Positions 1-64,000 of a stretch of 64,000 nucleotides of DNA are shown here, one piece after another. Both the position numbers and the translations under genes were made by a program. Every line of letters begins with the position of its first letter. The first letter of the stretch is position 1. Source of the DNA: Bradyrhizobium sp. SK17 (GTDB taxonomy: Bacteria; Pseudomonadota; Alphaproteobacteria; Rhizobiales; Xanthobacteraceae); assembly GCF_002831585.1 (NCBI RefSeq), contig NZ_CP025113.1, positions 6,463,001 to 6,527,000 on the forward strand. Reading direction: 5' to 3'. Under the pieces are notes generated by a model that had not been told where the DNA came from, ran no database searches, and saw only the letters and a list, made by a program, of their open reading frames with translations.

Positions 1-505
1 TATACTGCGGACCCCTGATCGCGTAGGCCTTGGCCGGCCGCGACAACGCCTCCGCCTGCGCGGCGTCCAGCGTGCGCACCACGCGCGCCGGCGCGCCGAT
101 GATCAGGGAATTTTCCGGAAACTCCTTGCCCTCGGTGATGACGGAGCCGGCGCCGACGACGCTGCCGCGCCTGATGCGCGCACCGTTCATCACGATCGAT
201 CCCATCCCGATCAGCACGCCGTCTTCCAGCGTGCAGCCGTGCACGATCGCGTTGTGGCCGATGGTGACGTTCTTGCCGATGGTCAGGGGAAAGCCGGGAT
301 CGACATGCAGGGTGGAATTGTCCTGGACGTTGGAGCCCTCGCCGACCTCGATCCACTCATTGTCGCCGCGCAGCACGGCGCCGAACCAGACGCTCGTCGC
401 GGATTTGAGCCGCACCTTGCCGATCACGACAGCATTGTCGGCGATGAAGTAGCTGCCGTCAGCCGGAAGATCGGGCCCCTGCCCGTCGAGTTCGTAGATC
501 GCCAT
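1..505 (-). CDS. Gamma-carbonic anhydrase family / hexapeptide-repeat protein, 3' end truncated by window edge
   Basis: Reading leftward from the ATG at 505-503 the frame stays open to base 2, so the last residues lie outside the window. The product starts MAIYELDGQGPDLP and shows left-handed beta-helix hexapeptide repeats (IADNAVVIGKVRL, VGEGSNVQDNSTLHVD, IGKNVTIGHNAIVHGC, IGMGSIVMNGARI). The histidines of DNSTLHVD and IGHNAIVHGC match the zinc ligands of the gamma-class carbonic anhydrase / YrdA family. A purine-rich AAGGAGA stretch precedes the start. Family members form trimers; not all are active carbonic anhydrases, so hydration of CO2 is only a possibility. At least 168 codons are present against about 175 for the family, so little is missing. 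Confidence 0.9.
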   Translation of the reverse strand, partial: MAIYELDGQGPDLPADGSYFIADNAVVIGKVRLKSATSVWFGAVLRGDNEWIEVGEGSNVQDNSTLHVDPGFPLTIGKNVTIGHNAIVHGCTLEDGVLIGMGSIVMNGARIRRGSVVGAGSVITEGKEFPENSLIIGAPARVVRTLDAAQAEALSRPAKAYAIRGPQY

Positions 506-595
506 GAAGGTCTCCTTATCGAAGGCGACCATGACACAGCGGCCGGCGTGGTTTCAAGCAAGCGGGACCGCGATCCGATGCGGATCGTGCGCCGA

Positions 596-925
596 TCAGG
601 CGAGCACGCCGGCGGCGCGCAGCGTCATCATGAAGAAGGTGCCCGACATCAGGCTCCAGAAGCCGGAGATCACGGTCGCCATCATCACGAATTCGAAGCG
701 GCGACGCTCGATGCGCGCGCCGCGCAACGTGTTGCGCATGATGATGAAGGGGGCCGCGAAGACGAGGAACGGGACCGCGGCGAAGGTCTTCGGCGCGACG
801 CCCTCTTGCAGCAGGCCGAACCCGGCCGGGCGCGCCGCCATCGCCTGGTAGCCGCTGGCCAGTGCACCCGCGAACGCGAAGCCGATGCAAAGCGAGAACA
901 GGGAATTGAGGGTATCGGGTGACAT
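596..925 (-). CDS. Small membrane protein of unknown function
   Basis: About 109 residues beginning MSPDTLNSLFSLCIGFAFAGALASGYQ. Three hydrophobic segments are visible, around residues 5-25, 50-63 and 82-100 (TVISGFWSLMSGTFFMM), so it is probably an inner-membrane protein. The frame can be extended to a GTG at 952, but the ATG at 925 has a GGAAG motif five bases upstream and removes an unlikely MACCVAEV leader. I do not recognise a characterised family. It lies downstream on the same strand of nothing obvious and is divergent from the single-pass protein at 1146. Confidence 0.65.
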   Translation of the reverse strand: MSPDTLNSLFSLCIGFAFAGALASGYQAMAARPAGFGLLQEGVAPKTFAAVPFLVFAAPFIIMRNTLRGARIERRRFEFVMMATVISGFWSLMSGTFFMMTLRAAGVLA

Positions 926-1145
926 CGGAACTTCCGCTACGCAACAGGCCACTCACCCTTGCTTCGCAGAATTGGCGGCCGGCCGCCACATCATCCTTAA
1001 GAAAAGGTTAACCGGCCACGCCCGGCACGCCGCTTACGCATGGCCCATCAGCCGCGGATTCCATTGGAATCGTACGGAAATTCCTCACCGCATGGCATAT
1101 TCGTCGGGTGATTCGGTAACCCCAGATCTGATCCATGCCTCGCTC

Positions 1146-1856
1146 ATGACGCTCCTCTCGACGGCCCAGCATCTCGCCCGCGACACCCGCCGCAACCCGC
1201 GCGCGCATCTCGTTCCGATCATCCTGTCCGCGGTCATCGCGGCCGGCGCGGTGATGCTCGTCGCCTATCTGTTGTGGCCGACCTACACGACCATTCCGCC
1301 GAGCGATCCGTCGCGGCTGCCGGTGAGCGTGGGCGGCACGCTGTTCAACGTGCCGCCCATGGCCGTGCGGATGAAGATCCAGCGCCATTCCGGGCCGCAG
1401 GAGCGCGTCGACCTGAGCTTCCTCTACCCGTCGCTGCAAGCGCCCGCGGCGCCGAAGCACTACAGTGCCGACACGATCGAGGACAAGGTGCAGCCGATCG
1501 ACAGGATCTTCGTCTCGATCGCCGCGCATCACGATTCACTCGCGCCGGAGGTGCGGCTGCGCACGATCTATCCGCGCTATCTCGACGAGCGCGCCAATAC
1601 CGACGATGGCCTGACGACGCGCGCGTTCCGCGACAACACGCCTTATGGCGGCGAGGACCTGGTCACCGCGAGCGAGCCGCAGCTGGTCGCGCGCTGCACG
1701 CGCGATACCTCGACGCCCGGCATGTGCCTGAGTGAGCAGCGCATCGAGGGCGCCGACCTGACCTTCCGATTTCCGCGCGACTGGCTCACGCAATGGCGCG
1801 ACATCGCCTCGGCGATGAACCGCCTCTCCGCGCAGATGCACAGCGCGAAGGGCTAG
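1146..1856 (+). CDS. Hypothetical single-pass membrane-anchored protein
   Basis: About 236 residues. A positively charged N-terminus (residues 1-20, with RDTRRNPR) is followed by one hydrophobic helix around residues 23-44 (IILSAVIAAGAVMLVAYLLW) and then a soluble, presumably periplasmic, domain. The frame is open from 885, but the first 87 codons have no hydrophobic or domain character and overlap the start of the gene on the other strand. ATG 1146 is therefore preferred, with 1092 as an alternative that has a weak GGAAA upstream. Two cysteines (ARCTRDTSTPGMCLSE) near residue 190 could form a disulfide. Function is unknown. Confidence 0.65.
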   Translation: MTLLSTAQHLARDTRRNPRAHLVPIILSAVIAAGAVMLVAYLLWPTYTTIPPSDPSRLPVSVGGTLFNVPPMAVRMKIQRHSGPQERVDLSFLYPSLQAPAAPKHYSADTIEDKVQPIDRIFVSIAAHHDSLAPEVRLRTIYPRYLDERANTDDGLTTRAFRDNTPYGGEDLVTASEPQLVARCTRDTSTPGMCLSEQRIEGADLTFRFPRDWLTQWRDIASAMNRLSAQMHSAKG

Positions 1857-1913
1857 CTTGTTCGTCACCACGAGCATCGCGGTGACGAATTAACAAGCAG
1901 GGGCTGTTCAGCC

Positions 1914-2138
1914 TTACTCGCTCAGGTCTTCTTCCAGGATGGCCATCTGGAACTGGAACGAGCGATCATCGTCCTCGTCGTCGACGAACAGCACGCCGAT
2001 GAACTCCTCGCCGATATAGACTTCGGCGGAGTCGTCCTTCTTGGGCCGCGGCACCACGCGGATCTTGGGATTGCTGAACACGCGCTTCAGATACGCGTCG
2101 AGCTTCCTGACTTCCTGAACGTCCACTGCCGTCTCCAA
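1914..2138 (-). CDS. DUF3126 family protein
   Basis: A 74-residue acidic protein, METAVDVQEVRKLDAYL at the start and a C-terminus rich in Asp/Glu (FVDDEDDDRSFQF). The sequence and size match DUF3126, a short alphaproteobacterial family of unknown function that is typically encoded immediately after cysE, as here (170 bp downstream of cysE on the same strand). The conserved neighbourhood suggests a link with cysteine synthesis, but nothing in the protein itself indicates a reaction. Confidence 0.85.
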   Translation of the reverse strand: METAVDVQEVRKLDAYLKRVFSNPKIRVVPRPKKDDSAEVYIGEEFIGVLFVDDEDDDRSFQFQMAILEEDLSE

Positions 2139-2308
2139 TCGGGTCGATGATTTTCGGGGGAGTTTTAGGACGAGACGACCAAGATCGCCAGAGCCTTTTC
2201 AGGCTTTGGCGATGTGATGTTGCGCACACGATTGTTCGGCGTGTTTTCTCGGCGCGAACCGGCGTCCGCTTCGCTCAAAAACGTTCCGCGATCAGAAAGC
2301 GAATGAAA

Positions 2309-3136
2309 TCAAAGACCGATCGCGTTGAGCATCTGGTCCATGGTGCGTGACGGCTCGGCGCAGCCGGCTTCGCCGACGATTTTCGCCGGCACGCCCGCGA
2401 CCGTGACGTTGTGCGGCACGGGCTTGACCACGACGGAGCCCGCCGCGATGCGCGCGCAATGACCGATCTCGATATTGCCGAGGATCTTGGCGCCGGCGCC
2501 GATCAGCACGCCGTGGCGGATCTTCGGATGGCGATCCTCATTCTCCTTGCCGGTGCCGCCGAGCGTGACGCCATGCAGGATCGAGACATCGTCGTCGATG
2601 ACCGCGGTCTCGCCGCAGACGAAACCGGTGGCGTGATCGAGGAAGATGCCACGGCCGATCTTCGCAGCCGGATTGATGTCGGTCTGGAACACCGCCGAGG
2701 AGCGGCTCTGCAAGTAGAACGCGAAATCCTTGCGTCCCTTCTGATACAGCCAGTGCGCCAGACGATGGGTCTGCAACGCGTGAAAGCCCTTGAAGTAGAG
2801 CAAGGGATCGATGAAGCGCGAGGTCGCCGGATCGCGGTCATAGACGGCGACGAGGTCGGCGCGGAACGCATTGCCGATGTCGGGGTCATCGCGCAGCGCC
2901 TCGCCATAGGTCTGGCGGATCAGGTCACCCGACAGCGCGGCGTGATCGAGCCGCTCGGCAATCCGATGCACCACGGAATCCTCGAGGCGCTCGTGATGCA
3001 GCACGGTCGCATAGATGAAGGATGCGAGTTCCGGCTCGCGCCGCAGGATGTCTTCCGCTTCGCCGCGGATTCGATCCCAGATCGGATCGAGCGCCGCGAG
3101 CTTGCCCCCCTGCGGATTGACGTGATGAACTGCCAT
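2309..3136 (-). CDS. cysE: Serine O-acetyltransferase
   Basis: Transfers acetyl from acetyl-CoA to L-serine to give O-acetylserine, the substrate for cysteine synthase. The 275-residue length is typical. An N-terminal alpha-helical domain (residues 10-135, SATase_N type) is followed by a left-handed beta-helix of hexapeptide repeats from about residue 150. The active-site segments are recognisable: INPAAKIGRGIFLDHATGFVCGE with the catalytic-type His, and LHGVTLGGTGKENEDRHPKI. The ATG at 3136 gives the standard N-terminus (MAVHHVNPQGGKLAALDPIWDRIR). DUF3126 follows downstream. Feedback inhibition by cysteine is a family property, not something shown by the sequence. Confidence 0.96.
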   Translation of the reverse strand: MAVHHVNPQGGKLAALDPIWDRIRGEAEDILRREPELASFIYATVLHHERLEDSVVHRIAERLDHAALSGDLIRQTYGEALRDDPDIGNAFRADLVAVYDRDPATSRFIDPLLYFKGFHALQTHRLAHWLYQKGRKDFAFYLQSRSSAVFQTDINPAAKIGRGIFLDHATGFVCGETAVIDDDVSILHGVTLGGTGKENEDRHPKIRHGVLIGAGAKILGNIEIGHCARIAAGSVVVKPVPHNVTVAGVPAKIVGEAGCAEPSRTMDQMLNAIGL

Positions 3137-3332
3137 AGCTGCTCTCGCAATTCGGTTGTTCTGGCGTGCGTTATAGCACGGTGGACCCGGCGCGTCCCGG
3201 GAAGGCCAGGTACGGTAAACCCCCGCCGAACACCCCCGGGCCGGCGTCTAGGGGAGTTGGTCCGGATTTCGCCGAAATCAAGCCGTGCTTCTGCAACTAT
3301 TGACGGATTTCGTTCCCAGTGTGGTTTTGGGC

Positions 3333-4844
3333 ATGGTCGGCCCCGATCAAGGGGGAAACATCATCAATACCCAGACGTTACGCGCCCGCCTGACCGATGC
3401 ACGGTCGGTCTGGATCGCCACCATCGCGATCCCCCTGCTCCTGCTCGCCCCTGCCTTCTGGAACGGCTACCCGCTGCTCCAATGGGATACCGGCGGCTAT
3501 CTGGCGCGCTGGTACGAGGGCTACCTCGTGCCGAGCCGGTCCACGGTATTCGGCATCTACCTGCACGCCGGCGAGACGTCGGGCTTCTGGCTCGACCTCG
3601 GCATCCAGACCTTGGCGACGCTGTGGATCCTGCAACTGACACTCCGCGTACTGGGCCTCGCCCGGCCGGTCCGGCTGATGGCGATCAGCCTCGCGCTGAT
3701 CGCAACCACCGCCCTGCCCTGGCTCGCCAGCATGCTGCTGACCGACATCTTTGCCGGCCTCTCGGTGCTCGCGCTGTTCATCCTCATTGTCTGCGGCGAA
3801 CGGGTCTCAACGCTTGAGAAGGCCGTGCTGTTTACGTTCATCGCGTTTTCGGCCGCTACCCACAGCGCGACGCTGGCGGTGCTGCTCGGCCTGTGTTGCG
3901 TCGGCTGGATGCTGCGTCCATGGCTCGGCCGACGGATCCCCATCGCCGGCCTCGTACAGGGCAGCCTGACCATCGTCACCGGCGCCGCGATGCTGCTGGC
4001 AGCGAACTTCGCGCTCTCGGGGTCGCTGGCCTGGACGCCGGGCGGCATTGGCGTCGCCTTCGGCCGGATGCTGCAAGATGGCATCGTCGCGCAATATCTG
4101 CGCGACCACTGCGCGAAAGAGAACCTGAAGCTGTGCCCGTATCGCGACGAGTTGCCGCCGACCGCCGACGACTTCCTGTGGGGCCACAGCATGTTCAACA
4201 CGCTCGGCCGCTTCCAGGGCCTCGACGACGAGATGGGCTATATCGTGAAGCGTTCGCTGGCCGAGTATCCCGGATGGCAAGCCAAGGCGGCGCTGACCGC
4301 GACCGTCGACCAGTTAATGCATGTCGCAACCGGCGAAGGCAGCAGCGGCTGGCTTCCGCATACCTATGGGATCATCGAGCGCTACATTCCCGCCCAGGTC
4401 GCGCCGATGCGCGCGGCGCAGCAACAGAAGTGGCATCTCGACTTCACCGCGATCAACCGCATCCACGTCCCGGTGGCGCTGGCCTCGATGCTGCTGGTCG
4501 TGATGCTGTTCGGCCGCGGGCTATGGCAGCGGCGGCTCGACGATCTGACTTTGCTGGCAGGCACTGTCACGCTGGCGTTGCTCGGCAACGCTGTGGTCTG
4601 CGGCGTGATCTCCGGACCGCATGACCGTTACGGCGCGCGCATGGTGTGGATCGCGACCTTCGTGGTGCTGATCGCGGCCGCGCGCGCCTTGGCCAGGGAT
4701 GACGAGAGCGACGACGAACTACTTCCGCCGCGACAGGAAGTCGATGACCCCGGTCTTGTAGACCTTGTCGCCGACCGCCCGCATGTGGTCTCGGTTCGGA
4801 ATGTCGAGCAGCTCCGCGCCCGGAATGATCCGGCCCAGCGCTGA
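3333..4844 (+). CDS. Multi-pass inner-membrane protein of unknown function
   Basis: About 503 residues with at least nine hydrophobic helices, starting with WIATIAIPLLLLAPAFW and including clusters around LMAISLALIATTALPWLAS, VLALFILIVCG and GSLTIVTGAAMLLAANFAL. A large hydrophilic loop between the middle helices contains CAKENLKLCPYRDELPP with two cysteines. The layout resembles GT-C type or O-antigen-ligase-like membrane proteins, but no diagnostic motif is evident, so no function is assigned. GTG 3285 is an alternative start. The last ~42 codons overlap the 3' end of the convergent hydrolase gene by 126 bp, and the cytoplasmic tail there may be non-conserved. Confidence 0.8.
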   Translation: MVGPDQGGNIINTQTLRARLTDARSVWIATIAIPLLLLAPAFWNGYPLLQWDTGGYLARWYEGYLVPSRSTVFGIYLHAGETSGFWLDLGIQTLATLWILQLTLRVLGLARPVRLMAISLALIATTALPWLASMLLTDIFAGLSVLALFILIVCGERVSTLEKAVLFTFIAFSAATHSATLAVLLGLCCVGWMLRPWLGRRIPIAGLVQGSLTIVTGAAMLLAANFALSGSLAWTPGGIGVAFGRMLQDGIVAQYLRDHCAKENLKLCPYRDELPPTADDFLWGHSMFNTLGRFQGLDDEMGYIVKRSLAEYPGWQAKAALTATVDQLMHVATGEGSSGWLPHTYGIIERYIPAQVAPMRAAQQQKWHLDFTAINRIHVPVALASMLLVVMLFGRGLWQRRLDDLTLLAGTVTLALLGNAVVCGVISGPHDRYGARMVWIATFVVLIAAARALARDDESDDELLPPRQEVDDPGLVDLVADRPHVVSVRNVEQLRARNDPAQR

Positions 4845-5471
4845 GGCCGAGCCCGCGATCTCGTCCTTGCTGCCGACCGCGATCAGAACCGGCACGCCGA
4901 TGCCGGCGGCCTCCTCGCGCGTCATCAGCCGGCGCGAGCCGCGCAGGCAGGCGGCGAGTGCGCGACGGTCGGAGCGGGTCTGGTCGGCAAAGGCACGGAA
5001 GGTGCGGCCGACCGGATCGGTGACATCCTCGAGCGAGGCCGCCTCCAGCGCGCGCGCAACGGCCTCGCCGGGGCCGCCGCCCTCGATCAGCCCGATGCCG
5101 ATGCCGCCCAGGATCGCCGAGCGCACCCGGTCGGAATGTTCGCGCGCCAGGATCGCCGTCATCCGGGAGCCCAGCGAATAACCCATGATGTCGGCGCGCG
5201 CGATTCCGAGATGATCCATCAGCGCGATCACGTCGCTTGCCATGATCGCGATCTCGTACTGCGCGGCGTCGTAGAGCTTGGCGGATTCGCCGTGGCCACG
5301 ATTGTCGAGCGCGATGACGCGCCGGCCGGCCTTGACGAGCTCCGACACCCAGGTCGGATAGATCCAGTTGACGTTCTTGCTCGAGGCAAAGCCGTGCACG
5401 AGCACGATCGGCTCGCCCGCGCCTTCGTCGATATAGGCAATTTCAACATCGCCGTGATGGAAACTCGGCAT
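4719..5471 (-). CDS. Alpha/beta-fold hydrolase
   Basis: A 250-residue soluble hydrolase. Landmarks in order: oxyanion segment VLVHGFASSKN (about residue 24), LDNRGHGES (about 55), nucleophile elbow MGYSLGSR (about 95), acid in VGSKDEIAG (about 190) and catalytic His in PNRDHMRAVGDK (about 228). This is a complete Ser-Asp-His triad. The substrate cannot be told from sequence. The gene lies downstream of the gene at 5587 on the same strand, with a 15-bp tandem repeat in the spacer, and is convergent with and overlaps the membrane-protein gene at 3333. Confidence 0.9.
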   Translation of the reverse strand: MPSFHHGDVEIAYIDEGAGEPIVLVHGFASSKNVNWIYPTWVSELVKAGRRVIALDNRGHGESAKLYDAAQYEIAIMASDVIALMDHLGIARADIMGYSLGSRMTAILAREHSDRVRSAILGGIGIGLIEGGGPGEAVARALEAASLEDVTDPVGRTFRAFADQTRSDRRALAACLRGSRRLMTREEAAGIGVPVLIAVGSKDEIAGSASALGRIIPGAELLDIPNRDHMRAVGDKVYKTGVIDFLSRRK

Positions 5472-5490
5472 CCTGCATTCCGTCTTTTTG

Positions 5491-5557
5491 GGATTTCAGT
5501 ACTTTGGATTTGAGTACTTGGGAATTCAGTACTTGCGATTTTAGTACTTGGGATTTG
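5491..5557. repeat. 15-bp imperfect tandem repeat, four copies plus a partial
   Basis: Four consecutive 15-bp units (5491-5505, 5506-5520, 5521-5535, 5536-5550) of the pattern GGATTTCAGTACTTG, each with the palindrome AGTACT preserved, followed by a partial GGATTTG. The array sits between the stop of the minus-strand gene at 5587 and the start of the hydrolase at 5471, so it lies in the hydrolase leader. The units are AT-rich compared with the surrounding DNA. Confidence 0.9.
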
Positions 5558-5586
5558 CGATTGGCGGTCGACCGGCGACCGCAAGC

Positions 5587-6720
5587 TTAGCCCTGGGCGG
5601 GCAAGCTCGCCAGCGCAGCCTCGGTGGCCATCTGCCGCTTCAGGCGGAGCGCCTTGCTGCGTCTCAGCCACCACGCCGTCGTCCGTTCGGCGGTGGCCTT
5701 GATCGAGGACAGGAAGCCGAACAGCGCGAGCAGCGCGCCGAACAGCCACATCGTGAGATTGAACGTGCCGGCCGCAAGCAGCAGCGCACCGCGGCCAAGC
5801 AGTTTCAGGATCGCGCGGGTCTGACCGCCCTTCACCTCGGCGATGCGCGCCGCGCGCGCGATCTCCTGCGGGTTCTCCGCGACCTTCAGCGTGTCGCGCG
5901 CCGCACGCATCCCGGCTGCTTCGCCCACGCGTCCGACATCCTTGGCGACGCGCTCCAGCGCGCCGGCTTTCTCGGCACGGAACGCCGCGCGGATCGCGGT
6001 TGCGGTTTCGGCGGGCCGAAGCACCGAGCCGGACGCGACCGCCTCGCGCAACGCCGGCTGGTCGACGACCTCACGGGTCGAGCGTCCGGCCCATTCGATC
6101 ATGCCCTCGCTCAGCCGTCCCGCCTTGCGTGTATCCTTGACCAGCGTCAACCCGGCACGCAGCGGTCCGGCACCGCCGACCGAGACGTAGGTCGCCGCAG
6201 TGACGGCGAGCCCCGCGGCCGCAAGGCCGAGCACCAGCTGGTCGGCATCCTCGCCCATCGCGAGATGCTTGCCCTCGCGCACGACATCCCTGACGTCACC
6301 GAACACGAACAGGTCGCCCGCAACCGTGCCGGACAGGCTTGCGACATCGTCGGCATTGCCGGTCACGAAGCCAGTGGCGAACCCTTTGGCAAAATGCGTC
6401 GCGGACGACTGCTCGGCGCGCGCATCATCGACGCGCTTTGTGAGGTCGTCACTGAGTGCGATATTCTTCTCGCCAGCGAGCGCGACAAAGCTCGCCGCGA
6501 GGTCGGCATCCCCCGAGGCCAGTGCCGCCTCGATATTGTCAGAGATCAACGCTGGTTTGTTGCGCAGCACGGAATTGAGCCTGATGTCGGCCAATGCAGC
6601 GGGATCGTCGCGCGCGGCAAGCACCCTGCCCGCCTCATGGGCATGCGGCCAGATCGCCGCACCGATGGCTGCGCTCGCTGCCACGCCGGCCACCGCAAGG
6701 CTGAGGCGCACCCGGTTCAT
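5587..6720 (-). CDS. Hypothetical exported/membrane protein
   Basis: 377 residues. An N-terminal signal-like segment (LSLAVAGVAASAAIGAAIW) is followed by an alanine-rich region. Next come a glycine-rich hydrophobic stretch (FAKGFATGFVTGNADD ... AGDLFVFGDVRDVVREG), a further hydrophobic segment near residue 170 (LVLGLAAAGLAVTAATYVS), a C-terminal membrane helix (LTMWLFGALLALFGFLSS) and a very basic tail (WWLRRSKALRLKRQ). The GDLFVFGDVRD motif is reminiscent of the hydrophobic linker domains before toxin domains in polymorphic toxins, but no toxin domain follows. The family is not recognised with confidence. Confidence 0.75.
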   Translation of the reverse strand: MNRVRLSLAVAGVAASAAIGAAIWPHAHEAGRVLAARDDPAALADIRLNSVLRNKPALISDNIEAALASGDADLAASFVALAGEKNIALSDDLTKRVDDARAEQSSATHFAKGFATGFVTGNADDVASLSGTVAGDLFVFGDVRDVVREGKHLAMGEDADQLVLGLAAAGLAVTAATYVSVGGAGPLRAGLTLVKDTRKAGRLSEGMIEWAGRSTREVVDQPALREAVASGSVLRPAETATAIRAAFRAEKAGALERVAKDVGRVGEAAGMRAARDTLKVAENPQEIARAARIAEVKGGQTRAILKLLGRGALLLAAGTFNLTMWLFGALLALFGFLSSIKATAERTTAWWLRRSKALRLKRQMATEAALASLPAQG

Positions 6721-6969
6721 CGCACTGGAAACCTCAAGTTTAATTCGCCTTGTTCAATTCGCCTTGGAAATAGTGTGCCGTTTTTGCGACACACCGGGTC
6801 CGACCAAAGAAGGGCTTCTCTGGGACGACAAGATTGTGTCGAATTTGCATGAGCAGATGAGCCATCGGGGCTCTAGGAATCAACTGTTCCCGCCAGTATG
6901 GTGCGCGGCATTTCGCGATGCCGCATGCTGTTGATTGCGTCTGCCCGTCGTTGCCACCAAGGTGAGAAT

Positions 6970-7215
6970 ATGTCCGACCACGTCGTCCCGCACTTCCATA
7001 ACGATGCCGGTGTCTCGGTGATCGAGATCGGGTCGCAGGAGTTCATGTGCGTGGGCGCCAACCCGCCGTTCGACCATCCGCATGTGTTCCTCGACCTCGG
7101 CAACGACAACGAGATCATCTGCCCATACTGCTCGACGCTGTATCGCTTCGCGCCCGACCTCGCGGCCGGCGAAGCGCGGCCGCCGGAATGCGTGCTGAAA
7201 GACAAGGTCGCCTGA
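6970..7215 (+). CDS. CHCC-type zinc-finger domain protein
   Basis: 81 residues from the ATG at 6970, which has AAGGTGAGA just upstream; an in-frame upstream ATG at 6898 adds a basic leader and is less likely. The product contains FMCVGANPPFDHPHVFLDL ... EIICPYCSTLYRF, i.e. one Cys, a His and a CPYC pair, which is the zf-CHCC pattern of the bacterial relatives of the complex I subunit NDUFS6. It probably binds one zinc ion. The monooxygenase gene begins 7 bp downstream, so the two are likely cotranscribed. Confidence 0.85.
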   Translation: MSDHVVPHFHNDAGVSVIEIGSQEFMCVGANPPFDHPHVFLDLGNDNEIICPYCSTLYRFAPDLAAGEARPPECVLKDKVA

Positions 7216-7222
7216 GCGCTCC

Positions 7223-8425
7223 GTGGCGCTGACGCGAACCGTCATCGTTGCAGGCGCCGGGATCGCAGGACTGACGGCATCGCTGACCTTGGCGGCGCAG
7301 GGCTTTCGTGTCGTCGTACTGGAGAAGGCGGAACGGCTCGAGGAAGCCGGCGCCGGCATCCAGCTCTCGCCCAATGCCAGCCGCATCCTGGTCGAACTGG
7401 GGCTCAAGGACGTGCTTGCGCGACGCGCGGTGACGCCTGAATCCGTTACCATCCTGAGCACGCGGGCCGGCGGCGAGATCGCGCGGATGCCGCTCGGCCA
7501 GGCCGCCGAGTTCCGCGCCGGCGCACCCTATTGGGTGATCCATCGTGCCGATCTGCAGGCCGCGTTGCAGGCCGCGGTCAACGACCATCCCGATATCGAC
7601 CTGCGGCTCGGCTGCCAATTCGAGGACGTGACCAAGCACGCCAACGGCCTGACCGTCGTGCAGCGCCGCGGCAATTCACGGCAGGAGGAATTGGCGGCTG
7701 CGCTGATCGGCGCCGACGGTATCTGGTCGTCGGTGCGCGGACATTTGTTTCCGGATGTACAGCCGCAGTTCTCCGGCCTGATCGCCTGGCGCGGCACGCT
7801 GGACGCAACCGCCCTCCCGCCTGAATACACCACTCCGCGCGTCCAACTCTGGATGGGGCCGGACGCCCATCTCGTGGCCTATCCGATCTCGTCTGGGCGT
7901 CAGATCAACGTGGTCGCGATCGTGTCGGGCAGCTGGAACCAGCCGGGCTGGAGCGCGCCCGGCGACGTCGACGAGATCGAGGCCGCATTCGCCACCGCGC
8001 GCTGGCCCGCGACGGCGCGGATGCTGATCGGCGCGGTCGACGGCTGGCGCAAATGGGCGCTGTTCACCCTGCCCGACCTCGGCCGCTGGAGCGAAGGCGC
8101 GGTGACGTTGATCGGCGACGCGGCGCACGCGATGTTGCCATTTGCCGCACAGGGCGCCGGGATGGCGATCGAGGACGCTGTCGTGCTCGCGAAGGCGTTG
8201 GGCGACAGCACAGGGGAGAGCACCGCGGGCATTCCCGCCGCGCTCAAGCGCTACGCACGGATGCGGCGCGGACGCGTGCTGAAGGTGCAGCGCATGGCGC
8301 GGCAGCAGGGCCGCATCTATCATTTGAGCGGACCGGCGGCGATTGCGCGCGATCTCGCGATCCGCGCCATCGGTCCACAACGCATGCTGGCGCGGCAGGA
8401 CTGGATCTACGACTGGCGGGCTTGA
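7223..8425 (+). CDS. FAD-dependent aromatic-type monooxygenase
   Basis: 400 residues, GTG start. The N-terminal dinucleotide-binding motif IVAGAGIAGLTASLTLA (residues 8-24) ends in an acidic residue (VVLEKAE). The GAGIQLSPNASRIL segment, LIGADGIWSSVR (the DG motif) and LIGDAAHAMLPFAAQGAGMAIEDA (the GD motif, around residue 290) are all typical of group A flavin monooxygenases such as salicylate hydroxylase. The substrate is unknown. These enzymes use NAD(P)H and O2 to hydroxylate phenolic substrates. The gene follows the zinc-finger gene closely. Confidence 0.9.
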   Translation: MALTRTVIVAGAGIAGLTASLTLAAQGFRVVVLEKAERLEEAGAGIQLSPNASRILVELGLKDVLARRAVTPESVTILSTRAGGEIARMPLGQAAEFRAGAPYWVIHRADLQAALQAAVNDHPDIDLRLGCQFEDVTKHANGLTVVQRRGNSRQEELAAALIGADGIWSSVRGHLFPDVQPQFSGLIAWRGTLDATALPPEYTTPRVQLWMGPDAHLVAYPISSGRQINVVAIVSGSWNQPGWSAPGDVDEIEAAFATARWPATARMLIGAVDGWRKWALFTLPDLGRWSEGAVTLIGDAAHAMLPFAAQGAGMAIEDAVVLAKALGDSTGESTAGIPAALKRYARMRRGRVLKVQRMARQQGRIYHLSGPAAIARDLAIRAIGPQRMLARQDWIYDWRA

Positions 8426-8459
8426 GAACCACCTCAAGCGAGCCCACCAGCCAGGACCG

Positions 8460-8894
8460 TTAGTGAACGAGCCCCCGCGGCGCCCGCGGGCCCTTCGCGG
8501 CTGGCGAAGGCGCGGCGGGTGTTGCGGCCGCGGGAGTATCCGGCGGGGCTTCATGGCACTTGTTCTTGCGCCAGGCCTCTTCCGCGAGCTTCTGCTGGGC
8601 GTGGATCGAGATCAGTTCGTTGCGATAGACCATCTCGGAGACCACGGTACCGCCCACGCCGGTCTGCGCCTTGGCCATCAGCTTTTCCTGATCCGTCGCG
8701 CGGGCCGCGAGGCCCGTGCGCTCGGTCTGGAGCTGCTTGCAATCATAGAGGTCGTATCTGGCGGGATCGGCGAATGCCGACGGCATGCTGTCGCCGATCT
8801 GTGCACAGCCGGAAACGGCCGCAGCGGAAGCGAGCAGCACAATGACGGCGGCCGCGCGCGACAGCTTCGGGCGGCGTGGGAGACGAACAAACAT
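8460..8894 (-). CDS. Probable lipoprotein, small, unknown function
   Basis: 144 residues. A basic N-terminus (FVRLPRRPKLSR) is followed by a hydrophobic stretch and the lipobox AAVSGC, giving a mature protein that starts at Cys30. The mature part is helical and charged, with a Cys at DLYDCKQLQTE and another near the C-terminus (RKNKCHEAP), and ends in a Pro/Ala-rich tail (PPDTPAAATPAAPSPAAKG). Related short lipoproteins are common in bradyrhizobia and have no assigned role. It converges with the monooxygenase gene. Confidence 0.8.
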   Translation of the reverse strand: MFVRLPRRPKLSRAAAVIVLLASAAAVSGCAQIGDSMPSAFADPARYDLYDCKQLQTERTGLAARATDQEKLMAKAQTGVGGTVVSEMVYRNELISIHAQQKLAEEAWRKNKCHEAPPDTPAAATPAAPSPAAKGPRAPRGLVH

Positions 8895-8930
8895 TCAGCG
8901 TTCTTAGTCCGACAGTGTTGAGATTGGCTA

Positions 8931-8980
8931 AAGCAGCCGCCGGTGTCCGGATTGAGGCCCAATCGCGGCGGCGGCTGCTT
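8931..8980. repeat. Long GC-rich inverted repeat
   Basis: Perfect 12-bp arms (AAGCAGCCGCCG at 8931-8942 and its complement at 8969-8980) enclose a second inner stem, GATTG / CAATC. The lipoprotein start is 36 bp to the left, so in that orientation it would be a leader hairpin. No T-run follows on either side, so a simple intrinsic terminator is not supported. The rest of the 8895-9171 intergenic stretch shows nothing else that I can identify. Confidence 0.7.
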
Positions 8981-9171
8981 ATCCCAATGCGGCGAGCTCA
9001 AGGCAAATGGAATTGCGGGCCACTTCAGGGACGTGTCGGACGCCAGCGCCATTCACATCGGTAAAAAAAGCCACAGGAAGGAAGTGGTGAGAACCGCAAG
9101 GATGAGCCAGCGCCGCCGCGGCCAAGAGGCGTCTCCGTAACCACGCCTACGACAACTGAGACGAATTGCCG

Positions 9172-9200
9172 TTCAAATACAGTGTTGTTCATGTTATGAT
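9172..9200 (+). promoter_or_regulatory. Candidate sigma-70 promoter of the fic module
   Basis: TTCAAA at 9172-9177 and TATGAT at 9195-9200 are separated by 17 bp. The -10 box is nearly consensus and the -35 box is weak. A start about 7 bp downstream would fall at or next to the antitoxin ATG at 9207, predicting a leaderless transcript. No Shine-Dalgarno sequence is seen before that ATG, which fits. Confidence 0.45.
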
Positions 9201-9206
9201 TCAGCT

Positions 9207-9401
9207 ATGTCGAAGATCAACAAAACACCGCGAACGAAGAGCAAGGGGTTGATCATAGGCCGCAAAGGCTTCGAGAAGATAAGCGCCGTTGAAGGCATCC
9301 GAATGTCTCGTGAGATGAAAGCGACCTTCAAGAGCTTCGACAAGACCGCGGCTTCAGCCGAGGCCCGCCGATACGCGATCGTTAAGAAATACGGAAAATA
9401 G
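9207..9401 (+). CDS. Fic-associated antitoxin (VbhA/YhfG-like, class I)
   Basis: A 64-residue basic protein directly upstream of the fic gene (7-bp gap). FEKISAVEGIRMS resembles the inhibitory helix of class I Fic antitoxins, whose motif is [S/T]xxxE[G/N]. The Glu30-Gly31 pair is present, but the position four residues before Glu is Ile, with a Ser one place later. The C-terminus (AEARRYAIVKKYGK) matches the typical tail of these small proteins. In the family, the Glu occupies the ATP gamma-phosphate site of Fic and blocks AMP transfer. The assignment rests on the EG motif, size and gene order. The codon use is less GC-rich than that of neighbours, which may indicate transfer. Confidence 0.75.
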   Translation: MSKINKTPRTKSKGLIIGRKGFEKISAVEGIRMSREMKATFKSFDKTAASAEARRYAIVKKYGK

Positions 9402-9408
9402 CGCTCTC

Positions 9409-9987
9409 GTGCCGCCGTATGATGCCGTCGACGACCACTACTGTTATCCCGGCACCAAGGTCCTCAAGAACCTCAGAAACCTGAAAAGTCAGGCCGCGCT
9501 CACCCGGTTCGAGACCGCCATCACAGCCCAACGATTCGATGAACCGATGCCGACTGGCCTGCTTAGTGTCCGGCATTACCGGGCCGTCCATCATCACCTC
9601 TTCCAAGATGTCTACGCCTGGGCCGGCAAGAACCGCACTCTGCGGATGAGCAGGGAGGGAAACGCGTTCTGCTATCCCGAATACATTGATGGCCAGCTGA
9701 AGCAAACCTTCGCCAAGCTTCGGCGCGATCAGTATCTCCGCGACCTCTCCGCGGATGACTTCGCCATCCAGGCAGCTGAGTTCCTGAGTATGCTCAACGC
9801 CATTCACGTATTTCGTGATGGCAATGGGCGGGCCCAGCTCGCCTTCATGGCTCTTATCGGAGCGAAGGCCGGCCATCCTCTGCATCTGGAACGGCTAAAT
9901 CCCGCCAATTTCCTGCGGGCCATGATCAGGAGCTTTCACGGCGACAACGGCCAGCTCATCCGGGAATTACGGCGCCTCATCGATTAG
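9409..9987 (+). CDS. Fic/DOC family adenylyltransferase toxin
   Basis: 192 residues, GTG start. The Fic core motif is at residues 133-141, HVFRDGNGR, matching HxFx(D/E)GNGR. His133 is the catalytic base and Asp137 the Mg2+ ligand by family analogy. The second Arg of the canonical GNGRxxR is Leu144. LLSVRHYRAVHHHLFQDVYAWAG (about residues 58-80) is the typical upstream helix-and-flap segment. Family members transfer AMP to a Tyr, Thr or Ser of a target protein; the target here is unknown. It is paired with the small antitoxin gene upstream. The start overlaps no other frame of interest. Confidence 0.92.
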   Translation: MPPYDAVDDHYCYPGTKVLKNLRNLKSQAALTRFETAITAQRFDEPMPTGLLSVRHYRAVHHHLFQDVYAWAGKNRTLRMSREGNAFCYPEYIDGQLKQTFAKLRRDQYLRDLSADDFAIQAAEFLSMLNAIHVFRDGNGRAQLAFMALIGAKAGHPLHLERLNPANFLRAMIRSFHGDNGQLIRELRRLID

Positions 9988-10076
9988 ATCAATCTTTGCT
10001 GGCTGATAGAGCGGTAGATGAATTGGACCGTATTCCCTTTGCTGGAACGCCGTTTGCGCCTTATAGATGGACTGAT

Positions 10077-10370
10077 GCGGGCGTGGCGGAACTGGTAGAC
10101 GCATCGGACTTAAACCATTGAGTGCCCTTGGGGAAACCCTCGGTGCAGAACTGCTCAAAGTCGGGGAAACCTTCACTGGCAATCCCGAGCCAAGCCTCCG
10201 CCAGGAGGAAGGTGTAGAGACTAGACGGGCAGCACCTACAGCGGACATCGCCAGGGTGAAGGGATAGTCCAGACCACGAACGCCGGAACGGCGGCGGCGA
10301 AAGCCGAAGTGGTACGAAAATCCGTGGGGCCGCAAGGCCTGTGCCGGTTCGAGTCCGGCCGCCCGCACCA
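10077..10370 (+). tRNA. tRNA-Leu(UAA), split by a group I intron
   Basis: Exons 10077-10111 and 10317-10370. The acceptor stem is perfect (GCGGGCG with CGCCCGC at 10360-10366), followed by discriminator A and an encoded CCA. The D-arm is 10086-10102. The anticodon loop is rebuilt by joining CTT (10109-10111) to AAAA (10317-10320), giving anticodon UAA. The variable arm is long, as in class II tRNAs, with a GGCC/GGCC stem. The T-arm is GCCGG-TTCGAGT-CCGGC (10343-10359). Base pair 27-43 is a T-T mismatch, the only irregularity. The insertion point, between U34 and A35, is that of the cyanobacterial and plastid tRNA-Leu introns. Confidence 0.93.
10112..10316 (+). ncRNA. Group I self-splicing intron (205 nt, no ORF)
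   Basis: Conserved core elements appear in order: P (AAGTCGGGGAAACCT), Q (CAATCCCGAGCCAAGCC), R (GTAGAGACTAGACGGGCAGC) and S (AAGGGATAGTCCAGACC). P1 forms between exon ACTT (10108-10111) and GAGT (10120-10123), with the required U-G wobble at the 5' splice site. P4 is TCGGG/CCCGA, P7 is GACTA (10219-10223) with TAGTC (10265-10269), P8 is CACC/GGTG, and P9 is ACCAC/GTGGT near the 3' end. The intron ends in G10316. The size and core resemble subgroup IC3. There is no homing endonuclease. Confidence 0.92.
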
Positions 10371-10420
10371 CGCACGCGACTGCCATGTCGCGCGGTCAAC
10401 ATGGATACGCCGGGATCGCA

Positions 10421-12235
10421 TCATCGCGTGAGGTCGCTGCTTTCCGGCATCAAAGACGTATCAGCCATTGGCGTCAGCACCGCCCGTAGCCGGATCGGCT
10501 TGATCGGCTTGCGCAGGACGGGGATTCCAAGGGCCTTCGCTCCGTCCGACAAGACGGTACTGTCAATGTCGCCGGTCATCAGCACCGCTCTGATCGCGGC
10601 GCCGAACTCCACGCGAATGCGGTCGATCACGGCGAGGCCATCGTCCTGGCCGCCGAGCCGGTAATCGACCAGCAGGATCACCGCGCGCGGGTCGTCGCTT
10701 GCGCGCAGGCAATCGATCGCCTGCTCGGCCGATCGGCAGGACATTGCCGACCAGCCCCAGCTTCGCAGCAATCGTTCAAGCGAGTCGCAAATGAAGTCGT
10801 CGTCGTCGACGATGACGACATGCGAGGACTGGCCGGCCGACGAGACGCGAACCTCACCGCCCTCATCCGCCGCGCTGGCGGCGGCAGCAATGGCAACCGT
10901 CAGCCGGAAACTGGAGCCGCGACCGACGGTCGACCTGACCTGAAGCGGCCAATGCAGTCCCGCGCAGATCCTGCGCACGATCGCAAGGCCGAGGCCAAAG
11001 CCGTGTTCCGGCGCCCGCTCCTTGTTGTGGATCTGATAATATTCCTTGAAGATGTCGTCGTGGTGGGCCTCGGGAATTCCCGGGCCGGTATCCAGCACCC
11101 AGATGTCGGCAACGGCTCCCCTGCGCCGCGCACCCAGCAATATCCGGCCACGGGACGTGAACTTGACCGCATTGGAGAGCAGGTTGCTCAAGACCCGCTG
11201 GAGCAGCGCGGGGTCGACGCTGACCCAGATCGCGGTCGGCATCACCGTCAGTTGAAGGTTCTTGAGTTCGGCCTCCGGGTAAGCCGCCATCGCCGAACGC
11301 TCGAACGCGGCCTGAAGCGGTGTGGCAACCGATTTCGAGTTCGCGATCGCGGCTTCGATCCCCGCCACGCCGAGGATCGCGTTGAACTGGCGGTTCAGAT
11401 TGTCGACGCAGTCTTCCACCCGGTCGACGATCTGGGTCAGTTCGGGATCGGCGCGAGAGTCCCGCAGCTTCGTCGAGGCGATCGATGCGTAGAACTCCAG
11501 GGCCTGCAACGGCTGCCGGAGGTCATGCCCTGCCGCCGTGAAGAAGCGCGTCCTCTCCGCGAGCGTATCGGAGACCAGCCTGGTCTGCTGCTTCTGCAGA
11601 TCCAGTATCGCGGCGAGTTCGAGCTGCCCCGCGATCGAGCGTTCGCTGTTGCGCCGGCCGACCGCACCGACGAAGCAGATGAAGGGCACCGACAGCGCCA
11701 ACAGCAATGCAGCAAGGTGCGCTGCCGGTTCCGGTTGAAGCGCCAACCATATCGAAGGCGGGGCAACACCGCACACGACGGTCGCCACCAGGCCTGGGAA
11801 GAAAGGGCCGGCGGTGTAAGCGGAAGCGGCGAGCAGGCTGATCAAGCCCCAGAACGGGATCATGACGGAAGCGATCGTCGCCTGCTTGTAGAGCAGGATC
11901 GGGCCCAATCCCCACGCCGCGCCGCGCGCACCCGACGCAATGGCCCGCGCCCAGCCCCACCCAAGCAACTCCGCGTCGGGCGGATTGCGCGAATGGAACA
12001 GCCGGTCCAGCGTCGTGAGGAAGGCGTCGGAAGCCGCAACGGCCGATAACCACAACAGCGGCCGCTGCCCGCTATCAACACCGACGAACAAAACGCACAG
12101 CCCGATGATGAGGACCGCTCCAAGCGTGGAGGACCCCACGACGAAGCGCCTGCTGGTGTGCGCGCGGTACAGCGCCCTGATGCGACCGTAGCCGATCTCG
12201 TCGCGATGGTCGCTGCGCCGAAATTGGTAGGTCAG
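10421..12235 (-). CDS. Hybrid sensor histidine kinase / response regulator
   Basis: About 604 residues. The N-terminal third has five or six membrane helices (LGAVLIIGLCVLFVG through LALSVPFICFVGAVG). The H-box is FFTAAGHDLRQPLQALEF, with the phospho-accepting His. The HATPase follows: N-box RVLSNLLSNAVKF, G1 DTGPGIPEAH, G2 HGFGLGLAIV. A C-terminal REC domain has IVDDDDF, phospho-acceptor LLVDYRLGG and KP switch LRKPIKPI. The frame is open to 12610, but the extra 125 codons lie antisense-like within the upstream regulator and lack hydrophobic or domain character. No ATG or TTG lies at the domain boundary: CTG 12235 (overlapping the regulator stop) or an internal GTG near TM1 are the options. 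It forms a two-gene unit with the LuxR regulator. Confidence 0.88.
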   Translation of the reverse strand: MTYQFRRSDHRDEIGYGRIRALYRAHTSRRFVVGSSTLGAVLIIGLCVLFVGVDSGQRPLLWLSAVAASDAFLTTLDRLFHSRNPPDAELLGWGWARAIASGARGAAWGLGPILLYKQATIASVMIPFWGLISLLAASAYTAGPFFPGLVATVVCGVAPPSIWLALQPEPAAHLAALLLALSVPFICFVGAVGRRNSERSIAGQLELAAILDLQKQQTRLVSDTLAERTRFFTAAGHDLRQPLQALEFYASIASTKLRDSRADPELTQIVDRVEDCVDNLNRQFNAILGVAGIEAAIANSKSVATPLQAAFERSAMAAYPEAELKNLQLTVMPTAIWVSVDPALLQRVLSNLLSNAVKFTSRGRILLGARRRGAVADIWVLDTGPGIPEAHHDDIFKEYYQIHNKERAPEHGFGLGLAIVRRICAGLHWPLQVRSTVGRGSSFRLTVAIAAAASAADEGGEVRVSSAGQSSHVVIVDDDDFICDSLERLLRSWGWSAMSCRSAEQAIDCLRASDDPRAVILLVDYRLGGQDDGLAVIDRIRVEFGAAIRAVLMTGDIDSTVLSDGAKALGIPVLRKPIKPIRLRAVLTPMADTSLMPESSDLTR

Positions 12236-12828
12236 ATCAGACCGCTCTGGATCGCTTTCGCGACTGCCGCCGTTCGATTGTTCGCGTCGAGACGAATGAA
12301 GATCTGTCGCCAATGCATCCTCACCGTATTCTCTGAGATCTTTAGTCGATCGGCGATCTGCTTGTCGCTTTGACCGTCGCGCGCGAGCGTCACGACTTCC
12401 CATTGCCGCGCGGGCAGGACATCGAGCGGAGCGGATTGCGCCTCGAGGTCGAACACGATCTGACCATCGAAGATCCTGCCGATGGCGTCCTGGAGCGAAT
12501 TCGCGCTGCGCTCCTTTGACAGGCACGCAACTCCGCCCAACTGCCTCATCCTGATCGCAACCTCCGGCGTCAGGTCGGCGCAAAGCAATCCAATGGCAAC
12601 GTCCGGCCACTGCCGGCGCACGTCCTGCAACAGCGAGATGCCGTCTCCGTCGGACAGCCGCCGATCGGCAAGGACGAAGTCGATATCGCGATTGTCATTG
12701 AGCAGTTCGAGCGCTGCCGCGTATCCCGAGGCCGTACAGACCGTCAGACCCGGCTCGATCTCCGCGAGCAGGCGCTGCAAGCCATCGCGATAGATTGGAT
12801 GATCGTCGACGAAGAGTATCGTGGGCAT
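12232..12828 (-). CDS. LuxR/NarL-family response regulator
   Basis: 198 residues from the ATG at 12828, MPTILFVDDHPIYRDGLQRLL, which puts the acidic pocket (DD) at the normal place; a longer frame to 12930 adds a non-REC leader. The receiver phosphorylation site is in FVLADRRLSDGDG, and Ser-Lys in ACLSKERS is the switch Lys. The C-terminal GerE helix-turn-helix is LPARQWEVVTLARDGQSDKQIADRLKISENTVRMHW. It overlaps or abuts the hybrid kinase gene (stop at 12232-12234), so the pair is probably translationally coupled. It faces away from the PEP-CTERM gene, a possible target. Confidence 0.92.
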   Translation of the reverse strand: MPTILFVDDHPIYRDGLQRLLAEIEPGLTVCTASGYAAALELLNDNRDIDFVLADRRLSDGDGISLLQDVRRQWPDVAIGLLCADLTPEVAIRMRQLGGVACLSKERSANSLQDAIGRIFDGQIVFDLEAQSAPLDVLPARQWEVVTLARDGQSDKQIADRLKISENTVRMHWRQIFIRLDANNRTAAVAKAIQSGLI

Positions 12829-13091
12829 GGAACATCCCGGGGTCGACGTCGGCGCTCGCCTGCATCTCCGACGCTTGAAGTCGATACCTGCTGTTTTCGG
12901 TAGGTTGACGTCAATGCACCGATTATTCAAATTAAATTCGAAATTAACCCGATCCTATTCTCGTGATTTTTTCTGCGGACGTTGGCACTGCATTGCAGGC
13001 TCAGCGCGGCTGCCGACGACTCTCAATTGCAAACCCGATGCGGAAGCAACGAGCACGGCCCCGATATTCAATCATGGTGGGAGACATTTTC

Positions 13092-13886
13092 ATGAAGAAG
13101 ATATTCGTCGTGAAGAAGATTTTTGTCATCAGGACATTTGGAGCGATCGTGGCATCCACGCTGCTCGGGGCCGCAGCGGCGGATGCCTCGCCGTTTTCCG
13201 ACCAGTTCAACGGCACAACGCTCAACCCCGGCTGGACGGTGACATCTCCGAACCCGGCGTCGAGCGTCGCCCTCGACGGATCCGGTCATCTGGTGATCAC
13301 CGCCTCCTATCAGAATGGCGGCTCCGATCTATTCACGGGCAGCAATTACAATGCGCCCGTCATCCTGCAATCCGTCGATCCCAACGCGAACTACACGATC
13401 ACGACATCGCTGTCGTTCAACCCGACCAACAACTATCAGGGCGCGGGCATCCTGCTTGCGACGACGACAAGTCCGTTCACGAGCGCTCTTCAGTTCAATC
13501 GGATCGTCGAACGAGCGTTCTATCCCAATGGCGGCGGAAGCATCGTCGAAGGCGCCGGCGGCTCGAACGCCTATTCGAGCGGCACGATCTACCTCGAAGT
13601 CTCCAAGGTCGGGAACGTCTACACATCCGCTTACAGCAGCAACGGAATCAACTGGACGACGCTGGGGTCTGAAACAAACACCACGGCCTACACCGAGATC
13701 GGCCTGTTCACGCTCCGTCAGCCCTGGGACGGCGTAGCACTCGATTCAGTGGCTTCGTTCGACTCGTTCAACGTCACCAGCGCCGTTCCCGAGCCTTCTA
13801 CCTGGGCGATGATGATCCTCGGTCTGTGCGGCCTCGGTTTGCTTGCCGCACGACGCAGGCAGCCGATCGGCATCGCCGCCGACTGA
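13092..13886 (+). CDS. PEP-CTERM sorting-signal exported protein
   Basis: 264 residues from ATG 13092 (GGGAG upstream). The signal peptide is MKKIFVVKKIFVIRTFGAIV followed by ASTLLGAAAADA. The mature domain is a beta-rich, concanavalin-A/DUF1349-like fold (DQFNGTTLNPGWTVTSPN ... DSFNVTSA), of the type that binds carbohydrate. The C-terminus is a full PEP-CTERM signal: VPEPSTWAMMILGLCGLGLLAARRR. Such proteins are exported, processed by exosortase/EpsH and linked to exopolysaccharide or biofilm. No exosortase gene is in this window. The upstream two-component pair is divergent and could control it. Confidence 0.9.
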   Translation: MKKIFVVKKIFVIRTFGAIVASTLLGAAAADASPFSDQFNGTTLNPGWTVTSPNPASSVALDGSGHLVITASYQNGGSDLFTGSNYNAPVILQSVDPNANYTITTSLSFNPTNNYQGAGILLATTTSPFTSALQFNRIVERAFYPNGGGSIVEGAGGSNAYSSGTIYLEVSKVGNVYTSAYSSNGINWTTLGSETNTTAYTEIGLFTLRQPWDGVALDSVASFDSFNVTSAVPEPSTWAMMILGLCGLGLLAARRRQPIGIAAD

Positions 13887-13910
13887 CATCGCCGCTGCAA
13901 GTCAGACAAG

Positions 13911-13930
13911 CCCCGCCGGATTCGGCGGGG
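13911..13930 (+). terminator. Hairpin after the PEP-CTERM gene
   Basis: CCCCGCCG-GATT-CGGCGGGG, an 8-bp perfect GC stem with a 4-nt loop, 25 bp after the PEP-CTERM stop. No T-run follows, so it is either a weak terminator or an mRNA 3'-end stabiliser. Confidence 0.55.
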
Positions 13931-14015
13931 TCACGGCTTTGCCGTGTCGTCGGCACGAATGTGGCTCGTTCGCTGCCGGCGCCGATTGGGGGACGCGCAC
14001 GGACGCCTCGGGCGC

Positions 14016-14303
14016 CTATGCGAACCCCAGTCCGAGCCGCCTCTCCCGCTTCCAGATTACATGGCACGCATGCCGCTCGCCGTCGATGGCGAGGTCGAAA
14101 TGGTCGGGAAACCACAGCGGCGAATTCACTTCGATGCAGGCGCCATGGGGCGAGAGATTTCGGACCGTGCAGGGAATCGTCGTGCTGCCGAACTCGATCG
14201 CGCCGGACTTGAAGACGCGGCGGCGAGCGTCGGCACGCCGATCGTTGGTCGGCAATGCCTGTTGTGTGCTGGCTGATGTGGGCCTGTGATGGTCGTCGGC
14301 CAT
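14016..14303 (-). CDS. PilZ domain protein
   Basis: 95 residues: a short N-terminal tail, then DRRADARRRVFKSGAIEF containing the RxxxR c-di-GMP-binding arginines, then NLSPHGACIEV with the (D/N)xSxxG motif, and a closing IWKRERRLGLGFA beta-strand. This is a stand-alone PilZ domain. In the family it binds cyclic di-GMP. It is convergent with the PEP-CTERM gene, which is interesting since c-di-GMP usually controls surface polysaccharide. No partner gene adjoins it. The 14304-14528 stretch upstream shows no recognisable gene. Confidence 0.88.
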   Translation of the reverse strand: MADDHHRPTSASTQQALPTNDRRADARRRVFKSGAIEFGSTTIPCTVRNLSPHGACIEVNSPLWFPDHFDLAIDGERHACHVIWKRERRLGLGFA

Positions 14304-14528
14304 GACCCTGTCACGTCACGGTAGGTACTTGAGTTGCGGTGAAGTTACGACGCAATGCTAACGAGAACCTTAAGACTGGCCTCATTGATTTGGCATGCCA
14401 GGAGGTCGCCGCGATCTGAGCGGGTACTTGCGGTATCGCGATGCCTAGATCACCTCATCGTGTTCTCCGGCGACGCCGATTCAACCTGACCTCATCGCGC
14501 GGCCGGCGAACGACGTCGCCAAAGAAAA

Positions 14529-14552
14529 ATGGCCGGGGCGACGCCCGGCCAT
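14529..14552 (-). terminator. Rho-independent terminator of the solute-binding-protein gene
   Basis: A 9-bp stem (ATGGCCGGG with its complement) and 6-nt loop, followed on the minus strand by ATTTTTCTTT (14521-14530). It lies 22 bp past the stop of the gene at 14575, in its direction of transcription. Confidence 0.8.
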
Positions 14553-14574
14553 TCGTGTTCGTGAAGCCACAAGC

Positions 14575-16194
14575 CTATTCGGACTTGTCGATATTCCAGA
14601 AGATCGGCGTCGCCGGGCCGTCAAGCACGCCGGACAGCGACTTCCGCCACGCGCTCGGGCCCTGATACTGACCGAGCGGAATGTAGATGACCTGGTCGTA
14701 GGCCTCCTTCTGGATATCCGCCGCGATCTTCTTCTGATCGTCGAGCGACGTCGCGCGGACGAAGGCATCCTTCAGCTGTTCGATCTTCGGATCGTCGGCC
14801 CAGCCGAACCATCCGCCATTCTTGCCCTGGCCGCCGATCGAGAGATTGGCGATCGGGTTGGAGACGTCGGCGCTGACCCAGTTGGTGAAGAACATATTCC
14901 AGCCGCCGTCCTTCGGAGGCTTCTGGCTGGCGCGGCGGGTCACGACGGTCTGCCAGTCGGTCGCTTGCAGGTCGACCTTGAAGCCGGCGTCACGCAGCTG
15001 CTGCGCGACGACGACGGGCTGCGCCTTGAGCGTGGTGACATCGCCGGGCGCCATGATGACGACCGGCGTGCCGTCATAGCCGGACTCGGCGAGCGCCTTC
15101 TTGGCCGCAGCCATGTCGCCGCCCTTCAACAACGTCTCGCCGCCGACATTGGTCGCGAACGGCGTATCGCAGATGAAGAAGGCGACGCAGGTCTTGTAAT
15201 ATTTGGGATTGCCGACCAGCGCGTCGAGCACCTGCTTCTGGTTGATCGCCATCAGCGCCGCCTGGCGAACCTTGATGTTGTCGAACGGCGGATAGAGGAA
15301 GTTCATGCGGCCGAGCGTCTGGAAGCCGAACTTGTTCAGCGTCTCGACCTTGAGGTCCTTGTCGCCTTCGAGGATCGGCAACATGTCGAACGACGGGTTC
15401 TCCAGGAAATCGATGTCGCCGGACTGCAACGCATTCATCGCGGTCTGGGCATCGGCCATGGTGACCCACTCGACGCGGTCGACCTTCACGACCTTGCCGC
15501 CCGCGGTCCAGCTCGCCGGCTCCTTGCGCGGCACGTAGTCCTTGTTCTTGACGTAGACCGCCTTCACGCCCGGCTGGAATTCCGCCTGGACGAATTTGAA
15601 CGGGCCCGAGCCGATCTGCTCCGGAATCGGCTTGTCCGGTGGCGTTTCGGCCAATCGCTTCGGCATCATGAAGGCGACACGCGACGACGGCTTGCCGATC
15701 GAATCCAGCACCAGGCCGTAGGGCTCCTTCAGCTTCAGCGTGATCGTCTTCGCATCGGTGGCCTCGAGGCTCGCCGTGAAGTCCATGAGCTTCTGGCCCA
15801 TGCCGTCGACCTTGGCCCAGCGCTTCAGCGAAGCGACGCAGTCCTCGGCGGTCACCGGCGTGCCGTCATGCCACTTCAGCCCGTCGCGCAGCGTGAACGT
15901 GTAGGTGAGCTTGTCGTCGGACACCTTCCAGTCCGCCATCTGCGGCTGGATCTTGAAGTTGGAGTCGGTCGCCACCAGCGTGTCGTAGACCATGTAGCCA
16001 TGGTCTCGCGTGATGTAAGCCGTGGTCAGGATCGGATCGATGACGCGCAGATCCGAATGCATCACCGCGGTGATGGTCTTGTCCGCGGCCATGGCCTGTT
16101 GCGTAAACGATAGTTGCTGCGGCGCGAACGACAGCGCGACCGCCGTCAACGCCGCCGCGAACGTGCGGCGCTTCCAACGCGAGATAGGGAACAT
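14575..16194 (-). CDS. ABC transporter substrate-binding protein, peptide/nickel family (SBP_bac_5)
   Basis: 539 residues. Signal peptide MFPISRWKRRTFAAALTAVALSF ... TQQAMAADK. The mature protein shows the SBP_bac_5 hallmarks: TYTFTLRDGLKWHDGTPVTAEDC, IGSGPFKFVQAEFQPG, and DNIKVRQAALMAINQKQV near residue 300. It captures oligopeptides or related amides in the periplasm for an ABC importer. The permease/ATPase genes it probably serves start 5 kb away at 21183 on the other strand; that operon has no binding protein of its own. The divergent M20 hydrolase gene suggests coordinated expression. A terminator follows. Confidence 0.93.
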   Translation of the reverse strand: MFPISRWKRRTFAAALTAVALSFAPQQLSFTQQAMAADKTITAVMHSDLRVIDPILTTAYITRDHGYMVYDTLVATDSNFKIQPQMADWKVSDDKLTYTFTLRDGLKWHDGTPVTAEDCVASLKRWAKVDGMGQKLMDFTASLEATDAKTITLKLKEPYGLVLDSIGKPSSRVAFMMPKRLAETPPDKPIPEQIGSGPFKFVQAEFQPGVKAVYVKNKDYVPRKEPASWTAGGKVVKVDRVEWVTMADAQTAMNALQSGDIDFLENPSFDMLPILEGDKDLKVETLNKFGFQTLGRMNFLYPPFDNIKVRQAALMAINQKQVLDALVGNPKYYKTCVAFFICDTPFATNVGGETLLKGGDMAAAKKALAESGYDGTPVVIMAPGDVTTLKAQPVVVAQQLRDAGFKVDLQATDWQTVVTRRASQKPPKDGGWNMFFTNWVSADVSNPIANLSIGGQGKNGGWFGWADDPKIEQLKDAFVRATSLDDQKKIAADIQKEAYDQVIYIPLGQYQGPSAWRKSLSGVLDGPATPIFWNIDKSE

Positions 16195-16481
16195 GGAATC
16201 TCTCCTGACGTGTAACTGGTCAAAGCCGGCTTATTCGTTATGCACGCGGTTCGTTATTTAGGCGAACTAACATGCTGTATGGCTTGTGAAATCGAGACTT
16301 GCACCAAGCGCAAAGCGCGTCAATCGGTTTCGGGCAGCATCAAACGTATACGAACGAATGAGCGAGAAGCCTGGTGCATTTTGACTTTACAAAGTCGTCG
16401 CCTGAGCTTTTCGTGCGAGACGCATGCGCGCAGGTACGGATAAGCGCAGTCACGCGATCAGAACAACAAGAGAGAAACGAC

Positions 16482-17612
16482 ATGAACCCAGCCAACCTCC
16501 CCTTTGATTCCGAAGCCATGTTGCAAGGCCTGCGCGGCTGGGTGGAATGCGAGAGCCCGACCTGGGACGCTGCCGCGGTCGAGCGCATGCTCGATCTCGC
16601 CGCGCGCGAGATGGCGATCATGGGTGCGACGATCGAACGCATCGCGGGACGCCAGGGCTTCGCGGGCTGCGTGCGCGCCCGCTTTCCCCATCCCAAGCAA
16701 GGCCAGCCCGGCATCCTGATCGCCGGCCACCTCGACACCGTGCACCCGGTCGGCACCATCGAGAAGCTGAAGTGGCGGCGCGAAGGCAACAAATGCTTCG
16801 GGCCCGGCATCTTCGACATGAAGGGCGGCAACTATCTGTCGATCGAAGCGATCAGGCAGTTGGCGCGCGCCTCCTTCACGACGCCGCTGCCGATCACCGT
16901 GCTGTTCACGCCAGATGAAGAGGTCGGCACGCCGTCGACCCGCGACATCATCGAGGCCGAAGCCGCGCGCAACAAATATGTGCTGGTGCCCGAGCCCGGC
17001 CGGCCGAACAACGGCGTCGTCACCGGCCGCTACGCGATCGCGCGCTTCAATCTCGAAGCCATCGGCAAGCCGAGCCATGCCGGTGCGACGCTGTCCTCCG
17101 GTCGTTCCGCGATCCGGGAAATGGCCCGGCAAATCATCGCCATCGACGGCATGACCACCGACGACTGCACCTTCTCGGTCGGCGTCGTGCATGGCGGCCA
17201 GTGGGTCAATTGCGTTGCCACCACCTGCTCCGGCGAGGCGCTCAGCATGGCCAAGCGCCAGGCCGATCTCGACCGCGGCGTCGAGCGCATGCTGGCCCTG
17301 TCGGGCACCGCCAACGACGTGACCTTCAAGGTGACGCGCGGCGTCACGCGCCCGGTATGGGAGCCGGACGCCGGCACCATGGCGCTGTATGAAAAGGCAA
17401 AAGGCCTCGCGGCGGCGATGGGCTTCGATCTGCCGCACGGCAGCGCCGGCGGCGGATCGGACGGCAACTTCACCGGCGCGATGGGCATCCCAACCCTCGA
17501 CGGGCTCGGCGTTCGCGGCGCTGATGCGCATACGCTCAACGAGCATATCGAAGTCGAGAGCCTCGCCGAGCGCGGCCGCCTGATGGCGGCGCTGCTCGCA
17601 ACGCTGGACTGA
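16482..17612 (+). CDS. M20 family metallopeptidase (glutamate carboxypeptidase-like)
   Basis: 376 residues from ATG 16482 (AGAGAAA upstream; the longer frame to 16374 is not needed). Metal-site motifs: AGHLDTVHPVG (His and Asp), GIFDMKGGNY (bridging Asp), and FTPDEEVGTPSTR (the catalytic Glu-Glu). VPEPG and a dimerisation-domain SHAGATLSSGRSA segment follow, and the final His ligand falls near NEHIEVESL. This is the ArgE/DapE/CPG2 fold: zinc enzymes that cleave N-acyl or peptide bonds, commonly from C-terminal glutamate in this subgroup. The exact substrate is not fixed. It is divergent from the binding-protein gene. Confidence 0.9.
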   Translation: MNPANLPFDSEAMLQGLRGWVECESPTWDAAAVERMLDLAAREMAIMGATIERIAGRQGFAGCVRARFPHPKQGQPGILIAGHLDTVHPVGTIEKLKWRREGNKCFGPGIFDMKGGNYLSIEAIRQLARASFTTPLPITVLFTPDEEVGTPSTRDIIEAEAARNKYVLVPEPGRPNNGVVTGRYAIARFNLEAIGKPSHAGATLSSGRSAIREMARQIIAIDGMTTDDCTFSVGVVHGGQWVNCVATTCSGEALSMAKRQADLDRGVERMLALSGTANDVTFKVTRGVTRPVWEPDAGTMALYEKAKGLAAAMGFDLPHGSAGGGSDGNFTGAMGIPTLDGLGVRGADAHTLNEHIEVESLAERGRLMAALLATLD

Positions 17613-17708
17613 CGTCGATTGCACTGCACAACACGTTGGCACTGCCGGACCGAAATTTAGCCTTGTCCAGTTTTGAGGCTTCGCCTACGGTCCGGCCGTC
17701 CAATACGA

Positions 17709-17931
17709 CGATGCGGGAGAGATCGAGGCGACAACATCTGATGTTGTTGGCTTCGGCGCCGACGGAGCAACCGCCCCGGAAACTCTCAGGCAAAAGGACT
17801 GTATCGTCAGGACGATCTGGAGAGAGACGAACATGGCCGCACATCAAGGGCCATGACGTCCACCGAAGGGGATAGTTCGTGATCGGGCGCAGGCCCGATG
17901 CGGATCAAGCTCTCAGGTACCGTGACAGATG
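17709..17931 (+). ncRNA. Tandem glycine riboswitch
   Basis: Two glycine aptamers sit in the leader of the oxidoreductase gene. Aptamer 1 is about 17709-17808: P1 CGATGCGGGAGAGAT, core GACGGAGCAACCGCCCC and closing AACTCTCAGGCAAAAGGAC. Aptamer 2 is about 17814-17931: ATCTGGAGAGAG, core CACCGAAGGGG, closing CTCTCAGGTACCGTGACAGAT, with P1 ATCTG/CAGAT. The linker GACGATCTGGAGAG matches the known interaptamer region. Downstream, a GCCGG/CCGGC hairpin at about 17940-17960 precedes the gene start. In the family, glycine binding usually turns on glycine-disposal genes. Confidence 0.92.
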
Positions 17932-17996
17932 GGGCGCCGATGCCGGTTTCACCGGCGGTTCGGCGACTCTAACCCACGGGAGCCTGAAGAACCACC

Positions 17997-19307
17997 ATGC
18001 CACACATCGCGATCATTGGCGCCGGCATCACCGGCGTGACGACGGCCTATGCCCTGCTCGAACGCGGCTACGAGGTGACGGTCCTCGACCGGCATCGCTA
18101 CGCCGGGATGGAAACCTCGTTCGCCAATGGCGGACAGCTTTCGGCCAGCAACGCCGAAGTCTGGAACAGCGCCACGACCATTCTCAAGGGACTGCGCTGG
18201 ATGCTCAGGAGCGACGCGCCGCTCCTGATGAATCCGAAGCCGAGCTGGCACAAATATTCCTGGATCGGCGAGTTCGTGGGTGGCATCGCGCGCTATCGCT
18301 CCAACACCATCGAGACCACGCGGCTCGCGATCGAAGCCCGCAAGCATCTGTTCTCGATCGCCCAACGCGAGAACATCGCCTTTGACCTCGAACGCCGCGG
18401 CATCCTTCACGTCTATCACGACAAGGACGGCTTCGACGCGGGCCTGCGCGTCAACACGCTGCTGCAACAAGGCGGACTCGATCGCCGGCCGGTAACGGCG
18501 GATGAAATCCGCGGCATCGAGCCGGCCCTACAAACCGCCTGCTATGGCGGCTTCTTCACGCCGTCGGATGCGACCGGCGATATCCACAAGTTCACGCGCG
18601 GCCTCGCCGACGCCTGCGCCCGCCGCGGCGCGAGCTTCGTCCACGAAGCTGATGTCGACACCATCGCGCGTGGTGACGATGGTTTTCGCATCGGCTGGAA
18701 CGAAGCCGCCGCGCAGGACGCCGGCGTTGCGACGCGACACGACTTGCATGCCGACGGCATCGTGATTTGCGCCGGCGTGGCGAGCCGCCATTTCGCGGGC
18801 CTGCTCAACGACCGTGTCAATGTCTATCCGGTGAAGGGCTATTCGATCACCGTGCAACTCGATGCGCCGCGCAGCCGCGACGCCGCGCCGACCGTGAGCC
18901 TGCTCGACGAGGCCGCCAAGATCGTGACCAGCCGGCTCGGCGCCGATCGCTTCCGCGTCGCGGGCACGGCTGAGTTCAACGGCTTCAACCGCGACATCAG
19001 GGCCGATCGCATCCAGCCGCTGGTGGACTGGGTGCGGCATCATTTCCCAGGGATCGACACCTCGAAGGTCGTGCCATGGGCGGGCCTGCGCCCGATGATG
19101 CCGAACATGATGCCGGTGGTCCGCGCCGGACGGATTCCGGGCGTGTTCTACAACACCGGCCATGGCCATCTCGGCTGGACGTTGTCGGCCGCGACGGCAC
19201 AGACGATCGCCGCGGCGATCGACGACTGGCGCGACCTCGACGCGCCTTCAATGGTGCCCTCACAGTGCGATGCGACCGGGACCGCACGCGCAGCTTTCCC
19301 CCAATAA
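17997..19307 (+). CDS. FAD-dependent D-amino-acid dehydrogenase-like oxidoreductase
   Basis: 436 residues. The N-terminal FAD motif is IAIIGAGITGVTTAYALLERGYEVTVLDRH (residues 4-33). ETSFANGGQLSASNAEVWN is the DadA/DAO-type segment. GDIHKFTRGLADACARRG and the closing VVPWAGLRPMMPNMMPVV ... FYNTGHGHLGWTLS are typical of DadA. Substrates in this family are D-amino acids or glycine, oxidised to 2-oxo acids and ammonia. The glycine riboswitch in its leader makes glycine, or a D-amino acid derived from the scavenging pathway, the likely effector. RBS GGGAG upstream. The gene is not obviously cotranscribed with the M20 gene at 19624 (316-bp gap). Confidence 0.92.
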   Translation: MPHIAIIGAGITGVTTAYALLERGYEVTVLDRHRYAGMETSFANGGQLSASNAEVWNSATTILKGLRWMLRSDAPLLMNPKPSWHKYSWIGEFVGGIARYRSNTIETTRLAIEARKHLFSIAQRENIAFDLERRGILHVYHDKDGFDAGLRVNTLLQQGGLDRRPVTADEIRGIEPALQTACYGGFFTPSDATGDIHKFTRGLADACARRGASFVHEADVDTIARGDDGFRIGWNEAAAQDAGVATRHDLHADGIVICAGVASRHFAGLLNDRVNVYPVKGYSITVQLDAPRSRDAAPTVSLLDEAAKIVTSRLGADRFRVAGTAEFNGFNRDIRADRIQPLVDWVRHHFPGIDTSKVVPWAGLRPMMPNMMPVVRAGRIPGVFYNTGHGHLGWTLSAATAQTIAAAIDDWRDLDAPSMVPSQCDATGTARAAFPQ

Positions 19308-19429
19308 TCCTACTGGTGAGGAAGAATATGAGCGTATTTGCGTGTGGCCAAGTCGGAATTCGCTGAGAAACGCCGTTTGACAAGGACTAGCGTTATGATG
19401 AGAAAAAGGCTTCAGCGCGGGAGGGGACA

Positions 19430-19627
19430 ATGCGCATCGAGCTAGCGGGCACGCGCGGCAACGCGGTGCGTCGCGCGACCGTGGACGGCACGTATGTCGA
19501 CGGCGGTCGTTTCCGCGAAGAAATATCCAAACTCACCACCGGCGCGCATTGCGCTCACCTGCGCCGCTGCTCTGAAGCGCTCAACGCTCTCGCTCATGCA
19601 TCGGGCTTCACGAAAGGCGCGACATGA
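19430..19627 (+). CDS. Possible small ORF coupled to the following M20 gene
   Basis: 65 codons beginning MRIELAGTRGNAV, preceded by a strong GGGAGGGG at 19420-19427. Its TGA overlaps the ATG of the next gene (ATGA at 19624-19627), the usual mark of coupled translation. The sequence itself shows no recognisable domain and has a bias toward Arg/Ala that could be chance in GC-rich DNA. The rest of the 19308-19623 gap holds nothing I can identify. Confidence 0.25.
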   Translation: MRIELAGTRGNAVRRATVDGTYVDGGRFREEISKLTTGAHCAHLRRCSEALNALAHASGFTKGAT

Positions 19628-20922
19628 CGACCGGGACGCTGACCAAGCCGGAGCAGATTGCCGCAGAGCTGTGCGCGGCCGTCGGCCGAAACTTCGACGA
19701 TCAGATCGCGTTCCTGTCGCGCATGGTCCAGTTCCGCAGCTTGCGTGGACAAGAAGCGCCGCAGCAACATTGGCTGGCCGAGCAATTCGCTAAGCGTCGC
19801 TACGACGTCGATACGTTCAGCCTTGCCGACGTCAACCTGATGAGCCATCCGAAGGCTGCACCAATGGACGGCATCGATCTTGCCGGATCGCAGCAGGTGG
19901 TTGCTACGCTCGACAGCAAAGGCAGTGGGCGCAGCCTGATCCTGCAAGGTCATATCGACGTGGTGCCGGAAGGGCCGGCTGACCTTTGGGACCAGCCGCC
20001 GTTCTCGGGCGCCGTGCAGGACGGCTGGATGTTCGGGCGTGGCGCGCAAGACATGAAGGCCGGCGTCTCGGCCATGATCTTCGCGCTCGATGCGATCCGC
20101 GACGCGGGGTATGCCCCGGCCGGGCGCATCCATCTGCAAACCGTGACCGAGGAAGAGAGCACCGGCAACGGCGCCTTGTCGACGTTGATGCGCGGCTATC
20201 GCGCCGACGCCTGCCTCATTCCCGAGCCGACCGGACATACGCTCACACGCGCCCAGGTCGGCGCCGTCTGGTTTCGGCTGCGTGTCCGCGGCACCCCGGT
20301 GCATGTCGCCTATTCCGAGTCCGGCACGAGCGCCATCCTGTCGGCGATGCATCTGGTGCGCGCATTTCAGGATTACACCAAGGCGCTCAATGCCCGGGCG
20401 CTCGACAACAGCTGGTTCCGCAACGTCAAGAACCCGATCAAGTTCAACGTCGGCATCATCAAGGGCGGCGATTGGGCGAGTTCGACCGCAGCCTGGTGCG
20501 AACTTGATTGCCGGCTCGGTCTGCTGCCGGGCGAAACGCCGCAGCAGGCGATGCGCGGCATCGAGGAATGCCTGACTGAGGCGCACAAGGCCGACGAGTT
20601 CCTGTCCGGCAATCCGGCGGAGCTGGTGTGGAGCGGTTTTCAGGCGGACGCAGCGGTGTGCGAACCGGGCAGCGAAGCGGAAGCAGCTCTGTCTGCGGCC
20701 CATCACTCCGTCTTCCAGGCTCCGATGCAAGAGCGCCTGTCGACGGCCGTCAACGACACCCGCTACTATTGTGTCGACTACGGCATCCCTGCCCTTTGTT
20801 ATGGTCCTTACGGCATTGGCCCGCACGCGTTCAACGAACGCGTCGAGCTCGACAGTCTTCGCAAGACAACGCAGAGCATCGCACTGTTCGTGGCCAATTG
20901 GTGCGGCGTGACGAGAGCGTGA
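19624..20922 (+). CDS. M20 family deacylase (ArgE/DapE-like)
   Basis: 432 residues. Metal motifs: LILQGHIDVVPEGPADLW (His, Asp), GRGAQDMKAGVSAM (bridging Asp), TVTEEESTGNGAL (Glu-Glu) and IPEPTGHTL (Asp/Glu ligand), with the closing His at HAFNERVELDSLRK. This longer, N-terminally extended form is the ArgE/DapE family seen in rhizobia. It removes N-acyl groups from amino acids or cleaves N-formyl or dipeptide bonds; the substrate is not set by sequence. It lies upstream of the ABC permease operon on the same strand. Confidence 0.88.
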   Translation: MTTGTLTKPEQIAAELCAAVGRNFDDQIAFLSRMVQFRSLRGQEAPQQHWLAEQFAKRRYDVDTFSLADVNLMSHPKAAPMDGIDLAGSQQVVATLDSKGSGRSLILQGHIDVVPEGPADLWDQPPFSGAVQDGWMFGRGAQDMKAGVSAMIFALDAIRDAGYAPAGRIHLQTVTEEESTGNGALSTLMRGYRADACLIPEPTGHTLTRAQVGAVWFRLRVRGTPVHVAYSESGTSAILSAMHLVRAFQDYTKALNARALDNSWFRNVKNPIKFNVGIIKGGDWASSTAAWCELDCRLGLLPGETPQQAMRGIEECLTEAHKADEFLSGNPAELVWSGFQADAAVCEPGSEAEAALSAAHHSVFQAPMQERLSTAVNDTRYYCVDYGIPALCYGPYGIGPHAFNERVELDSLRKTTQSIALFVANWCGVTRA

Positions 20923-21182
20923 ATCGACGTGCCGTTTCAGCTCGGTGGCACGTCACGACGAGTGCAATTCGAAATAGCAGCTTCAGACCAGGGAGGCCCC
21001 GACGGCCTGAACCGCGCCTTGATATAACGTCGCCATTGGCACAGTATTTGCCTGCAAATTCATCACGTTCGCGCTAGCTTGAGACGAGACGCAGAAGCGC
21101 ATGAGACACATCACGGGGACACCATGAGTATGATGCGGCCCAGCCTTCGCTTCGCACCATTAGACGGCAGGAGATAGCAGCG
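20923..21182 (+). other. Intergenic leader before ABC permease operon
   Basis: A 260-bp region without a clear gene. It contains a short frame (21124-21177, 17 codons, starting MSMMRPSLRF) with a GGGG 8 bp upstream, ending just before the permease RBS (AGGAGA at 21169-21174). Whether it is translated is unknown. No riboswitch was recognised. Confidence 0.4.
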
Positions 21183-22127
21183 ATGATCGGCTATCTCATC
21201 CGCCGCATCCTCGCCGCCATTCCCGTGATGGGCGTGGTGGCGCTGTTCGTGTTCCTGTTGCTGCGGCTGACGCCGGGCGACCCGGCGGCGATCCTCGCCG
21301 GCGACAATGCGACACCGGAACAGCTCGATCGCATCCGCACCTCGCTTGGTCTCAACGAGCCGATCTACATCCAGTTCTACACCTGGGTCGCCAAGCTGCT
21401 GCATGGCGACCTCGGCGTCTCCCTGATCTCGAACAAGCCGATCCTCGAGATGATCGGGCCGCGCCTCGAGCCGTCGATCTCGGTCGCGCTCGCCACCATC
21501 ATCCTCTCGATCCTGGTGGCGGTGCCGCTCGGCGTGATCGCGGCGTGGAAGCACGGCACCTGGATCGACCGCTGCGTGATGGGGCTGTCGGTGCTCGGCT
21601 TCTCGGTGCCGGTGTTCGTGATCGGCTACGTGCTGATCCAGGTGTTTGCGATCTACCCGTTCCGTTGGGTGCCGGTGCAGGGCTTCAAGAGCATCTCGGC
21701 CGGCTTCGGTCCGTTCTTCGAGCGCATCATCCTGCCGACCTGTACCCTCTCCTTCATCTATGTCGCGCTGATCGCGCGCATGACGCGCGCCTCGATGCTC
21801 GACGTGCTGGGCGAGGATTACGTGCGCACGGCGCGGGCCAAGGGCATCGGCGAGACCGGCGTGCTGCTGCGCCATGCGCTGCGCAACGCCGCGGTTCCGG
21901 TCATCACCGTGATCGGCTCCGGCTTCGCACTGCTGATCTCCGGCGTCGTCGTCACCGAGAGCGTGTTCAACCTGCCCGGCATCGGCCGCCTCACCGTCGA
22001 TGCGGTGCTGGCGCGCGACTATCCGGTGATCCAGGCCATGATCCTGTTGACGTCGGGCATCTATGTCGGCGTCAATTTGTTGATCGACGTTGCCTACACC
22101 CTGCTCGATCCTCGTATCCGGTACTGA
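21183..22127 (+). CDS. ABC transporter permease, DppB/OppB-type
   Basis: 314 residues; MIGYLIRRILAAIPVMGVVALFVFLLLRLTPGDPA is the typical N-terminal signature of this subunit. Six membrane segments follow, and the EAA loop is LGEDYVRTARAKGIGETGVLLRHALRNAAVPVI (around residues 200-235). The second permease begins 4 bp after the stop, the ATPase overlaps that one, and the three form one operon. The substrate class is oligopeptide/nickel-like, and the nearby hydrolases point to peptides or acyl-amino acids. Confidence 0.95.
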   Translation: MIGYLIRRILAAIPVMGVVALFVFLLLRLTPGDPAAILAGDNATPEQLDRIRTSLGLNEPIYIQFYTWVAKLLHGDLGVSLISNKPILEMIGPRLEPSISVALATIILSILVAVPLGVIAAWKHGTWIDRCVMGLSVLGFSVPVFVIGYVLIQVFAIYPFRWVPVQGFKSISAGFGPFFERIILPTCTLSFIYVALIARMTRASMLDVLGEDYVRTARAKGIGETGVLLRHALRNAAVPVITVIGSGFALLISGVVVTESVFNLPGIGRLTVDAVLARDYPVIQAMILLTSGIYVGVNLLIDVAYTLLDPRIRY

Positions 22128-22130
22128 GCA

Positions 22131-23018
22131 ATGGCGATCGAAACCCTTCCCGAATCCACCATCCCCGTCACCCGGCCGTTCCGCGTCAGGTTCGGCTTCC
22201 TGACGTCGACGCCGATCATCGCGGTTGCGACGATCTGCCTTGCCCTCATCATCCTGATGGCGATCTTCGCGCCGCTGCTGGCACCGCACGATCCCCTGCT
22301 GCTGACGCCATCGCAGCGGCTAAAGCCGTCGAGCGCGCAATATCTGCTCGGCACCGACGCCTATGGACGCGACCTGTTGTCGCGCGTCATCTACGGCGCG
22401 CGGATCTCGCTGGTGATCGGGCTCGGCGCCGCCGTCTGCTCGATCGCCATCGGACTCCTGATCGGCCTCGTCGCCGGCTTCTTCCGCTGGGTCGATGCGG
22501 TGCTGATGCGCGTGATGGACGGCCTGATGGCAATCCCCGCCATCCTGCTCGCGATCGCCGTGGTGTCGCTGTCCGGCGCCAGCATCTGGACCGTGATGGT
22601 CGCGATCACCATCCCCGAGATCCCGCGCGTGGCGCGGCTGGTGCGCTCGGTGGTGCTGACCGCGCGCGAGGAGCCCTATGTCGAGGCCGCGATCTCGCTC
22701 GGCTCCAGCCTGCCGAAGATCATGTGGCGGCATCTGATGCCGAACACCATTGCGCCGCTGATCGTGCAAGGCACCTACGTCTGCGCATCCGCGATCCTGA
22801 CCGAGGCGATCCTCTCGTTCCTCGGCGCCGGCATCTCGCCGGAAACGCCGACCTGGGGCAACATCATGGCCGAGGGCCGCGCCTACTTCCAGGTCAAGCC
22901 ATCGCTGATCTTCTGGCCGGGACTTCTGCTCTCGATCGCCATTCTCAGCATCAATCTGATCGGCGACGCCGCCCGCGACGCGCTCGATCCCCGCATGAAG
23001 CAGCGTGAGGGCAAGTGA
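22131..23018 (+). CDS. ABC transporter permease, DppC/OppC-type
   Basis: 295 residues with the N-terminal IIAVATICLALIILMAIFAPLLAPHDPL helix and motif, and SSAQYLLGTDAYGRDLLSRVIYGAR (about 63-87), typical of the C subunit. EAA loop: REEPYVEAAISLGSSLPKIMWRHLMPNTIAPLI near residue 200. It overlaps the ATPase gene by 4 bp (GTGA at 23015-23018). It pairs with the DppB-type subunit to form the membrane channel. Confidence 0.95.
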   Translation: MAIETLPESTIPVTRPFRVRFGFLTSTPIIAVATICLALIILMAIFAPLLAPHDPLLLTPSQRLKPSSAQYLLGTDAYGRDLLSRVIYGARISLVIGLGAAVCSIAIGLLIGLVAGFFRWVDAVLMRVMDGLMAIPAILLAIAVVSLSGASIWTVMVAITIPEIPRVARLVRSVVLTAREEPYVEAAISLGSSLPKIMWRHLMPNTIAPLIVQGTYVCASAILTEAILSFLGAGISPETPTWGNIMAEGRAYFQVKPSLIFWPGLLLSIAILSINLIGDAARDALDPRMKQREGK

Positions 23019-24679
23019 CCGCAACCAACTCCTCCAACGTCGTCCTCGACATCAACAATCTCGTCGTCGGCCTCGGCCGCAAGGCGGACGCGCATCGCAT
23101 CATCGACGACCTGTCGTTGCAGGTCCGCGAAGGCGAGACGCTGTGCCTGGTCGGCGAAAGCGGCTCGGGCAAGTCGGTGACCTCGCTCACCACGATGGGG
23201 CTGTTGCAGAAGGGGACGCTGGTGCCCTCGGGTGGCAGCGTCAAGCTGGTCGGTGAGGAACTGCTCACGGCCAGCGACCGCCGGCTGCGCCAACTCCGCG
23301 CCACCCGAATGGCGATGATCTTCCAGGAGCCGATGACCGCGCTCAATCCGGTGGTGCCGGTCGGCCGCCAGATCGACGAGGTGCTGCGCGCCCATACCGA
23401 TCTCGATGCCCGCGCGCGGCGCCAGAAGATCCTGGCGATGATGGAACATGTCCGGCTGCCGGATGTGGAGCGCATCTTCTCCTCCTACCCGCACCGCCTG
23501 TCGGGCGGACAGCGCCAGCGCATCATGATCGCAATGGCGCTGGTGCTGGAACCGAAGCTGCTGATCGCGGACGAGCCGACCACGGCGCTCGACGTGACAA
23601 CCCAGAAACAAATCCTCACCCTGATCCGCGACCTGCAACGCGATCATGGCACCGCCGTCCTGTTCATCACCCACGACATGGGCGTGGTGGCCGAGATCGC
23701 CGACCGCGTCGCGGTGATGCGGCACGGCCGGCTGGTTGAAGCCGGACCGCTACAGGACGTGCTGCGCAACCCGAAGATGGACTACACCCGCAACCTGTTG
23801 TCCTCGGTGCCGAGCCTCGTGCCGCGCGCACCACGGCCGGAAACATCGGAGCCGGTGGTGCTGGAGGCCAATGAGCTCAGCAAGGTCTACCGGGAGCGGT
23901 CGCTGTACGGCAAAGCCCGCGAGGTCGCCGCCGCCAGCAACGTCACGCTCACTTTACGCAAGGGCCGCACGCTCGGCATCGTCGGCGAAAGCGGCTCCGG
24001 CAAGTCGACGGTGGCACGCTGCATCGTCCGCCTGATCGATCCGACGTCGGGCGGGGTGCGGCTGGCCGGCCGCGAGATTTCCGACCTGTCACGCCGGCTG
24101 CTACAGCCGCATCGGCAGAAGATCCAGATCATCTTCCAGGACCCCTACCGCTCGCTCAACCCGCGCGTCACCGTCGGCGAGAGCATCGCGGAAGGCCCGA
24201 TCAATTACGGCATGCCGCGCAAGGACGCGCTGGCGCGGGCCCGCGAACTGCTCGAGCTGGTCCATTTGCCGCCCGACGCCATCTCGCGCTATCCTCACCA
24301 GTTCTCCGGCGGCCAGCGTCAGCGCATCGCGATCGCGCGTGCGCTCGCGCTCGATCCCGACGTGCTGGTGGCCGACGAGGCGGTGTCCGCGCTCGACGTC
24401 TCGGTGCAGGCGCAGGTTCTGAACCTGCTTGACGAGATCCAGTCTCGGCTCGGCATCGCGCTGCTGTTCATCACGCATGACCTGCGCGTCGCCGCGCAGA
24501 TTTGCGACGACGTCGCCGTGATGCAGCGTGGCCGCGTCGTGGAACAGGGACCGGCGGCGGAGGTGCTGACCAATCCTCAGCAGGCCTATACCCGCGCGCT
24601 GCTCGATGCCGCTCCCGGGCGCGGCTGGGACTTCGCCAACTTCCGCCCGGTTTCGGAAGGCATTGGGGCGACGGCCTAG
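23015..24679 (+). CDS. ABC transporter fused dual ATPase (DppD-DppF type)
   Basis: 554 residues containing two complete nucleotide-binding domains. NBD1: Walker A GESGSGKS (residues 47-54), signature [13 protein letters not shown], Walker [16 protein letters not shown]2: Walker [14 protein letters not shown] (about 322), signature [16 protein letters not shown], Walker [13 protein letters not shown]-loop FITHDLRV. The fused form replaces the separate D and F genes of the standard Opp/Dpp system (as in GsiA). GTG start with a 4-bp overlap with the permease stop. The binding protein for the system is not in this operon. Confidence 0.95.
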
Positions 24680-24804
24680 TCTTTAGCCTTATGCCTTTAG
24701 CCTCATGCCCTGGCTCTGAGCCTTTCAATACGCCCATAGGGCATGCAAATCCGGAAGTGCTCCCCGGCTTGCGCTTGGCGCGACGACACGCTTAACGTCG
24801 CGCG

Positions 24805-24862
24805 CTAGAGCGTGACCTGGAAAGCGAACACCGGCTTTCGAAAGATCATACTCAAACTGAAA
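24805..24862. repeat. Degenerate dispersed intergenic repeat (GAGCRTGAYC / GATCATACTC family)
   Basis: CTAGAGCGTGACCTGGAAAG ... CGGCTTTCGAAAGATCATACTC is a worn copy of a short palindromic element seen widely in rhizobial intergenic DNA. A better-preserved copy in this window is at 55264-55308. Confidence 0.6.
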
Positions 24863-24869
24863 AGGCCAG

Positions 24870-24898
24870 ATGATGCGATTGCTTCCAAATCGCATCAT
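24870..24898. repeat. 11-bp perfect inverted repeat ahead of the M81 gene
   Basis: ATGATGCGATT (24870-24880), a 7-nt loop, then AATCGCATCAT (24888-24898). It sits 30 bp before the ATG of the MlrC-like gene. It could be an operator for a dimeric regulator or a leader hairpin; the sequence does not decide between them. Confidence 0.6.
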
Positions 24899-24927
24899 GA
24901 GCGAAGAAACGTGTCGAGACCAACTTG

Positions 24928-26448
24928 ATGACCCGCATTGCCGTCGGCGGCTTCCTGCACGAGACCAACACCTTCGCACCGACGAAGGCGACCTATGACG
25001 ACTTCGTGCACGGCGGCGGCTGGCCGTCGATGACGCGTGGCGCCGACGTGCTCAAGGTGATGCGCAAGATCAATGTCGGCCTTGCCGGCTTCGTCGAGGC
25101 CGCGGAAGCCAATGGCTGGGAGCTGGTGCCGACGCTTTTCGCCGCAGCTAGTCCATCGGCGCATGTCAGCAAGGACGCCTACGAGCGGATCGTGACGGAA
25201 ATGGTCGACGGCATTGTCGCGGCCGGGCCCATCGACGCGGTCTATCTCGACCTGCACGGCGCCATGGTCACCGAGCATCATGACGATGGCGAAGGTGAAA
25301 CCCTCGCCCGCGTGCGCAAGGCGATCGGCCGCGACCTGCCGTTGGTGGTAAGCCTCGATCTGCATGCCAACGTCTCGCCTGAGATGATCGAACATGCCGA
25401 CGCGCTGATCGCCTACCGCACCTACCCGCATGTCGACATGGCCGACACAGGCCGGGCCTGCGCCAGGCATCTGGCGTTGATGCTCAAGTCCGGGCAGCGC
25501 TTTGCAAAGGCATTCCGGCAATTGCCGTTCCTGATCCCGATCAGCTGGCAATGCACCAACGACCAGCCGACCCAAGGCATCTACCAGAAGCTTGTCGCGC
25601 TCGAGAGCGACGCCGTGCCGACGCTGTCGTTCGCGCCGGGCTTCCCGGCCGCCGATTTCAGGGATTGCGGGCCGAGCGTGTTCGCCTATGGCCGGACCCA
25701 GGCCGATGCGGATGCGGCCGCCGACAAGGTCGTCGCCCTGGTCGAGGGCCATGAGGACGATTTCGACGGCCGGATCTACTCGCCCGACGAGGGCGTGCAG
25801 CTCGCGATGGAGCTCGCGAAGTCGGCAAGCAAGCCGATCATCATCGCCGACACCCAGGACAATCCCGGCGCCGGCGGCGATTCCGACACCACAGGCATGC
25901 TGCGCGCGCTGGTCCGCAACCGGGCGAGCGCCGCGACCGGCGTGATCTACGATCCGCAATCGGCCAAGGCCGCGCATGCGGCCGGGATCGGCGCCACCCT
26001 CACGCTGGCGCTCGGCGGCAAGTCCGGCATTCCCGGTGACGCGCCGTACAAGGAGACCTTCGTCGTCGAGCAGCTCTCGGACGGCAAGTTCGTCGCGCCC
26101 GGTCCGTATTTCGGCGGCCGCGACATGGACATGGGCCCCTCGGCCTGCCTGCGGGTCGGCGACGTCCGGGTCGTGGTCGGCTCCTACAAGGCCCAGCTTG
26201 CCGACCAGTCGATGTACCGCTATGTCGGCATCGAGCCGACCGCGCAGAAGATCCTGGTCAACAAGAGCTCGGTGCATTTCCGCGCCGATTTCGAGCCGAT
26301 CGCGGAGAAACTGCTGATCTGCGCCGCCCCCGGCGCGATGCCGGCCGATACCGCCACGCTGCCGTGGAAACATTTACGTCCCGGCATTCGTATCAAACCA
26401 AACGGCCCCGTTTTTACACCCACCTCCCCATCACGCACCAACGGATAG
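24928..26448 (+). CDS. M81 family metallopeptidase (MlrC-like)
   Basis: 506 residues. The ATG at 24928 is preferred to the TTG immediately before it. The N-terminal half is the DUF1485 domain (IAVGGFLHETNTFAP, LYLDLHGAMVTEH-type segment with LDLHGAM, SLDLHANVSPEM, with conserved His/Asp that bind metal), and the C-terminal half is the MlrC_C domain (IIADTQDNPGAGGDSD, GGRDMDMGPSACLRVG). MlrC in microcystin degraders cuts linear peptides, but most homologues have unknown substrates. The M20 gene starts 6 bp downstream, so they are cotranscribed. Confidence 0.92.
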   Translation: MTRIAVGGFLHETNTFAPTKATYDDFVHGGGWPSMTRGADVLKVMRKINVGLAGFVEAAEANGWELVPTLFAAASPSAHVSKDAYERIVTEMVDGIVAAGPIDAVYLDLHGAMVTEHHDDGEGETLARVRKAIGRDLPLVVSLDLHANVSPEMIEHADALIAYRTYPHVDMADTGRACARHLALMLKSGQRFAKAFRQLPFLIPISWQCTNDQPTQGIYQKLVALESDAVPTLSFAPGFPAADFRDCGPSVFAYGRTQADADAAADKVVALVEGHEDDFDGRIYSPDEGVQLAMELAKSASKPIIIADTQDNPGAGGDSDTTGMLRALVRNRASAATGVIYDPQSAKAAHAAGIGATLTLALGGKSGIPGDAPYKETFVVEQLSDGKFVAPGPYFGGRDMDMGPSACLRVGDVRVVVGSYKAQLADQSMYRYVGIEPTAQKILVNKSSVHFRADFEPIAEKLLICAAPGAMPADTATLPWKHLRPGIRIKPNGPVFTPTSPSRTNG

Positions 26449-26454
26449 AGAGCC

Positions 26455-27627
26455 ATGCCGACCATTGAGCGCATCGACAGTTTTGCCGACGAACTCACCG
26501 CCATCAGACGGGATCTGCATGCGCATCCCGAGATCGGCTTCGAGGAGGTCCGCACCTCGGGCATCGTCGCCGACAAGCTCGCGAGCTGGGGCATCGAGGT
26601 GCATCGCGGCCTCGGCGGCACCGGCGTGGTCGGTGTGCTCAAGGGCAAGGGCAGCAGCAGCAAGAAGATCGGCCTGCGCGCCGACATGGACGCGCTGCCG
26701 ATGGAGGAGAACACCAATCTGAAGTGGCGTTCCACGATTCCCGGCCGCTTCCACGGCTGCGGCCATGACGGCCACACCACGATGCTGCTCGGCTCGGCGC
26801 GCTATCTCGCCGAGACCCGCAATTTCGACGGCACCGTGCACTTCATCTTCCAGCCGGCCGAAGAAGGCCTCGGCGGCGCGCGCGCGATGATCAAGGACGG
26901 CCTGTTCAAGCAGTTCCCCTGCGACGAGGTCTATGGCCTGCACAACGCGCCCGACCTCAACCATGGCGAGATCGCGATCCTGCCGGGCCCGGCGATGGCC
27001 GCGGCCGACTTCTTCGACATCAGGATCCAGGGCTATGGCGCCCACGGCGCGATGCCGGAACGCTCCAAGGACGCGGTCGTGATCGCGATGACGCTCGGAC
27101 AGGCGTTGCAGTCGATCGTCAGCCGCAACGTCGATCCGCTGCAAGCCGCCGTGCTGTCGATCACCCAGATCCATTCCGGCTCGGCCTACAACGTCATTCC
27201 CGGCGACGCCTGGATGTGCGGCACGGTGCGCTGCTTCTCCGAGGAGATCCGCGAGCTGATCCGCAAGCGCATGCACGAGATCTGCACCGGCTTTGCCGCC
27301 GCGTATGGCGCCGAAATCTCCGTTGAGATCCGCGACGGCTTCAGCGTGCTGGTCAATCAGGAGGAGCAGTCCCGCGTCGTCGAGGAAGTCGCGCGCACGG
27401 TTGTCGATCCGGCAAAGGTGATCACCCGCTCGACGCCCAAGATGGGCAGTGAGGATTTCGCAGACATGATGCAGGCCGTTCCCGGTGCGTATTTCTGGGT
27501 CGGCCATGACGGTTCAGTGCCCGTGCACAATCCCGGTTACGTTCTCGACGACAAGATCCTGCCGATCGGCGCCAGCATGTTCGCCCGCATCATCGAGAAA
27601 CGTATGCCGGCAGGTGCCCATGCATAA
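26455..27627 (+). CDS. M20 amidohydrolase (hippurate hydrolase / aminoacylase-like)
   Basis: 390 residues. Family motifs: RRDLHAHPEIGFEE (about 18-31), IGLRADMDALPMEE (about 76-89), FHGCGHDGHTTMLLG (about 98-112; metal ligands Cys/His), FQPAEEGLGGARAMI (about 131-145), YGLHNAPDL, and GSEDFADMMQAVPGAYFWVG near residue 330. This is the HipO/AbgA/IAA-amino acid hydrolase group, cleaving N-acyl-amino acids to acid plus amino acid. It follows the M81 gene by 6 bp and its 3' end overlaps the amidase gene by 8 bp, showing a three-gene unit. Confidence 0.94.
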   Translation: MPTIERIDSFADELTAIRRDLHAHPEIGFEEVRTSGIVADKLASWGIEVHRGLGGTGVVGVLKGKGSSSKKIGLRADMDALPMEENTNLKWRSTIPGRFHGCGHDGHTTMLLGSARYLAETRNFDGTVHFIFQPAEEGLGGARAMIKDGLFKQFPCDEVYGLHNAPDLNHGEIAILPGPAMAAADFFDIRIQGYGAHGAMPERSKDAVVIAMTLGQALQSIVSRNVDPLQAAVLSITQIHSGSAYNVIPGDAWMCGTVRCFSEEIRELIRKRMHEICTGFAAAYGAEISVEIRDGFSVLVNQEEQSRVVEEVARTVVDPAKVITRSTPKMGSEDFADMMQAVPGAYFWVGHDGSVPVHNPGYVLDDKILPIGASMFARIIEKRMPAGAHA

Positions 27628-29038
27628 GCCGAAACAGGACACCATCACATCGCTGCACGATCTCTCGGCCGTCGACCTGCTCGCGGGCTATCGCGCCAAG
27701 CAGTTCTCGCCTTCCGAGGTGCTGGAGGAGATCATCTCCCAGGTCGCGACCTGGGAGCCGCACATCAAGGCACTGTATCTGTACGACCCTGACGGCGCGC
27801 GGAAAGTCGCCAAGGCCTCGACCGAACGCTGGCAGCAGGCCGAGCCGGCCGGCACGCTCGACGGCGTGCCCGTCACCATCAAGGATAACGTCGCGACCAA
27901 GGGCCAGCCGGTGCCGCTCGGCGCCGCGAGCGTCAAGCCCGTGCCCGCAGAAAAGGACGCGCCGCCTGCGGCACGGCTGCGCGAAGCCGGCTGCGTGATC
28001 TTCTCCAAGACCACGATGCCGGATTACGGCATGCTGTCGTCGGGACTGTCGTCGTTCCATCCCCTCACCCGCAATCCCTGGGATGTCAGCAAGAACCCCG
28101 GCGGCTCGAGCGCCGGCGCCGGCGCCGCGGGTGCTGCCGGTTATGGCCCGCTGCATCTCGGCACCGACATCGGCGGCTCCGTGCGGCTGCCGGCCGCCTG
28201 GTGCGGCCTCGTCGCGCTGAAGCCGAGCCTCGGCCGCGTACCGATCGACCCACCCTATGTCGGCCGCGTCGCCGGCCCGATGACCCGCACCGTCGATGAC
28301 GCTGCGTTGATGATGAGCGTGCTGTCGCGTCCCGATCGCCGCGACGGCATGAGCCTGCCGGCACTCGAGGTGAACTGGAAGGCGCTGGAGAAGTCGCCGC
28401 GCAAGCTGCGGATCGGCCTGATGCTCGATGCCGGCTCCGGCCAGAAGGTCGAGAAGGAGGTTCGCGAGATCGTGGTCAAGGCGGCGAAGGCGTTCGAGTC
28501 CGCCGGCGCCGTCATCACCGAGATCGACGGCATCCTGACGCCCGAGATGCTCGAGGGGCTCGACCATTTCTGGCGCGCCCGGACCTGGGACGAGCTATCG
28601 AAACTGCCGCAGGCCGATCGCGGCAAGACGCTGCCCTATATCCTCAACTGGGCCGAGGCCGGCGCAAAGCTCTCCGGCGTCGACGTGGTGCGCGGCTTCA
28701 ACCAGACGATGGCGATCCGCGCCGCCGCCGCAAAACTGTTCTGCGAGGTCGACTACGTGATCTCGCCGGTATCGCCGGTGGTGAACTTCCCGGCGGAGTT
28801 CGCGGCACCACTCAACGATCCGGCAAAGCCGTTCGAGCACATCTGCTTTACCGTGCCGTGGAATATGTCGGAGAATCCGGCGCTGTCGATCAACGGCGGC
28901 TACGACAAGAAGGGCTTTCCGATCGGCGTCCAGATCATCGGCCGCCGCTTCGACGACATCGGCGTGCTCGGCATGGGCAAGGCGTTCGAGGGCCTGCGCG
29001 GCCCGCAAAAACCGTGGCCGGCGCCGCCGAAGAAGTAG
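27620..29038 (+). CDS. Amidase (amidase-signature family)
   Basis: 472 residues from ATG 27620 (GGCAGG upstream; overlaps the M20 stop by 8 bp). The amidase-signature triad is present: Lys in VPVTIKDNVATKG (about 88), and the Ser-cis-Ser pair in NPGGSSAGAGAAGAAGYGPLHLGTDIGG (Gly-rich loop, about 165). The C-terminal part has FTVPWNMSENPALSINGG, typical for this family. It hydrolyses an amide R-CONH2 or a peptide-like amide to acid plus ammonia; the substrate is not fixed. It completes the M81-M20-amidase unit. Confidence 0.93.
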   Translation: MHKPKQDTITSLHDLSAVDLLAGYRAKQFSPSEVLEEIISQVATWEPHIKALYLYDPDGARKVAKASTERWQQAEPAGTLDGVPVTIKDNVATKGQPVPLGAASVKPVPAEKDAPPAARLREAGCVIFSKTTMPDYGMLSSGLSSFHPLTRNPWDVSKNPGGSSAGAGAAGAAGYGPLHLGTDIGGSVRLPAAWCGLVALKPSLGRVPIDPPYVGRVAGPMTRTVDDAALMMSVLSRPDRRDGMSLPALEVNWKALEKSPRKLRIGLMLDAGSGQKVEKEVREIVVKAAKAFESAGAVITEIDGILTPEMLEGLDHFWRARTWDELSKLPQADRGKTLPYILNWAEAGAKLSGVDVVRGFNQTMAIRAAAAKLFCEVDYVISPVSPVVNFPAEFAAPLNDPAKPFEHICFTVPWNMSENPALSINGGYDKKGFPIGVQIIGRRFDDIGVLGMGKAFEGLRGPQKPWPAPPKK

Positions 29039-29172
29039 CGCCTCAACACAAGTCGCGATGCGCGGAACCAGGCCGCGCATCCGACTTCTTCACAAGGGAT
29101 GATTGCCGGGTTAACTGGATGGAGACGCGCGCCAGCGCCGTTCATTCAAGAAACCGAGAGGAAATCATCCCC

Positions 29173-30059
<887 letters not shown>

Positions 30060-30063
<4 letters not shown>

Positions 30064-30734
30064 GCGAACGGCGTCCCCCGACGTCCACACTTGACGGCGT
30101 CGTCCTGCTGCACGGCATCAGCAGGACGGCGCGCTCGTTTCGCAGGATGGAGCTGGCGCTGCGAGACGCCGGCTTTGCCACCCTCAACCTCGACTATGAC
30201 AGCCGACGCAAGCCGCTCGGCACGCTGGCCGAGGATATTGACCCGTCGATCGTTCGTTTCGCCGATAGCCTCGATGGCTCGGTGCATTTCGTCTGTCATT
30301 CGATGGGCGGCCTGCTGGCCCGCGTGTACCTCGCACGACACCGCCCCGCCCGGCTCGGCCGCGTCGTGATGCTGGGCACGCCGAACGGCGGCAGCGAGAT
30401 CGCCGACCGCCTGAAGAACCTCACAGCCTATCGCGCCTTCTTCGGCCCGGCCGGGCAACAGCTCGTCACCCGCCGCGATGCCGCGACCAGCGCGCTGTTG
30501 CCCGCCATCGATTATGAGGCCGGCATCATCGCGGGCAACCGCTCGGTCTATCCGATCACGTCGATGGGCCTGCCGCGGCCGCATGACGGCCGGGTGTCGG
30601 TCGCCAACACCAGGCTCGACGGCATGGCCGACCATATCGTGATCCGCACCTCGCATCCCTGGCTGGTGCGCAACAGGCAAGCGATCACGCAGACGATTGC
30701 GTTCTTGCGAGAGGGAAAGTTCGCAACGAGGTAA
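30060..30734 (+). CDS. Alpha/beta hydrolase, lipase/esterase-like
   Basis: 224 residues, GTG start overlapping the crotonase stop. VVLLHGISRTARSFRRM (about 14), nucleophile elbow FVCHSMGGLLAR (about 81), GTPNGGSEIAD (about 106), Asp/His later (DGRVSVANT; MADHIVIRTSHPWLV). The GHSMGG-like pattern and PNGGS segment are those of the PGAP1/GPI-inositol-deacylase-like bacterial hydrolases. Substrate unknown; the tight link to the crotonase suggests a thio- or carboxyl-ester of the same pathway, which is an inference. Confidence 0.85.
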
Positions 30735-30822
30735 CCGTCATTGCGAGGAGCGAAGCGACGAAGCAATCCATACTGCCCACACACGGTGAGCATGGATTGC
30801 TTCGCTCCGCTCGCAATGACGG
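30735..30822. repeat. REP-like palindrome, family A (CGTCATTGCGAG)
   Basis: CCGTCATTGCGAG at the left and CTCGCAATGACGG at the right, each followed inward by GCGAAGC ... GAAGCAATCCAT and its complement. A near-perfect long inverted repeat of 88 bp. It fills the whole space between two convergent stop codons; the right stop codon begins at 30823, immediately after it. Other copies are at 35174 and 44538. Confidence 0.9.
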
Positions 30823-31797
30823 TTATCGAGTGATCAGCGCCACACGGCCGATCGCCTTGCGTTCGATCAACAGCCGCATCGCCTTGGCGTAGTCCTCCAG
30901 CGGCAGCCGGTGTGAGATATTTGGCCGCACCCGGCCGGCCTCGGCCCATTCGTTCAGCGCCTTGAACCTGACCTCGCCGAGCGCGGGATCCTTCCGCACC
31001 GCCTCGCCGGCACGCACGCCGAGCACGCTGGCGCCCTTGATCATCAGCAGGTTGGTGCGGGCAAGGCCGATGCCGCCGGTGAAGCCGACGATGAGGATCC
31101 GCGCGCCCCAGTTGATGCAGCGCATCGAGCTCTCGAACACCTCGCCGCCAACCGGATCGAACACGAGGTCGGCGCCGCGGCCATCGGTGAGACGTTTCAC
31201 CGCATCGCGGAACGGCTCGCGCGCATACAGCACGAGATGATCCGCGCCGCGTTGCCTGGCGATCGCCAGCTTCTCCTCGGATGATGCCGCCGCGATCACG
31301 GTGGCACCGAGCAGCTTGCCGATCTCGACCGCGGCAAGCCCGACGCCGCCGCCGGCGCCATGCACCAGCAGCACCTCGCCCGGCTTGATCTGACCGCGGT
31401 CGATCAGCGCGTGATACGCCGTGCCGTGCGCGGCCAGGAAGGTCGCGCCCTCGGCATAGTCGAAGGTCGACGGTATCGGCACCAGTTGCGACGGCGTTGC
31501 GACGGTCTCGTCGCAATAGGCGCCGTGGCGCATCTTGACGATCACCTTGTCGCCGACCGCGACACCTGAGGCATCATTGACCTCGACGACATCGCCGGCC
31601 GCTTCCGAACCCGGCGTGAACGGCAGCGGCGGCTTGAGCTGGTACTCGCCGGCAGCCATCAGGATGTCGGGGAAATTGATTCCTGCGGCACGGATCGCAA
31701 CGCGCGCCTCGCCCGGCTTCAACGGCACCGAGGCAAAGCTCTCCAATTGCAGGCGCTCGGGCGGCCCGAGCTCGCGGCAAACAACGGCTTTCGGCAT
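30823..31797 (-). CDS. NAD(P)H:quinone oxidoreductase (zinc-free MDR family)
   Basis: 324 residues. An N-terminal GroES-like domain (KPGEARVAIRAAGINFPDILMAAGEYQLKPP) and a Rossmann domain with HGAGGGVGLAAVEIGKLLGATVIAAASS (about 145-172). The NADPH-site AAS and the downstream SEEKLAIARQRGAD are typical of QOR. No cysteine cluster for a structural zinc is present. It probably reduces quinones or alkenals with NADPH. Its ATG overlaps the stop of the HCCA isomerase gene (31795-31799), so the two are coupled. Confidence 0.92.
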   Translation of the reverse strand: MPKAVVCRELGPPERLQLESFASVPLKPGEARVAIRAAGINFPDILMAAGEYQLKPPLPFTPGSEAAGDVVEVNDASGVAVGDKVIVKMRHGAYCDETVATPSQLVPIPSTFDYAEGATFLAAHGTAYHALIDRGQIKPGEVLLVHGAGGGVGLAAVEIGKLLGATVIAAASSEEKLAIARQRGADHLVLYAREPFRDAVKRLTDGRGADLVFDPVGGEVFESSMRCINWGARILIVGFTGGIGLARTNLLMIKGASVLGVRAGEAVRKDPALGEVRFKALNEWAEAGRVRPNISHRLPLEDYAKAMRLLIERKAIGRVALITR

Positions 31798-32408
31798 CAG
31801 GCGGCCCGCGCCTTGAGACGTGCCAGCGCCTCCCGGATCAACGGCAGGCGGTCATTGCCGAAATACATGTCGGTCTTGTCGAGATAGATCGTGGGTGAGC
31901 CGAATGCGCCGCGCGCCACCGCCTCTTCGGTATTGGCCTTGAGCTGATCCTTGATGGCCTGGTCGCCGATGCCGGCAAAGAACTTTGCGGGATCGATCCC
32001 GGTTTTGGTGCAGATCTCGGTCAGCACCGCGTCCTGCGAGATGTCCTTGTCGTCGCCCCAATAGGCCTCGAACACGGCGCGCGCGAACGGCACCATCTTG
32101 TCGTTGCCGAGCCAGATGCAGCCGCGCATCGCCTTGACGCTGTTCACCGGAAACACGGTCGGCGGCATCTTGATCGCAAGACCGGCCGAGCGCGCCCAGT
32201 CCGCGAGATCCTTCTTCATGTAGCGCGCCTTCAACGGCACCGGCGTTTCGCGCTGCGCATAGACCGAGGGATTGACGGTGTTGAAGATGCCGCCGACCAG
32301 AATCGGCCGCCAGGTGATCGGAGCGTCGAACTCCTTGGCGATCGGCTGGATGTTATGCCAGGCCAAATAAGTCCACGGGCTGGAGCAGTCGAAGAAGAAT
32401 TCGATCAT
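31797..32408 (-). CDS. 2-hydroxychromene-2-carboxylate isomerase family (DsbA-like, kappa GST)
   Basis: 203 residues from ATG 32408 (AAGGAA upstream). MIEFFFDCSSPWTYLAWHNI has the Ser of the SSP motif that replaces the first DsbA Cys in this family; the fold is thioredoxin with an inserted helical domain (residues 50-150). PVNSVKAMRG and AFGSPTIYLDKTDMYFGNDRL at the C-terminus fit the HCCA isomerase/kappa-GST group. In naphthalene catabolism the enzyme isomerises HCCA with glutathione; here the substrate is unknown. The next gene on the strand is the quinone oxidoreductase. Confidence 0.92.
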   Translation of the reverse strand: MIEFFFDCSSPWTYLAWHNIQPIAKEFDAPITWRPILVGGIFNTVNPSVYAQRETPVPLKARYMKKDLADWARSAGLAIKMPPTVFPVNSVKAMRGCIWLGNDKMVPFARAVFEAYWGDDKDISQDAVLTEICTKTGIDPAKFFAGIGDQAIKDQLKANTEEAVARGAFGSPTIYLDKTDMYFGNDRLPLIREALARLKARAA

Positions 32409-32441
32409 GGGCGTTTCCTTAGGTTGGTGTTGTCTCACTTT

Positions 32442-32541
32442 CGTCATTCCGGGGCGCGCCGCTTGGCGCGAGCCCGGAATCCATACTCATGATGGTGGTT
32501 ATGGATTCCGGGCTCGTCGCTGCGCGTCGCCCCGGAATGAC
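32442..32541. repeat. REP-like palindrome, family B (CGTCATTCCGGGGC)
   Basis: Left arm CGTCATTCCGGGGCGCGCC ... GAGCCCGGAATCCATA, right arm the complement TATGGATTCCGGGCTCG ... GCCCCGGAATGAC, with a short centre. It lies between two minus-strand genes (GST stop at 32548 and HCCA isomerase start at 32408). Confidence 0.9.
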
Positions 32542-32547
32542 AAAATA

Positions 32548-33252
32548 TCATTTCTTCTCGACCAGCTCCTTGGCACGCTGGCCGAACATGTTCTTGCGCG
32601 ATTCCTCGTCGAACGGCTCCTTGACGAACTTCCCGATCGCAAGACCCGCCTGCACCTGCGGCCGGGCCCGAACGGTCGCGTACCAGCGCTTGATGTTCGG
32701 ATAATCGTCGAGCGTGAAACCCTGCGCCTTGTGGGTCATGGTCCAGGGGAAGCAGGCGATGTCGGCGATCGAATAGTCATCGCCGGCAACATAGGCGCCG
32801 GACTTGCCGAGTTGGCGGTCGAGCACGCCATAGAGTCGCGCCGCCTCGTCACGGTAGCGCTCGATCGCATAGGGAATTTTCTCGGCCGCATAGAGCGCGA
32901 AATGGCCGTGCTGGCCGAGCATCGGCCCGAGGCCGCCCATCTGCCACATCACCCATTGGATGACGTTCGACCGCGCACGCAACTCCGTGGACAGGAAACG
33001 GCCGGCCTTGTCGGCGAGATAGATCAGGATCGCACCGGTCTCGAACACCGAGAACGGCCCGCGGCCATCGGCCGGCTGATGGTCGACGATCGCGGGGATG
33101 CGGTTGTTCGGGCTGATCGCCAGGAATTCGGGCCGGAACTGCTCGCCGGCGCGGATGTTCACCGGGATCACCTTGTACGGCAGGCCCAGCTCCTCCAGCA
33201 TGATCGAGATCTTCCAGCCGTTCGGCGTCGGCGCGTAGTGCAGATCGATCAT
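32548..33252 (-). CDS. Glutathione S-transferase family protein (YghU/YfcG-like)
   Basis: 234 residues from ATG 33252 (the frame extends to 33363, but that leader overlaps the divergent gene's control region). The thioredoxin-like N-terminal domain has MIDLHYAPTPNGWKISIMLEELGLPYKV, and NNRIPAIVDHQP then FETGAILIYLADKAGRF give the cis-Pro and the SNAIL/Thr-like GSH-binding segment. The C-terminal helical domain runs from about residue 90. This subgroup includes disulfide-bond oxidoreductases of the YfcG type. It is divergent from the MetE-C-like gene; the 98-bp spacer must contain both promoters. Confidence 0.92.
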   Translation of the reverse strand: MIDLHYAPTPNGWKISIMLEELGLPYKVIPVNIRAGEQFRPEFLAISPNNRIPAIVDHQPADGRGPFSVFETGAILIYLADKAGRFLSTELRARSNVIQWVMWQMGGLGPMLGQHGHFALYAAEKIPYAIERYRDEAARLYGVLDRQLGKSGAYVAGDDYSIADIACFPWTMTHKAQGFTLDDYPNIKRWYATVRARPQVQAGLAIGKFVKEPFDEESRKNMFGQRAKELVEKK

Positions 33253-33350
33253 CGGCGTCCATTCCCCATCACAAAGCCTCTTGTTGTTCTGTACCTGCAC
33301 TCTAGGACATGGCACACAGGCGCTCAATCCGAACCCACCGGGAGGCTCCC

Positions 33351-34373
33351 ATGCTGTTTCCAACCACGATCGCAGGCTCCCTGCCCAAGCCGGAATGGCT
33401 GGCCGAGCCGAACATGCTGTGGGCTCCCTGGAAATCCGAAGGCACCGAGCTCGCCCGCGCCAAACGCGACGCGACCGTGCTCGCGGTCAAGCTACAGGAA
33501 GATGCCGGCGTCGACATCGTCACCGAGGGCGAACAGGCGCGCCAGCACTTCGTGCATGGCTTCCTGGAGCGGATCGAAGGCATCGATTTCGCCCACAAGG
33601 TCGAAATGGGCATCCGCAAGGATCGCTATAAGGCGATGGTGCCGCAGGTGGTCGCACCCTTGCAGCTCAAGGGCCGCGTCCATGAGGGCGAGGCGCGCGC
33701 CGCACGCGCCCATACCAAAAACCGGCTGAAATTCACGATGCCCGGCCCGATGACGATCATCGACACCATCGCCGACAAATATTACGGCAACCGCGTCAAG
33801 ATGGCGTTTGCCTTCGCCGAGCTGTTGAACCAGGAAGCCAAGGCGTTGCAGGCCGATGGCGTCGACATGATCCAGTTCGACGAGCCTGCGTTCAACGTCT
33901 ACATGGACGAGGTCCGCGACTGGGGCATCAAGGCGCTGGAGCGCGCCGCCGAGGGTCTCACCTGCGCCACCGCCGTGCACATCTGCTACGGCTATGGCAT
34001 CAAGGCCAACACCGACTGGAAGCAGACGCTTGGCGGCGAATGGCGCCAGTACGAAGAGACCTTCCCTGTCATCGACAAGAGCACCATTCAGCAGGTTGCG
34101 ATCGAATGTCGCAACTCGAAAGTGCCGATCGAACTGCTCGCCGCGCTCCCCGGCAAGATCGTGCAAGCCGGCGTGATCGATGTCGCCAGCGACGAGATCG
34201 AAACGCCTGAGGATGTCGTCAAGGTGATCGAGGCGGTCGCAAAGCACGTGCCGAAGGGCAACATCATCGCGACGACCAATTGCGGCATGGCGCCGATGCG
34301 GCGGGATATCGCCGAAGCCAAGCTGATCGCACTCGGTGATGGTGCGAAACTCGCACGGCAGCGGCTCGGGTGA
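33351..34373 (+). CDS. MetE C-terminal-domain-like (cobalamin-independent methyltransferase) protein
   Basis: 340 residues from ATG 33351, which has an ideal GGGAGG. TTIAGSLPKP at the N-terminus, then GMRKDRY-type segment, FTMPGPMTIIDTIADKYYGN, IQFDEPAFNVYMDE (about 185), HICYGYG (about 215) and TTNCGMAPMRRD (about 305). The His, Cys and final Cys match the zinc ligands of the methionine synthase C-terminal domain. Full MetE is over 750 residues and has a second N-terminal domain, absent here. Such short proteins may use corrinoid or other methyl donors, or do a different thiol transfer; the acceptor is not certain. Confidence 0.85.
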   Translation: MLFPTTIAGSLPKPEWLAEPNMLWAPWKSEGTELARAKRDATVLAVKLQEDAGVDIVTEGEQARQHFVHGFLERIEGIDFAHKVEMGIRKDRYKAMVPQVVAPLQLKGRVHEGEARAARAHTKNRLKFTMPGPMTIIDTIADKYYGNRVKMAFAFAELLNQEAKALQADGVDMIQFDEPAFNVYMDEVRDWGIKALERAAEGLTCATAVHICYGYGIKANTDWKQTLGGEWRQYEETFPVIDKSTIQQVAIECRNSKVPIELLAALPGKIVQAGVIDVASDEIETPEDVVKVIEAVAKHVPKGNIIATTNCGMAPMRRDIAEAKLIALGDGAKLARQRLG

Positions 34374-34430
34374 TGCCGAGCGCGACCCGCTCAATGCCTG
34401 CAAGACGTTGGTCACGCAGGCAAGAGGTTT

Positions 34431-34533
34431 CCGTCATCCTGAGGAGCGCGTAGCGCGTCTCGAATGATGAATCGGCCCGGCTGGTGGCCGTCAATCCTTC
34501 GAGGCTCGCTCCGCTCGCACCTCAGGATGACGG
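34431..34533. repeat. Palindromic repeat, family C (CCGTCATCCTGAGG)
   Basis: CCGTCATCCTGAGGAGCGCG at the left and CGCACCTCAGGATGACGG at the right, with CTTCGAGG ... CTCGAATGA inside. It includes the last codons and stop of the minus-strand gene at 34491, so the repeat encodes part of that protein's C-terminus. Confidence 0.85.
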
Positions 34534-35153
34534 AATTGCCCCGAGTTCGCGCTAACGTGCAGCACCGGCCGGTAACCGGACTGAAATGCACGAACGGTCG
34601 ACGGCGGCGTCAGCAACATCGCTGGCGCACTCACCTCGGCGCGCTCGTAACCGGCGAACGACCACCGCAAGGTCTTTCCATTGGCGACGAGATAGCTTTG
34701 GTCGCTCGCCTGCACCATCGTCCCGTCGGGCAATTCGTTGATAGGCACCGGCAACGGATGCAGCCGCTTCTGCCGGCGATCCAGCCGCTCGGCGTGCAGC
34801 ACCGCATCCATCGCCTTGACCTTGAGATCACCCACGCCGCTGCCCTGCTCCCAGGCCGCACGAAACCGCTTGGCGTCATCGCGGCGGCAGTAGAAGCAGG
34901 GCCGGTGCCCGGCCGCGAACGCGGTGGCCTCATCGAGGAAGAACAACTCGGTCCAGCTCTGCTGGCTCATCACCTTGCGTCGTCTGCCCCTGAATTCGCA
35001 GACACAGGTGAGCCACGCCGGCGACGACCAGCGCTTGTTCAAAAGCGTTCGGGTCGCGGGATCGTGGATGATACCGCGATTGCCGGTGAAGGTGCCGCGG
35101 TGCGCGGACGCGACGATCTCGCCTGTCGGTGTGACGCGGTTTTGCAGGGGCAT
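34491..35153 (-). CDS. Conserved hypothetical protein
   Basis: 220 residues. A conserved core has GTFTGNRGIIHDPATRTLLNKRWSS, CVCEFRGRRRKVMS, the segment FAAGHRPCFYCRRDDAKRF with a CxxC pair, and HAERLDRRQKRLHPLPVPINELPDG. Four cysteines in all could bind a metal. I do not recognise a characterised family. The last 14 residues (FRHPEVRAERASKD) are encoded by the family C repeat, which suggests the natural C-terminus was replaced or extended by repeat insertion. Confidence 0.75.
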   Translation of the reverse strand: MPLQNRVTPTGEIVASAHRGTFTGNRGIIHDPATRTLLNKRWSSPAWLTCVCEFRGRRRKVMSQQSWTELFFLDEATAFAAGHRPCFYCRRDDAKRFRAAWEQGSGVGDLKVKAMDAVLHAERLDRRQKRLHPLPVPINELPDGTMVQASDQSYLVANGKTLRWSFAGYERAEVSAPAMLLTPPSTVRAFQSGYRPVLHVSANSGQFRHPEVRAERASKD

Positions 35154-35173
35154 GGCACAGCTCTAACCACGAT

Positions 35174-35260
35174 CGTCATTGCTAGGAGCGCAAGCGACGA
35201 AGCAATCCATCATACCGCATATGCGGAAGCATGGATTGCTTCGCTGCGCTCACAATGACG
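35174..35260. repeat. REP-like palindrome, family A
   Basis: CGTCATTGCTAGGAGCGCAAGCGACGAAGC ... then GCTTCGCTGCGCTCACAATGACG as the right arm. A slightly diverged copy of the element at 30735. It lies between two minus-strand genes. Confidence 0.88.
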
Positions 35261-35266
35261 GCTACC

Positions 35267-35794
35267 TCATGCCGCCCCATCCCGGATCGGTGGCTGGAAC
35301 GACAACGCAGTGTCCCACGGGAAGAAGATCCAGGTGTCCTGCGACACCTCGGTGATGAAGGTGTCGACCAGCGGGCGTCCCTTGGGCTTGGCGTAAACCG
35401 TGGCGAAATGCGCGTCCGGCAGCATCTCGCGCACCAGCTTGCCGGTCTTGCCGGTGTCGACCAGATCGTCGACGATCAACAGCCCCTTGCCGGTGCCGCC
35501 GCCGAGCTTGGCGGTCTGCTCCGATATGCCCTTGAGCACTTTCAGGTCGCCCTGCTTGTCATGGTCATAGCTGGCGACGCAGACCGTATCGATGATCCGC
35601 AAGCCGAGCTCGCGCGCCACGATCGCGGCCGGCACCAGCCCGCCGCGGGTGATCGCGACCACCGCATGGAACGGGCCGACTTCATTGAGCCGCCAGGTCA
35701 GCGCCCGGCAGTCCCGGTGGAATTGATCCCACGACACCGGGAACGGCCTGCCGGCCCGCTCCTGCGCACTTGGTTCAGAACTTTTCTCGACCAT
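35267..35794 (-). CDS. gpt: Xanthine(-guanine) phosphoribosyltransferase
   Basis: 175 residues. The PRPP-binding motif is [24 protein letters not shown] (about residues 103-126), with the DD and GTGKT-like loop. [19 protein letters not shown] (about 48) is the other conserved segment, and WIFFPWDT near the C-terminus matches xanthine-preferring enzymes. It converts xanthine or guanine with PRPP to XMP or GMP in purine salvage. It is 6 bp downstream of the molybdopterin-binding gene and may be in the same operon. Confidence 0.95.
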
Positions 35795-35800
35795 GTCGTC

Positions 35801-36553
35801 TCAACCCGCCGGCTTCTTCTGCGCGGCCTGCACCTGCTTCAGCATCTCCTTCACCGCGGTCATCGCCGCGGCGAGCTTTTCCGGATCGCGCGAACGGACC
35901 ACCAGATTGGTGTTCGGCTTCTGGTTCTCGTCCTGGAACGGATAGCTGCCGATGATGGTGTCGGGATGAGCTTCTGCGATCGCCCGCAGCGGGCCGCCGA
36001 TGTCGCCTTCCCGCGCGTCGGCACGGACCGAATCCGACAACATCCGCACGCCCGACTTCAAGGTCGGCGCCACGATGTCCATCATCGCCTGCATGATGGT
36101 CGGAATGCCCGCCATCACGATGACATTGCCGAGCTTGAAGCCCGGCGCCAGGATGGTCGCGCTCTGGATCAGCTCGGCACCGTCGGGCACCCTGGCCATC
36201 CGCAGCCGTGCCTCGTTGAGGTCCTGCTCGCTCCAGCGCTCCCGGAAGCGTGCCACCACGTCAGGGTGATGGTGAATATCGACCCCGAACGCCTTCGCCA
36301 CGCTGTCGGCGGTGATGTCGTCATGGGTCGGTCCGATTCCGCCGGTCGTGAACACGTAGGTGTACCTATGCCGCAGCGCATCAAGGGCGGACACGATGTC
36401 GGCCTCGTCGTCGGCGACGACGCGAACCTCCTTCAGGTCGATGCCGATATTGGTCAGGTACTCGGCGATGAAGCCGATGTTCTTGTCCTTGGTCCGGCCG
36501 GACAGGATCTCGTCGCCGATCACCAATATCCCTGCCGTGACGATCTCGCTCAT
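35801..36553 (-). CDS. Competence/damage-inducible-type molybdopterin-binding protein (MoaB/CinA N-domain family)
   Basis: 250 residues from ATG 36553 (AAGGAA RBS). The MoCF_biosynth domain starts TAGILVIGDEILSGRTKDKNIGFIAEYLTNIG, with the motif VFTTGGIGPTHDDITADSVAKAFG (about 65-88), as in MogA/MoeA. The C-terminal part (residues 160-250) is a CinA-like extension without the amidase domain. A stand-alone protein of this type is common in alphaproteobacteria; its biochemical role is not established. It precedes gpt closely. Confidence 0.92.
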   Translation of the reverse strand: MSEIVTAGILVIGDEILSGRTKDKNIGFIAEYLTNIGIDLKEVRVVADDEADIVSALDALRHRYTYVFTTGGIGPTHDDITADSVAKAFGVDIHHHPDVVARFRERWSEQDLNEARLRMARVPDGAELIQSATILAPGFKLGNVIVMAGIPTIMQAMMDIVAPTLKSGVRMLSDSVRADAREGDIGGPLRAIAEAHPDTIIGSYPFQDENQKPNTNLVVRSRDPEKLAAAMTAVKEMLKQVQAAQKKPAG

Positions 36554-36779
36554 GGTCTCATTCCTTAAACTTGATGCCCTGACATTGCCGGTCCAATGCC
36601 TTGATGTCACGGGGTTTTGCCGCCGAATTAAGCAGACCTCAGCCGGTTTTTCGGGCAGGCCTTCCTGGCTACCCCTAGCAAATGCCACAAGCCAATGCAT
36701 ATCGCGCTGGCCCGGCCCTTGCTACCATCCCATCAAGTCATGCACTGTGTCACATGGCTTGGGAGGGCAGTCAGGGTAT

Positions 36780-38198
36780 ATGGCAGTCGCGTTCGATGAG
36801 ATGAACGGCCTCGGCGAGGATCTCCGCCCGGCCTACCAGGAGCTCTCCCGCTGGCTCAAAGAGACGCCGCCGGACGCGCTCGAATATCGGCGCCAGGAAG
36901 CGGAGCTCTTGTTCCGCCGGATCGGCATCACCTTCGCGGTCTATGGCGATGCCGAGGCCCAGGAGCGGCTGATCCCGTTCGACGTCATTCCCCGCATCAT
37001 GTCCGCGGCCGAATGGACGCTGCTGGAGAAGGGCCTGAAGCAGCGCGTGCTCGCGCTCAACCTGTTCCTCAAGGACATCTATCACGGCCGCGACATCCTG
37101 CGCGCCAACATCATCCCGGAAGACCTGATCTTCCAGAACCCGGTGTTCCGCCCGGAGATGAACGGCCAGGACGTGCCGCACGACATCTACGTCCACATCG
37201 CCGGCATCGACATCATCCGCACCGATCCCGACAATTTCATTGTGCTGGAGGACAATGCGCGGACGCCGTCCGGCGTGTCCTACATGCTGGAAAACCGCGA
37301 GATCATGATGCGGCTGTTTCCGGACCTGTTCGCGCGGCACCGCGTCGCACCCGTAGAGCGCTATCCGGACGAACTGTTGTCGGCACTGCGCTCGGTGGCG
37401 CCGCACAGCGCCTCCGCCGAACCCACGGTCGCGTTGATGACGCCCGGCGTCTACAATTCGGCCTATTACGAGCACTCGTTCCTCGCCGACAAGCTCGGCA
37501 TCGAACTGGTCGAGGGGCGCGACCTCATCGTCAAGAACGACGAGGTGTTCATGCGTACCACCGAGGGGCTGAAGCGGGTCGACGTGATCTACCGTCGCGT
37601 CGACGACGACTTCCTCGATCCCCTCACCTTCCGGCCGGATTCCGCGCTCGGCGTGCCCGGGCTGATGTCGGCCTATGCCGCCGGCAACATCACGCTCGCC
37701 AACGCGGTCGGCACCGGCATCGCCGATGACAAGGCGATCTATTCCTACATGCCCGACATCGTGAAGTTCTATCTCAGCGAGGAGCCGATCCTGAAGAACG
37801 TGCAGACCTGGCGCTGCCGCGAACCGCAGGATCTGTCCTACGTGCTCGATAACCTCGCCGACCTCGTCGTCAAGGAGGTGCACGGCTCGGGCGGCTACGG
37901 CATGCTGATCGGCCCCGCCGCCACCAAGGCGACCATCGAGGCGTTCCGCGACAAGCTCAAGCGCGAGCCTGAAGGCTTCATCGCCCAGCCGACGCTGGCG
38001 CTGTCGACCTGCCCGACCTGCACCGACAAGGGCCTCGCGCCGCGCCATGTCGACCTTCGCCCGTTCGTGCTGACCGGCTCGACCCACACCACCATCGTGC
38101 CCGGCGGGCTTACTCGTGTGGCGCTGAAGGAAGGCTCGCTCGTGGTCAATTCGAGCCAGGGCGGCGGCACCAAGGACACCTGGATACTGAGCGAGTAG
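36780..38198 (+). CDS. Circularly permuted ATP-grasp protein (DUF404/DUF407)
   Basis: 472 residues from ATG 36780 (AGGG and GGGAGG upstream). MAVAFDEMNGLGEDLRPAYQELSRWL is the usual N-terminus. The ATP-grasp core comes later, with the permuted order: QDVPHDIYVHIAGIDIIRTD (about 122-141), FIVLEDNARTPSGVSYMLENREIMMRLFP (about 144-172), VALMTPGVYNSAYYEHSFLADKLGIELVEGRDL, and the Gly-rich GSGGYGMLIGPAA near residue 372. Homologues are COG2308 proteins of an amidoligase-type system. It is cotranscribed with the alpha-E gene (8-bp gap). Substrate is unknown; a peptide or amino-acid-to-acyl ligase is inferred from the family. Confidence 0.93.
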   Translation: MAVAFDEMNGLGEDLRPAYQELSRWLKETPPDALEYRRQEAELLFRRIGITFAVYGDAEAQERLIPFDVIPRIMSAAEWTLLEKGLKQRVLALNLFLKDIYHGRDILRANIIPEDLIFQNPVFRPEMNGQDVPHDIYVHIAGIDIIRTDPDNFIVLEDNARTPSGVSYMLENREIMMRLFPDLFARHRVAPVERYPDELLSALRSVAPHSASAEPTVALMTPGVYNSAYYEHSFLADKLGIELVEGRDLIVKNDEVFMRTTEGLKRVDVIYRRVDDDFLDPLTFRPDSALGVPGLMSAYAAGNITLANAVGTGIADDKAIYSYMPDIVKFYLSEEPILKNVQTWRCREPQDLSYVLDNLADLVVKEVHGSGGYGMLIGPAATKATIEAFRDKLKREPEGFIAQPTLALSTCPTCTDKGLAPRHVDLRPFVLTGSTHTTIVPGGLTRVALKEGSLVVNSSQGGGTKDTWILSE

Positions 38199-38206
38199 TT
38201 GAAAGC

Positions 38207-39154
38207 ATGCTGTCGCGCACCGCTGAAAACCTGTTCTGGCTGGCCCGTTACGTCGAACGGGCCGAATATCTCGCGCGCACGATCGACGCCACGTTGCGCG
38301 TCACGGCGCTGCCGGCGGCCTATATCGGCAAGACCAACGAGTGGGATTCCGCGCTGCTCACCGCCGGCGTCGGCGCGAGCTTCTACGATCACTACCAGGA
38401 AGCCAACCAGCAGAACGTCGTCGAATATCTGTCCTTCTCGTCGGAGAACCCCTCCTCGATCAAGAACTGCATCGAGGCGGCGCGGCTGAACTCGCGCTCG
38501 GTACGAACCGCGCTGACCTCGGAGATGTGGGACACCATCAATTCCTCCTGGATCGAGTTGCAGGCGGTGTGGAGCAAGGGCGGCACCGGCAGCCGCGAGG
38601 AGCTGGCCAGATTCCTGCGCTTCGTGCAGGAGACCTCGCTGCGCTTCGACGGCTCGGCCTACCGCACCATGCTGCGCAACGACGCCTATTGGTTCTCGCG
38701 GCTCGGCGTCCATCTCGAGCGCGCCGACAACACCGCGCGGATTCTCGACGTCAAGTATCACATGTTGTTGCCCGAGGAGGAGCATGTCGGCGGCCCGTTG
38801 GATTACTACCAGTGGACCTCGATCCTGCGCTCGGTGTCGGCAACCACGGCCTATCACTGGGTCTACCGGGAAACCCTCAAACCCTGGCTGATCGCCGACC
38901 TGCTGATCCTCAACGACACCCTGCCGCGGTCGCTGGCCAGCTGCTACAGCAATCTGGTGCGCAACCTCGACCAGATCGGCGTCGCCTATGGCCGCCAGGG
39001 CGCCGCCCAGCGCCACGCCCGCGGCATCCGGAACCGGCTCGAGCACAGCAACATGGATGACATCTTCCAGCACGGCGTGCACGAATTCATCCAGGAATTC
39101 ATCGCCGACAACTCACGGCTGGGCGAGATCGTCACCAAGCAGTATTTGATATAG
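38207..39154 (+). CDS. Alpha-E domain-containing protein
   Basis: 315 residues, almost all alpha-helical. The N-terminal MLSRTAENLFWLARYVERAEYLARTIDATLR is the diagnostic alpha-E (COG2307) motif, and NDAYWFSRLGVHLERADNTARILDVKYHMLLP repeats it around residue 160. The Glu-rich helix pairs give the family its name. Paired with the ATP-grasp and transglutaminase genes, it is thought to be a component of a ligase/processing system. It has no known catalytic residues. Confidence 0.94.
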   Translation: MLSRTAENLFWLARYVERAEYLARTIDATLRVTALPAAYIGKTNEWDSALLTAGVGASFYDHYQEANQQNVVEYLSFSSENPSSIKNCIEAARLNSRSVRTALTSEMWDTINSSWIELQAVWSKGGTGSREELARFLRFVQETSLRFDGSAYRTMLRNDAYWFSRLGVHLERADNTARILDVKYHMLLPEEEHVGGPLDYYQWTSILRSVSATTAYHWVYRETLKPWLIADLLILNDTLPRSLASCYSNLVRNLDQIGVAYGRQGAAQRHARGIRNRLEHSNMDDIFQHGVHEFIQEFIADNSRLGEIVTKQYLI

Positions 39155-39200
39155 GCCGAAGATGTGAATTCGGCGCCGTCTGCGGGCACTGTCCTCACCG

Positions 39201-39320
39201 CTCCCGGAGGGAGAGGTCGGATCGCGTTTTGCGATCCGGGTGAGGGAATTCGGTCTACTGAGGGGCCTTGACCCCTCACCCGAACTGCTTCGCAATTCGA
39301 CCTCTCCCGATGGGAGAGGT
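39201..39320. repeat. Palindromic repeat, family E (CTCACCC / GGGAGAGGT)
   Basis: Left arm CTCCCGGAGGGAGAGGTCG ... GGGTGAGGG and right arm CCCTCACCC ... CGACCTCTCCC, around a centre with CCTTGACCCC. It fills most of the 212-bp gap between the alpha-E and transglutaminase genes of the same operon. It may end or process the transcript between them. Confidence 0.85.
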
Positions 39321-39366
39321 ATAATCCCGTTGCCGTCAGCTCTGATCTGACCTACTGGAAACGCAC

Positions 39367-40209
39367 ATGCGCCTGCGGATTGCCCATACCACCACCTATC
39401 GCTACGAGCCGGCGGCTTCGGGCGTGATCCAGATTCTGCGGATGACGCCGGGCAGCCATGACGGCCAATATGTCGCCAATTGGCAGATCGACGTCTCGAC
39501 CGACTCCCGGCTCGATACCCATGAGGACGCGTTCGGCAACGTCACCCATGTGCTGACGCATGGTGCGATCAGCGACCTCACCATCCATTGCGAGGGCCTG
39601 GTCGAAACCCATGACACCGGCGGCGTGCTCAAGGGCACCGACGAACGGTTTCCGCCGAGCCTGTTCCTGCGCCCCACGCCATTGACCGACCTCAACCCGG
39701 CGATGACGGCCGTCGTGCGCGAACTGCGCGCGGAAGCCGGCAGCGACGTGCTCGGCTTCCTGCATGCGCTGATGGTCCAGGTCTACGAGCACATGACCTT
39801 CGACGAGGACCCGACCAACAGCGCCACGTCGGCGTCCGAGGCGTTCGCGCTCAAGCGCGGCGTCTGTCAGGACTACGCCCACATCCTGATCGCCTGCGCG
39901 CGCGCCGGCGGGGTTCCGGCGCGGTTCGTCTCCGGCCACTTCCTGCGCTCCGACGGCATGGTCAACCAGCAGGCCGGCCACGCCTGGGCGGAGGCCTACG
40001 TGCCCGACCTCGGCTGGATCGGCTTCGACGCCGCGAACGGCATCTGCACCACCGACGCGCATGCCCGCGTCGCGATCGGCCTCGACTATCTCGGCGCCGC
40101 GCCGGTCCGCGGCACCCGCTATGGCGGCGGTAACGAGACGCTGACGGTTGCGGTCAAGGTCGATCAGGCCGGCCGCCCCGGGCAGTGGCAGAGCCAGACC
40201 CAGTCGTAG
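39367..40209 (+). CDS. Transglutaminase-like cysteine peptidase family protein
   Basis: 280 residues. The N-terminal Bact_transglu_N domain is MRLRIAHTTTYRYEPAASGVIQILRMTP. The papain-like core carries Cys in LKRGVCQDYAHILIACARAGG (about residue 172), His in GHAWAEAYVPDLGWIGFD (about 205) and Asp in FDAANGICTTDAHARVA. A complete Cys-His-Asp triad. In the conserved group it is thought to be a protease or to form amide bonds. It lies 212 bp after the alpha-E gene, separated by repeat E. Confidence 0.94.
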   Translation: MRLRIAHTTTYRYEPAASGVIQILRMTPGSHDGQYVANWQIDVSTDSRLDTHEDAFGNVTHVLTHGAISDLTIHCEGLVETHDTGGVLKGTDERFPPSLFLRPTPLTDLNPAMTAVVRELRAEAGSDVLGFLHALMVQVYEHMTFDEDPTNSATSASEAFALKRGVCQDYAHILIACARAGGVPARFVSGHFLRSDGMVNQQAGHAWAEAYVPDLGWIGFDAANGICTTDAHARVAIGLDYLGAAPVRGTRYGGGNETLTVAVKVDQAGRPGQWQSQTQS

Positions 40210-40224
40210 GCACCGCTCTCTCCC

Positions 40225-40264
40225 CGTCATTCCGGGGCTCGCGGAGCGAGAGCCCGGAATGACG
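40225..40264. repeat. Short perfect palindrome, family B core
   Basis: A 40-bp palindrome, CGTCATTCCGGGGCTCGC then GCGAGAGCCCGGAATGACG around a short centre, i.e. only the outer arms of family B without the inner GAATCCAT segment. It follows the transglutaminase stop by 15 bp. Confidence 0.85.
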
Positions 40265-40325
40265 ATGGTAAGATACGAGCGTGCTATCATTGCGGCCGTA
40301 TCAATCCGAACCATCGGGACACACC

Positions 40326-40751
40326 ATGGCAACCGTCAAACTGCTTTCCGACGACGAACTCTCGGCCGAGGCCCGCGCTGTCTTCGACGACATCCGCAAG
40401 GTGCGGAAGTCGGACTTCGTCAACAATTTCTGGCGCGCGCTTGCGCATGATCCGAAGACGCTGCGGCGGACCTGGGAGAGCATCAAGGAGGTGATGGCGC
40501 CGGGCGCGCTCGATCCGAAGGTCAAGGAGATGCTCTACGTCGCGGTCTCGGTGGCCCATGGCTGCAGTTATTGCATCCATTCGCACACCGCGGCCGCCCG
40601 CGCCAAGGGCATGACCGACGCCGAACACCAGGAAATGCTGGCGATCATCGGTATGGCCGCCGAGACCAATCGGCTCGTGACCGCGCTCGGCGTACCGGTG
40701 GACGATGCGTTCCTCGTGGATGCACCGGCGGGACGAGGCCAGGAGACGTGA
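40326..40751 (+). CDS. Carboxymuconolactone decarboxylase / AhpD-like protein
   Basis: 141 residues from ATG 40326. An all-helical CMD domain with the redox motif AHGCSYCIHSHTAAA, i.e. a CxxC followed by a His (residues 81-84 for CSYC). This matches the AhpD-type alkylhydroperoxidase core rather than true decarboxylases. It may be a peroxidase or disulfide reductase, partner unknown. It is the next gene downstream of the transglutaminase operon but is separated by a repeat. Confidence 0.9.
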   Translation: MATVKLLSDDELSAEARAVFDDIRKVRKSDFVNNFWRALAHDPKTLRRTWESIKEVMAPGALDPKVKEMLYVAVSVAHGCSYCIHSHTAAARAKGMTDAEHQEMLAIIGMAAETNRLVTALGVPVDDAFLVDAPAGRGQET

Positions 40752-40767
40752 CGACTTCGCTCAGGTC

Positions 40768-40854
40768 CGTAGGATGGGTAGAGCGCAGCGAAACCCATCA
40801 CCTTTCTTCCGTGCAGAGACATGATGGGTTTCGCTGCGCTCTACCCATCCTACG
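40768..40854. repeat. Palindromic repeat, family D (CGTAGGATGGGTAGAGC)
   Basis: CGTAGGATGGGTAGAGCGCAGCGAAACCCATC at the left and its complement GATGGGTTTCGCTGCGCTCTACCCATCCTACG at the right, with about 20 bp between. A near-perfect inverted repeat in the gap between two convergent genes (stop codons at 40751 and 40861). Confidence 0.9.
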
Positions 40855-40860
40855 CATGCG

Positions 40861-42471
40861 TCACTTGTCCAGCCAGACATCCTCGAAGCGCAGATTGTTG
40901 TACTGGCTGTTGTCGTGCGGATGAAAGTTCTTCACGTAAGGCTGCCAGCAATTGCCGGCCGATGAGTGCAGGATGACCGGCCGCGCGGCATCGTCGACCA
41001 GCAGGCGCTCGATGTCGAACACGATCTTGCGCCGCTTGTCCTTGTCGACCTCGCGCGACTGCGCGGCGAGCAATCTGTCGACCTCGGCATTGCAGTACTG
41101 GGTGTAGTTGCGCTCCGAATTGCAGGAATAGTTCTCGACCAGATTTCCGTCGGGATCGTCGACGCTGACGCCGGTGACATTGAGACCGATCGTGTAATCC
41201 TTGCGCTGCAGCCGCGAGTACCAACGCGGCGTGTCCAGGATGTCGAGCTCGGCCACGATGTAGATCTTCTTGAGCTGGTCGGCAAGGATCACGGCCGGGT
41301 CGCGATAGGTCGGCAGATTGCGGGTCTGGATCTTGATCGACAGCGGCTTGCTGTCGCTGTAGCCGAGCTTCTGCATGATCGCCTGCGCGTCCGCGAGGTT
41401 CTTCGCGGTGTCGGGGCCGTAGCCCATCAGCATCGACAGCACGTCGTCCGGCATCCCCCACTCGCCCTCGGGCCTGGCCTGCATCGCACCGCCGAGCCGT
41501 CCCGTGCCCTCGAACAAAATGCTGTTGAAGGCCTTGCGATCGAGCGCCAGCGACATCGCCTTGCGGATATCCGGGTTGTCGAACGGCGGATTGACGCGAT
41601 TGACCAGGAGATTGATCTGTAGATTGGTCGAGGTCATCTCGCAGATCGCGTTCGGCGCTCGCGCCTTGACGTCCTTCATCAGGGGAATGCTGACGTCGGA
41701 CGGAAAGGTGATGTCGTAATCCCCGGTCGCGAACGCCAGCATGCGCGTGGCGCGGCTGTCGATCGAACGCACCGTGATCTCGTCGAGATACGGCCGGTCC
41801 TTCTTGAAGTAGTCGGAGTTGCGGACGAGCCGAATCGAATCGCCGCGCCGGAACTCGACGAATTTGAACGGCCCGGTGCCGACCGGCTTGGTGCGCATCA
41901 CCTGCTGCGGCACATGACAGGGATAGACCACCGAGAAGGCGCTCGCGAGCAGCGCCAGCAGGCCCGGTTGCGGCTCGCTCAATTCGAAGGTCGCCTCATC
42001 GTCGCCATTGACGCTGACGTCCTTGAGCTTGGAGTACCAGACCTTGCGCGGATTGCGCTTGAAGTCCTGGGTCTTGGAGTCCTGCGTCTCGCTCTTGCCG
42101 ATCAGCATCCGCCAGGTGCACTGGACATCCTTGGCCGTGAACGGCTGGCCGTCGTGCCATTTCACGCCGTGATGCAGCCTGAACGTCAGTCTGGTGTTGG
42201 TCGGGTCCCACGACCAGCTCTCGGCGAGGTCCGGGATCACGGTGTCGATGCTCTCGTGCACCTTGGCCGGATCGAACACCACGAGGTTGTTGAACACCGC
42301 AGCGAACGGCATCACCGAGGCGATGGTGGATTCCTCGAGCAACGAGGTCGAGGGCGGGTTGTCGTTGTGATAGAGCCGCAGCGTGCCGCCCTTCTTCTGC
42401 GCCGATGCAGGGCTCGCCGCGATTGCCGCGACGCCCAATACCATGACGCACGCGGCCAATTTGAACGACAT
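40861..42471 (-). CDS. ABC transporter substrate-binding protein (SBP_bac_5)
   Basis: 536 residues from ATG 42471 (GGGAGG upstream). Signal peptide MSFKLAACVMVLGVAAIAASPASAQ. Then KKGGTLRLYHNDNPPSTSL, TFRLHHGVKWHDGQPFTAKDVQCTWRML, VGTGPFKFVEFRRGD, and NPDIRKAMSLALDRKAFNSILFEG near residue 320, all typical of the oligopeptide/nickel binding family. No permease or ATPase genes adjoin it. It sits between the transglutaminase group and the Anbu peptidase and splits them. Confidence 0.93.
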   Translation of the reverse strand: MSFKLAACVMVLGVAAIAASPASAQKKGGTLRLYHNDNPPSTSLLEESTIASVMPFAAVFNNLVVFDPAKVHESIDTVIPDLAESWSWDPTNTRLTFRLHHGVKWHDGQPFTAKDVQCTWRMLIGKSETQDSKTQDFKRNPRKVWYSKLKDVSVNGDDEATFELSEPQPGLLALLASAFSVVYPCHVPQQVMRTKPVGTGPFKFVEFRRGDSIRLVRNSDYFKKDRPYLDEITVRSIDSRATRMLAFATGDYDITFPSDVSIPLMKDVKARAPNAICEMTSTNLQINLLVNRVNPPFDNPDIRKAMSLALDRKAFNSILFEGTGRLGGAMQARPEGEWGMPDDVLSMLMGYGPDTAKNLADAQAIMQKLGYSDSKPLSIKIQTRNLPTYRDPAVILADQLKKIYIVAELDILDTPRWYSRLQRKDYTIGLNVTGVSVDDPDGNLVENYSCNSERNYTQYCNAEVDRLLAAQSREVDKDKRRKIVFDIERLLVDDAARPVILHSSAGNCWQPYVKNFHPHDNSQYNNLRFEDVWLDK

Positions 42472-42760
42472 TCTCGCCTCCCGGGATTCTTGTTGTTCTT
42501 GTCGATTGCAGGCAGTCGACCACAATGCCCGGTGCCTCGCAATGACAGCGAACCCGGATCATTGCCGGCTGCGCGCAACGCAGAGCGAGGCCGTCCAAAC
42601 GCCGAACAGTGGTCGGCAGGAACAGGCCGATGCGGGCCGTCGTTCCGATTGGCTCCCACCCGGCCGCCCGATGTCCCGTCACGGGGAATTGGGGTTGGAT
42701 GCAACGTCGAAATTGGCTACACGTTTGGCGCCGAGAACCTCGGATCGTTGGGGACTGGAA

Positions 42761-43522
42761 ATGACCTATTGCTGCGGAATTCTGGTGCGCGACGGCCTCG
42801 TCATGATCGCCGATACCCGCACCAATGCCGGCCTCGACAACGTCTCGACGTTCCGCAAGCTGCACATCTTCGAAAAGTCTGGCGAGCGCATCATGGCGAT
42901 CGCCAGCGCCGGCAACCTCGCGATCAGCCAGTCGGTGCTCTCGACCCTGACCGAGGGCATGGAAGACCCGCACACCGGCGAACTCGAGACGCTGATGAAC
43001 GCGCCCACCATGTTCCAGGCGGCGCAACGGATCGGCCGGGCGATCCGCGCGGTGCACGCCACCGAGGGCGACGCGCTGCGCGCCGAGGACATCTCCTTCG
43101 ACGTCTCGTTCCTGTTCGGCGGCCAGATCAAGGGCTCCCGGATGCGCCTGTTCATGGTCTACACCGCCGGCAATTTCATCGAATGCACCACTGACACGCC
43201 CTATTTGCAGATCGGCGAGCACAAATACGGCAAGCCGGTGCTGGACCGCGCCATGCACTACGACGTCGAACTCTATGAGGCGCTCAAAACGGGGCTGATC
43301 TCGATGGATTCGACGATGCGCTCGAATCTCGGCGTGGGCCTGCCGATCGACGTGCTGGTGGTGCGCACCGATGCCTGCGAGGCCGACCTCAACCACCGCA
43401 TCGAGGCCGGCGAGCCCTATTTCCACGATCTGCGCTCGCGCTGGTCGGCGGCGCTGCGCGCCGCGCACCAGAACATTCCGCGGCCGCCTTACAAGAACGA
43501 GACCGAAGCAAAAACCAAGTAA
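42761..43522 (+). CDS. Anbu-type proteasome-like peptidase
   Basis: 253 residues from ATG 42761. After removal of the initiator Met, Thr1 is the nucleophile, as in proteasome beta subunits: [36 protein letters not shown], with Asp17 and Lys32 in the expected proteasome-like positions. [20 protein letters not shown] and [26 protein letters not shown] segments ([12 protein letters not shown]) fit the Anbu (COG3484) family. Anbu forms a double ring and has no ATPase partner in this region. A frame to 42383 is not needed. It is followed by an SDR gene at 15 bp. Confidence 0.93.
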
Positions 43523-43536
43523 GAGGAAACCGAGAG

Positions 43537-44298
43537 ATGACTGAAGCAGCCAGCAAGATTGCACTCGTCACCGGCGCCGGCACCGGCGTCGGACGCGCGG
43601 CGTCGCTCGCCTTGATGGACAAGGGCTATACCGTGGTGCTGGTCGGGCGCCGCCTGGAGATGCTGGAGGAGACCGCCAAGCTAGGCCCCGCCGGCAAGAG
43701 CCTGTGCGTCACCGCCGACATGGCCAACCCGGCCGCGATCGCCGCGCTGTTCGACAAGGTCAAGGCAACCTATGGCCGGCTCGACGTGCTGTTCAACAAT
43801 GCCGGCATGGGCGCGCCGCCGGTGCATTTCGAGGACCTGGCCCTCGAACAATGGCAGGCCGTCGTCAACACCAACCTCACCGCGCCGTTCCTGTGCACCC
43901 AGCACGCCTTCCGCATCATGAAGGACCAGACCCCGCGCGGCGGCCGCATCATCAACAACGGCTCGATCTCGGCGCATGCGCCGCGGCCGTTCTCGGCGGC
44001 CTACACCTCGACCAAGCACGCCATCACCGGCCTGACGAAAGCCTCCAACCTCGACGGCCGGATGTATGACATCGCGGTCGGCCAGGTCGATATCGGCAAT
44101 GCCGCGACCCCGATGACCGACCGCATGGTCAACGGCCCCGGCGTGCTGCAACCGGACGGCACCACCAAGCACGAGCCGCGCATGGATGCGAAGGCGGTCG
44201 GCGATGCCGTCGCCTACATGGCCGGCCTGCCGCTCGACGCCAACGTGCTGTTCATGACTGTCATGGCGACCAAGATGCCGTTCGTCGGCCGCGGCTGA
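43537..44298 (+). CDS. Short-chain dehydrogenase/reductase
   Basis: 253 residues. NAD(P) site [31 protein letters not shown] (about 10-40), NNAGMGAPP (about 90), active-site [27 protein letters not shown] with the YxxxK pair (about 155-159). Classical SDR. Arg at the end of beta-2 (GRR) suggests NADP(H). Substrate unknown. It begins 15 bp after the Anbu gene, so they are cotranscribed. Confidence 0.94.
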
Positions 44299-44537
44299 TC
44301 TGCCCCTCCTCCGCTTGCGGCAGAGCGACACGACGGCATGGCCGGGCTTGTCCCGGCCATGCCTCGCAGGGGCGCAGTCAAAAATATCGAAAACAACCCC
44401 ATGCAAAGGCGCCAGCGGCTGCCGGCGTCCGACACAAGCGGCTTGACACGTCGGGCAAATCAGCAGTATTTTTCCATTATTCCGAATTTTACAAACACCC
44501 TCGCCACGGCGTAGCTCAAATCGAGAGCCATCAGCAC

Positions 44538-44621
44538 CGTCATTGCGAGCGAAGCGAAGCAATCCATCTATCCCCGAGATGATAGATGGATTGCTTCGTC
44601 GCTTCGCTCCTCGCAATGACG
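44538..44621. repeat. REP-like palindrome, family A
   Basis: CGTCATTGCGAGCGAAGCG ... ATCCATC on the left, GATGGATTGCTTCGTCGC ... CTCGCAATGACG on the right. A complete third copy of the element. The remaining part of the 44299-44635 gap between two convergent genes shows no gene. Confidence 0.9.
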
Positions 44622-44635
44622 TGGAGAGAGCGAGC

Positions 44636-45859
44636 CTACTCCAGCTTCTCCACGTCCCGCAGCGTCGGGAACAGCTTCATCCAGAGCAGCGCGACGGCGA
44701 TGGTGGCGACGCCGCCGAGCACGGCTGACGGCACGGCGCCGAGCAACGCCGCGGTGACGCCGCTCTCGAACTGGCCGAGCTGGTTCGAGGCGTTGATGAA
44801 CAGGAAATTGACCGCGCCGACGCGGCCGCGCATCTCGTCGGGGGTGGCGAGCTGCACCAGCGAGAAGCGGATCACGACGCTGATCGTGTCGGCGGCGCCG
44901 AGCACCGCGAGCGCCAGCGCGGACAGCCACATCCAGTGCGACAGCGCGAACACCACCGTCGCCACGCCGAACACGATCACGGACTGGAACATGCGCATGC
45001 CGACGCGGCGGTTGATGGTGTGCCGCGCCAGCACCATCGTCATCAGCAGCGCACCCACCGCCGGCGCGGCGCGCAAGATGCCAAGGCCGAGCGGACCGGT
45101 TTGCAGGATGTCGCGCGCATAGATCGGCAACAGCGCGGTGACGCCGCCGAACAGCACCGCGAACAGATCGAGCGAGATGGTGCCGAGGATCGCCGGATTG
45201 CTGCGCACGAAGGTGACACCGGCAAACAGATCGTCCGACGATCCGCCGCTCTTCACCGGCGCCTGTTGCAGCCGGCCGATGCCGCCGGTCAAGACAGCGC
45301 CGAACAGCCAGAACACCATCATGATGCCGTAGGGCGCACTCGGCATCAGCGCATAGGCGAAGCCGCCGAGCGCCGGTCCGGTGATGGTCGCGACCTGCGC
45401 CGCGCCGCTCGAGATCGCGGTCGCCCGCTGCAACGAGCCTTGCGGCGCGATCAACGGCAACACGGCAGCGGTCGCCGGGCTCTCGAACGCGCCGGCGATG
45501 CCGAGCACGAAGGTCGCCACGAAGATCTGGATCTCGGAGATGGTGCCGGCAAACGTGCTTCCGGCGAGAAACAATGCGGTCAGCGCTTCCGCGACCTGGC
45601 AGGCCTGCACCACGCGCTTGCGCTCGAAGCGATCGGCGGCGTGACCGGCGACGAACACCAGCAACGCGGTCGGCAGGAACTGGACAAGGCCGACCATGCC
45701 GAGGTCGAACGCGCTGCCGGTCAGATCATAGATCTGCCAGCCGATCGCGACCGCGCCGATCTGGCTGGAGAAGCGCGACAGGCTGCGCGACAACAGGAAG
45801 AACAGGAATGGTCTGTGGCCGAGCAGATCGCGGGCGCCGGCCGGCGTGGCGGTGGGCAT
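44636..45859 (-). CDS. MFS transporter
   Basis: 407 residues with 12 predicted membrane helices, starting at MPTATPAGARDLLGHRPFLFFLLSRSLSRF. The loop 2-3 motif DRFERKRVV is the MFS signature. AFESPATAAVLPLIAPQGSLQRATAISSGAAQ is typical of the enterobactin-exporter-like (EntS-type) group. Longer frames to 46675 run antisense through the neighbouring nucleoside transporter and are rejected. Substrate unknown, probably efflux. Confidence 0.92.
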   Translation of the reverse strand: MPTATPAGARDLLGHRPFLFFLLSRSLSRFSSQIGAVAIGWQIYDLTGSAFDLGMVGLVQFLPTALLVFVAGHAADRFERKRVVQACQVAEALTALFLAGSTFAGTISEIQIFVATFVLGIAGAFESPATAAVLPLIAPQGSLQRATAISSGAAQVATITGPALGGFAYALMPSAPYGIMMVFWLFGAVLTGGIGRLQQAPVKSGGSSDDLFAGVTFVRSNPAILGTISLDLFAVLFGGVTALLPIYARDILQTGPLGLGILRAAPAVGALLMTMVLARHTINRRVGMRMFQSVIVFGVATVVFALSHWMWLSALALAVLGAADTISVVIRFSLVQLATPDEMRGRVGAVNFLFINASNQLGQFESGVTAALLGAVPSAVLGGVATIAVALLWMKLFPTLRDVEKLE

Positions 45860-45976
45860 GGACGCTGGCGTGGCCGAGCGCCTGCAACTTGTCAATGGCC
45901 GCCAAGGGAACGCGCAACAGCATTGCGCTAGGCGAGGCCCCCACCCATAATCGCGCGAGGGGTCCTTGGGGGCGTG

Positions 45977-47227
45977 ATGCTGCAATTGCAATCGGCGTTC
46001 GGCGTGGTGGCGTTGCTGGTCATCGCCTGGGTGTTGAGCGAGAATCGCAGCATGGTGTCGTTGCGGCAGGCGGCGATCGGGCTCGCGGTGACCGTCGCGA
46101 CCGCGCTGGTGCTGATCAAGGTGCCGCTGGTGACGCACGCCTTCGGCGTGATCAACGATGCCGTCGGCACCATCGCCGCCGCGACGCGCGCCGGCACCGC
46201 CTTCGTGTTCGGCTATGTCGGCGGCGGCCCGGCGCCGTTCGATCCCAAGGCGCCTGGCTCGGACTTCATCCTCGCCTTCCAGGCGCTGCCGATCGTGCTG
46301 GTCATGAGCGTGCTGACCACGCTGCTGTTCTACTGGCGCGTGCTGCCGCCTGTGGTGCGCGGCATGGCCTGGCTGCTCGAGCGCACGCTCGGCGTCGGCG
46401 GTGCGGTCGGGCTCTCGACCGCGGCCAATATCTTCCTCGGCATGGTCGAAGCACCGCTCTTCATCCGTCCCTATCTGGCGCAGCTCAGCCGCAGCGAATT
46501 GTTCCTGGTGATGACCGGCGGCATGGCCGGAATCGCCGGCACCGTGCTGGTGCTGTACGCGACATTGCTGGCCCCGCTGATCCCCGACGCACCGGCACAT
46601 TTCGTCATTGCGTCGGTGCTCGGCGCGCCGGCCGCGATCCTGATCAGCCTGATCATGATTCCGGAGACATCGCACAAGCGCACCGGCGGCTCGCTCGACG
46701 ATCCCGATATCGAGGTGTCCTCGACGATGGACGCGATCGTGAAGGGCACCGCGGCGGGCGTCGAGCTCCTGATGAACATCATCGCGATGCTGCTGGTGCT
46801 GGTCGCGCTGGTCTATCTCGTGAACGCGATCATCGGCCTATTGCCAGAGATCGGTGGCGCCAAGATCTCGTTGCAGCGGCTGCTCGGCTACGTCATGGCG
46901 CCGGTGTGCTGGCTGATGGGCCTGCCGTGGCCGCAGGCCATCACGGCCGGAAGCCTGATGGGCACCAAGACCGTGCTCAACGAGCTGATCGCCTATGTCG
47001 ACCTGTCGAAGCTCGGCCCCGACGCGCTCGAGCCGCGCTCGCGGCTGATCATGCTGTATGCGATGTGCGGCTTTGCCAACTTCGCGAGCCTCGGCATCAT
47101 GATCGGCGGCCTCGGCATCATGGCACCGACGCGGCGCGACGAGATCAACGCGCTCGGGCTGAAGTCGATCGTCTCGGGCACGCTGACGACGTGTTTGATG
47201 GGCGCGATCGTGGGGGTGCTGACGTGA
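45977..47227 (+). CDS. Concentrative nucleoside transporter (NupC/CNT family)
   Basis: 416 residues; ATG 45977 is chosen over the adjacent GTG 45974. About nine hydrophobic segments. GTAFVFGYVGGGP, LGVGGAVGLSTAANIFLGMVEAPLFIRPYL (about 140-168), and VMTGGMAGIAGTVLVLYATLL fit the CNT family. MGTKTVLNELIAYVDLS and YAMCGFANFASLGIMIGGLG near the C-terminus are also family-typical. It imports nucleosides with a cation. It diverges from the MFS gene (118-bp spacer). Confidence 0.93.
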   Translation: MLQLQSAFGVVALLVIAWVLSENRSMVSLRQAAIGLAVTVATALVLIKVPLVTHAFGVINDAVGTIAAATRAGTAFVFGYVGGGPAPFDPKAPGSDFILAFQALPIVLVMSVLTTLLFYWRVLPPVVRGMAWLLERTLGVGGAVGLSTAANIFLGMVEAPLFIRPYLAQLSRSELFLVMTGGMAGIAGTVLVLYATLLAPLIPDAPAHFVIASVLGAPAAILISLIMIPETSHKRTGGSLDDPDIEVSSTMDAIVKGTAAGVELLMNIIAMLLVLVALVYLVNAIIGLLPEIGGAKISLQRLLGYVMAPVCWLMGLPWPQAITAGSLMGTKTVLNELIAYVDLSKLGPDALEPRSRLIMLYAMCGFANFASLGIMIGGLGIMAPTRRDEINALGLKSIVSGTLTTCLMGAIVGVLT

Positions 47228-47237
47228 CGACCGTAGT

Positions 47238-47342
47238 CGTCATTCCGGGGCGCGCGCAGCGCGAGCCCGGAATCCATTTCTCCACACAGGTTACGGCCCG
47301 ATGGATTCCGGGCTCGGCGCTACGCGCCGCCCCGGAATGACG
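47238..47342. repeat. REP-like palindrome, family B
   Basis: CGTCATTCCGGGGCGCGCGC ... GAGCCCGGAATCCAT, then ATGGATTCCGGGCTCG ... GCCGCCCCGGAATGACG. The complete stand-alone form, in the gap between the nucleoside transporter and cupin stop codons. Confidence 0.9.
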
Positions 47343-47349
47343 GCCTGAG

Positions 47350-47901
47350 TTAAGCCTTCAGCTCCACCGTCTTGAACTCGGCCGGCAGGATCACTTCCAG
47401 CAGTTCGACGTCGTCGGAGTAGTCCAGGATCATGTGCCGGATGCGCGGCGGCTGGGTCCAGGCGCTGCCTTCTCTCATCAGCGTCTCGCCTTCGCCTTCC
47501 ATGTAGGTCTTCACCCAGCCCTTGAGCACATAGACCATCTGCAAGTCGACGTCGTGGAAGTGCAGCTTCGAGACCTCATCCGGATTGCACGGTCCCTGCA
47601 ACCGGATCACATGCGCTTGCGCGAGACCGTTCGAGGCGGCTGATATGCCGAGGTCGCGATACTTGGCATAGGCACGCAAGCCGTCGGCCTTGAAGTCCTC
47701 TTCGCGGTGATGGCTGATGGCGATGCGCTGCTTCGGCCGGGCCTTGGTTGCAGCTTTCGGCGCGCCCTTCTTCGCCGCAGTGACACGCCCTTTCGACTTG
47801 ATGGTCTTGCGCGCCGACGATTTGGCTCCGGCCTTGAGCCCGGTCCATTTCTTCTTCACCGCGGTCTTGGCTGCGGATCTTGATGCCGTCTTCTTGGCCA
47901 T
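47350..47901 (-). CDS. Cupin-domain protein with Lys/Ala-rich histone-H1-like tail
   Basis: 183 residues from ATG 47901. Residues 1-60 are strongly basic and low-complexity (AKKTASRSAAKTAVKKKW, KSSARKTIKSKGR, KKGAPKAATKARPKQR), like bacterial H1/HC1-type DNA-binding tails. The rest is a cupin beta-barrel with the metal-type His in VSKLHFHDVDLQMVYVLKGWVKTYMEGEGE. It may be a DNA-associated cupin or merely a fusion of unusual composition. It does not overlap either neighbour. Confidence 0.85.
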   Translation of the reverse strand: MAKKTASRSAAKTAVKKKWTGLKAGAKSSARKTIKSKGRVTAAKKGAPKAATKARPKQRIAISHHREEDFKADGLRAYAKYRDLGISAASNGLAQAHVIRLQGPCNPDEVSKLHFHDVDLQMVYVLKGWVKTYMEGEGETLMREGSAWTQPPRIRHMILDYSDDVELLEVILPAEFKTVELKA

Positions 47902-48000
47902 TGTTCGCCTCCCGTCTCGTTCTGACGGATCAAGGCTAACACAAGTCGCGCCACGCGCGGCGGGCAAAGGCGCGCACCGCGCCCTGCCCGTCCTCGCAGG

Positions 48001-48291
48001 TCAGTGCAGCCGGAACACGCCGTCGACGGCGCGCAGCTCGGCCGGCTTGACCAGCTTGGAATGCGCCACCGTCACCGAGAACAGCGGGCCCTCCAGCTTG
48101 TCCTGCCAGAAAGCGAGGAAATCCTGCAACGCCGGAAATTTCGGAAACAGGTCGTAGTTCTGCCAGACATAGGTCTGTAGCAACGAGGGGTGATCGGGCA
48201 TCCGGTAAAGGATTTGCGCCGTCGTCAGCCCGTACCCCAGCAACTGCTTCCGGAAATCGTCGGAAACAACCCCACCAACTCGCGAGACCAT
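48001..48291 (-). CDS. usg: Usg-family protein
   Basis: 96 residues from ATG 48291 (GGAGG 6 bp upstream, so this start is preferred to the longer frame at 48354). VVSDDFRKQLLGYGLTTAQILYRMPDHPSLLQTYVWQNYDLFPKFPALQDFLAFWQDKLEGPLFSVTVAHSKLVKPAE matches the short Usg family of alphaproteobacteria. Function unknown. The 48292-48570 gap holds no gene that I can see. Confidence 0.85.
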   Translation of the reverse strand: MVSRVGGVVSDDFRKQLLGYGLTTAQILYRMPDHPSLLQTYVWQNYDLFPKFPALQDFLAFWQDKLEGPLFSVTVAHSKLVKPAELRAVDGVFRLH

Positions 48292-48570
48292 GCCAACCTC
48301 CTGTGAAGGAGCGCATTCACATGGTGGCCGACCTCCCCGCCGGACCACCGGCACTGGATGCGCTCACATGAGAGAAATGTGACGCACGCGACTGGCCCAT
48401 CTCAAGCCCAAATGTTTAATAGGTTGTTGAAATTTCGTGCGTTGGCAGCAGCTTACCGCATCTGCTAATAGCCCTCAGAGCTCCGTCGGAGGGCATTAAG
48501 GATGCCGAAATGATCTCGGCTTCCTGCTGGCAACCGTCACATACGAGTGCCAATTTTTCTGCTAGAGGCA

Positions 48571-48599
48571 CTTGCCCGCCGTCAAGGCTTGGCCTATCT
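48571..48599 (+). promoter_or_regulatory. RpoH (sigma-32)-type promoter of groESL
   Basis: CTTG at 48571-48574 and CCTATCT at 48593-48599 with an 18-bp spacer, matching the alphaproteobacterial RpoH consensus CTTG-N17-18-CYTATNT. The predicted start (about 48606) lies just before the CIRCE element. Confidence 0.7.
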
Positions 48600-48613
48600 C
48601 CTGCCCAACCAGT

Positions 48614-48640
48614 CTGGCACTCGCCGGACTGGACTGCTAA
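48614..48640 (+). promoter_or_regulatory. CIRCE element (HrcA operator)
   Basis: CTGGCACTC (48614-48622), nine bases, then GACTGCTAA (48632-48640). Consensus is TTAGCACTC-N9-GAGTGCTAA, so 7/9 and 8/9 positions match. Position 45 bp before the groES ATG fits the usual operator location. It implies HrcA repression in addition to RpoH activation. Confidence 0.85.
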
Positions 48641-48684
48641 CTCTCCAAAAATCTACAGCATATGCAAACGTTTAGGAGGACTGC

Positions 48685-48999
48685 ATGAAATTCCGTCCGC
48701 TTCACGACCGCGTCGTGGTTAAGCGTATCGACGCCGAAGAGAAGACCGCTGGCGGCATCATCATTCCGGACAGTGCCAAGGAAAAGCCCTCGCAGGGCGA
48801 AGTCATCGCCGTCGGCCCGGGCGGCCGCGACGAAGCTGGCAAGCTGATCCCCATCGACGTCAAGGTCGGCGACCGCGTCCTGTTCGGCAAGTGGTCCGGC
48901 ACCGAGGTCAAGATCGACGGCGAAGACCTGCTGATCATGAAGGAAAGCGACATCATGGGCGTGCTCGACGTCCCCGCTTCCAAGAAGAAGGCGGCCTAA
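48685..48999 (+). CDS. groES: Co-chaperonin GroES
   Basis: 104 residues, heptameric lid of the GroEL chamber. [40 protein letters not shown] contains the mobile loop (about residues 16-34). [47 protein letters not shown] is the rest of the beta-barrel. AGGAGG precedes the ATG. It is followed 45 bp later by groEL. This is one of several groESL copies usual in bradyrhizobia; this copy has both RpoH and CIRCE control. Confidence 0.98.
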
Positions 49000-49023
49000 G
49001 CGCCCCTCTCCCTCCCAGGTTAA

Positions 49024-50685
<1,662 letters not shown>

Positions 50686-50719
50686 GGTCCAGCCTCTCAA
50701 GGCGATCCACGGAATGCAG

Positions 50720-50746
50720 AACCCCGGCAGCGATGCCGGGGTTTTT
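50720..50746 (+). terminator. Rho-independent terminator of groESL
   Basis: 10-bp stem AACCCCGGCA-GCGA-TGCCGGGGTT followed by TTT and a T-rich stretch. 35 bp after the groEL stop. Confidence 0.92.
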
Positions 50747-50796
50747 GCTTTTGGAGTGAGTGTTGATTTGACGTTCGAAGCGACGATACCATCCGC

Positions 50797-50843
50797 CGTC
50801 ATTCCGGGGCGCGCGCAGCGCGAGCCCGGAATCCATAACCACG
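50797..50843 (+). repeat. Family B repeat, left copy flanking the GIY-YIG gene
   Basis: 47 bp beginning CGTCATTCCGGGG and ending TCCATAACCACG. Its reverse complement is identical, base for base, to 51145-51191. It ends 9 bp before the GIY-YIG ATG. Confidence 0.95.
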
Positions 50844-50852
50844 AGTGTCGAG

Positions 50853-51140
50853 ATGGCCTACTACGTCTATCTCCTTGCGAGCAAAAAGCACGGCACACTC
50901 TATCTCGGTGTAACAAACGATCTCGTGCGTCGCGTCCACGAACATCGGACGAAGGCGGTTAAAGGCTTTACATCGCGATATGGCGTCGACAAATTGGTTT
51001 GGTTCGAGATTTACGAAGACGCAACCACCGCGATCACTCGCGAGAAAGAGCTCAAGAAGTGGCGGCGCGATTGGAAGACCCGGCTCATTGAGGAGCAAAA
51101 CCCGGGATGGGTTGATCTCTATCCGGGGATATCCACGTGA
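50853..51140 (+). CDS. GIY-YIG nuclease family protein (UPF0213-like)
   Basis: 95 residues. YYVYLLASKKHGTLYLGVTNDLVRRVHEHR: the GIY-YIG equivalents are YVYLL and YLGVT, with Arg at RRVHEHR (about residue 26) and Glu at WFEIYEDATTAITREKELKKWRRDWK (about 50-75) in the family's catalytic positions. Stand-alone UPF0213-type nucleases have single-strand-DNA or unknown substrates. The gene is enclosed, with only 9 bp and 4 bp to spare, between two identical inverted repeats. It is not part of the groESL operon, as a terminator intervenes. Confidence 0.93.
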   Translation: MAYYVYLLASKKHGTLYLGVTNDLVRRVHEHRTKAVKGFTSRYGVDKLVWFEIYEDATTAITREKELKKWRRDWKTRLIEEQNPGWVDLYPGIST

Positions 51141-51144
51141 TAGC

Positions 51145-51191
51145 CGTGGTTATGGATTCCGGGCTCGCGCTGCGCGCGCCCCGGAATGACG
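51145..51191 (-). repeat. Family B repeat, right copy flanking the GIY-YIG gene
   Basis: 47 bp beginning CGTGGTTATGGATTCC and ending GGAATGACG; an exact inverted match of 50797-50843. It starts 4 bp after the GIY-YIG stop. Confidence 0.95.
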
Positions 51192-51225
51192 AACGTGAAG
51201 GGCCGCCCGTGGGCGGCCCTTCTTG

Positions 51226-52377
51226 TCATGCGCTCTCGGGCGCCTTGAGGCGGACCAGCTTGGTCAGCAACGCATCGAGGCCCTGCCCGTCGCCGGCGTG
51301 CAGGTCGATGCGGCCGACCTTCTCGACCAGGCGCTCCAGCGACTCGAGCTCCTTGAGCCGCAGCAACAGAGGGTTCTCCTCCATCAGCTTGGCGGTGTTG
51401 AGGAGCGAACGCGTCGCCGCGGTCTCCTCCTGGCGACGGATCAAATTGGCCTTCGCCACCCGCTCCGCCTCCACCACCTTGTTGACCAGCTCGCGGATCT
51501 CGCCGGGCAGGATCACGTCCTTGACGCCGAGTTCGGTAACCTCGACGCCAGAGCCCGCGACACGGTCGCGGACATAGTCGCGCAACTCCTCGTCGAGCGC
51601 CGTCTTCGCAGACAGCACCTCGTCCAGCGTGCGGCCGGCCACCGCCTCGCGGATCGCGAACTGCACCAGGCGGTACAGCCACGCATCCACGTCGGGCACC
51701 GTGGCCACGACCCGCTCGGGATCGACGATCCGGCGGAACGCGGTCAGCGTCACGCGCAGCGCGATGCGGTCCTTGGTCAGCATCTCCTGCGCCGTGATCT
51801 CGATCGCCTGGGGACGCAGGTCGAGGCGCTTGACCTCGATCTTGCGGCCCGCGATCCAGAACGCGTGCCGGCCGGGCGCGAGCCGCTCGACCAGCTTGCC
51901 CTCGACCGTGAGCAAGCCCGCCTCGTGGTTCTCGACCACCGCCTCGGTGATGACGCCGGCCCGGTTGGGCTGGATCATCGCGAGGTGGCGCGCCGTGACC
52001 CTGGGATCGCTGGTCACGTCGATGCGCTCGACATCGACCACGGTCGCGACCTTCCAGTACACGCGGGTCTGCCAGGGCGTCATCAGTTGCACGGGACGGC
52101 CATCGAGGCTGACGATCGCGATCTCGTTCGCCTTGGTCTCGACCGCCGCGAACAGCTCGTCAGCCAGATCGGGCCGCGCGGCCTTGATCACCGCGAAGCG
52201 ATCCGCGGGGAATTCGCTGCGCACGACGCTGAACAGCTCGGCCTTGAGCTCATGCAAGGGATCGAACAGCCGATGGCGACCGGGGCCGAGCACCTGCTCG
52301 AGCCGGCCGTCACGCGTCAGCAATGCGCGCTCGCCATCCTTCACCGTCAACTTGGTCGTCAAGAAATGCCAGGTCAT
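51226..52377 (-). CDS. Slipin/SPFH-domain protein
   Basis: 383 residues from ATG 52377 (GGAGGC upstream); the longer frame to 52581 is not supported by the family. SPFH/band-7 domain from about residue 190 (KRLDLRPQAIEITAQEMLTKDRIALRVTLTAFRRIVDPERV), followed by GSGVEVTELGVKDVILPGEIRELVNKVVEAERVAKANLIRRQEETAATRSLLNTA, the coiled-coil C-terminus. No N-terminal membrane helix is obvious in this form, unlike stomatins. Function is membrane-domain organisation by analogy. Confidence 0.93.
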   Translation of the reverse strand: MTWHFLTTKLTVKDGERALLTRDGRLEQVLGPGRHRLFDPLHELKAELFSVVRSEFPADRFAVIKAARPDLADELFAAVETKANEIAIVSLDGRPVQLMTPWQTRVYWKVATVVDVERIDVTSDPRVTARHLAMIQPNRAGVITEAVVENHEAGLLTVEGKLVERLAPGRHAFWIAGRKIEVKRLDLRPQAIEITAQEMLTKDRIALRVTLTAFRRIVDPERVVATVPDVDAWLYRLVQFAIREAVAGRTLDEVLSAKTALDEELRDYVRDRVAGSGVEVTELGVKDVILPGEIRELVNKVVEAERVAKANLIRRQEETAATRSLLNTAKLMEENPLLLRLKELESLERLVEKVGRIDLHAGDGQGLDALLTKLVRLKAPESA

Positions 52378-52710
52378 GGCACGCCTCCATCGTTGCCTCG
52401 GGCCCATGGGCCTGAGAGCGGGTTTCATTTTGCAAAGGACGTGAGGACGCGAACGCGGCTTCCTGTCAGCCAAGCGGGCCGTGGCTTGAGCTTGCGCGAT
52501 GACGGGCGCACGCGCGCGATCGCACGACGATTGTCGTGCGGCCGTGCGGAGCCACCCGGCATCAGCGCAAGCGGTATCCACCGCGGCGCAAAGCCGGTCT
52601 CACAGTGTCGATGTTCGGACGAAGAGCCTTGCGGCAGGACGGCCGGACTGCGACTGAAGCGCGCGTCCGGTCCCCTTCAGAGGAGTCAGCTTTGAAGGCT
52701 GAAACGGAGC

Positions 52711-52783
52711 GCTTGGAGCGGGAATCGAACCCGCGACCCGATGAGTATCATTCACCTGCTCTAACCAACTGAGCTATCCTTTG
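52711..52783 (-). tRNA. Degenerate tRNA-Ile(GAT)-like sequence
   Basis: Read on the minus strand: D-arm AGCTCAGTTGGTTAGAGC, anticodon arm GGTGA-ATGATAC-TCATC (anticodon GAT, one G-T pair), and a perfect T-arm GCGGG-TTCGATT-CCCGC. The acceptor stem fails: CAAAGGA against TCCAAGC pairs at only three of seven places, and no CCA is encoded. Probably a pseudo-tRNA or remnant whose ends were rearranged; function as a tRNA is unlikely. Confidence 0.5.
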
Positions 52784-52853
52784 TGAGAAGATCGGATTCG
52801 AACCGGTACCTTCGGGATTTCAGTCCCGACGCTCGCCCATGAGCTTCATTCTC
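52784..52853 (-). tRNA. Second degenerate tRNA-like sequence, abutting the first
   Basis: Read on the minus strand: GAGAA/TTCTC acceptor pairing, D-arm GCTC-ATGGGC-GAGC, anticodon arm TCGGGA/TCCCGA with only a 6-nt loop (CTGAAA, GAA-like), variable AGGTA and T-arm CCGG-TTCGAAT-CCG. The short loop and one mismatch in the T-stem make it non-standard. It ends exactly where the Ile-like sequence begins, with no spacer. Functional status is doubtful. Confidence 0.4.
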
Positions 52854-53023
52854 GTGATCTTCATTTCGGCGGAACACGACACCGCAGAGCGGTACGCGCC
52901 AGTCGGGATCTCACGAGCCCGAACCCATGGCCGAAGCGAAGGAGCGGGCTAATAGACGAAGCACGCCCGGGTTGCAAGAGGGCAATGTGTGATTTTTTCA
53001 TGACGGGACACCGACCATCACCT

Positions 53024-53042
53024 CGTCATTCCGGGGCTCACC
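53024..53042. repeat. Family B repeat remnant
   Basis: CGTCATTCCGGGGCTCACC, the outer arm only, overlapping the last codon and stop of the LysR gene at 53038. The repeat thus provides the stop codon of that gene. Confidence 0.65.
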
Positions 53043-53877
53043 CGCCTCGTACGACATCCTGGAAACAGCCGCGCAGCCAATCGATGGTAACGCGCGTGGC
53101 CGCGTCGCGCTTGAGATGGTTCTGCACCAGCAGCCACACGTCGCGTCGCTTCGGCAGCAGCGTGGCACGCAGGCGGCGATCGGTCAAAAGGTCCACGCAA
53201 CTATGCTCCGGCAGCACGCCGACCGCGTGATGCGACTGGATCAGTCTGTGGATGACACGCACATTGTCGGTGACGCAGCGCGCGCGAAGCCGCTTCGCGC
53301 GCAGGAACTGCATTTCAGGAATGCCTCCGAGTTCGTCCGGATAGGCGCACGTCACCGCCTCTCCCGCCGTCGTCGCGGCCGGCTCGAAGAAATACAGCCT
53401 GACCTCGGCGAGCTTCGAGATCGCAAAGTCGCCCTTGTCGGGCTTGCGCAGGCGGATCGCGAGATCGGCCTCCCAGCGCGAGAATTTGACGTTGTCGCTC
53501 GACGTCAGAAACTGCAACGTCAAGCCCGGATGGGCACGCAGCAACGCGCCGGTGCGCGGTGCCAGCACCTCCTCCGCAATCGCATTGGTCGAAGCGATGC
53601 GCAGCCGGCCGACCGGCCCGGGCAGGCTCTCGCCGATCCGGCCGATCTCCTCGGCATGCACGGCCATCGCCTGGATGTGCGCGAGCACGACGTCGCATTG
53701 CCGGGTCGGCTTGCGCAGGCCGTCGGCGGCCTCGAACAGGCGTAAGCCGAGCGCGCGCTCGATCCGCGCCAGCCGCCGGCCGACCGTGGTCTCGTCGATG
53801 CGCAGCCGCGCGCTGGCGCCGGCATAGGTGCCCTCGTCCCTGACGGCGGCGATGATGCGAAGGTCGTCCCAATTCAT
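53038..53877 (-). CDS. LysR-family transcriptional regulator
   Basis: 279 residues. The winged HTH covers about residues 1-60 (MNWDDLRIIAAVRDEGTYAGASARLRIDETTVGRRLARIERALGLRLFEA); the substrate-binding domain begins at VGRLRIASTNAIAEEVLAPR. It is divergent from the isochorismatase-like gene at 54006 with a 128-bp spacer, so it probably controls that and the GST gene. The effector is unknown. The stop lies within a family B repeat. Confidence 0.92.
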   Translation of the reverse strand: MNWDDLRIIAAVRDEGTYAGASARLRIDETTVGRRLARIERALGLRLFEAADGLRKPTRQCDVVLAHIQAMAVHAEEIGRIGESLPGPVGRLRIASTNAIAEEVLAPRTGALLRAHPGLTLQFLTSSDNVKFSRWEADLAIRLRKPDKGDFAISKLAEVRLYFFEPAATTAGEAVTCAYPDELGGIPEMQFLRAKRLRARCVTDNVRVIHRLIQSHHAVGVLPEHSCVDLLTDRRLRATLLPKRRDVWLLVQNHLKRDAATRVTIDWLRGCFQDVVRGG

Positions 53878-54005
53878 GGCGTCAGGCTACATCGTACCTG
53901 GCCTGCCTGCAATAACGCAGCCACCGGCTGCAATATCCCTGCATAACAGCAGGCTGCTCCACGGCTATATTTTCGCAAGACACATCCGCTGGAGACATCG
54001 GGACC

Positions 54006-54599
54006 ATGACCGCAGCCAAGACATTGATGCAGCTCGCCGGTATCGATCTTACCCCGCCTCGCCTCGGCGACAGCTGCCTGGTGCTGATCGATATCCAGAA
54101 CGAATATCTCGCAGGTCCCCTCGCTTTGCCCGACGCCAGCCCCGCGATCGCACGCGCTACCGCGTTGCTCGGACGCGCACGCGACAGCGGCGCTGTAATC
54201 ATCCACATCGCGCACAAGGGAGCGCCGGGAAGCCTGTTCGACCGCGCCGCGGAGCGCGGCGCGATCGTGGCGCCGTTGGCACCAAGGCCGGGCGAGATCG
54301 TGATCGAGAAGCAATTGCCGAACGCGTTCGCCGGCACCGAGCTGAACACGCAGCTTGCCGCGACCGGACGCAAGGAGCTGGTGCTCGCCGGCTTCATGAC
54401 GCATATGTGCGTCAGCTCGACGGCCCGCGCCGCGCTCGATCTCGGCTTCCGCACCACCATCGATGCCGACAGCTGCGCCACCCGCGACCTGCCCGACGGC
54501 AGCGGCGGCACCATTGCCGCAAAACTCATCCACGACGTCGCGCTCGCCGAACTATCCGACCGCTTCGCGATCATCGCCCGCGGCAACGCCCTCGCCTGA
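54006..54599 (+). CDS. Cysteine hydrolase (isochorismatase family)
   Basis: 197 residues. The catalytic triad is visible: Asp in LVLIDIQNEYLAGP (about 29), Lys in VIEKQLPNAFAGTEL (about 103) and Cys in GFMTHMCVSSTARAALDLGF (about 138). The family hydrolyses amides or N-carbamoyl bonds (N-carbamoylsarcosine, nicotinamide, ureidoacrylate) or vinyl ethers. The reaction here is not fixed. It is divergent from LysR and 11 bp upstream of the GST gene, likely one operon. Confidence 0.92.
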   Translation: MTAAKTLMQLAGIDLTPPRLGDSCLVLIDIQNEYLAGPLALPDASPAIARATALLGRARDSGAVIIHIAHKGAPGSLFDRAAERGAIVAPLAPRPGEIVIEKQLPNAFAGTELNTQLAATGRKELVLAGFMTHMCVSSTARAALDLGFRTTIDADSCATRDLPDGSGGTIAAKLIHDVALAELSDRFAIIARGNALA

Positions 54600-54610
54600 G
54601 AGACATCGCC

Positions 54611-55240
54611 ATGCTTGAGCTGTATTTCTCGCCGATGGCCTGCTCGCTCGCCAGCCGCATCGCATTGATGGAGGCCGGGATCGAGGCGCGCTACCACCTC
54701 GTCCAGCTCTGGACCAAGAAGGTGGTGGAGGACGATGGCGACTTCCGCGCGGTCGCGCCGAAGGGCGCGGTACCCGTGCTGGTGCTGGAGAACGGCGAAC
54801 GCCTGACGGAAAGCGCGGCGGTGTTGCAATATATCGCGGACCGCAAACCCGAGCTCGGCCTGGCGCCGCAGCCAGGCGATCCGGATCGCTACCGGTTGCA
54901 GGAGTGGCTGAGCTTCATCGGCACCGAGATCCACAAGGGCTTTCTGTTCCCGACCTTCTGGTACAAGGACGACGCATCGCTGGCCAAGCCGCGTGCGCGG
55001 ATCGGCCAGACCTTGTCGGTGCCATCTGCGCATCTGGCGGACCGCGAATTCCTGGTCGGAGAACGCTTCACGGTCGCCGACGCGCACTTCGCCTGGGCCC
55101 TGCTGTTGCTCCGCGCCGCCGGCGTCGACGTCGCGCAATGGCCGTCACTGGCAGCCTATCTCTCCCGCATCCAGGCCCGGCCGCAGGTCAAGGCCGCGGT
55201 CGGCACCGAGATGCAATTGTGGAAATCGCTCGCGGCGTGA
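54611..55240 (+). CDS. Glutathione S-transferase
   Basis: 209 residues from ATG 54611. N-terminal thioredoxin-like domain: MLELYFSPMACSLASRIALMEAGIEARYHLVQL, with Ser/Cys near residue 10-12, then PKGAVPVLVLENGERLTESAAVLQYIADR (cis-Pro and GSH-site Glu-Ser). The C-terminal helical domain has REFLVGERFTVADAHFAWALLLLR (the Asp N-capping box). It resembles beta-class GSTs. It follows the isochorismatase-like gene by 11 bp. Substrate unknown. Confidence 0.92.
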   Translation: MLELYFSPMACSLASRIALMEAGIEARYHLVQLWTKKVVEDDGDFRAVAPKGAVPVLVLENGERLTESAAVLQYIADRKPELGLAPQPGDPDRYRLQEWLSFIGTEIHKGFLFPTFWYKDDASLAKPRARIGQTLSVPSAHLADREFLVGERFTVADAHFAWALLLLRAAGVDVAQWPSLAAYLSRIQARPQVKAAVGTEMQLWKSLAA

Positions 55241-55263
55241 GCAGACGAGCGCCTCTTGCCTGT

Positions 55264-55308
55264 GCATGATCTTTTCGGAGAACGGCTTCGCAGTTTTCCC
55301 GATCATGC
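55264..55308. repeat. Dispersed palindromic repeat, GCATGATC family
   Basis: GCATGATCTTTTCGGAGAA ... TTTTCCCGATCATGC, a 45-bp inverted repeat between convergent genes (stop codons at 55240 and 55310). Related to the worn copy at 24805. Confidence 0.7.
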
Positions 55309-55309
55309 C

Positions 55310-56806
55310 CTACTGGAATGCGACCTCGGCGAAGCTGCGCAGCTTGCGTGAATGCAGCCGTTCGGATTCCTGCTGCTTGAGCCGCTCCAGCGCCCTGAGG
55401 CCGATCTCGAGATGCTGACCGACGCGCTGACGATAGAATTCGCTGGCCATGCCGGCGAGCTTGATCTCGCCATGCAGCGGCTTGTCGGAAACGCACAGCA
55501 GCGTGCCATAGGGCACGCGGAACCGGTAGCCGTTGGCGGCGATCGCCGCCGACTCCATGTCGAGCGCGACGGCGCGCGACTGCGACAGCCGCCGGATCAC
55601 CTGCGGCCCGCTGATCTCCCAATTGCGATTGTCGACGCTGGCGACCGTGCCGGTCCGCATCAGCCGCTTGAGCTCGAAGCCGGTGAGCCCGGTGACCTCG
55701 CCGACCGCCTCCTCCAGCGCCACCTGCATCTCCGCCAGCGCCGGGATCGGCACCCACAGCGGCAGCTCGTGATCGAGCACGTGATCCTCGCGGACATAGC
55801 CATGGGCGAGCGCATAGTCGCCGAGCCGCTGCGTGTTCCGCAAGCCGGCGCAATGCCCGATCATCAGCCAGGCGTGCGGCCGCAACACCGCGACGTGATC
55901 GGTGATGTTGCGCGCGTTCGACGGACCGATCCCGATATTGATCAGGGTGATGCCGCGATAGCCGGGCTCGACCAGATGAAACGCCGGCATCTGCGGGACA
56001 CGCTCCGATGCGCTGCCGGTGGTACCGCCGCCAGCCAGCGCGTTGCGGGTGATCACATTGCCGGGCGCAACGAAGGCTTCAAGACCGGCCTCGCCCGCCG
56101 CGAGGCGTTGCTGGGAGAGCTGCACGAAGGCATCGACATAGAACTGGTAGTTCGTGAAGATCACGAAGTTCTGGAAATGCTCCGGATCGGTGCCGGTGTA
56201 GTGATAGAGCCGGCGCAACGAGTAGTCGACCCGCGCGGCGCGGAACAGCGCCAGCGGCTCCGGCATGCCCGGCTTCAATTCGAACGTACCGTCGGCGATC
56301 GCATCGTCCATCGCGGCGAGGTCGGGCGTATCGAAGATATCGCGCAGCGATCGCGTGAAGGCCGAACTGTCGGCAATGGTCAGCGCCGCCTCGATATTGA
56401 TGTCGCGCCGGTAGGCGAAATGGATCGGAATCGGCTCATCGGATTCCCCGATCTCGACCGCCACGCCATGGTTCTTGATCAGGAGCCCGATCTGCTCGGT
56501 GAGATAGGTCCGGAAAATATCCGGCCGGGTGACGCTGGTCTCGTGAATGCCGGGCCCCGCGACGAACCCGTAGGCGAGGCGGGAATCCAGCCGGGCATGC
56601 GACGATGTCGTGATGCGCACGAACGGGTAATGCGCGCGGACCCGCGTGGTGATCACCGCGCCGTTGACATAGGCCTCGAAGCGGTTGCGCAGGAAGCCGG
56701 TGTTGCGCTCGTAGATCTCTTCGAGGCGGGACACCGCCGCGCCGGCATCGACGAATGCTTCGGTCGTGATCGGTGGAGGGGTTTCGATGGGGGTTGCAGG
56801 AGACAT
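55310..56806 (-). CDS. amn: AMP nucleosidase
   Basis: 498 residues; the family is about 480-500. Catalyses AMP + H2O to adenine + ribose 5-phosphate, controlling adenylate pools. An N-terminal domain of about 190 residues (LYHYTGTDPEHFQNFVIFTNYQFYVDAFV) is followed by the catalytic PNP/UDP-like domain: LINIGIGPSNARNITDHVAVLRPHAWLMIGHCAGLRNTQRLGDYALAHGYVREDHVLD, and AVALDMESAAIAANGYRFRVPYGTLLCVSDKPLHGE near residue 415. Start ATG 56806. Confidence 0.95.
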   Translation of the reverse strand: MSPATPIETPPPITTEAFVDAGAAVSRLEEIYERNTGFLRNRFEAYVNGAVITTRVRAHYPFVRITTSSHARLDSRLAYGFVAGPGIHETSVTRPDIFRTYLTEQIGLLIKNHGVAVEIGESDEPIPIHFAYRRDINIEAALTIADSSAFTRSLRDIFDTPDLAAMDDAIADGTFELKPGMPEPLALFRAARVDYSLRRLYHYTGTDPEHFQNFVIFTNYQFYVDAFVQLSQQRLAAGEAGLEAFVAPGNVITRNALAGGGTTGSASERVPQMPAFHLVEPGYRGITLINIGIGPSNARNITDHVAVLRPHAWLMIGHCAGLRNTQRLGDYALAHGYVREDHVLDHELPLWVPIPALAEMQVALEEAVGEVTGLTGFELKRLMRTGTVASVDNRNWEISGPQVIRRLSQSRAVALDMESAAIAANGYRFRVPYGTLLCVSDKPLHGEIKLAGMASEFYRQRVGQHLEIGLRALERLKQQESERLHSRKLRSFAEVAFQ

Positions 56807-56904
56807 GTTCGCCTTGCGCCAAGGACCGGTATCGAGCTGGGACTCGCTCCGGATCGACGCAGTATAGCGACAATGGCCTCCAGTTCCAGATCGCGCAGAC
56901 CGCC

Positions 56905-57255
56905 CTATTCCGCCTCGCGTGGCGGCAGCGCGCAGATCTCGGACCGGGTCAGGAACCGGCGTTCGCGCCCGTTGTCGAGCGAGAACATGCCGCCGCGACC
57001 AGGAACGACGTCGATGATCAGATCGGTATGCTTCCAGACGTCATACTGCGAACCGCTGATGTAGAACGGCGCGCCGCCGATCTCACCGAGCTTGACGTCG
57101 TAATCGCCGATCAGGAAGTCACCTTGCGGATAGCACATCGGCGACGAACCGTCGCAGCAGCCTCCGGATTGGTGAAACAGCACCGGCCCATGATCGGCGA
57201 CGATCTCGGCAATCAGTTCGAGTGCGGCAGGCGTCGCGGTCACCTTGTCAGCCAT
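56905..57255 (-). CDS. DUF779 domain-containing protein
   Basis: 116 residues. Motifs LFHQSGGCCDGSSPMCYPQGDF (about 27-48, a Cys cluster that could hold metal) and GSQYDVWKHTDLIIDVVPGRGGMFSLDNGRERRF are typical of DUF779. The family is regularly next to an acetaldehyde-type dehydrogenase, as here (85 bp after it, same strand). Suggested as a partner or chaperone, unproven. Confidence 0.92.
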   Translation of the reverse strand: MADKVTATPAALELIAEIVADHGPVLFHQSGGCCDGSSPMCYPQGDFLIGDYDVKLGEIGGAPFYISGSQYDVWKHTDLIIDVVPGRGGMFSLDNGRERRFLTRSEICALPPREAE

Positions 57256-57273
57256 CCCGGCCTCCGTGATGGG

Positions 57274-57299
57274 GCTTCGGCGGAACGTCCCGCCGAAGC
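57274..57299 (-). other. Intercistronic hairpin between aldehyde dehydrogenase and DUF779 genes
   Basis: GCTTCGGCGG-AACGTC-CCGCCGAAGC, a 10-bp perfect stem with a 6-nt loop. No T-run on the minus strand, so an mRNA-stability element or partial terminator is more likely than a full stop. Confidence 0.55.
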
Positions 57300-57340
57300 C
57301 TGTCGTTTTGGTTCCCCAAACGATGGGGTGGACCGAGCCC

Positions 57341-58858
57341 TCAGAAGAAGCCGAGCTTCTTGGCGCTATAGCTCACCAGCATGTTCTTGGTCTGCTGATA
57401 GTGGTCGAGCATCATCTTGTGGTTCTCTCGGCCGACGCCGGACTGCTTGTAGCCGCCGAACGCCGCGTGCGCCGGATAGGCATGATAGCAGTTGGTCCAG
57501 ACCCGGCCGGCCTGGATCGCGCGACCGAACCGGTAGCAGCGATTGGCATCGCGGCTCCAGACGCCGGCACCGAGGCCATAGAGCGTGTCGTTGGCGATCG
57601 AGAGCGCCTCTTCATCGGTCTTGAAGGTCGCGACCGACACCACCGGCCCGAAGATCTCCTCCTGGAACACGCGCATCTTGTTGTTGCCCTCGAACACGGT
57701 CGGCTTGACGTAATAGCCGCCCGACAGTCCGCCGCCGAGATTGTTGCGCTCGCCGCCGGCCAGCACCTTGGCGCCTTCCTTCTTGCCGATGTCGATGTAG
57801 GACAGAATCTTCTCGAGCTGCTCGGAGGACGCCTGTGCGCCGATCATCGTCGACGGGTCGAGCGGGCTGCCTTGCGTGATCGCCGCGACGCGCTTCAGCG
57901 CGCGCTCCATGAAGCGGTCGTAGATCGATTCATGGATCAGCGCCCGGCTCGGACAGGTGCAGACCTCGCCCTGGTTGAGCGCGAACATCACGAAGCCTTC
58001 GATCGCCTTGTCGAAGAAATCGTCATCTTCCGCGCAGACGTCCTTGAAGAAGATGTTGGGCGACTTGCCGCCGAGTTCGAGCGTCACCGGGATCAGGTTC
58101 TGCGAGGCGTATTGCATGATCAGCCGGCCCGTCGTGGTCTCGCCGGTGAAGGCGATCTTGGCGATCCGGTTCGACGACGCCAGCGGCTTGCCGGCCTCGA
58201 GACCAAAGCCGTTGACGACATTGACGACGCCCTTGGGCAGGAGATCGCCGACCAGCTCAAGCCAGGTCATGATCGAGGCCGGGGTCTGCTCGGCCGGCTT
58301 GATGACCACGCAATTGCCGGCGGCCAGCGCAGGCGCCAGCTTCCAGGTCGCCATCAGGATCGGGAAATTCCAGGGAATGATCTGTCCGACCACGCCGAGC
58401 GGCTCGTGGAAATGATAGGCCACGGTGTCATGGTCGATCTCGGAGATCGAGCCCTCCTGGCCGCGGATCGCGCTCGCGAAGTAGCGGAAGTGATCGATTG
58501 CGAGCGGCATGTCGGCGGCCATGGTCTCGCGGATCGGCTTGCCATTGTCCCAGGTCTCGGCTGTTGCGAGCTTCTCGAAATTGGCCTCCATCCGGTCGGC
58601 GATCTTGTTGAGGATCAGCGAGCGCTCGGCGACGCTGGTCTTGCCCCAGGCGTCCTTCGCCGCATGCGCTGCGTCCAGCGCGGCCTCGATGTCGGCCGCA
58701 TCCGAGCGCGGGATCTCGCAGATCGGAAGTCCCGTGACCGGCGATACGTTGTCGAAATATTTTCCGGAATGGGGCTCGCGCCATTCGCCGCCGATGAAAT
58801 TGCCATAGCGTTTGGCAAACGGCGCCTTGAGCACGGACTGCATGTCAACCTTGTTCAT
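57341..58858 (-). CDS. NAD-dependent aldehyde dehydrogenase (acetaldehyde/ExaC type)
   Basis: 505 residues from ATG 58858, with GGAGGAAC just upstream. Catalytic Cys in [20 protein letters not shown] (about 302), general base Glu in [15 protein letters not shown] (about 268), Rossmann segment [14 protein letters not shown] and [38 protein letters not shown]. The CTCPSR sequence is that of the AcoD/ExaC group oxidising acetaldehyde or similar short aldehydes to acids. Cluster: AcoR-like regulator, this enzyme, DUF779, all minus strand. Confidence 0.95.
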
Positions 58859-58959
58859 GTGTTCCTCCGTTGGCACGCCGATGCACACGGCGTTGGCCGG
58901 AACGCTCGGTCAAATCAGGCAGACAGAACAGGGGCCCGCCGCAACGGCCGCAGGGGAAC

Positions 58960-58977
58960 TGTCGCAAATCTGAGACA
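58960..58977. promoter_or_regulatory. Candidate activator-binding palindrome upstream of the aldehyde dehydrogenase
   Basis: TGTCGCAAATCTGAGACA: TGTC ... GACA with 10 bp between, in the 175-bp spacer between the regulator stop and the dehydrogenase start. The arms resemble the TGTCGCA-type sites used by AcoR-type regulators. I found no convincing -24/-12 promoter on inspection. Confidence 0.4.
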
Positions 58978-59033
58978 GAGTGCGCCGCAAATTGGCACAG
59001 ATGCGTCAGCATTTCCGACGCAAACGCGGAACC

Positions 59034-59990
59034 TTAGCGATGCAGACCGAGCTGCTTGAGCTTGCGGTGCAATGTGGCGCGCGACATGTCGAGATTCTTG
59101 GCGGCCTTCGACACGTTGCCGCCGGCGCGTGCCAGCGCACGCTGCAACGCTGCGCGCTCCGCCGCAACCAGGCCGCCATCGTCACGGGTCTCACCGATCA
59201 GATCCGCCGCCGGCAATGGCCGCGCCAGCGACGCCGCGTTGAGGCCGAGCGCGCGCCGCGCGGCCCGCGTTGCACCGATCACGAGGTCGTCGCGATCGAC
59301 CGCGAGCAGCGAGTTGACGGCGCGCTCGCTTCGCGGCGTCAGCAGAATTCGCGCATCGGGAAACGCCCGGCGAAAATTCTCGGCCTCGATCGCGCGCGCA
59401 GCGTCGGTGACCGTGGTGGCGATCAAGCGGGAAAATCCGTCGGTCAGGTCGGCGCGGCAGGAGGAGACATCGAGCGCCGCGGCAAGCTCGCCATGCTCGT
59501 CAAAGACCGGCGCGGTGGTGCAGAACAATCCGGAATTGCGGGTGAAGAAGTGCTGCTCGCGATCGATCGACAGCGGCCGCTTCTCCACGATGCAGGTACC
59601 GATGCCGTTGGTGCCCTCATATTTCTCGCTCCAGACCGCGCCGGTCCACAGCCCCCAGGCGTCGAACGTCGCGTCATCGGCGCCGGCGCCGCGCCGGTCG
59701 ACCACGACACCGTCGCGATCGGCGAGCAGCACCGAGCAGCCGACGCCGCCGACAGCAAGAAACAGCCGGTCGAGCGTGCCCTGGGCGACCTTCAGAAACT
59801 CGCCGAGACGCTGCTGCGCGGCGGCGACGTCGGCTTGCTGGAGACGATGGGAAGGCCTACGGCTCGCCGGATCGAGCGCATGCAGATGGCCGGAGCGGCG
59901 CCACGACGCCGACAGCTCGGACGGCGCCCCGCCTCCGGCAAGCACATCGAGAACCTTGTCCGTATGCATGACACCCGGCGACCGGCTCAT
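59034..59990 (-). CDS. AcoR-like GAF-domain regulator with Fis HTH, no AAA+ domain
   Basis: 318 residues. Region 70-190 is a GAF-type sensor (LAVGGVGCSVLLADRDGVVVDRRG ... KYEGTNGIGTCIVEKRPLSIDREQHFFTRNSGLFCTTAPVFDEHGELAAALDVSS), the same module as the N-terminus of AcoR. The C-terminal Fis HTH is AALQRALARAGGNVSKAAKNLDMSRATLHRKLKQLGL. The sigma-54-activating AAA+ ATPase that AcoR has between the two is absent: there is no GAFTGA or Walker A. So it cannot open a sigma-54 promoter itself. It is upstream of the aldehyde dehydrogenase on the same strand. Confidence 0.9.
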   Translation of the reverse strand: MSRSPGVMHTDKVLDVLAGGGAPSELSASWRRSGHLHALDPASRRPSHRLQQADVAAAQQRLGEFLKVAQGTLDRLFLAVGGVGCSVLLADRDGVVVDRRGAGADDATFDAWGLWTGAVWSEKYEGTNGIGTCIVEKRPLSIDREQHFFTRNSGLFCTTAPVFDEHGELAAALDVSSCRADLTDGFSRLIATTVTDAARAIEAENFRRAFPDARILLTPRSERAVNSLLAVDRDDLVIGATRAARRALGLNAASLARPLPAADLIGETRDDGGLVAAERAALQRALARAGGNVSKAAKNLDMSRATLHRKLKQLGLHR

Positions 59991-60419
59991 GCTTCCCTCC
60001 CCTGCTCCCCGGGTTCTCAGACCCTCGGGAACGCGGCGCTGTTGACCCTGGCACCCCTGTATTCCGCAGGATATAGCGCGCCCGGCAGCCTTTCAAGGGA
60101 CGCGACTGCGACCTTCGGACAGGGCCTGGCCGCGCGCCGGTCAATTCGTCCCAGCCGGCGGCCCGCCCATCGGCGCTCGTCGACGGGTGGGCGTGACCCA
60201 GGTATCGCGCGACCCCGCATCATCGCAATGGCTCGACCCAGTTCGTGCCCGCTAGCTGAGGCGACGCATTTCCGCAATGATCAATGCAGAAATACTCGTT
60301 CTCTCGGAAACCAAGGCTTTCTAAACTTTTGCGTCTGTTCCGAATCTGCCCCGGACCGGGTGCGAGGACCACACAAGCCACTTGTAGGCTTGTATTTTGC
60401 GGGCCAAACGTGAATACGC
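59991..60419. other. Long intergenic region between divergent regulators
   Basis: 429 bp between the AcoR-like gene and the LysR gene. I see no gene, RNA or perfect repeat here. It must contain the two divergent promoters. Its composition shifts from GC-rich at left to AT-richer at right (60280-60420), which coincides with the start of the nitrilase region. Confidence 0.4.
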
Positions 60420-61349
60420 ATGTTCAGAATGGGCAATGCAAAATCCCTCCGATCGATCAGATGGGATGATCTGCGAATATTCCTCGCGATTGCGCGCAGC
60501 GATCACATCGCGGGGGCTGCCCGGTTGCTGCAACTTGACCAGTCGACGGTCAGCCGCCGCATTGCGCAAATGGAAGCCGACCTTGGGCTCCGTCTCGTCG
60601 AACGCAAGCGCGAGCGATTGTACCTCACCGAATTCGGCCGAAACATTCTCCGGCATGTTGAAACGATCGACAGTCAGGTTTCGCAAGTCCTCGATCTTTC
60701 GCGCGGTGAAGTCGAAGGAGCCTCTCCGCTCATCCGCATTTCGACCTACGAAGGTCTATCGACGTTCTATTTGGCCGAGCGGCTCGCAGCCTTTCAGTTG
60801 ACGCAACCTCCAATGCGTCTCGAGATCGTCACACAACTGCGGCCCGTGAACGTCGCGATCCGGGATTCCGACCTGTTCGTCAGCTTCTACGAACCGGAAG
60901 GACGGGGTCTCCACAAAGAACAGCTTGGCACGATCACGGTGCATTTGTTCGCTTCCCAGCGATATTTGGACAGCGAGGGCACGCCGAAGAATCGGACCGA
61001 TCTCGCTCGCCATCGGTTCGTTTCGTTCATACCTGATCTTCTCAGCGTCGAGTCCGCGCGGTTCCTGGACGAGGTGGTCGAAGGGCATCGCGACGTGTTG
61101 AATTCCACCAGCATGGGGACGCAGATGGCCGCCGTTGCGGCGGGTGCTGGCATTGTGATGCTGCCGGTCTTCGCCGCGCGTACCGATCGCAGATTGGTCC
61201 CGATCCTTCGGGAGAGCATCGCGATCGAACGCGGGATCTGGGTCAGTACCCATCAGGATCTTCGCTATACCGCAAGAGTAAAGTCGCTGATCGGATTTCT
61301 GAAGAAGATATTCAAGGAGGATCACGATCACTTCAATCGGTGGTCGTAA
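60420..61349 (+). CDS. LysR-family transcriptional regulator
   Basis: 309 residues. HTH: SIRWDDLRIFLAIARSDHIAGAARLLQLDQSTVSRRIAQMEADLGLRLVERKRER (about 12-66). The effector domain follows from ASPLIRISTYEGLSTFYLAERL. ATG 60429 is a second possible start. It reads into the nitrilase gene (105-bp gap), the same direction, unusual for LysR regulators, which are mostly divergent. It may regulate the nitrilase/CoA-transferase genes. Confidence 0.9.
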   Translation: MFRMGNAKSLRSIRWDDLRIFLAIARSDHIAGAARLLQLDQSTVSRRIAQMEADLGLRLVERKRERLYLTEFGRNILRHVETIDSQVSQVLDLSRGEVEGASPLIRISTYEGLSTFYLAERLAAFQLTQPPMRLEIVTQLRPVNVAIRDSDLFVSFYEPEGRGLHKEQLGTITVHLFASQRYLDSEGTPKNRTDLARHRFVSFIPDLLSVESARFLDEVVEGHRDVLNSTSMGTQMAAVAAGAGIVMLPVFAARTDRRLVPILRESIAIERGIWVSTHQDLRYTARVKSLIGFLKKIFKEDHDHFNRWS

Positions 61350-61454
61350 GCATCTGCCCGAATTTCCGCAATGACGAATGCGCAGATCCAGCTTCTTGGT
61401 CGGGCGATCTGTCCATAAAGTGGTGGCGCGCATTCGCGAGTGCCACGAGGACGT

Positions 61455-62456
61455 ATGGGACTTTATCCAAGCTACAAAGTCGCGGCAGCTCATGTCGCAT
61501 CTGTCTATGGCCACAGTGACAAAACGACGGAAAAAGCCTGCGACATCATCGCTGAAGCAGCTCGGCAAGGCGTTCGCCTGATCGCCTTTCCCGAGGCGTT
61601 CATCCCGGGCTATCCTACCTGGGCGACATTGGCTGCGCCTTTTGACGGAGACAAGTACTTCGCCGAGCTGGCTGCTCAGGCCATCCGTGTCGATGGTCCC
61701 GAGATGGGAAAGGTCCGCGCCGCCGCGCGCGCCAACGATATCTTCGTCTCCATCGGATTCACGGAGGCGAGCAGTGTAAGTGTGGGTTGTCTGTGGAATG
61801 CGAATGTTCTGATCGGCCCTGGCGGTGATATCCTGAATCATCACAGGAAGCTGGTGCCCACGTTTTTCGAGAAACTGGTGTGGGCCAATGGTGATGGCGC
61901 GGGCCTGCGCGTTAGCGACACGGAGATCGGCGGCATCGGCATGCTGATCTGCGGCGAGAACACCAATCCGCTGGCGCGCTTTTCGTTGATGGCGCAAGGA
62001 GAACAGGTTCATATTTCCACCTACCCGCCCATAGGAGTGGCTGGAAAGGTAAAGACGGCCGGCACCTACGATCTCGAACAGGCAATTCGGATTCGCGCCG
62101 CCGCACATTCTTTCGAGGCAAAAGCCTTCAATATCGTTGCATCTGCGTACCACGACCAGTCCGCGCGCGAGGCGATCGCAACGATGGGGCCGGAAGCCGC
62201 TGAGATCATGGAGGCCAGCCCTCGAGGTGTCTCGATGATCCTGGGCCCGACAGGTGCACTCATAAGCAGCGTCTTGAGCGATCAAGAAGGCTTGGTGACG
62301 GCCACGATCGATCTCAAGGACGCCGTTGTGCAGAAGCGGATCCACGATGTCGTCGGCTACTACAACAGGTTCGACATCTTCAAACTCTCAGTCGATCGCT
62401 CGGCAAATCGGCCAATCCATTTCCCCTTCGAGCCGACGCATGATCCCAATTGCTGA
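61455..62456 (+). CDS. Nitrilase (C-N hydrolase family)
   Basis: 333 residues from ATG 61455 (GAGG just upstream); GTG 61440 is an alternative. The catalytic triad is Glu in RLIAFPEAFIPGYPTWA, Lys in LNHHRKLVPTFFEKLVWANGDG, and Cys in GGIGMLICGENTNPLARF. Converts nitriles to acids and ammonia. The EKLVWANGDG and CGENTNPL segments are those of aliphatic/arylaceto-type nitrilases rather than amidases. Substrate unknown. Confidence 0.93.
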   Translation: MGLYPSYKVAAAHVASVYGHSDKTTEKACDIIAEAARQGVRLIAFPEAFIPGYPTWATLAAPFDGDKYFAELAAQAIRVDGPEMGKVRAAARANDIFVSIGFTEASSVSVGCLWNANVLIGPGGDILNHHRKLVPTFFEKLVWANGDGAGLRVSDTEIGGIGMLICGENTNPLARFSLMAQGEQVHISTYPPIGVAGKVKTAGTYDLEQAIRIRAAAHSFEAKAFNIVASAYHDQSAREAIATMGPEAAEIMEASPRGVSMILGPTGALISSVLSDQEGLVTATIDLKDAVVQKRIHDVVGYYNRFDIFKLSVDRSANRPIHFPFEPTHDPNC

Positions 62457-62683
62457 TCCCGGTTTGGCGGGAAAAATTGGCGGCTACCGCGGATGATATC
62501 CATGTCACGTCGAGCCAAGGGACCAAGTTGGCGGCGGGCTGGCCCCGCATGGCTCGCCACCATGCTCACCTGCAACCGGAGATTCAGGCAGGGGCCGCTT
62601 CGGATGAGAAGTCAGTTCAACTGACACCGCGATCTTCCAGAACAATCTTGCACCACTGACCGTCCTCAAAGCGTCGAGGTTAT
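62457..62683. other. Spacer between nitrilase and CoA-transferase
   Basis: A 227-bp region without a gene that I can support. An open frame at 62450-62659 has no similarity to a known family and overlaps the nitrilase stop, so it is left out. Confidence 0.4.
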
Positions 62684-63859
62684 ATGTCGCGCCTTCCCCT
62701 ATCTCATATTCGCGTGCTCGATCTGTCGCGCGTTCGAGCCGGCCCGACCTGCGTGAAATTCTTTGGCGACTTCGGAGCCGACGTCATCAAGGTCGAGCGC
62801 ACCGATGGCGAAGGAGATCCCATGGGGGACGATCGCTATTCGTCCGACTACGTCAACGCCCAAAGAAACAAGCGTGGAATCACGTTGGACCTCAAGCGGC
62901 CCGAAGGCGTGGCTGTTCTCAAGAGATTGATCGAGACCGTCGACGTGGTCGTCGAGAATTTTCGGCCAGACGTAAAGCATCGATTGGGTATCGACTACGA
63001 CAGTCTATCGGCGATCAATCCAAGGCTCGTCTACACCTCGATTTCCGCGTTCGGGGAAACGGGGCCCTACAGCGCGCGACCAGGCTTCGATCTGATCGCC
63101 CAGGGCATGGGAGGGTTGATGTGGCTTACAGGTTATGCGGATCGCGGGCCGCTGCGAGCAGGAATCTCACCCGCAGATGTAAGCGCCGGGATATTTGCCG
63201 CGATCGGAGCGATGATCGCGCTCATCGAGCGTGAACGGTCGGGAAAAGGACAGTGGGTACAGGCCAATCTGTTGTCGTCGCAGATCATGCTGTTGGATTA
63301 TCAGGCCATGAGCTGGCTGATGGACGGGCACATTCCGCAGCAGCGCGCAAACGATCGCCCCAAGATCGTTCCTACCGGGGTCTATAAGGCCAAGGACGGC
63401 TATTTCACGATCTCAACGGTAGGGAATGACAGTTACCACCGGCTCTGCAGCGCGATCGGCGCGCTCGAGCTGAGTTCAGATCCCCGTTTCGTGACGGCGG
63501 ATTTGCGAGAAAGCAACCGCGACGCCCTGAACGCCTCGATCGAAGCCGCAACTTCACAGAACACGGCCTCCGCGTGGATCGAATGCCTCAACGCGGCCGG
63601 CGTTCCGGCGGGACCGATCTACAAGCTCGATGAAATGTTCTCAGACCCCCAAGTCAAGGAAATCGGAATCGTACAATCTCTCAATCACCCGAAGCTCGGC
63701 CATGTCGAAATCCTCGGTCAGCCGATCAAGCTGAGCCGGACGCCTGCCGAAATTCGGCGTGCCCCGCCGGAACTCGGCGAGCACACCGACGAGGTGCTTG
63801 CGGAATTTGGCTTCGAGCCTGCCGAAGTGGCGGAGTTGAGACGTCTTCGCGTGATCTAG
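62684..63859 (+). CDS. CaiB/BaiF class III CoA-transferase
   Basis: 391 residues. RVLDLSRVRAGPTCVKFFGDFGADVIKVERTDGEGDP (about 10-46) and AQRNKRGITLDLKRPEGVAVLKRLIETVDVVVENFRPDVKHRLGIDY are typical, and the catalytic Asp is in LRAGISPADVSAGIFAAIGAM (about residue 167). Moves CoA between carboxylates. Downstream of the nitrilase, it would activate the acid produced, an inference from gene order. Confidence 0.93.
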   Translation: MSRLPLSHIRVLDLSRVRAGPTCVKFFGDFGADVIKVERTDGEGDPMGDDRYSSDYVNAQRNKRGITLDLKRPEGVAVLKRLIETVDVVVENFRPDVKHRLGIDYDSLSAINPRLVYTSISAFGETGPYSARPGFDLIAQGMGGLMWLTGYADRGPLRAGISPADVSAGIFAAIGAMIALIERERSGKGQWVQANLLSSQIMLLDYQAMSWLMDGHIPQQRANDRPKIVPTGVYKAKDGYFTISTVGNDSYHRLCSAIGALELSSDPRFVTADLRESNRDALNASIEAATSQNTASAWIECLNAAGVPAGPIYKLDEMFSDPQVKEIGIVQSLNHPKLGHVEILGQPIKLSRTPAEIRRAPPELGEHTDEVLAEFGFEPAEVAELRRLRVI

Positions 63860-64000
63860 TTCAGTGCGCCACCGTGCCCGTTCACCCGGTCCGCATCACC
63901 AGCGCAATTAGCAAGATCTTGCCCACCCCGCGGGCGCCGGCGGCCAGTGTCCTGCACGAGTGTCCAGCGCCTGCCCTGCGCTCCGATTGACGCCACCGAG
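63860..64000. other. Window edge, no gene seen
   Basis: 141 bp after the CoA-transferase stop. No start, terminator or repeat of note was identified. Confidence 0.4.

Follow-up and report, generated by a model that had tools for sequence, protein, structure and literature searches.

We describe a small genetic unit of Bradyrhizobium sp. SK17 in which a GIY-YIG nuclease gene is enclosed by an inverted pair of palindromes, and we interpret it as a REP-associated nuclease, present as one gene per type and genome, that recognizes the CGTC REP flanking it and dispersed through the genome. We would put the probability of this reading at about 0.68. The unit lies in a window of 64,000 nucleotides, the whole stretch of DNA that was analysed (positions 6,463,001 to 6,527,000 of contig NZ_CP025113.1), in a genome of 8.29 Mb; the features discussed below are collected in Table 1, with positions counted from the first letter of the window.

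Table 1. REP elements of the window, the nuclease gene and its two neighbours.
Feature	Position	Strand	Basis
groEL, left neighbour of the unit	49045..50685	+	putative label from sequence
Upstream CGTC-REP, type A, plus tail ATAACCACG on the gene side; tag outward	50797..50843	+	inverted-repeat comparison, DNA fold
GIY-YIG nuclease gene, 95 aa	50853..51140	+	ORF, Pfam
Downstream CGTC-REP, inverted, equal to the upstream copy over 47 nt	51145..51191	-	inverted-repeat comparison
Slipin/SPFH-like gene, right neighbour, anchor in site comparison	51226..52581	-	putative label
Gene-less REP dimer, tags outward, 20-nt spacer, subtype A1 (inner margins as in A1 gene units)	32442..32542	.	z -10.9
Gene-less REP dimer, tags outward, 27-nt spacer, subtype A2 (inner margins as in the sister subclade of genes)	47238..47342	.	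z -10.6
Solo palindrome, tag at each end	40225..40264	.	pattern, fold
Half REP lacking a partner to pair with, at the 3' end of the adjacent reverse-strand ORF	53024..53037	+	no fold, z = 0.54

The nuclease gene sits, as the earlier note on this DNA had described, inside perfect 47-bp inverted copies with 9 bp and 4 bp between arm, gene and arm; both the coordinates and the complementarity (100% over 47 nt) agree with that description. Each arm is laid out as CGTC-ATTCCGGG-loop-CCCGGAAT-CCA, with the tail ATAACCACG next to the gene, and so carries the CGTC tag, the 8-bp stem starting with AT and the CCA tail that characterize the CGTC superfamily. Folded as single-stranded DNA, positions 50797-50836 gave -15.3 kcal/mol (z -3.48), and the inverted-repeat score of the real unit was 47, against a best value of 14 when the same geometry was placed at random in the window 491 times (500 draws, less the 9 that fell at the gene). 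The open reading frame runs from ATG to TGA and has GIY-YIG as its sole Pfam match (PF01541, E=2.4e-16), while NCBIfam returned only a below-cut-off match to a group I intron endonuclease family. Residues Y6, Y17, R27, E64 and N83, which we take to be the GIY-YIG catalytic set, are unchanged in all ten diverse family members that were compared. By sequence profile the protein is related to two solved members of the UPF0213/GIY-YIG family, BH0048 (1zg2) and EF2693 (1ywl), both named hypothetical proteins. Further homologues in the window genome are two at 65% and 57% identity and one at 36%. The neighbours of the unit are presumably groEL and a slipin/SPFH-like gene.

The perfect identity of the arms had previously been read as a sign of recent formation or active correction, a reading that is not supported. 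Both REPs could be measured in 19 of 31 A-type loci and are identical in three of these, the window unit among them; furthermore, four others among the strict A-REPs listed for the window genome (25 besides the arms) have exactly the 35-nt core of the arms. Thus, the identity needs no special cause, and active correction is rejected on the same two grounds.

The same note had listed four other copies of the family in the window as gene-less palindromes. Those at 32442, 40225 and 47238 are such palindromes, but the fourth, at 53024, proved to be a half REP that does not fold. The arm (z -3.5) and the two dimers (z -10.9 and -10.6) all fold strongly as single-stranded DNA. The solo palindrome at 40225 has the form of one REP plus the tag of a far one, as a deletion from CCCGGAAT to CCCGGAAT would leave, and is probably the scar of such a deletion, with one CCCGGAAT in each of two REPs; by strict pattern it is one of two solo palindromes in the window genome. 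The strict A-REPs of this genome number 27. Two form the arms of the gene unit, for 21 an inverted partner lies at a distance of 20-49 nt, and four are partnerless. The superfamily trait of occurring mostly as inverted dimers holds for them, and among the A-REP pairs of the genome only the gene unit encloses a gene. As a separate observation, the 8 nt outside the tag of A-REPs are rich in pyrimidines at both ends (C at -4 in 64-69%, a pyrimidine at -1 in 87-96%), which could reflect either a longer end or a target preference.

How general is the pairing of nuclease and palindrome? A homologue at E<=1e-8 is present in 95 of 98 genomes of the genus. We examined 112 Bradyrhizobium loci, drawn from 68 genomes and made up of the first loci and 80 others among the matches listed (further ones, including genes with internal stops, were left out). 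Inspection of such flanks had been proposed as a check of the partnership, and at 106 of the 112 loci one or both sides carry a typed palindrome within 200 bp. Over the same distance, fixed patterns assigned the same type to both sides at 71 loci, mixed types at 4, one side only at 31 and neither side at 6; five of these last six (L045 and four loci of type F) show a palindrome on visual inspection, which leaves L101 without a label. Inverted pairs scoring at least 16 within 150 bp were found at 83 of the 112 loci, whereas no random placement in the window (n=491) gave such a pair. Similarly, with each of several overlapping patterns counted, there are 233 pattern matches at up to 150 bp from the genes and none in the 153 kb beyond 300 bp at the same loci, a contrast that is biased upward because the patterns were derived from these very flanks.

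The pairing extends to other taxa. With a detector of tag plus stem working within 130 bp, 109 further loci (some of them Bradyrhizobium) gave a hit on both sides at 43, on one side at 32 and on neither at 34, whereas only 1 of 1128 random placements was hit on both. When either tag direction was allowed and the distance was set at 150 bp, the figures for 129 loci were 60 on both sides, 31 on one and 38 on none, against 4 of 1025 random placements on both; this set, too, contains some Bradyrhizobium, and its tally counts three genes twice (L240/L299, L242/L314 and L251/L309). Among the loci with two tagged sides are representatives of Polaromonas, Caenimonas, Smithella, Desulfobacteraceae, Omnitrophota, Marinimicrobia and Rickettsiaceae (taxon as annotated, most being metagenome assemblies), and in the palindromes of some loci the tag points toward the gene. 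Homologues free of any repeat had been named as the finding that would speak against a partnership. Within the genus they shrink from six by pattern to one once palindromes seen by eye are included, but the wider set is less uniform, with no tagged hairpin at 38 of 129 loci. Since related loci have flanks in common, the associations between gene and repeat are partly inherited. We also observed by eye a CCCTGAGCTTGTCGAAGGG-like palindrome at three loci that had been scored as bare, L319-L321, which belong to the five homologues of lowest score in a sample of 20; from them, the partnership may reach beyond CGTC REPs.

The nucleases and the repeats are matched by type. On a tree of 109 proteins the types of repeat, seven in all (A, B, C, C2, D, E and F), require 7 changes, where the minimum is 6; with shuffled type labels the mean was 65.9, and none of 200 shuffles gave a value as low as 7. 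Five of the types each occupy one side of a branch, and C and C2 are intermixed. This tree is built on few columns, with 61 of its 106 inner branches open; L048, L059 and L077 were dropped for internal stops, three mixed-type rows and L101 carry no type label among the 109, and L045, L081 and five F loci received their labels by eye (L003 also by pattern). Protein distance is correlated with REP-head distance (r=0.51, 0/2000 permutations) over those loci that have a hairpin on each side (94 of 201), and again over the loci from L177 on (r=0.37, n=33, 0/2000 permutations). Furthermore, the upstream and downstream REPs differ by a distance of 0.094 within a locus and 0.288 between loci.

Copy number follows the same pairs. 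Counting family copies against presence of the gene, another check that had been suggested, gave a median of 33 A-REPs in genomes with an A gene (n=29) and of 8 in genomes without one (n=51; p=4.8e-5), the gene's own flanks having been subtracted; for E-REPs the medians were 14 (n=19) and 4 (n=61; p=1.1e-4). The cross-controls gave p=0.83 for E-REPs against the A gene and p=0.07, only just unclear, for A-REPs against the E gene. These tests cover 80 genomes and ignore kinship. The A list was drawn up by hand at an identity of 71% or more, with partial matches in G007 and G020 scored as present, and the E list, also by hand, at 83% or more, with a partial match in G003 and a stop-bearing gene in G048 scored as present. 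Among the 51 genomes without a detected A gene, 13 hold at least 20 A-REPs, and 4 of the 29 with the gene hold fewer than 10; the former suggest either that copies outlive the gene or that another enzyme serves them. Nuclease types and REP types form cognate pairs, coupled in copy number in the two types counted.

The gene-less dimers can be tied to the gene units through their inner margins. In the window genome the spacers of dimers fall into two length classes, with a lone spacer of 49 nt besides. Dimers with a 20-nt spacer (n=5) scored 14.4 of 18 against the margins of A1 gene units (shuffle maximum 10.0) and 7.2 against those of A2, whereas dimers with a 26-28-nt spacer (n=14) scored 15.5 of 24 against A2 (maximum 11.1) and 9.5 against A1. 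As the inner margins are kept subfamily by subfamily, dimer and gene unit look like forms of one element. The dimers resemble members of two gene-bearing subfamilies, but with no gene inside, and the direction could have been either gene loss or gene capture. Two suggestions of the earlier note, a layout like that of REP and RAYT with a nuclease replacing the transposase and a specific partnership of gene and repeat, are both upheld by the like flanks of homologues, the tracking of the gene by copy number and the margins that dimers share with gene units.

The nearest system known to us is that of Ssn, a GIY-YIG nuclease of Neisseria meningitidis that reportedly cuts single-stranded DNA site-specifically at the NTS repeat, which we take to be dRS3. 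By description, the two systems have in common a small GIY-YIG nuclease and a high-copy repeat, which in both would be of the CGTC-1 kind if NTS is dRS3. To what is known to us of Ssn, the present analysis adds seven co-diversified gene-REP pairs in one genus, gene-less dimer forms, type-specific copy-number coupling and many states per site. CGTC REPs were catalogued by Di Nocera et al. (2013; PMC3733652), who describe a CGTC tag (or TGTC/CCTC), a stem of 8-9 bp starting with AT, a CCA tail and an occurrence mostly as dimers, across five phyla; dRS3 is given there as a CGTC-1 REP, and CGTC REPs are recorded in Bradyrhizobium with unusual loops. The window unit shares the tag, the 8-bp AT-start stem, the CCA tail and the predominance of dimers. 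The same authors report no association of these REPs with transposase genes, stating that they 'apparently lack a dedicated transposase' (PMC3733652), whereas the window unit offers a candidate enzyme. The listing of REPs in genes omitted hypothetical proteins of fewer than 120 aa (PMC3733652), and our guess is that a similar size filter may have hidden the 95-aa nuclease gene from the 2013 survey. In REPtrons, as described in PMC3116915 and PMC3733652, pairs of REPs surround an enzyme gene in cognate types and occur also as gene-less inverted doublets. RAYT (TnpA-REP) genes and REPINs resemble our unit in having an enzyme gene flanked by cognate REPs together with gene-less inverted doublets, but they combine a Y1/HUH tyrosine transposase with a GTAG tag, where the window unit combines GIY-YIG with CGTC. 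In the titles and abstract openings that were searched, we found no paper joining GIY-YIG nucleases with REPs.

We suggest the following mechanism. The REP pair that encloses the gene and the REP pair that encloses a spacer of 20-28 nt would be two forms of one element, and the nuclease would most likely act on the REP hairpin in single-stranded DNA (on the lagging strand, or in repair or uptake), placing its nick in the tag or close to it. If cutting and repair recurred, dimers could be copied, moved, shortened or removed, and this would account for both their spread and their turnover at fixed sites. The proposed cutting of single strands agrees with the action reported for Ssn on NTS, the repeat being a CGTC-1 REP if NTS is dRS3. 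Alternatively, the nuclease might recognize REPs without spreading them, and would cut them as marks on incoming or exposed single-stranded DNA, tuning transformation or repair, as in the case of Ssn; the REPs would then spread in some other way or persist as tolerated marks. This is a serious possibility, if somewhat short of an even chance. It gains from the site-specific cutting that Ssn is said to perform on NTS, a CGTC-1 REP if NTS is dRS3, the single locus per type and genome suits a domesticated enzyme, and the coupling of copy number is compatible with it too. However, marking alone does not predict that dimers and gene units should have margins in common, subfamily by subfamily, and sites turn over between REP families.

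This turnover is seen where one site can be compared between genomes. Close relatives differ at the site between a TetR-like gene (a label given by eye) and the slipin gene. L269 lacks such a repeat there, and L271 and L275 have a solo palindrome; in L272 the gene of the unit is missing its middle part, L273 has an A1 unit whose gene is open, and L277 has an oppositely oriented A2 unit with an insert in its upstream REP. Between the 3' end of groEL and slipin, there is a gene unit in G000 and G033, an oppositely oriented one in L289, a dimer with one REP altered in L067 and a solo palindrome, beside a partial groEL match, in L069. The site of the dimer at 32442 was compared in 14 relatives (L353-L366): G390 has an A dimer there, and others have decayed forms or palindromes from different families, of the CGTCATTGCGAGG type and the CGTCATCCTGAGG type. 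Such differing states at fixed sites imply that the repeats turn over on a species time scale. A comparison with empty sites in relatives, also proposed earlier, was thus fruitful as regards the states of a site, but it yielded no clean empty site with exact ends at the window locus (51 and then 265 genomes of the genus, with 16 and 30 loci read) and none at the two dimers in 14 relatives, six of which could not be bridged at the 47238 site. No exact filled and empty pair that would reveal a target-site duplication was present in the loci compared; the flanks beside the tags have diverged, and for this reason neither the ends nor a duplication can be fixed.

The site data also bear on a homing-like cassette, in which the nuclease would cut REP-dimer sites and the REP-flanked gene would be copied in through the shared REPs in either orientation. 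This we consider unlikely. It could account for the 23 of the 30 top A loci that adjoin a groEL, split 12 to 11 between the two orientations, for the presence at the TetR-like gene/slipin site of an A1 unit in G042 and an oppositely facing A2 unit in G049, and for the groEL-slipin site, where G012 has a dimer and both G000 and G033 have a gene unit. However, no genome has two sampled loci of the same type, independent insertion fits equally well, and orientation beside groEL is near-fixed within each subclade, the window unit being the clear exception, opposite to the other A1 units. The opposite orientation of the window unit would fit an inversion between the arms, and fits independent insertion too.

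Is the unit, then, an insertion sequence of the ordinary kind, bounded by terminal inverted repeats and with a GIY-YIG protein that happens to serve as its transposase? The inverted repeats themselves, the internally deleted copy L272 and the MITE-like dimers are what such an element might show, but we regard this as very improbable and have rejected it, because near-identical full-length copies are absent within the genomes sampled. One genome (G220, L299-L308) has ten different GIY-YIG homologues, at most 68.5% alike; in the 112 loci from 68 genomes we found no two sampled loci of one type within a genome, and the best same-genome pair reaches 72%; a separate look at type E gave the same picture. 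In addition, the dispersed copies that were read are gene-less, and a target duplication was not identified at the loci compared. As no genome has two sampled loci of one type, the nuclease gene does not appear to multiply itself. In this it resembles RAYT genes, which are not known to multiply as insertion sequences do. Several of the homologues in G220 have distinct palindromes, some with tags facing the gene, and in G037 two loci of the related C2 and C types (L089 and L112, 72% alike) lie about 4 kb apart on contig C175. Finally, chance, or selection for hairpins (as terminators) next to a small gene whose protein does not recognize them, is scarcely credible: REPs are reported to lie mostly downstream of coding regions (PMC3733652), and the 32442 site bears several families or decayed forms in the relatives read, but the types co-segregate on the protein tree, the REPs of one locus resemble each other (0.094 against 0.288 between loci), both sides are tagged at 60 of 129 loci as against 4 of 1025 random placements, and copy number is gene-specific.

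More broadly, GIY-YIG nucleases may be the missing enzymes of CGTC REPs, forming a second REP/REPIN system without tyrosine transposases, in which the pairs have co-diversified across phyla and the nuclease drives the copying, excision and turnover of dimers. This wider proposal is tentative, and we hold it at odds only just below even. A partner enzyme makes the origin and upkeep of CGTC REPs a testable question. The natural pairs of nuclease and repeat, of which the ten homologues in G220 are an example, amount to a code for how a nuclease of 95 residues may read a hairpin, with a possible use in cutting single-stranded DNA at chosen sites. As a minor observation, positions 52715-52853 of the window contain two reverse-strand matches to the Rfam tRNA family (47.7 and 32.3 bits) that are not called by ARAGORN.
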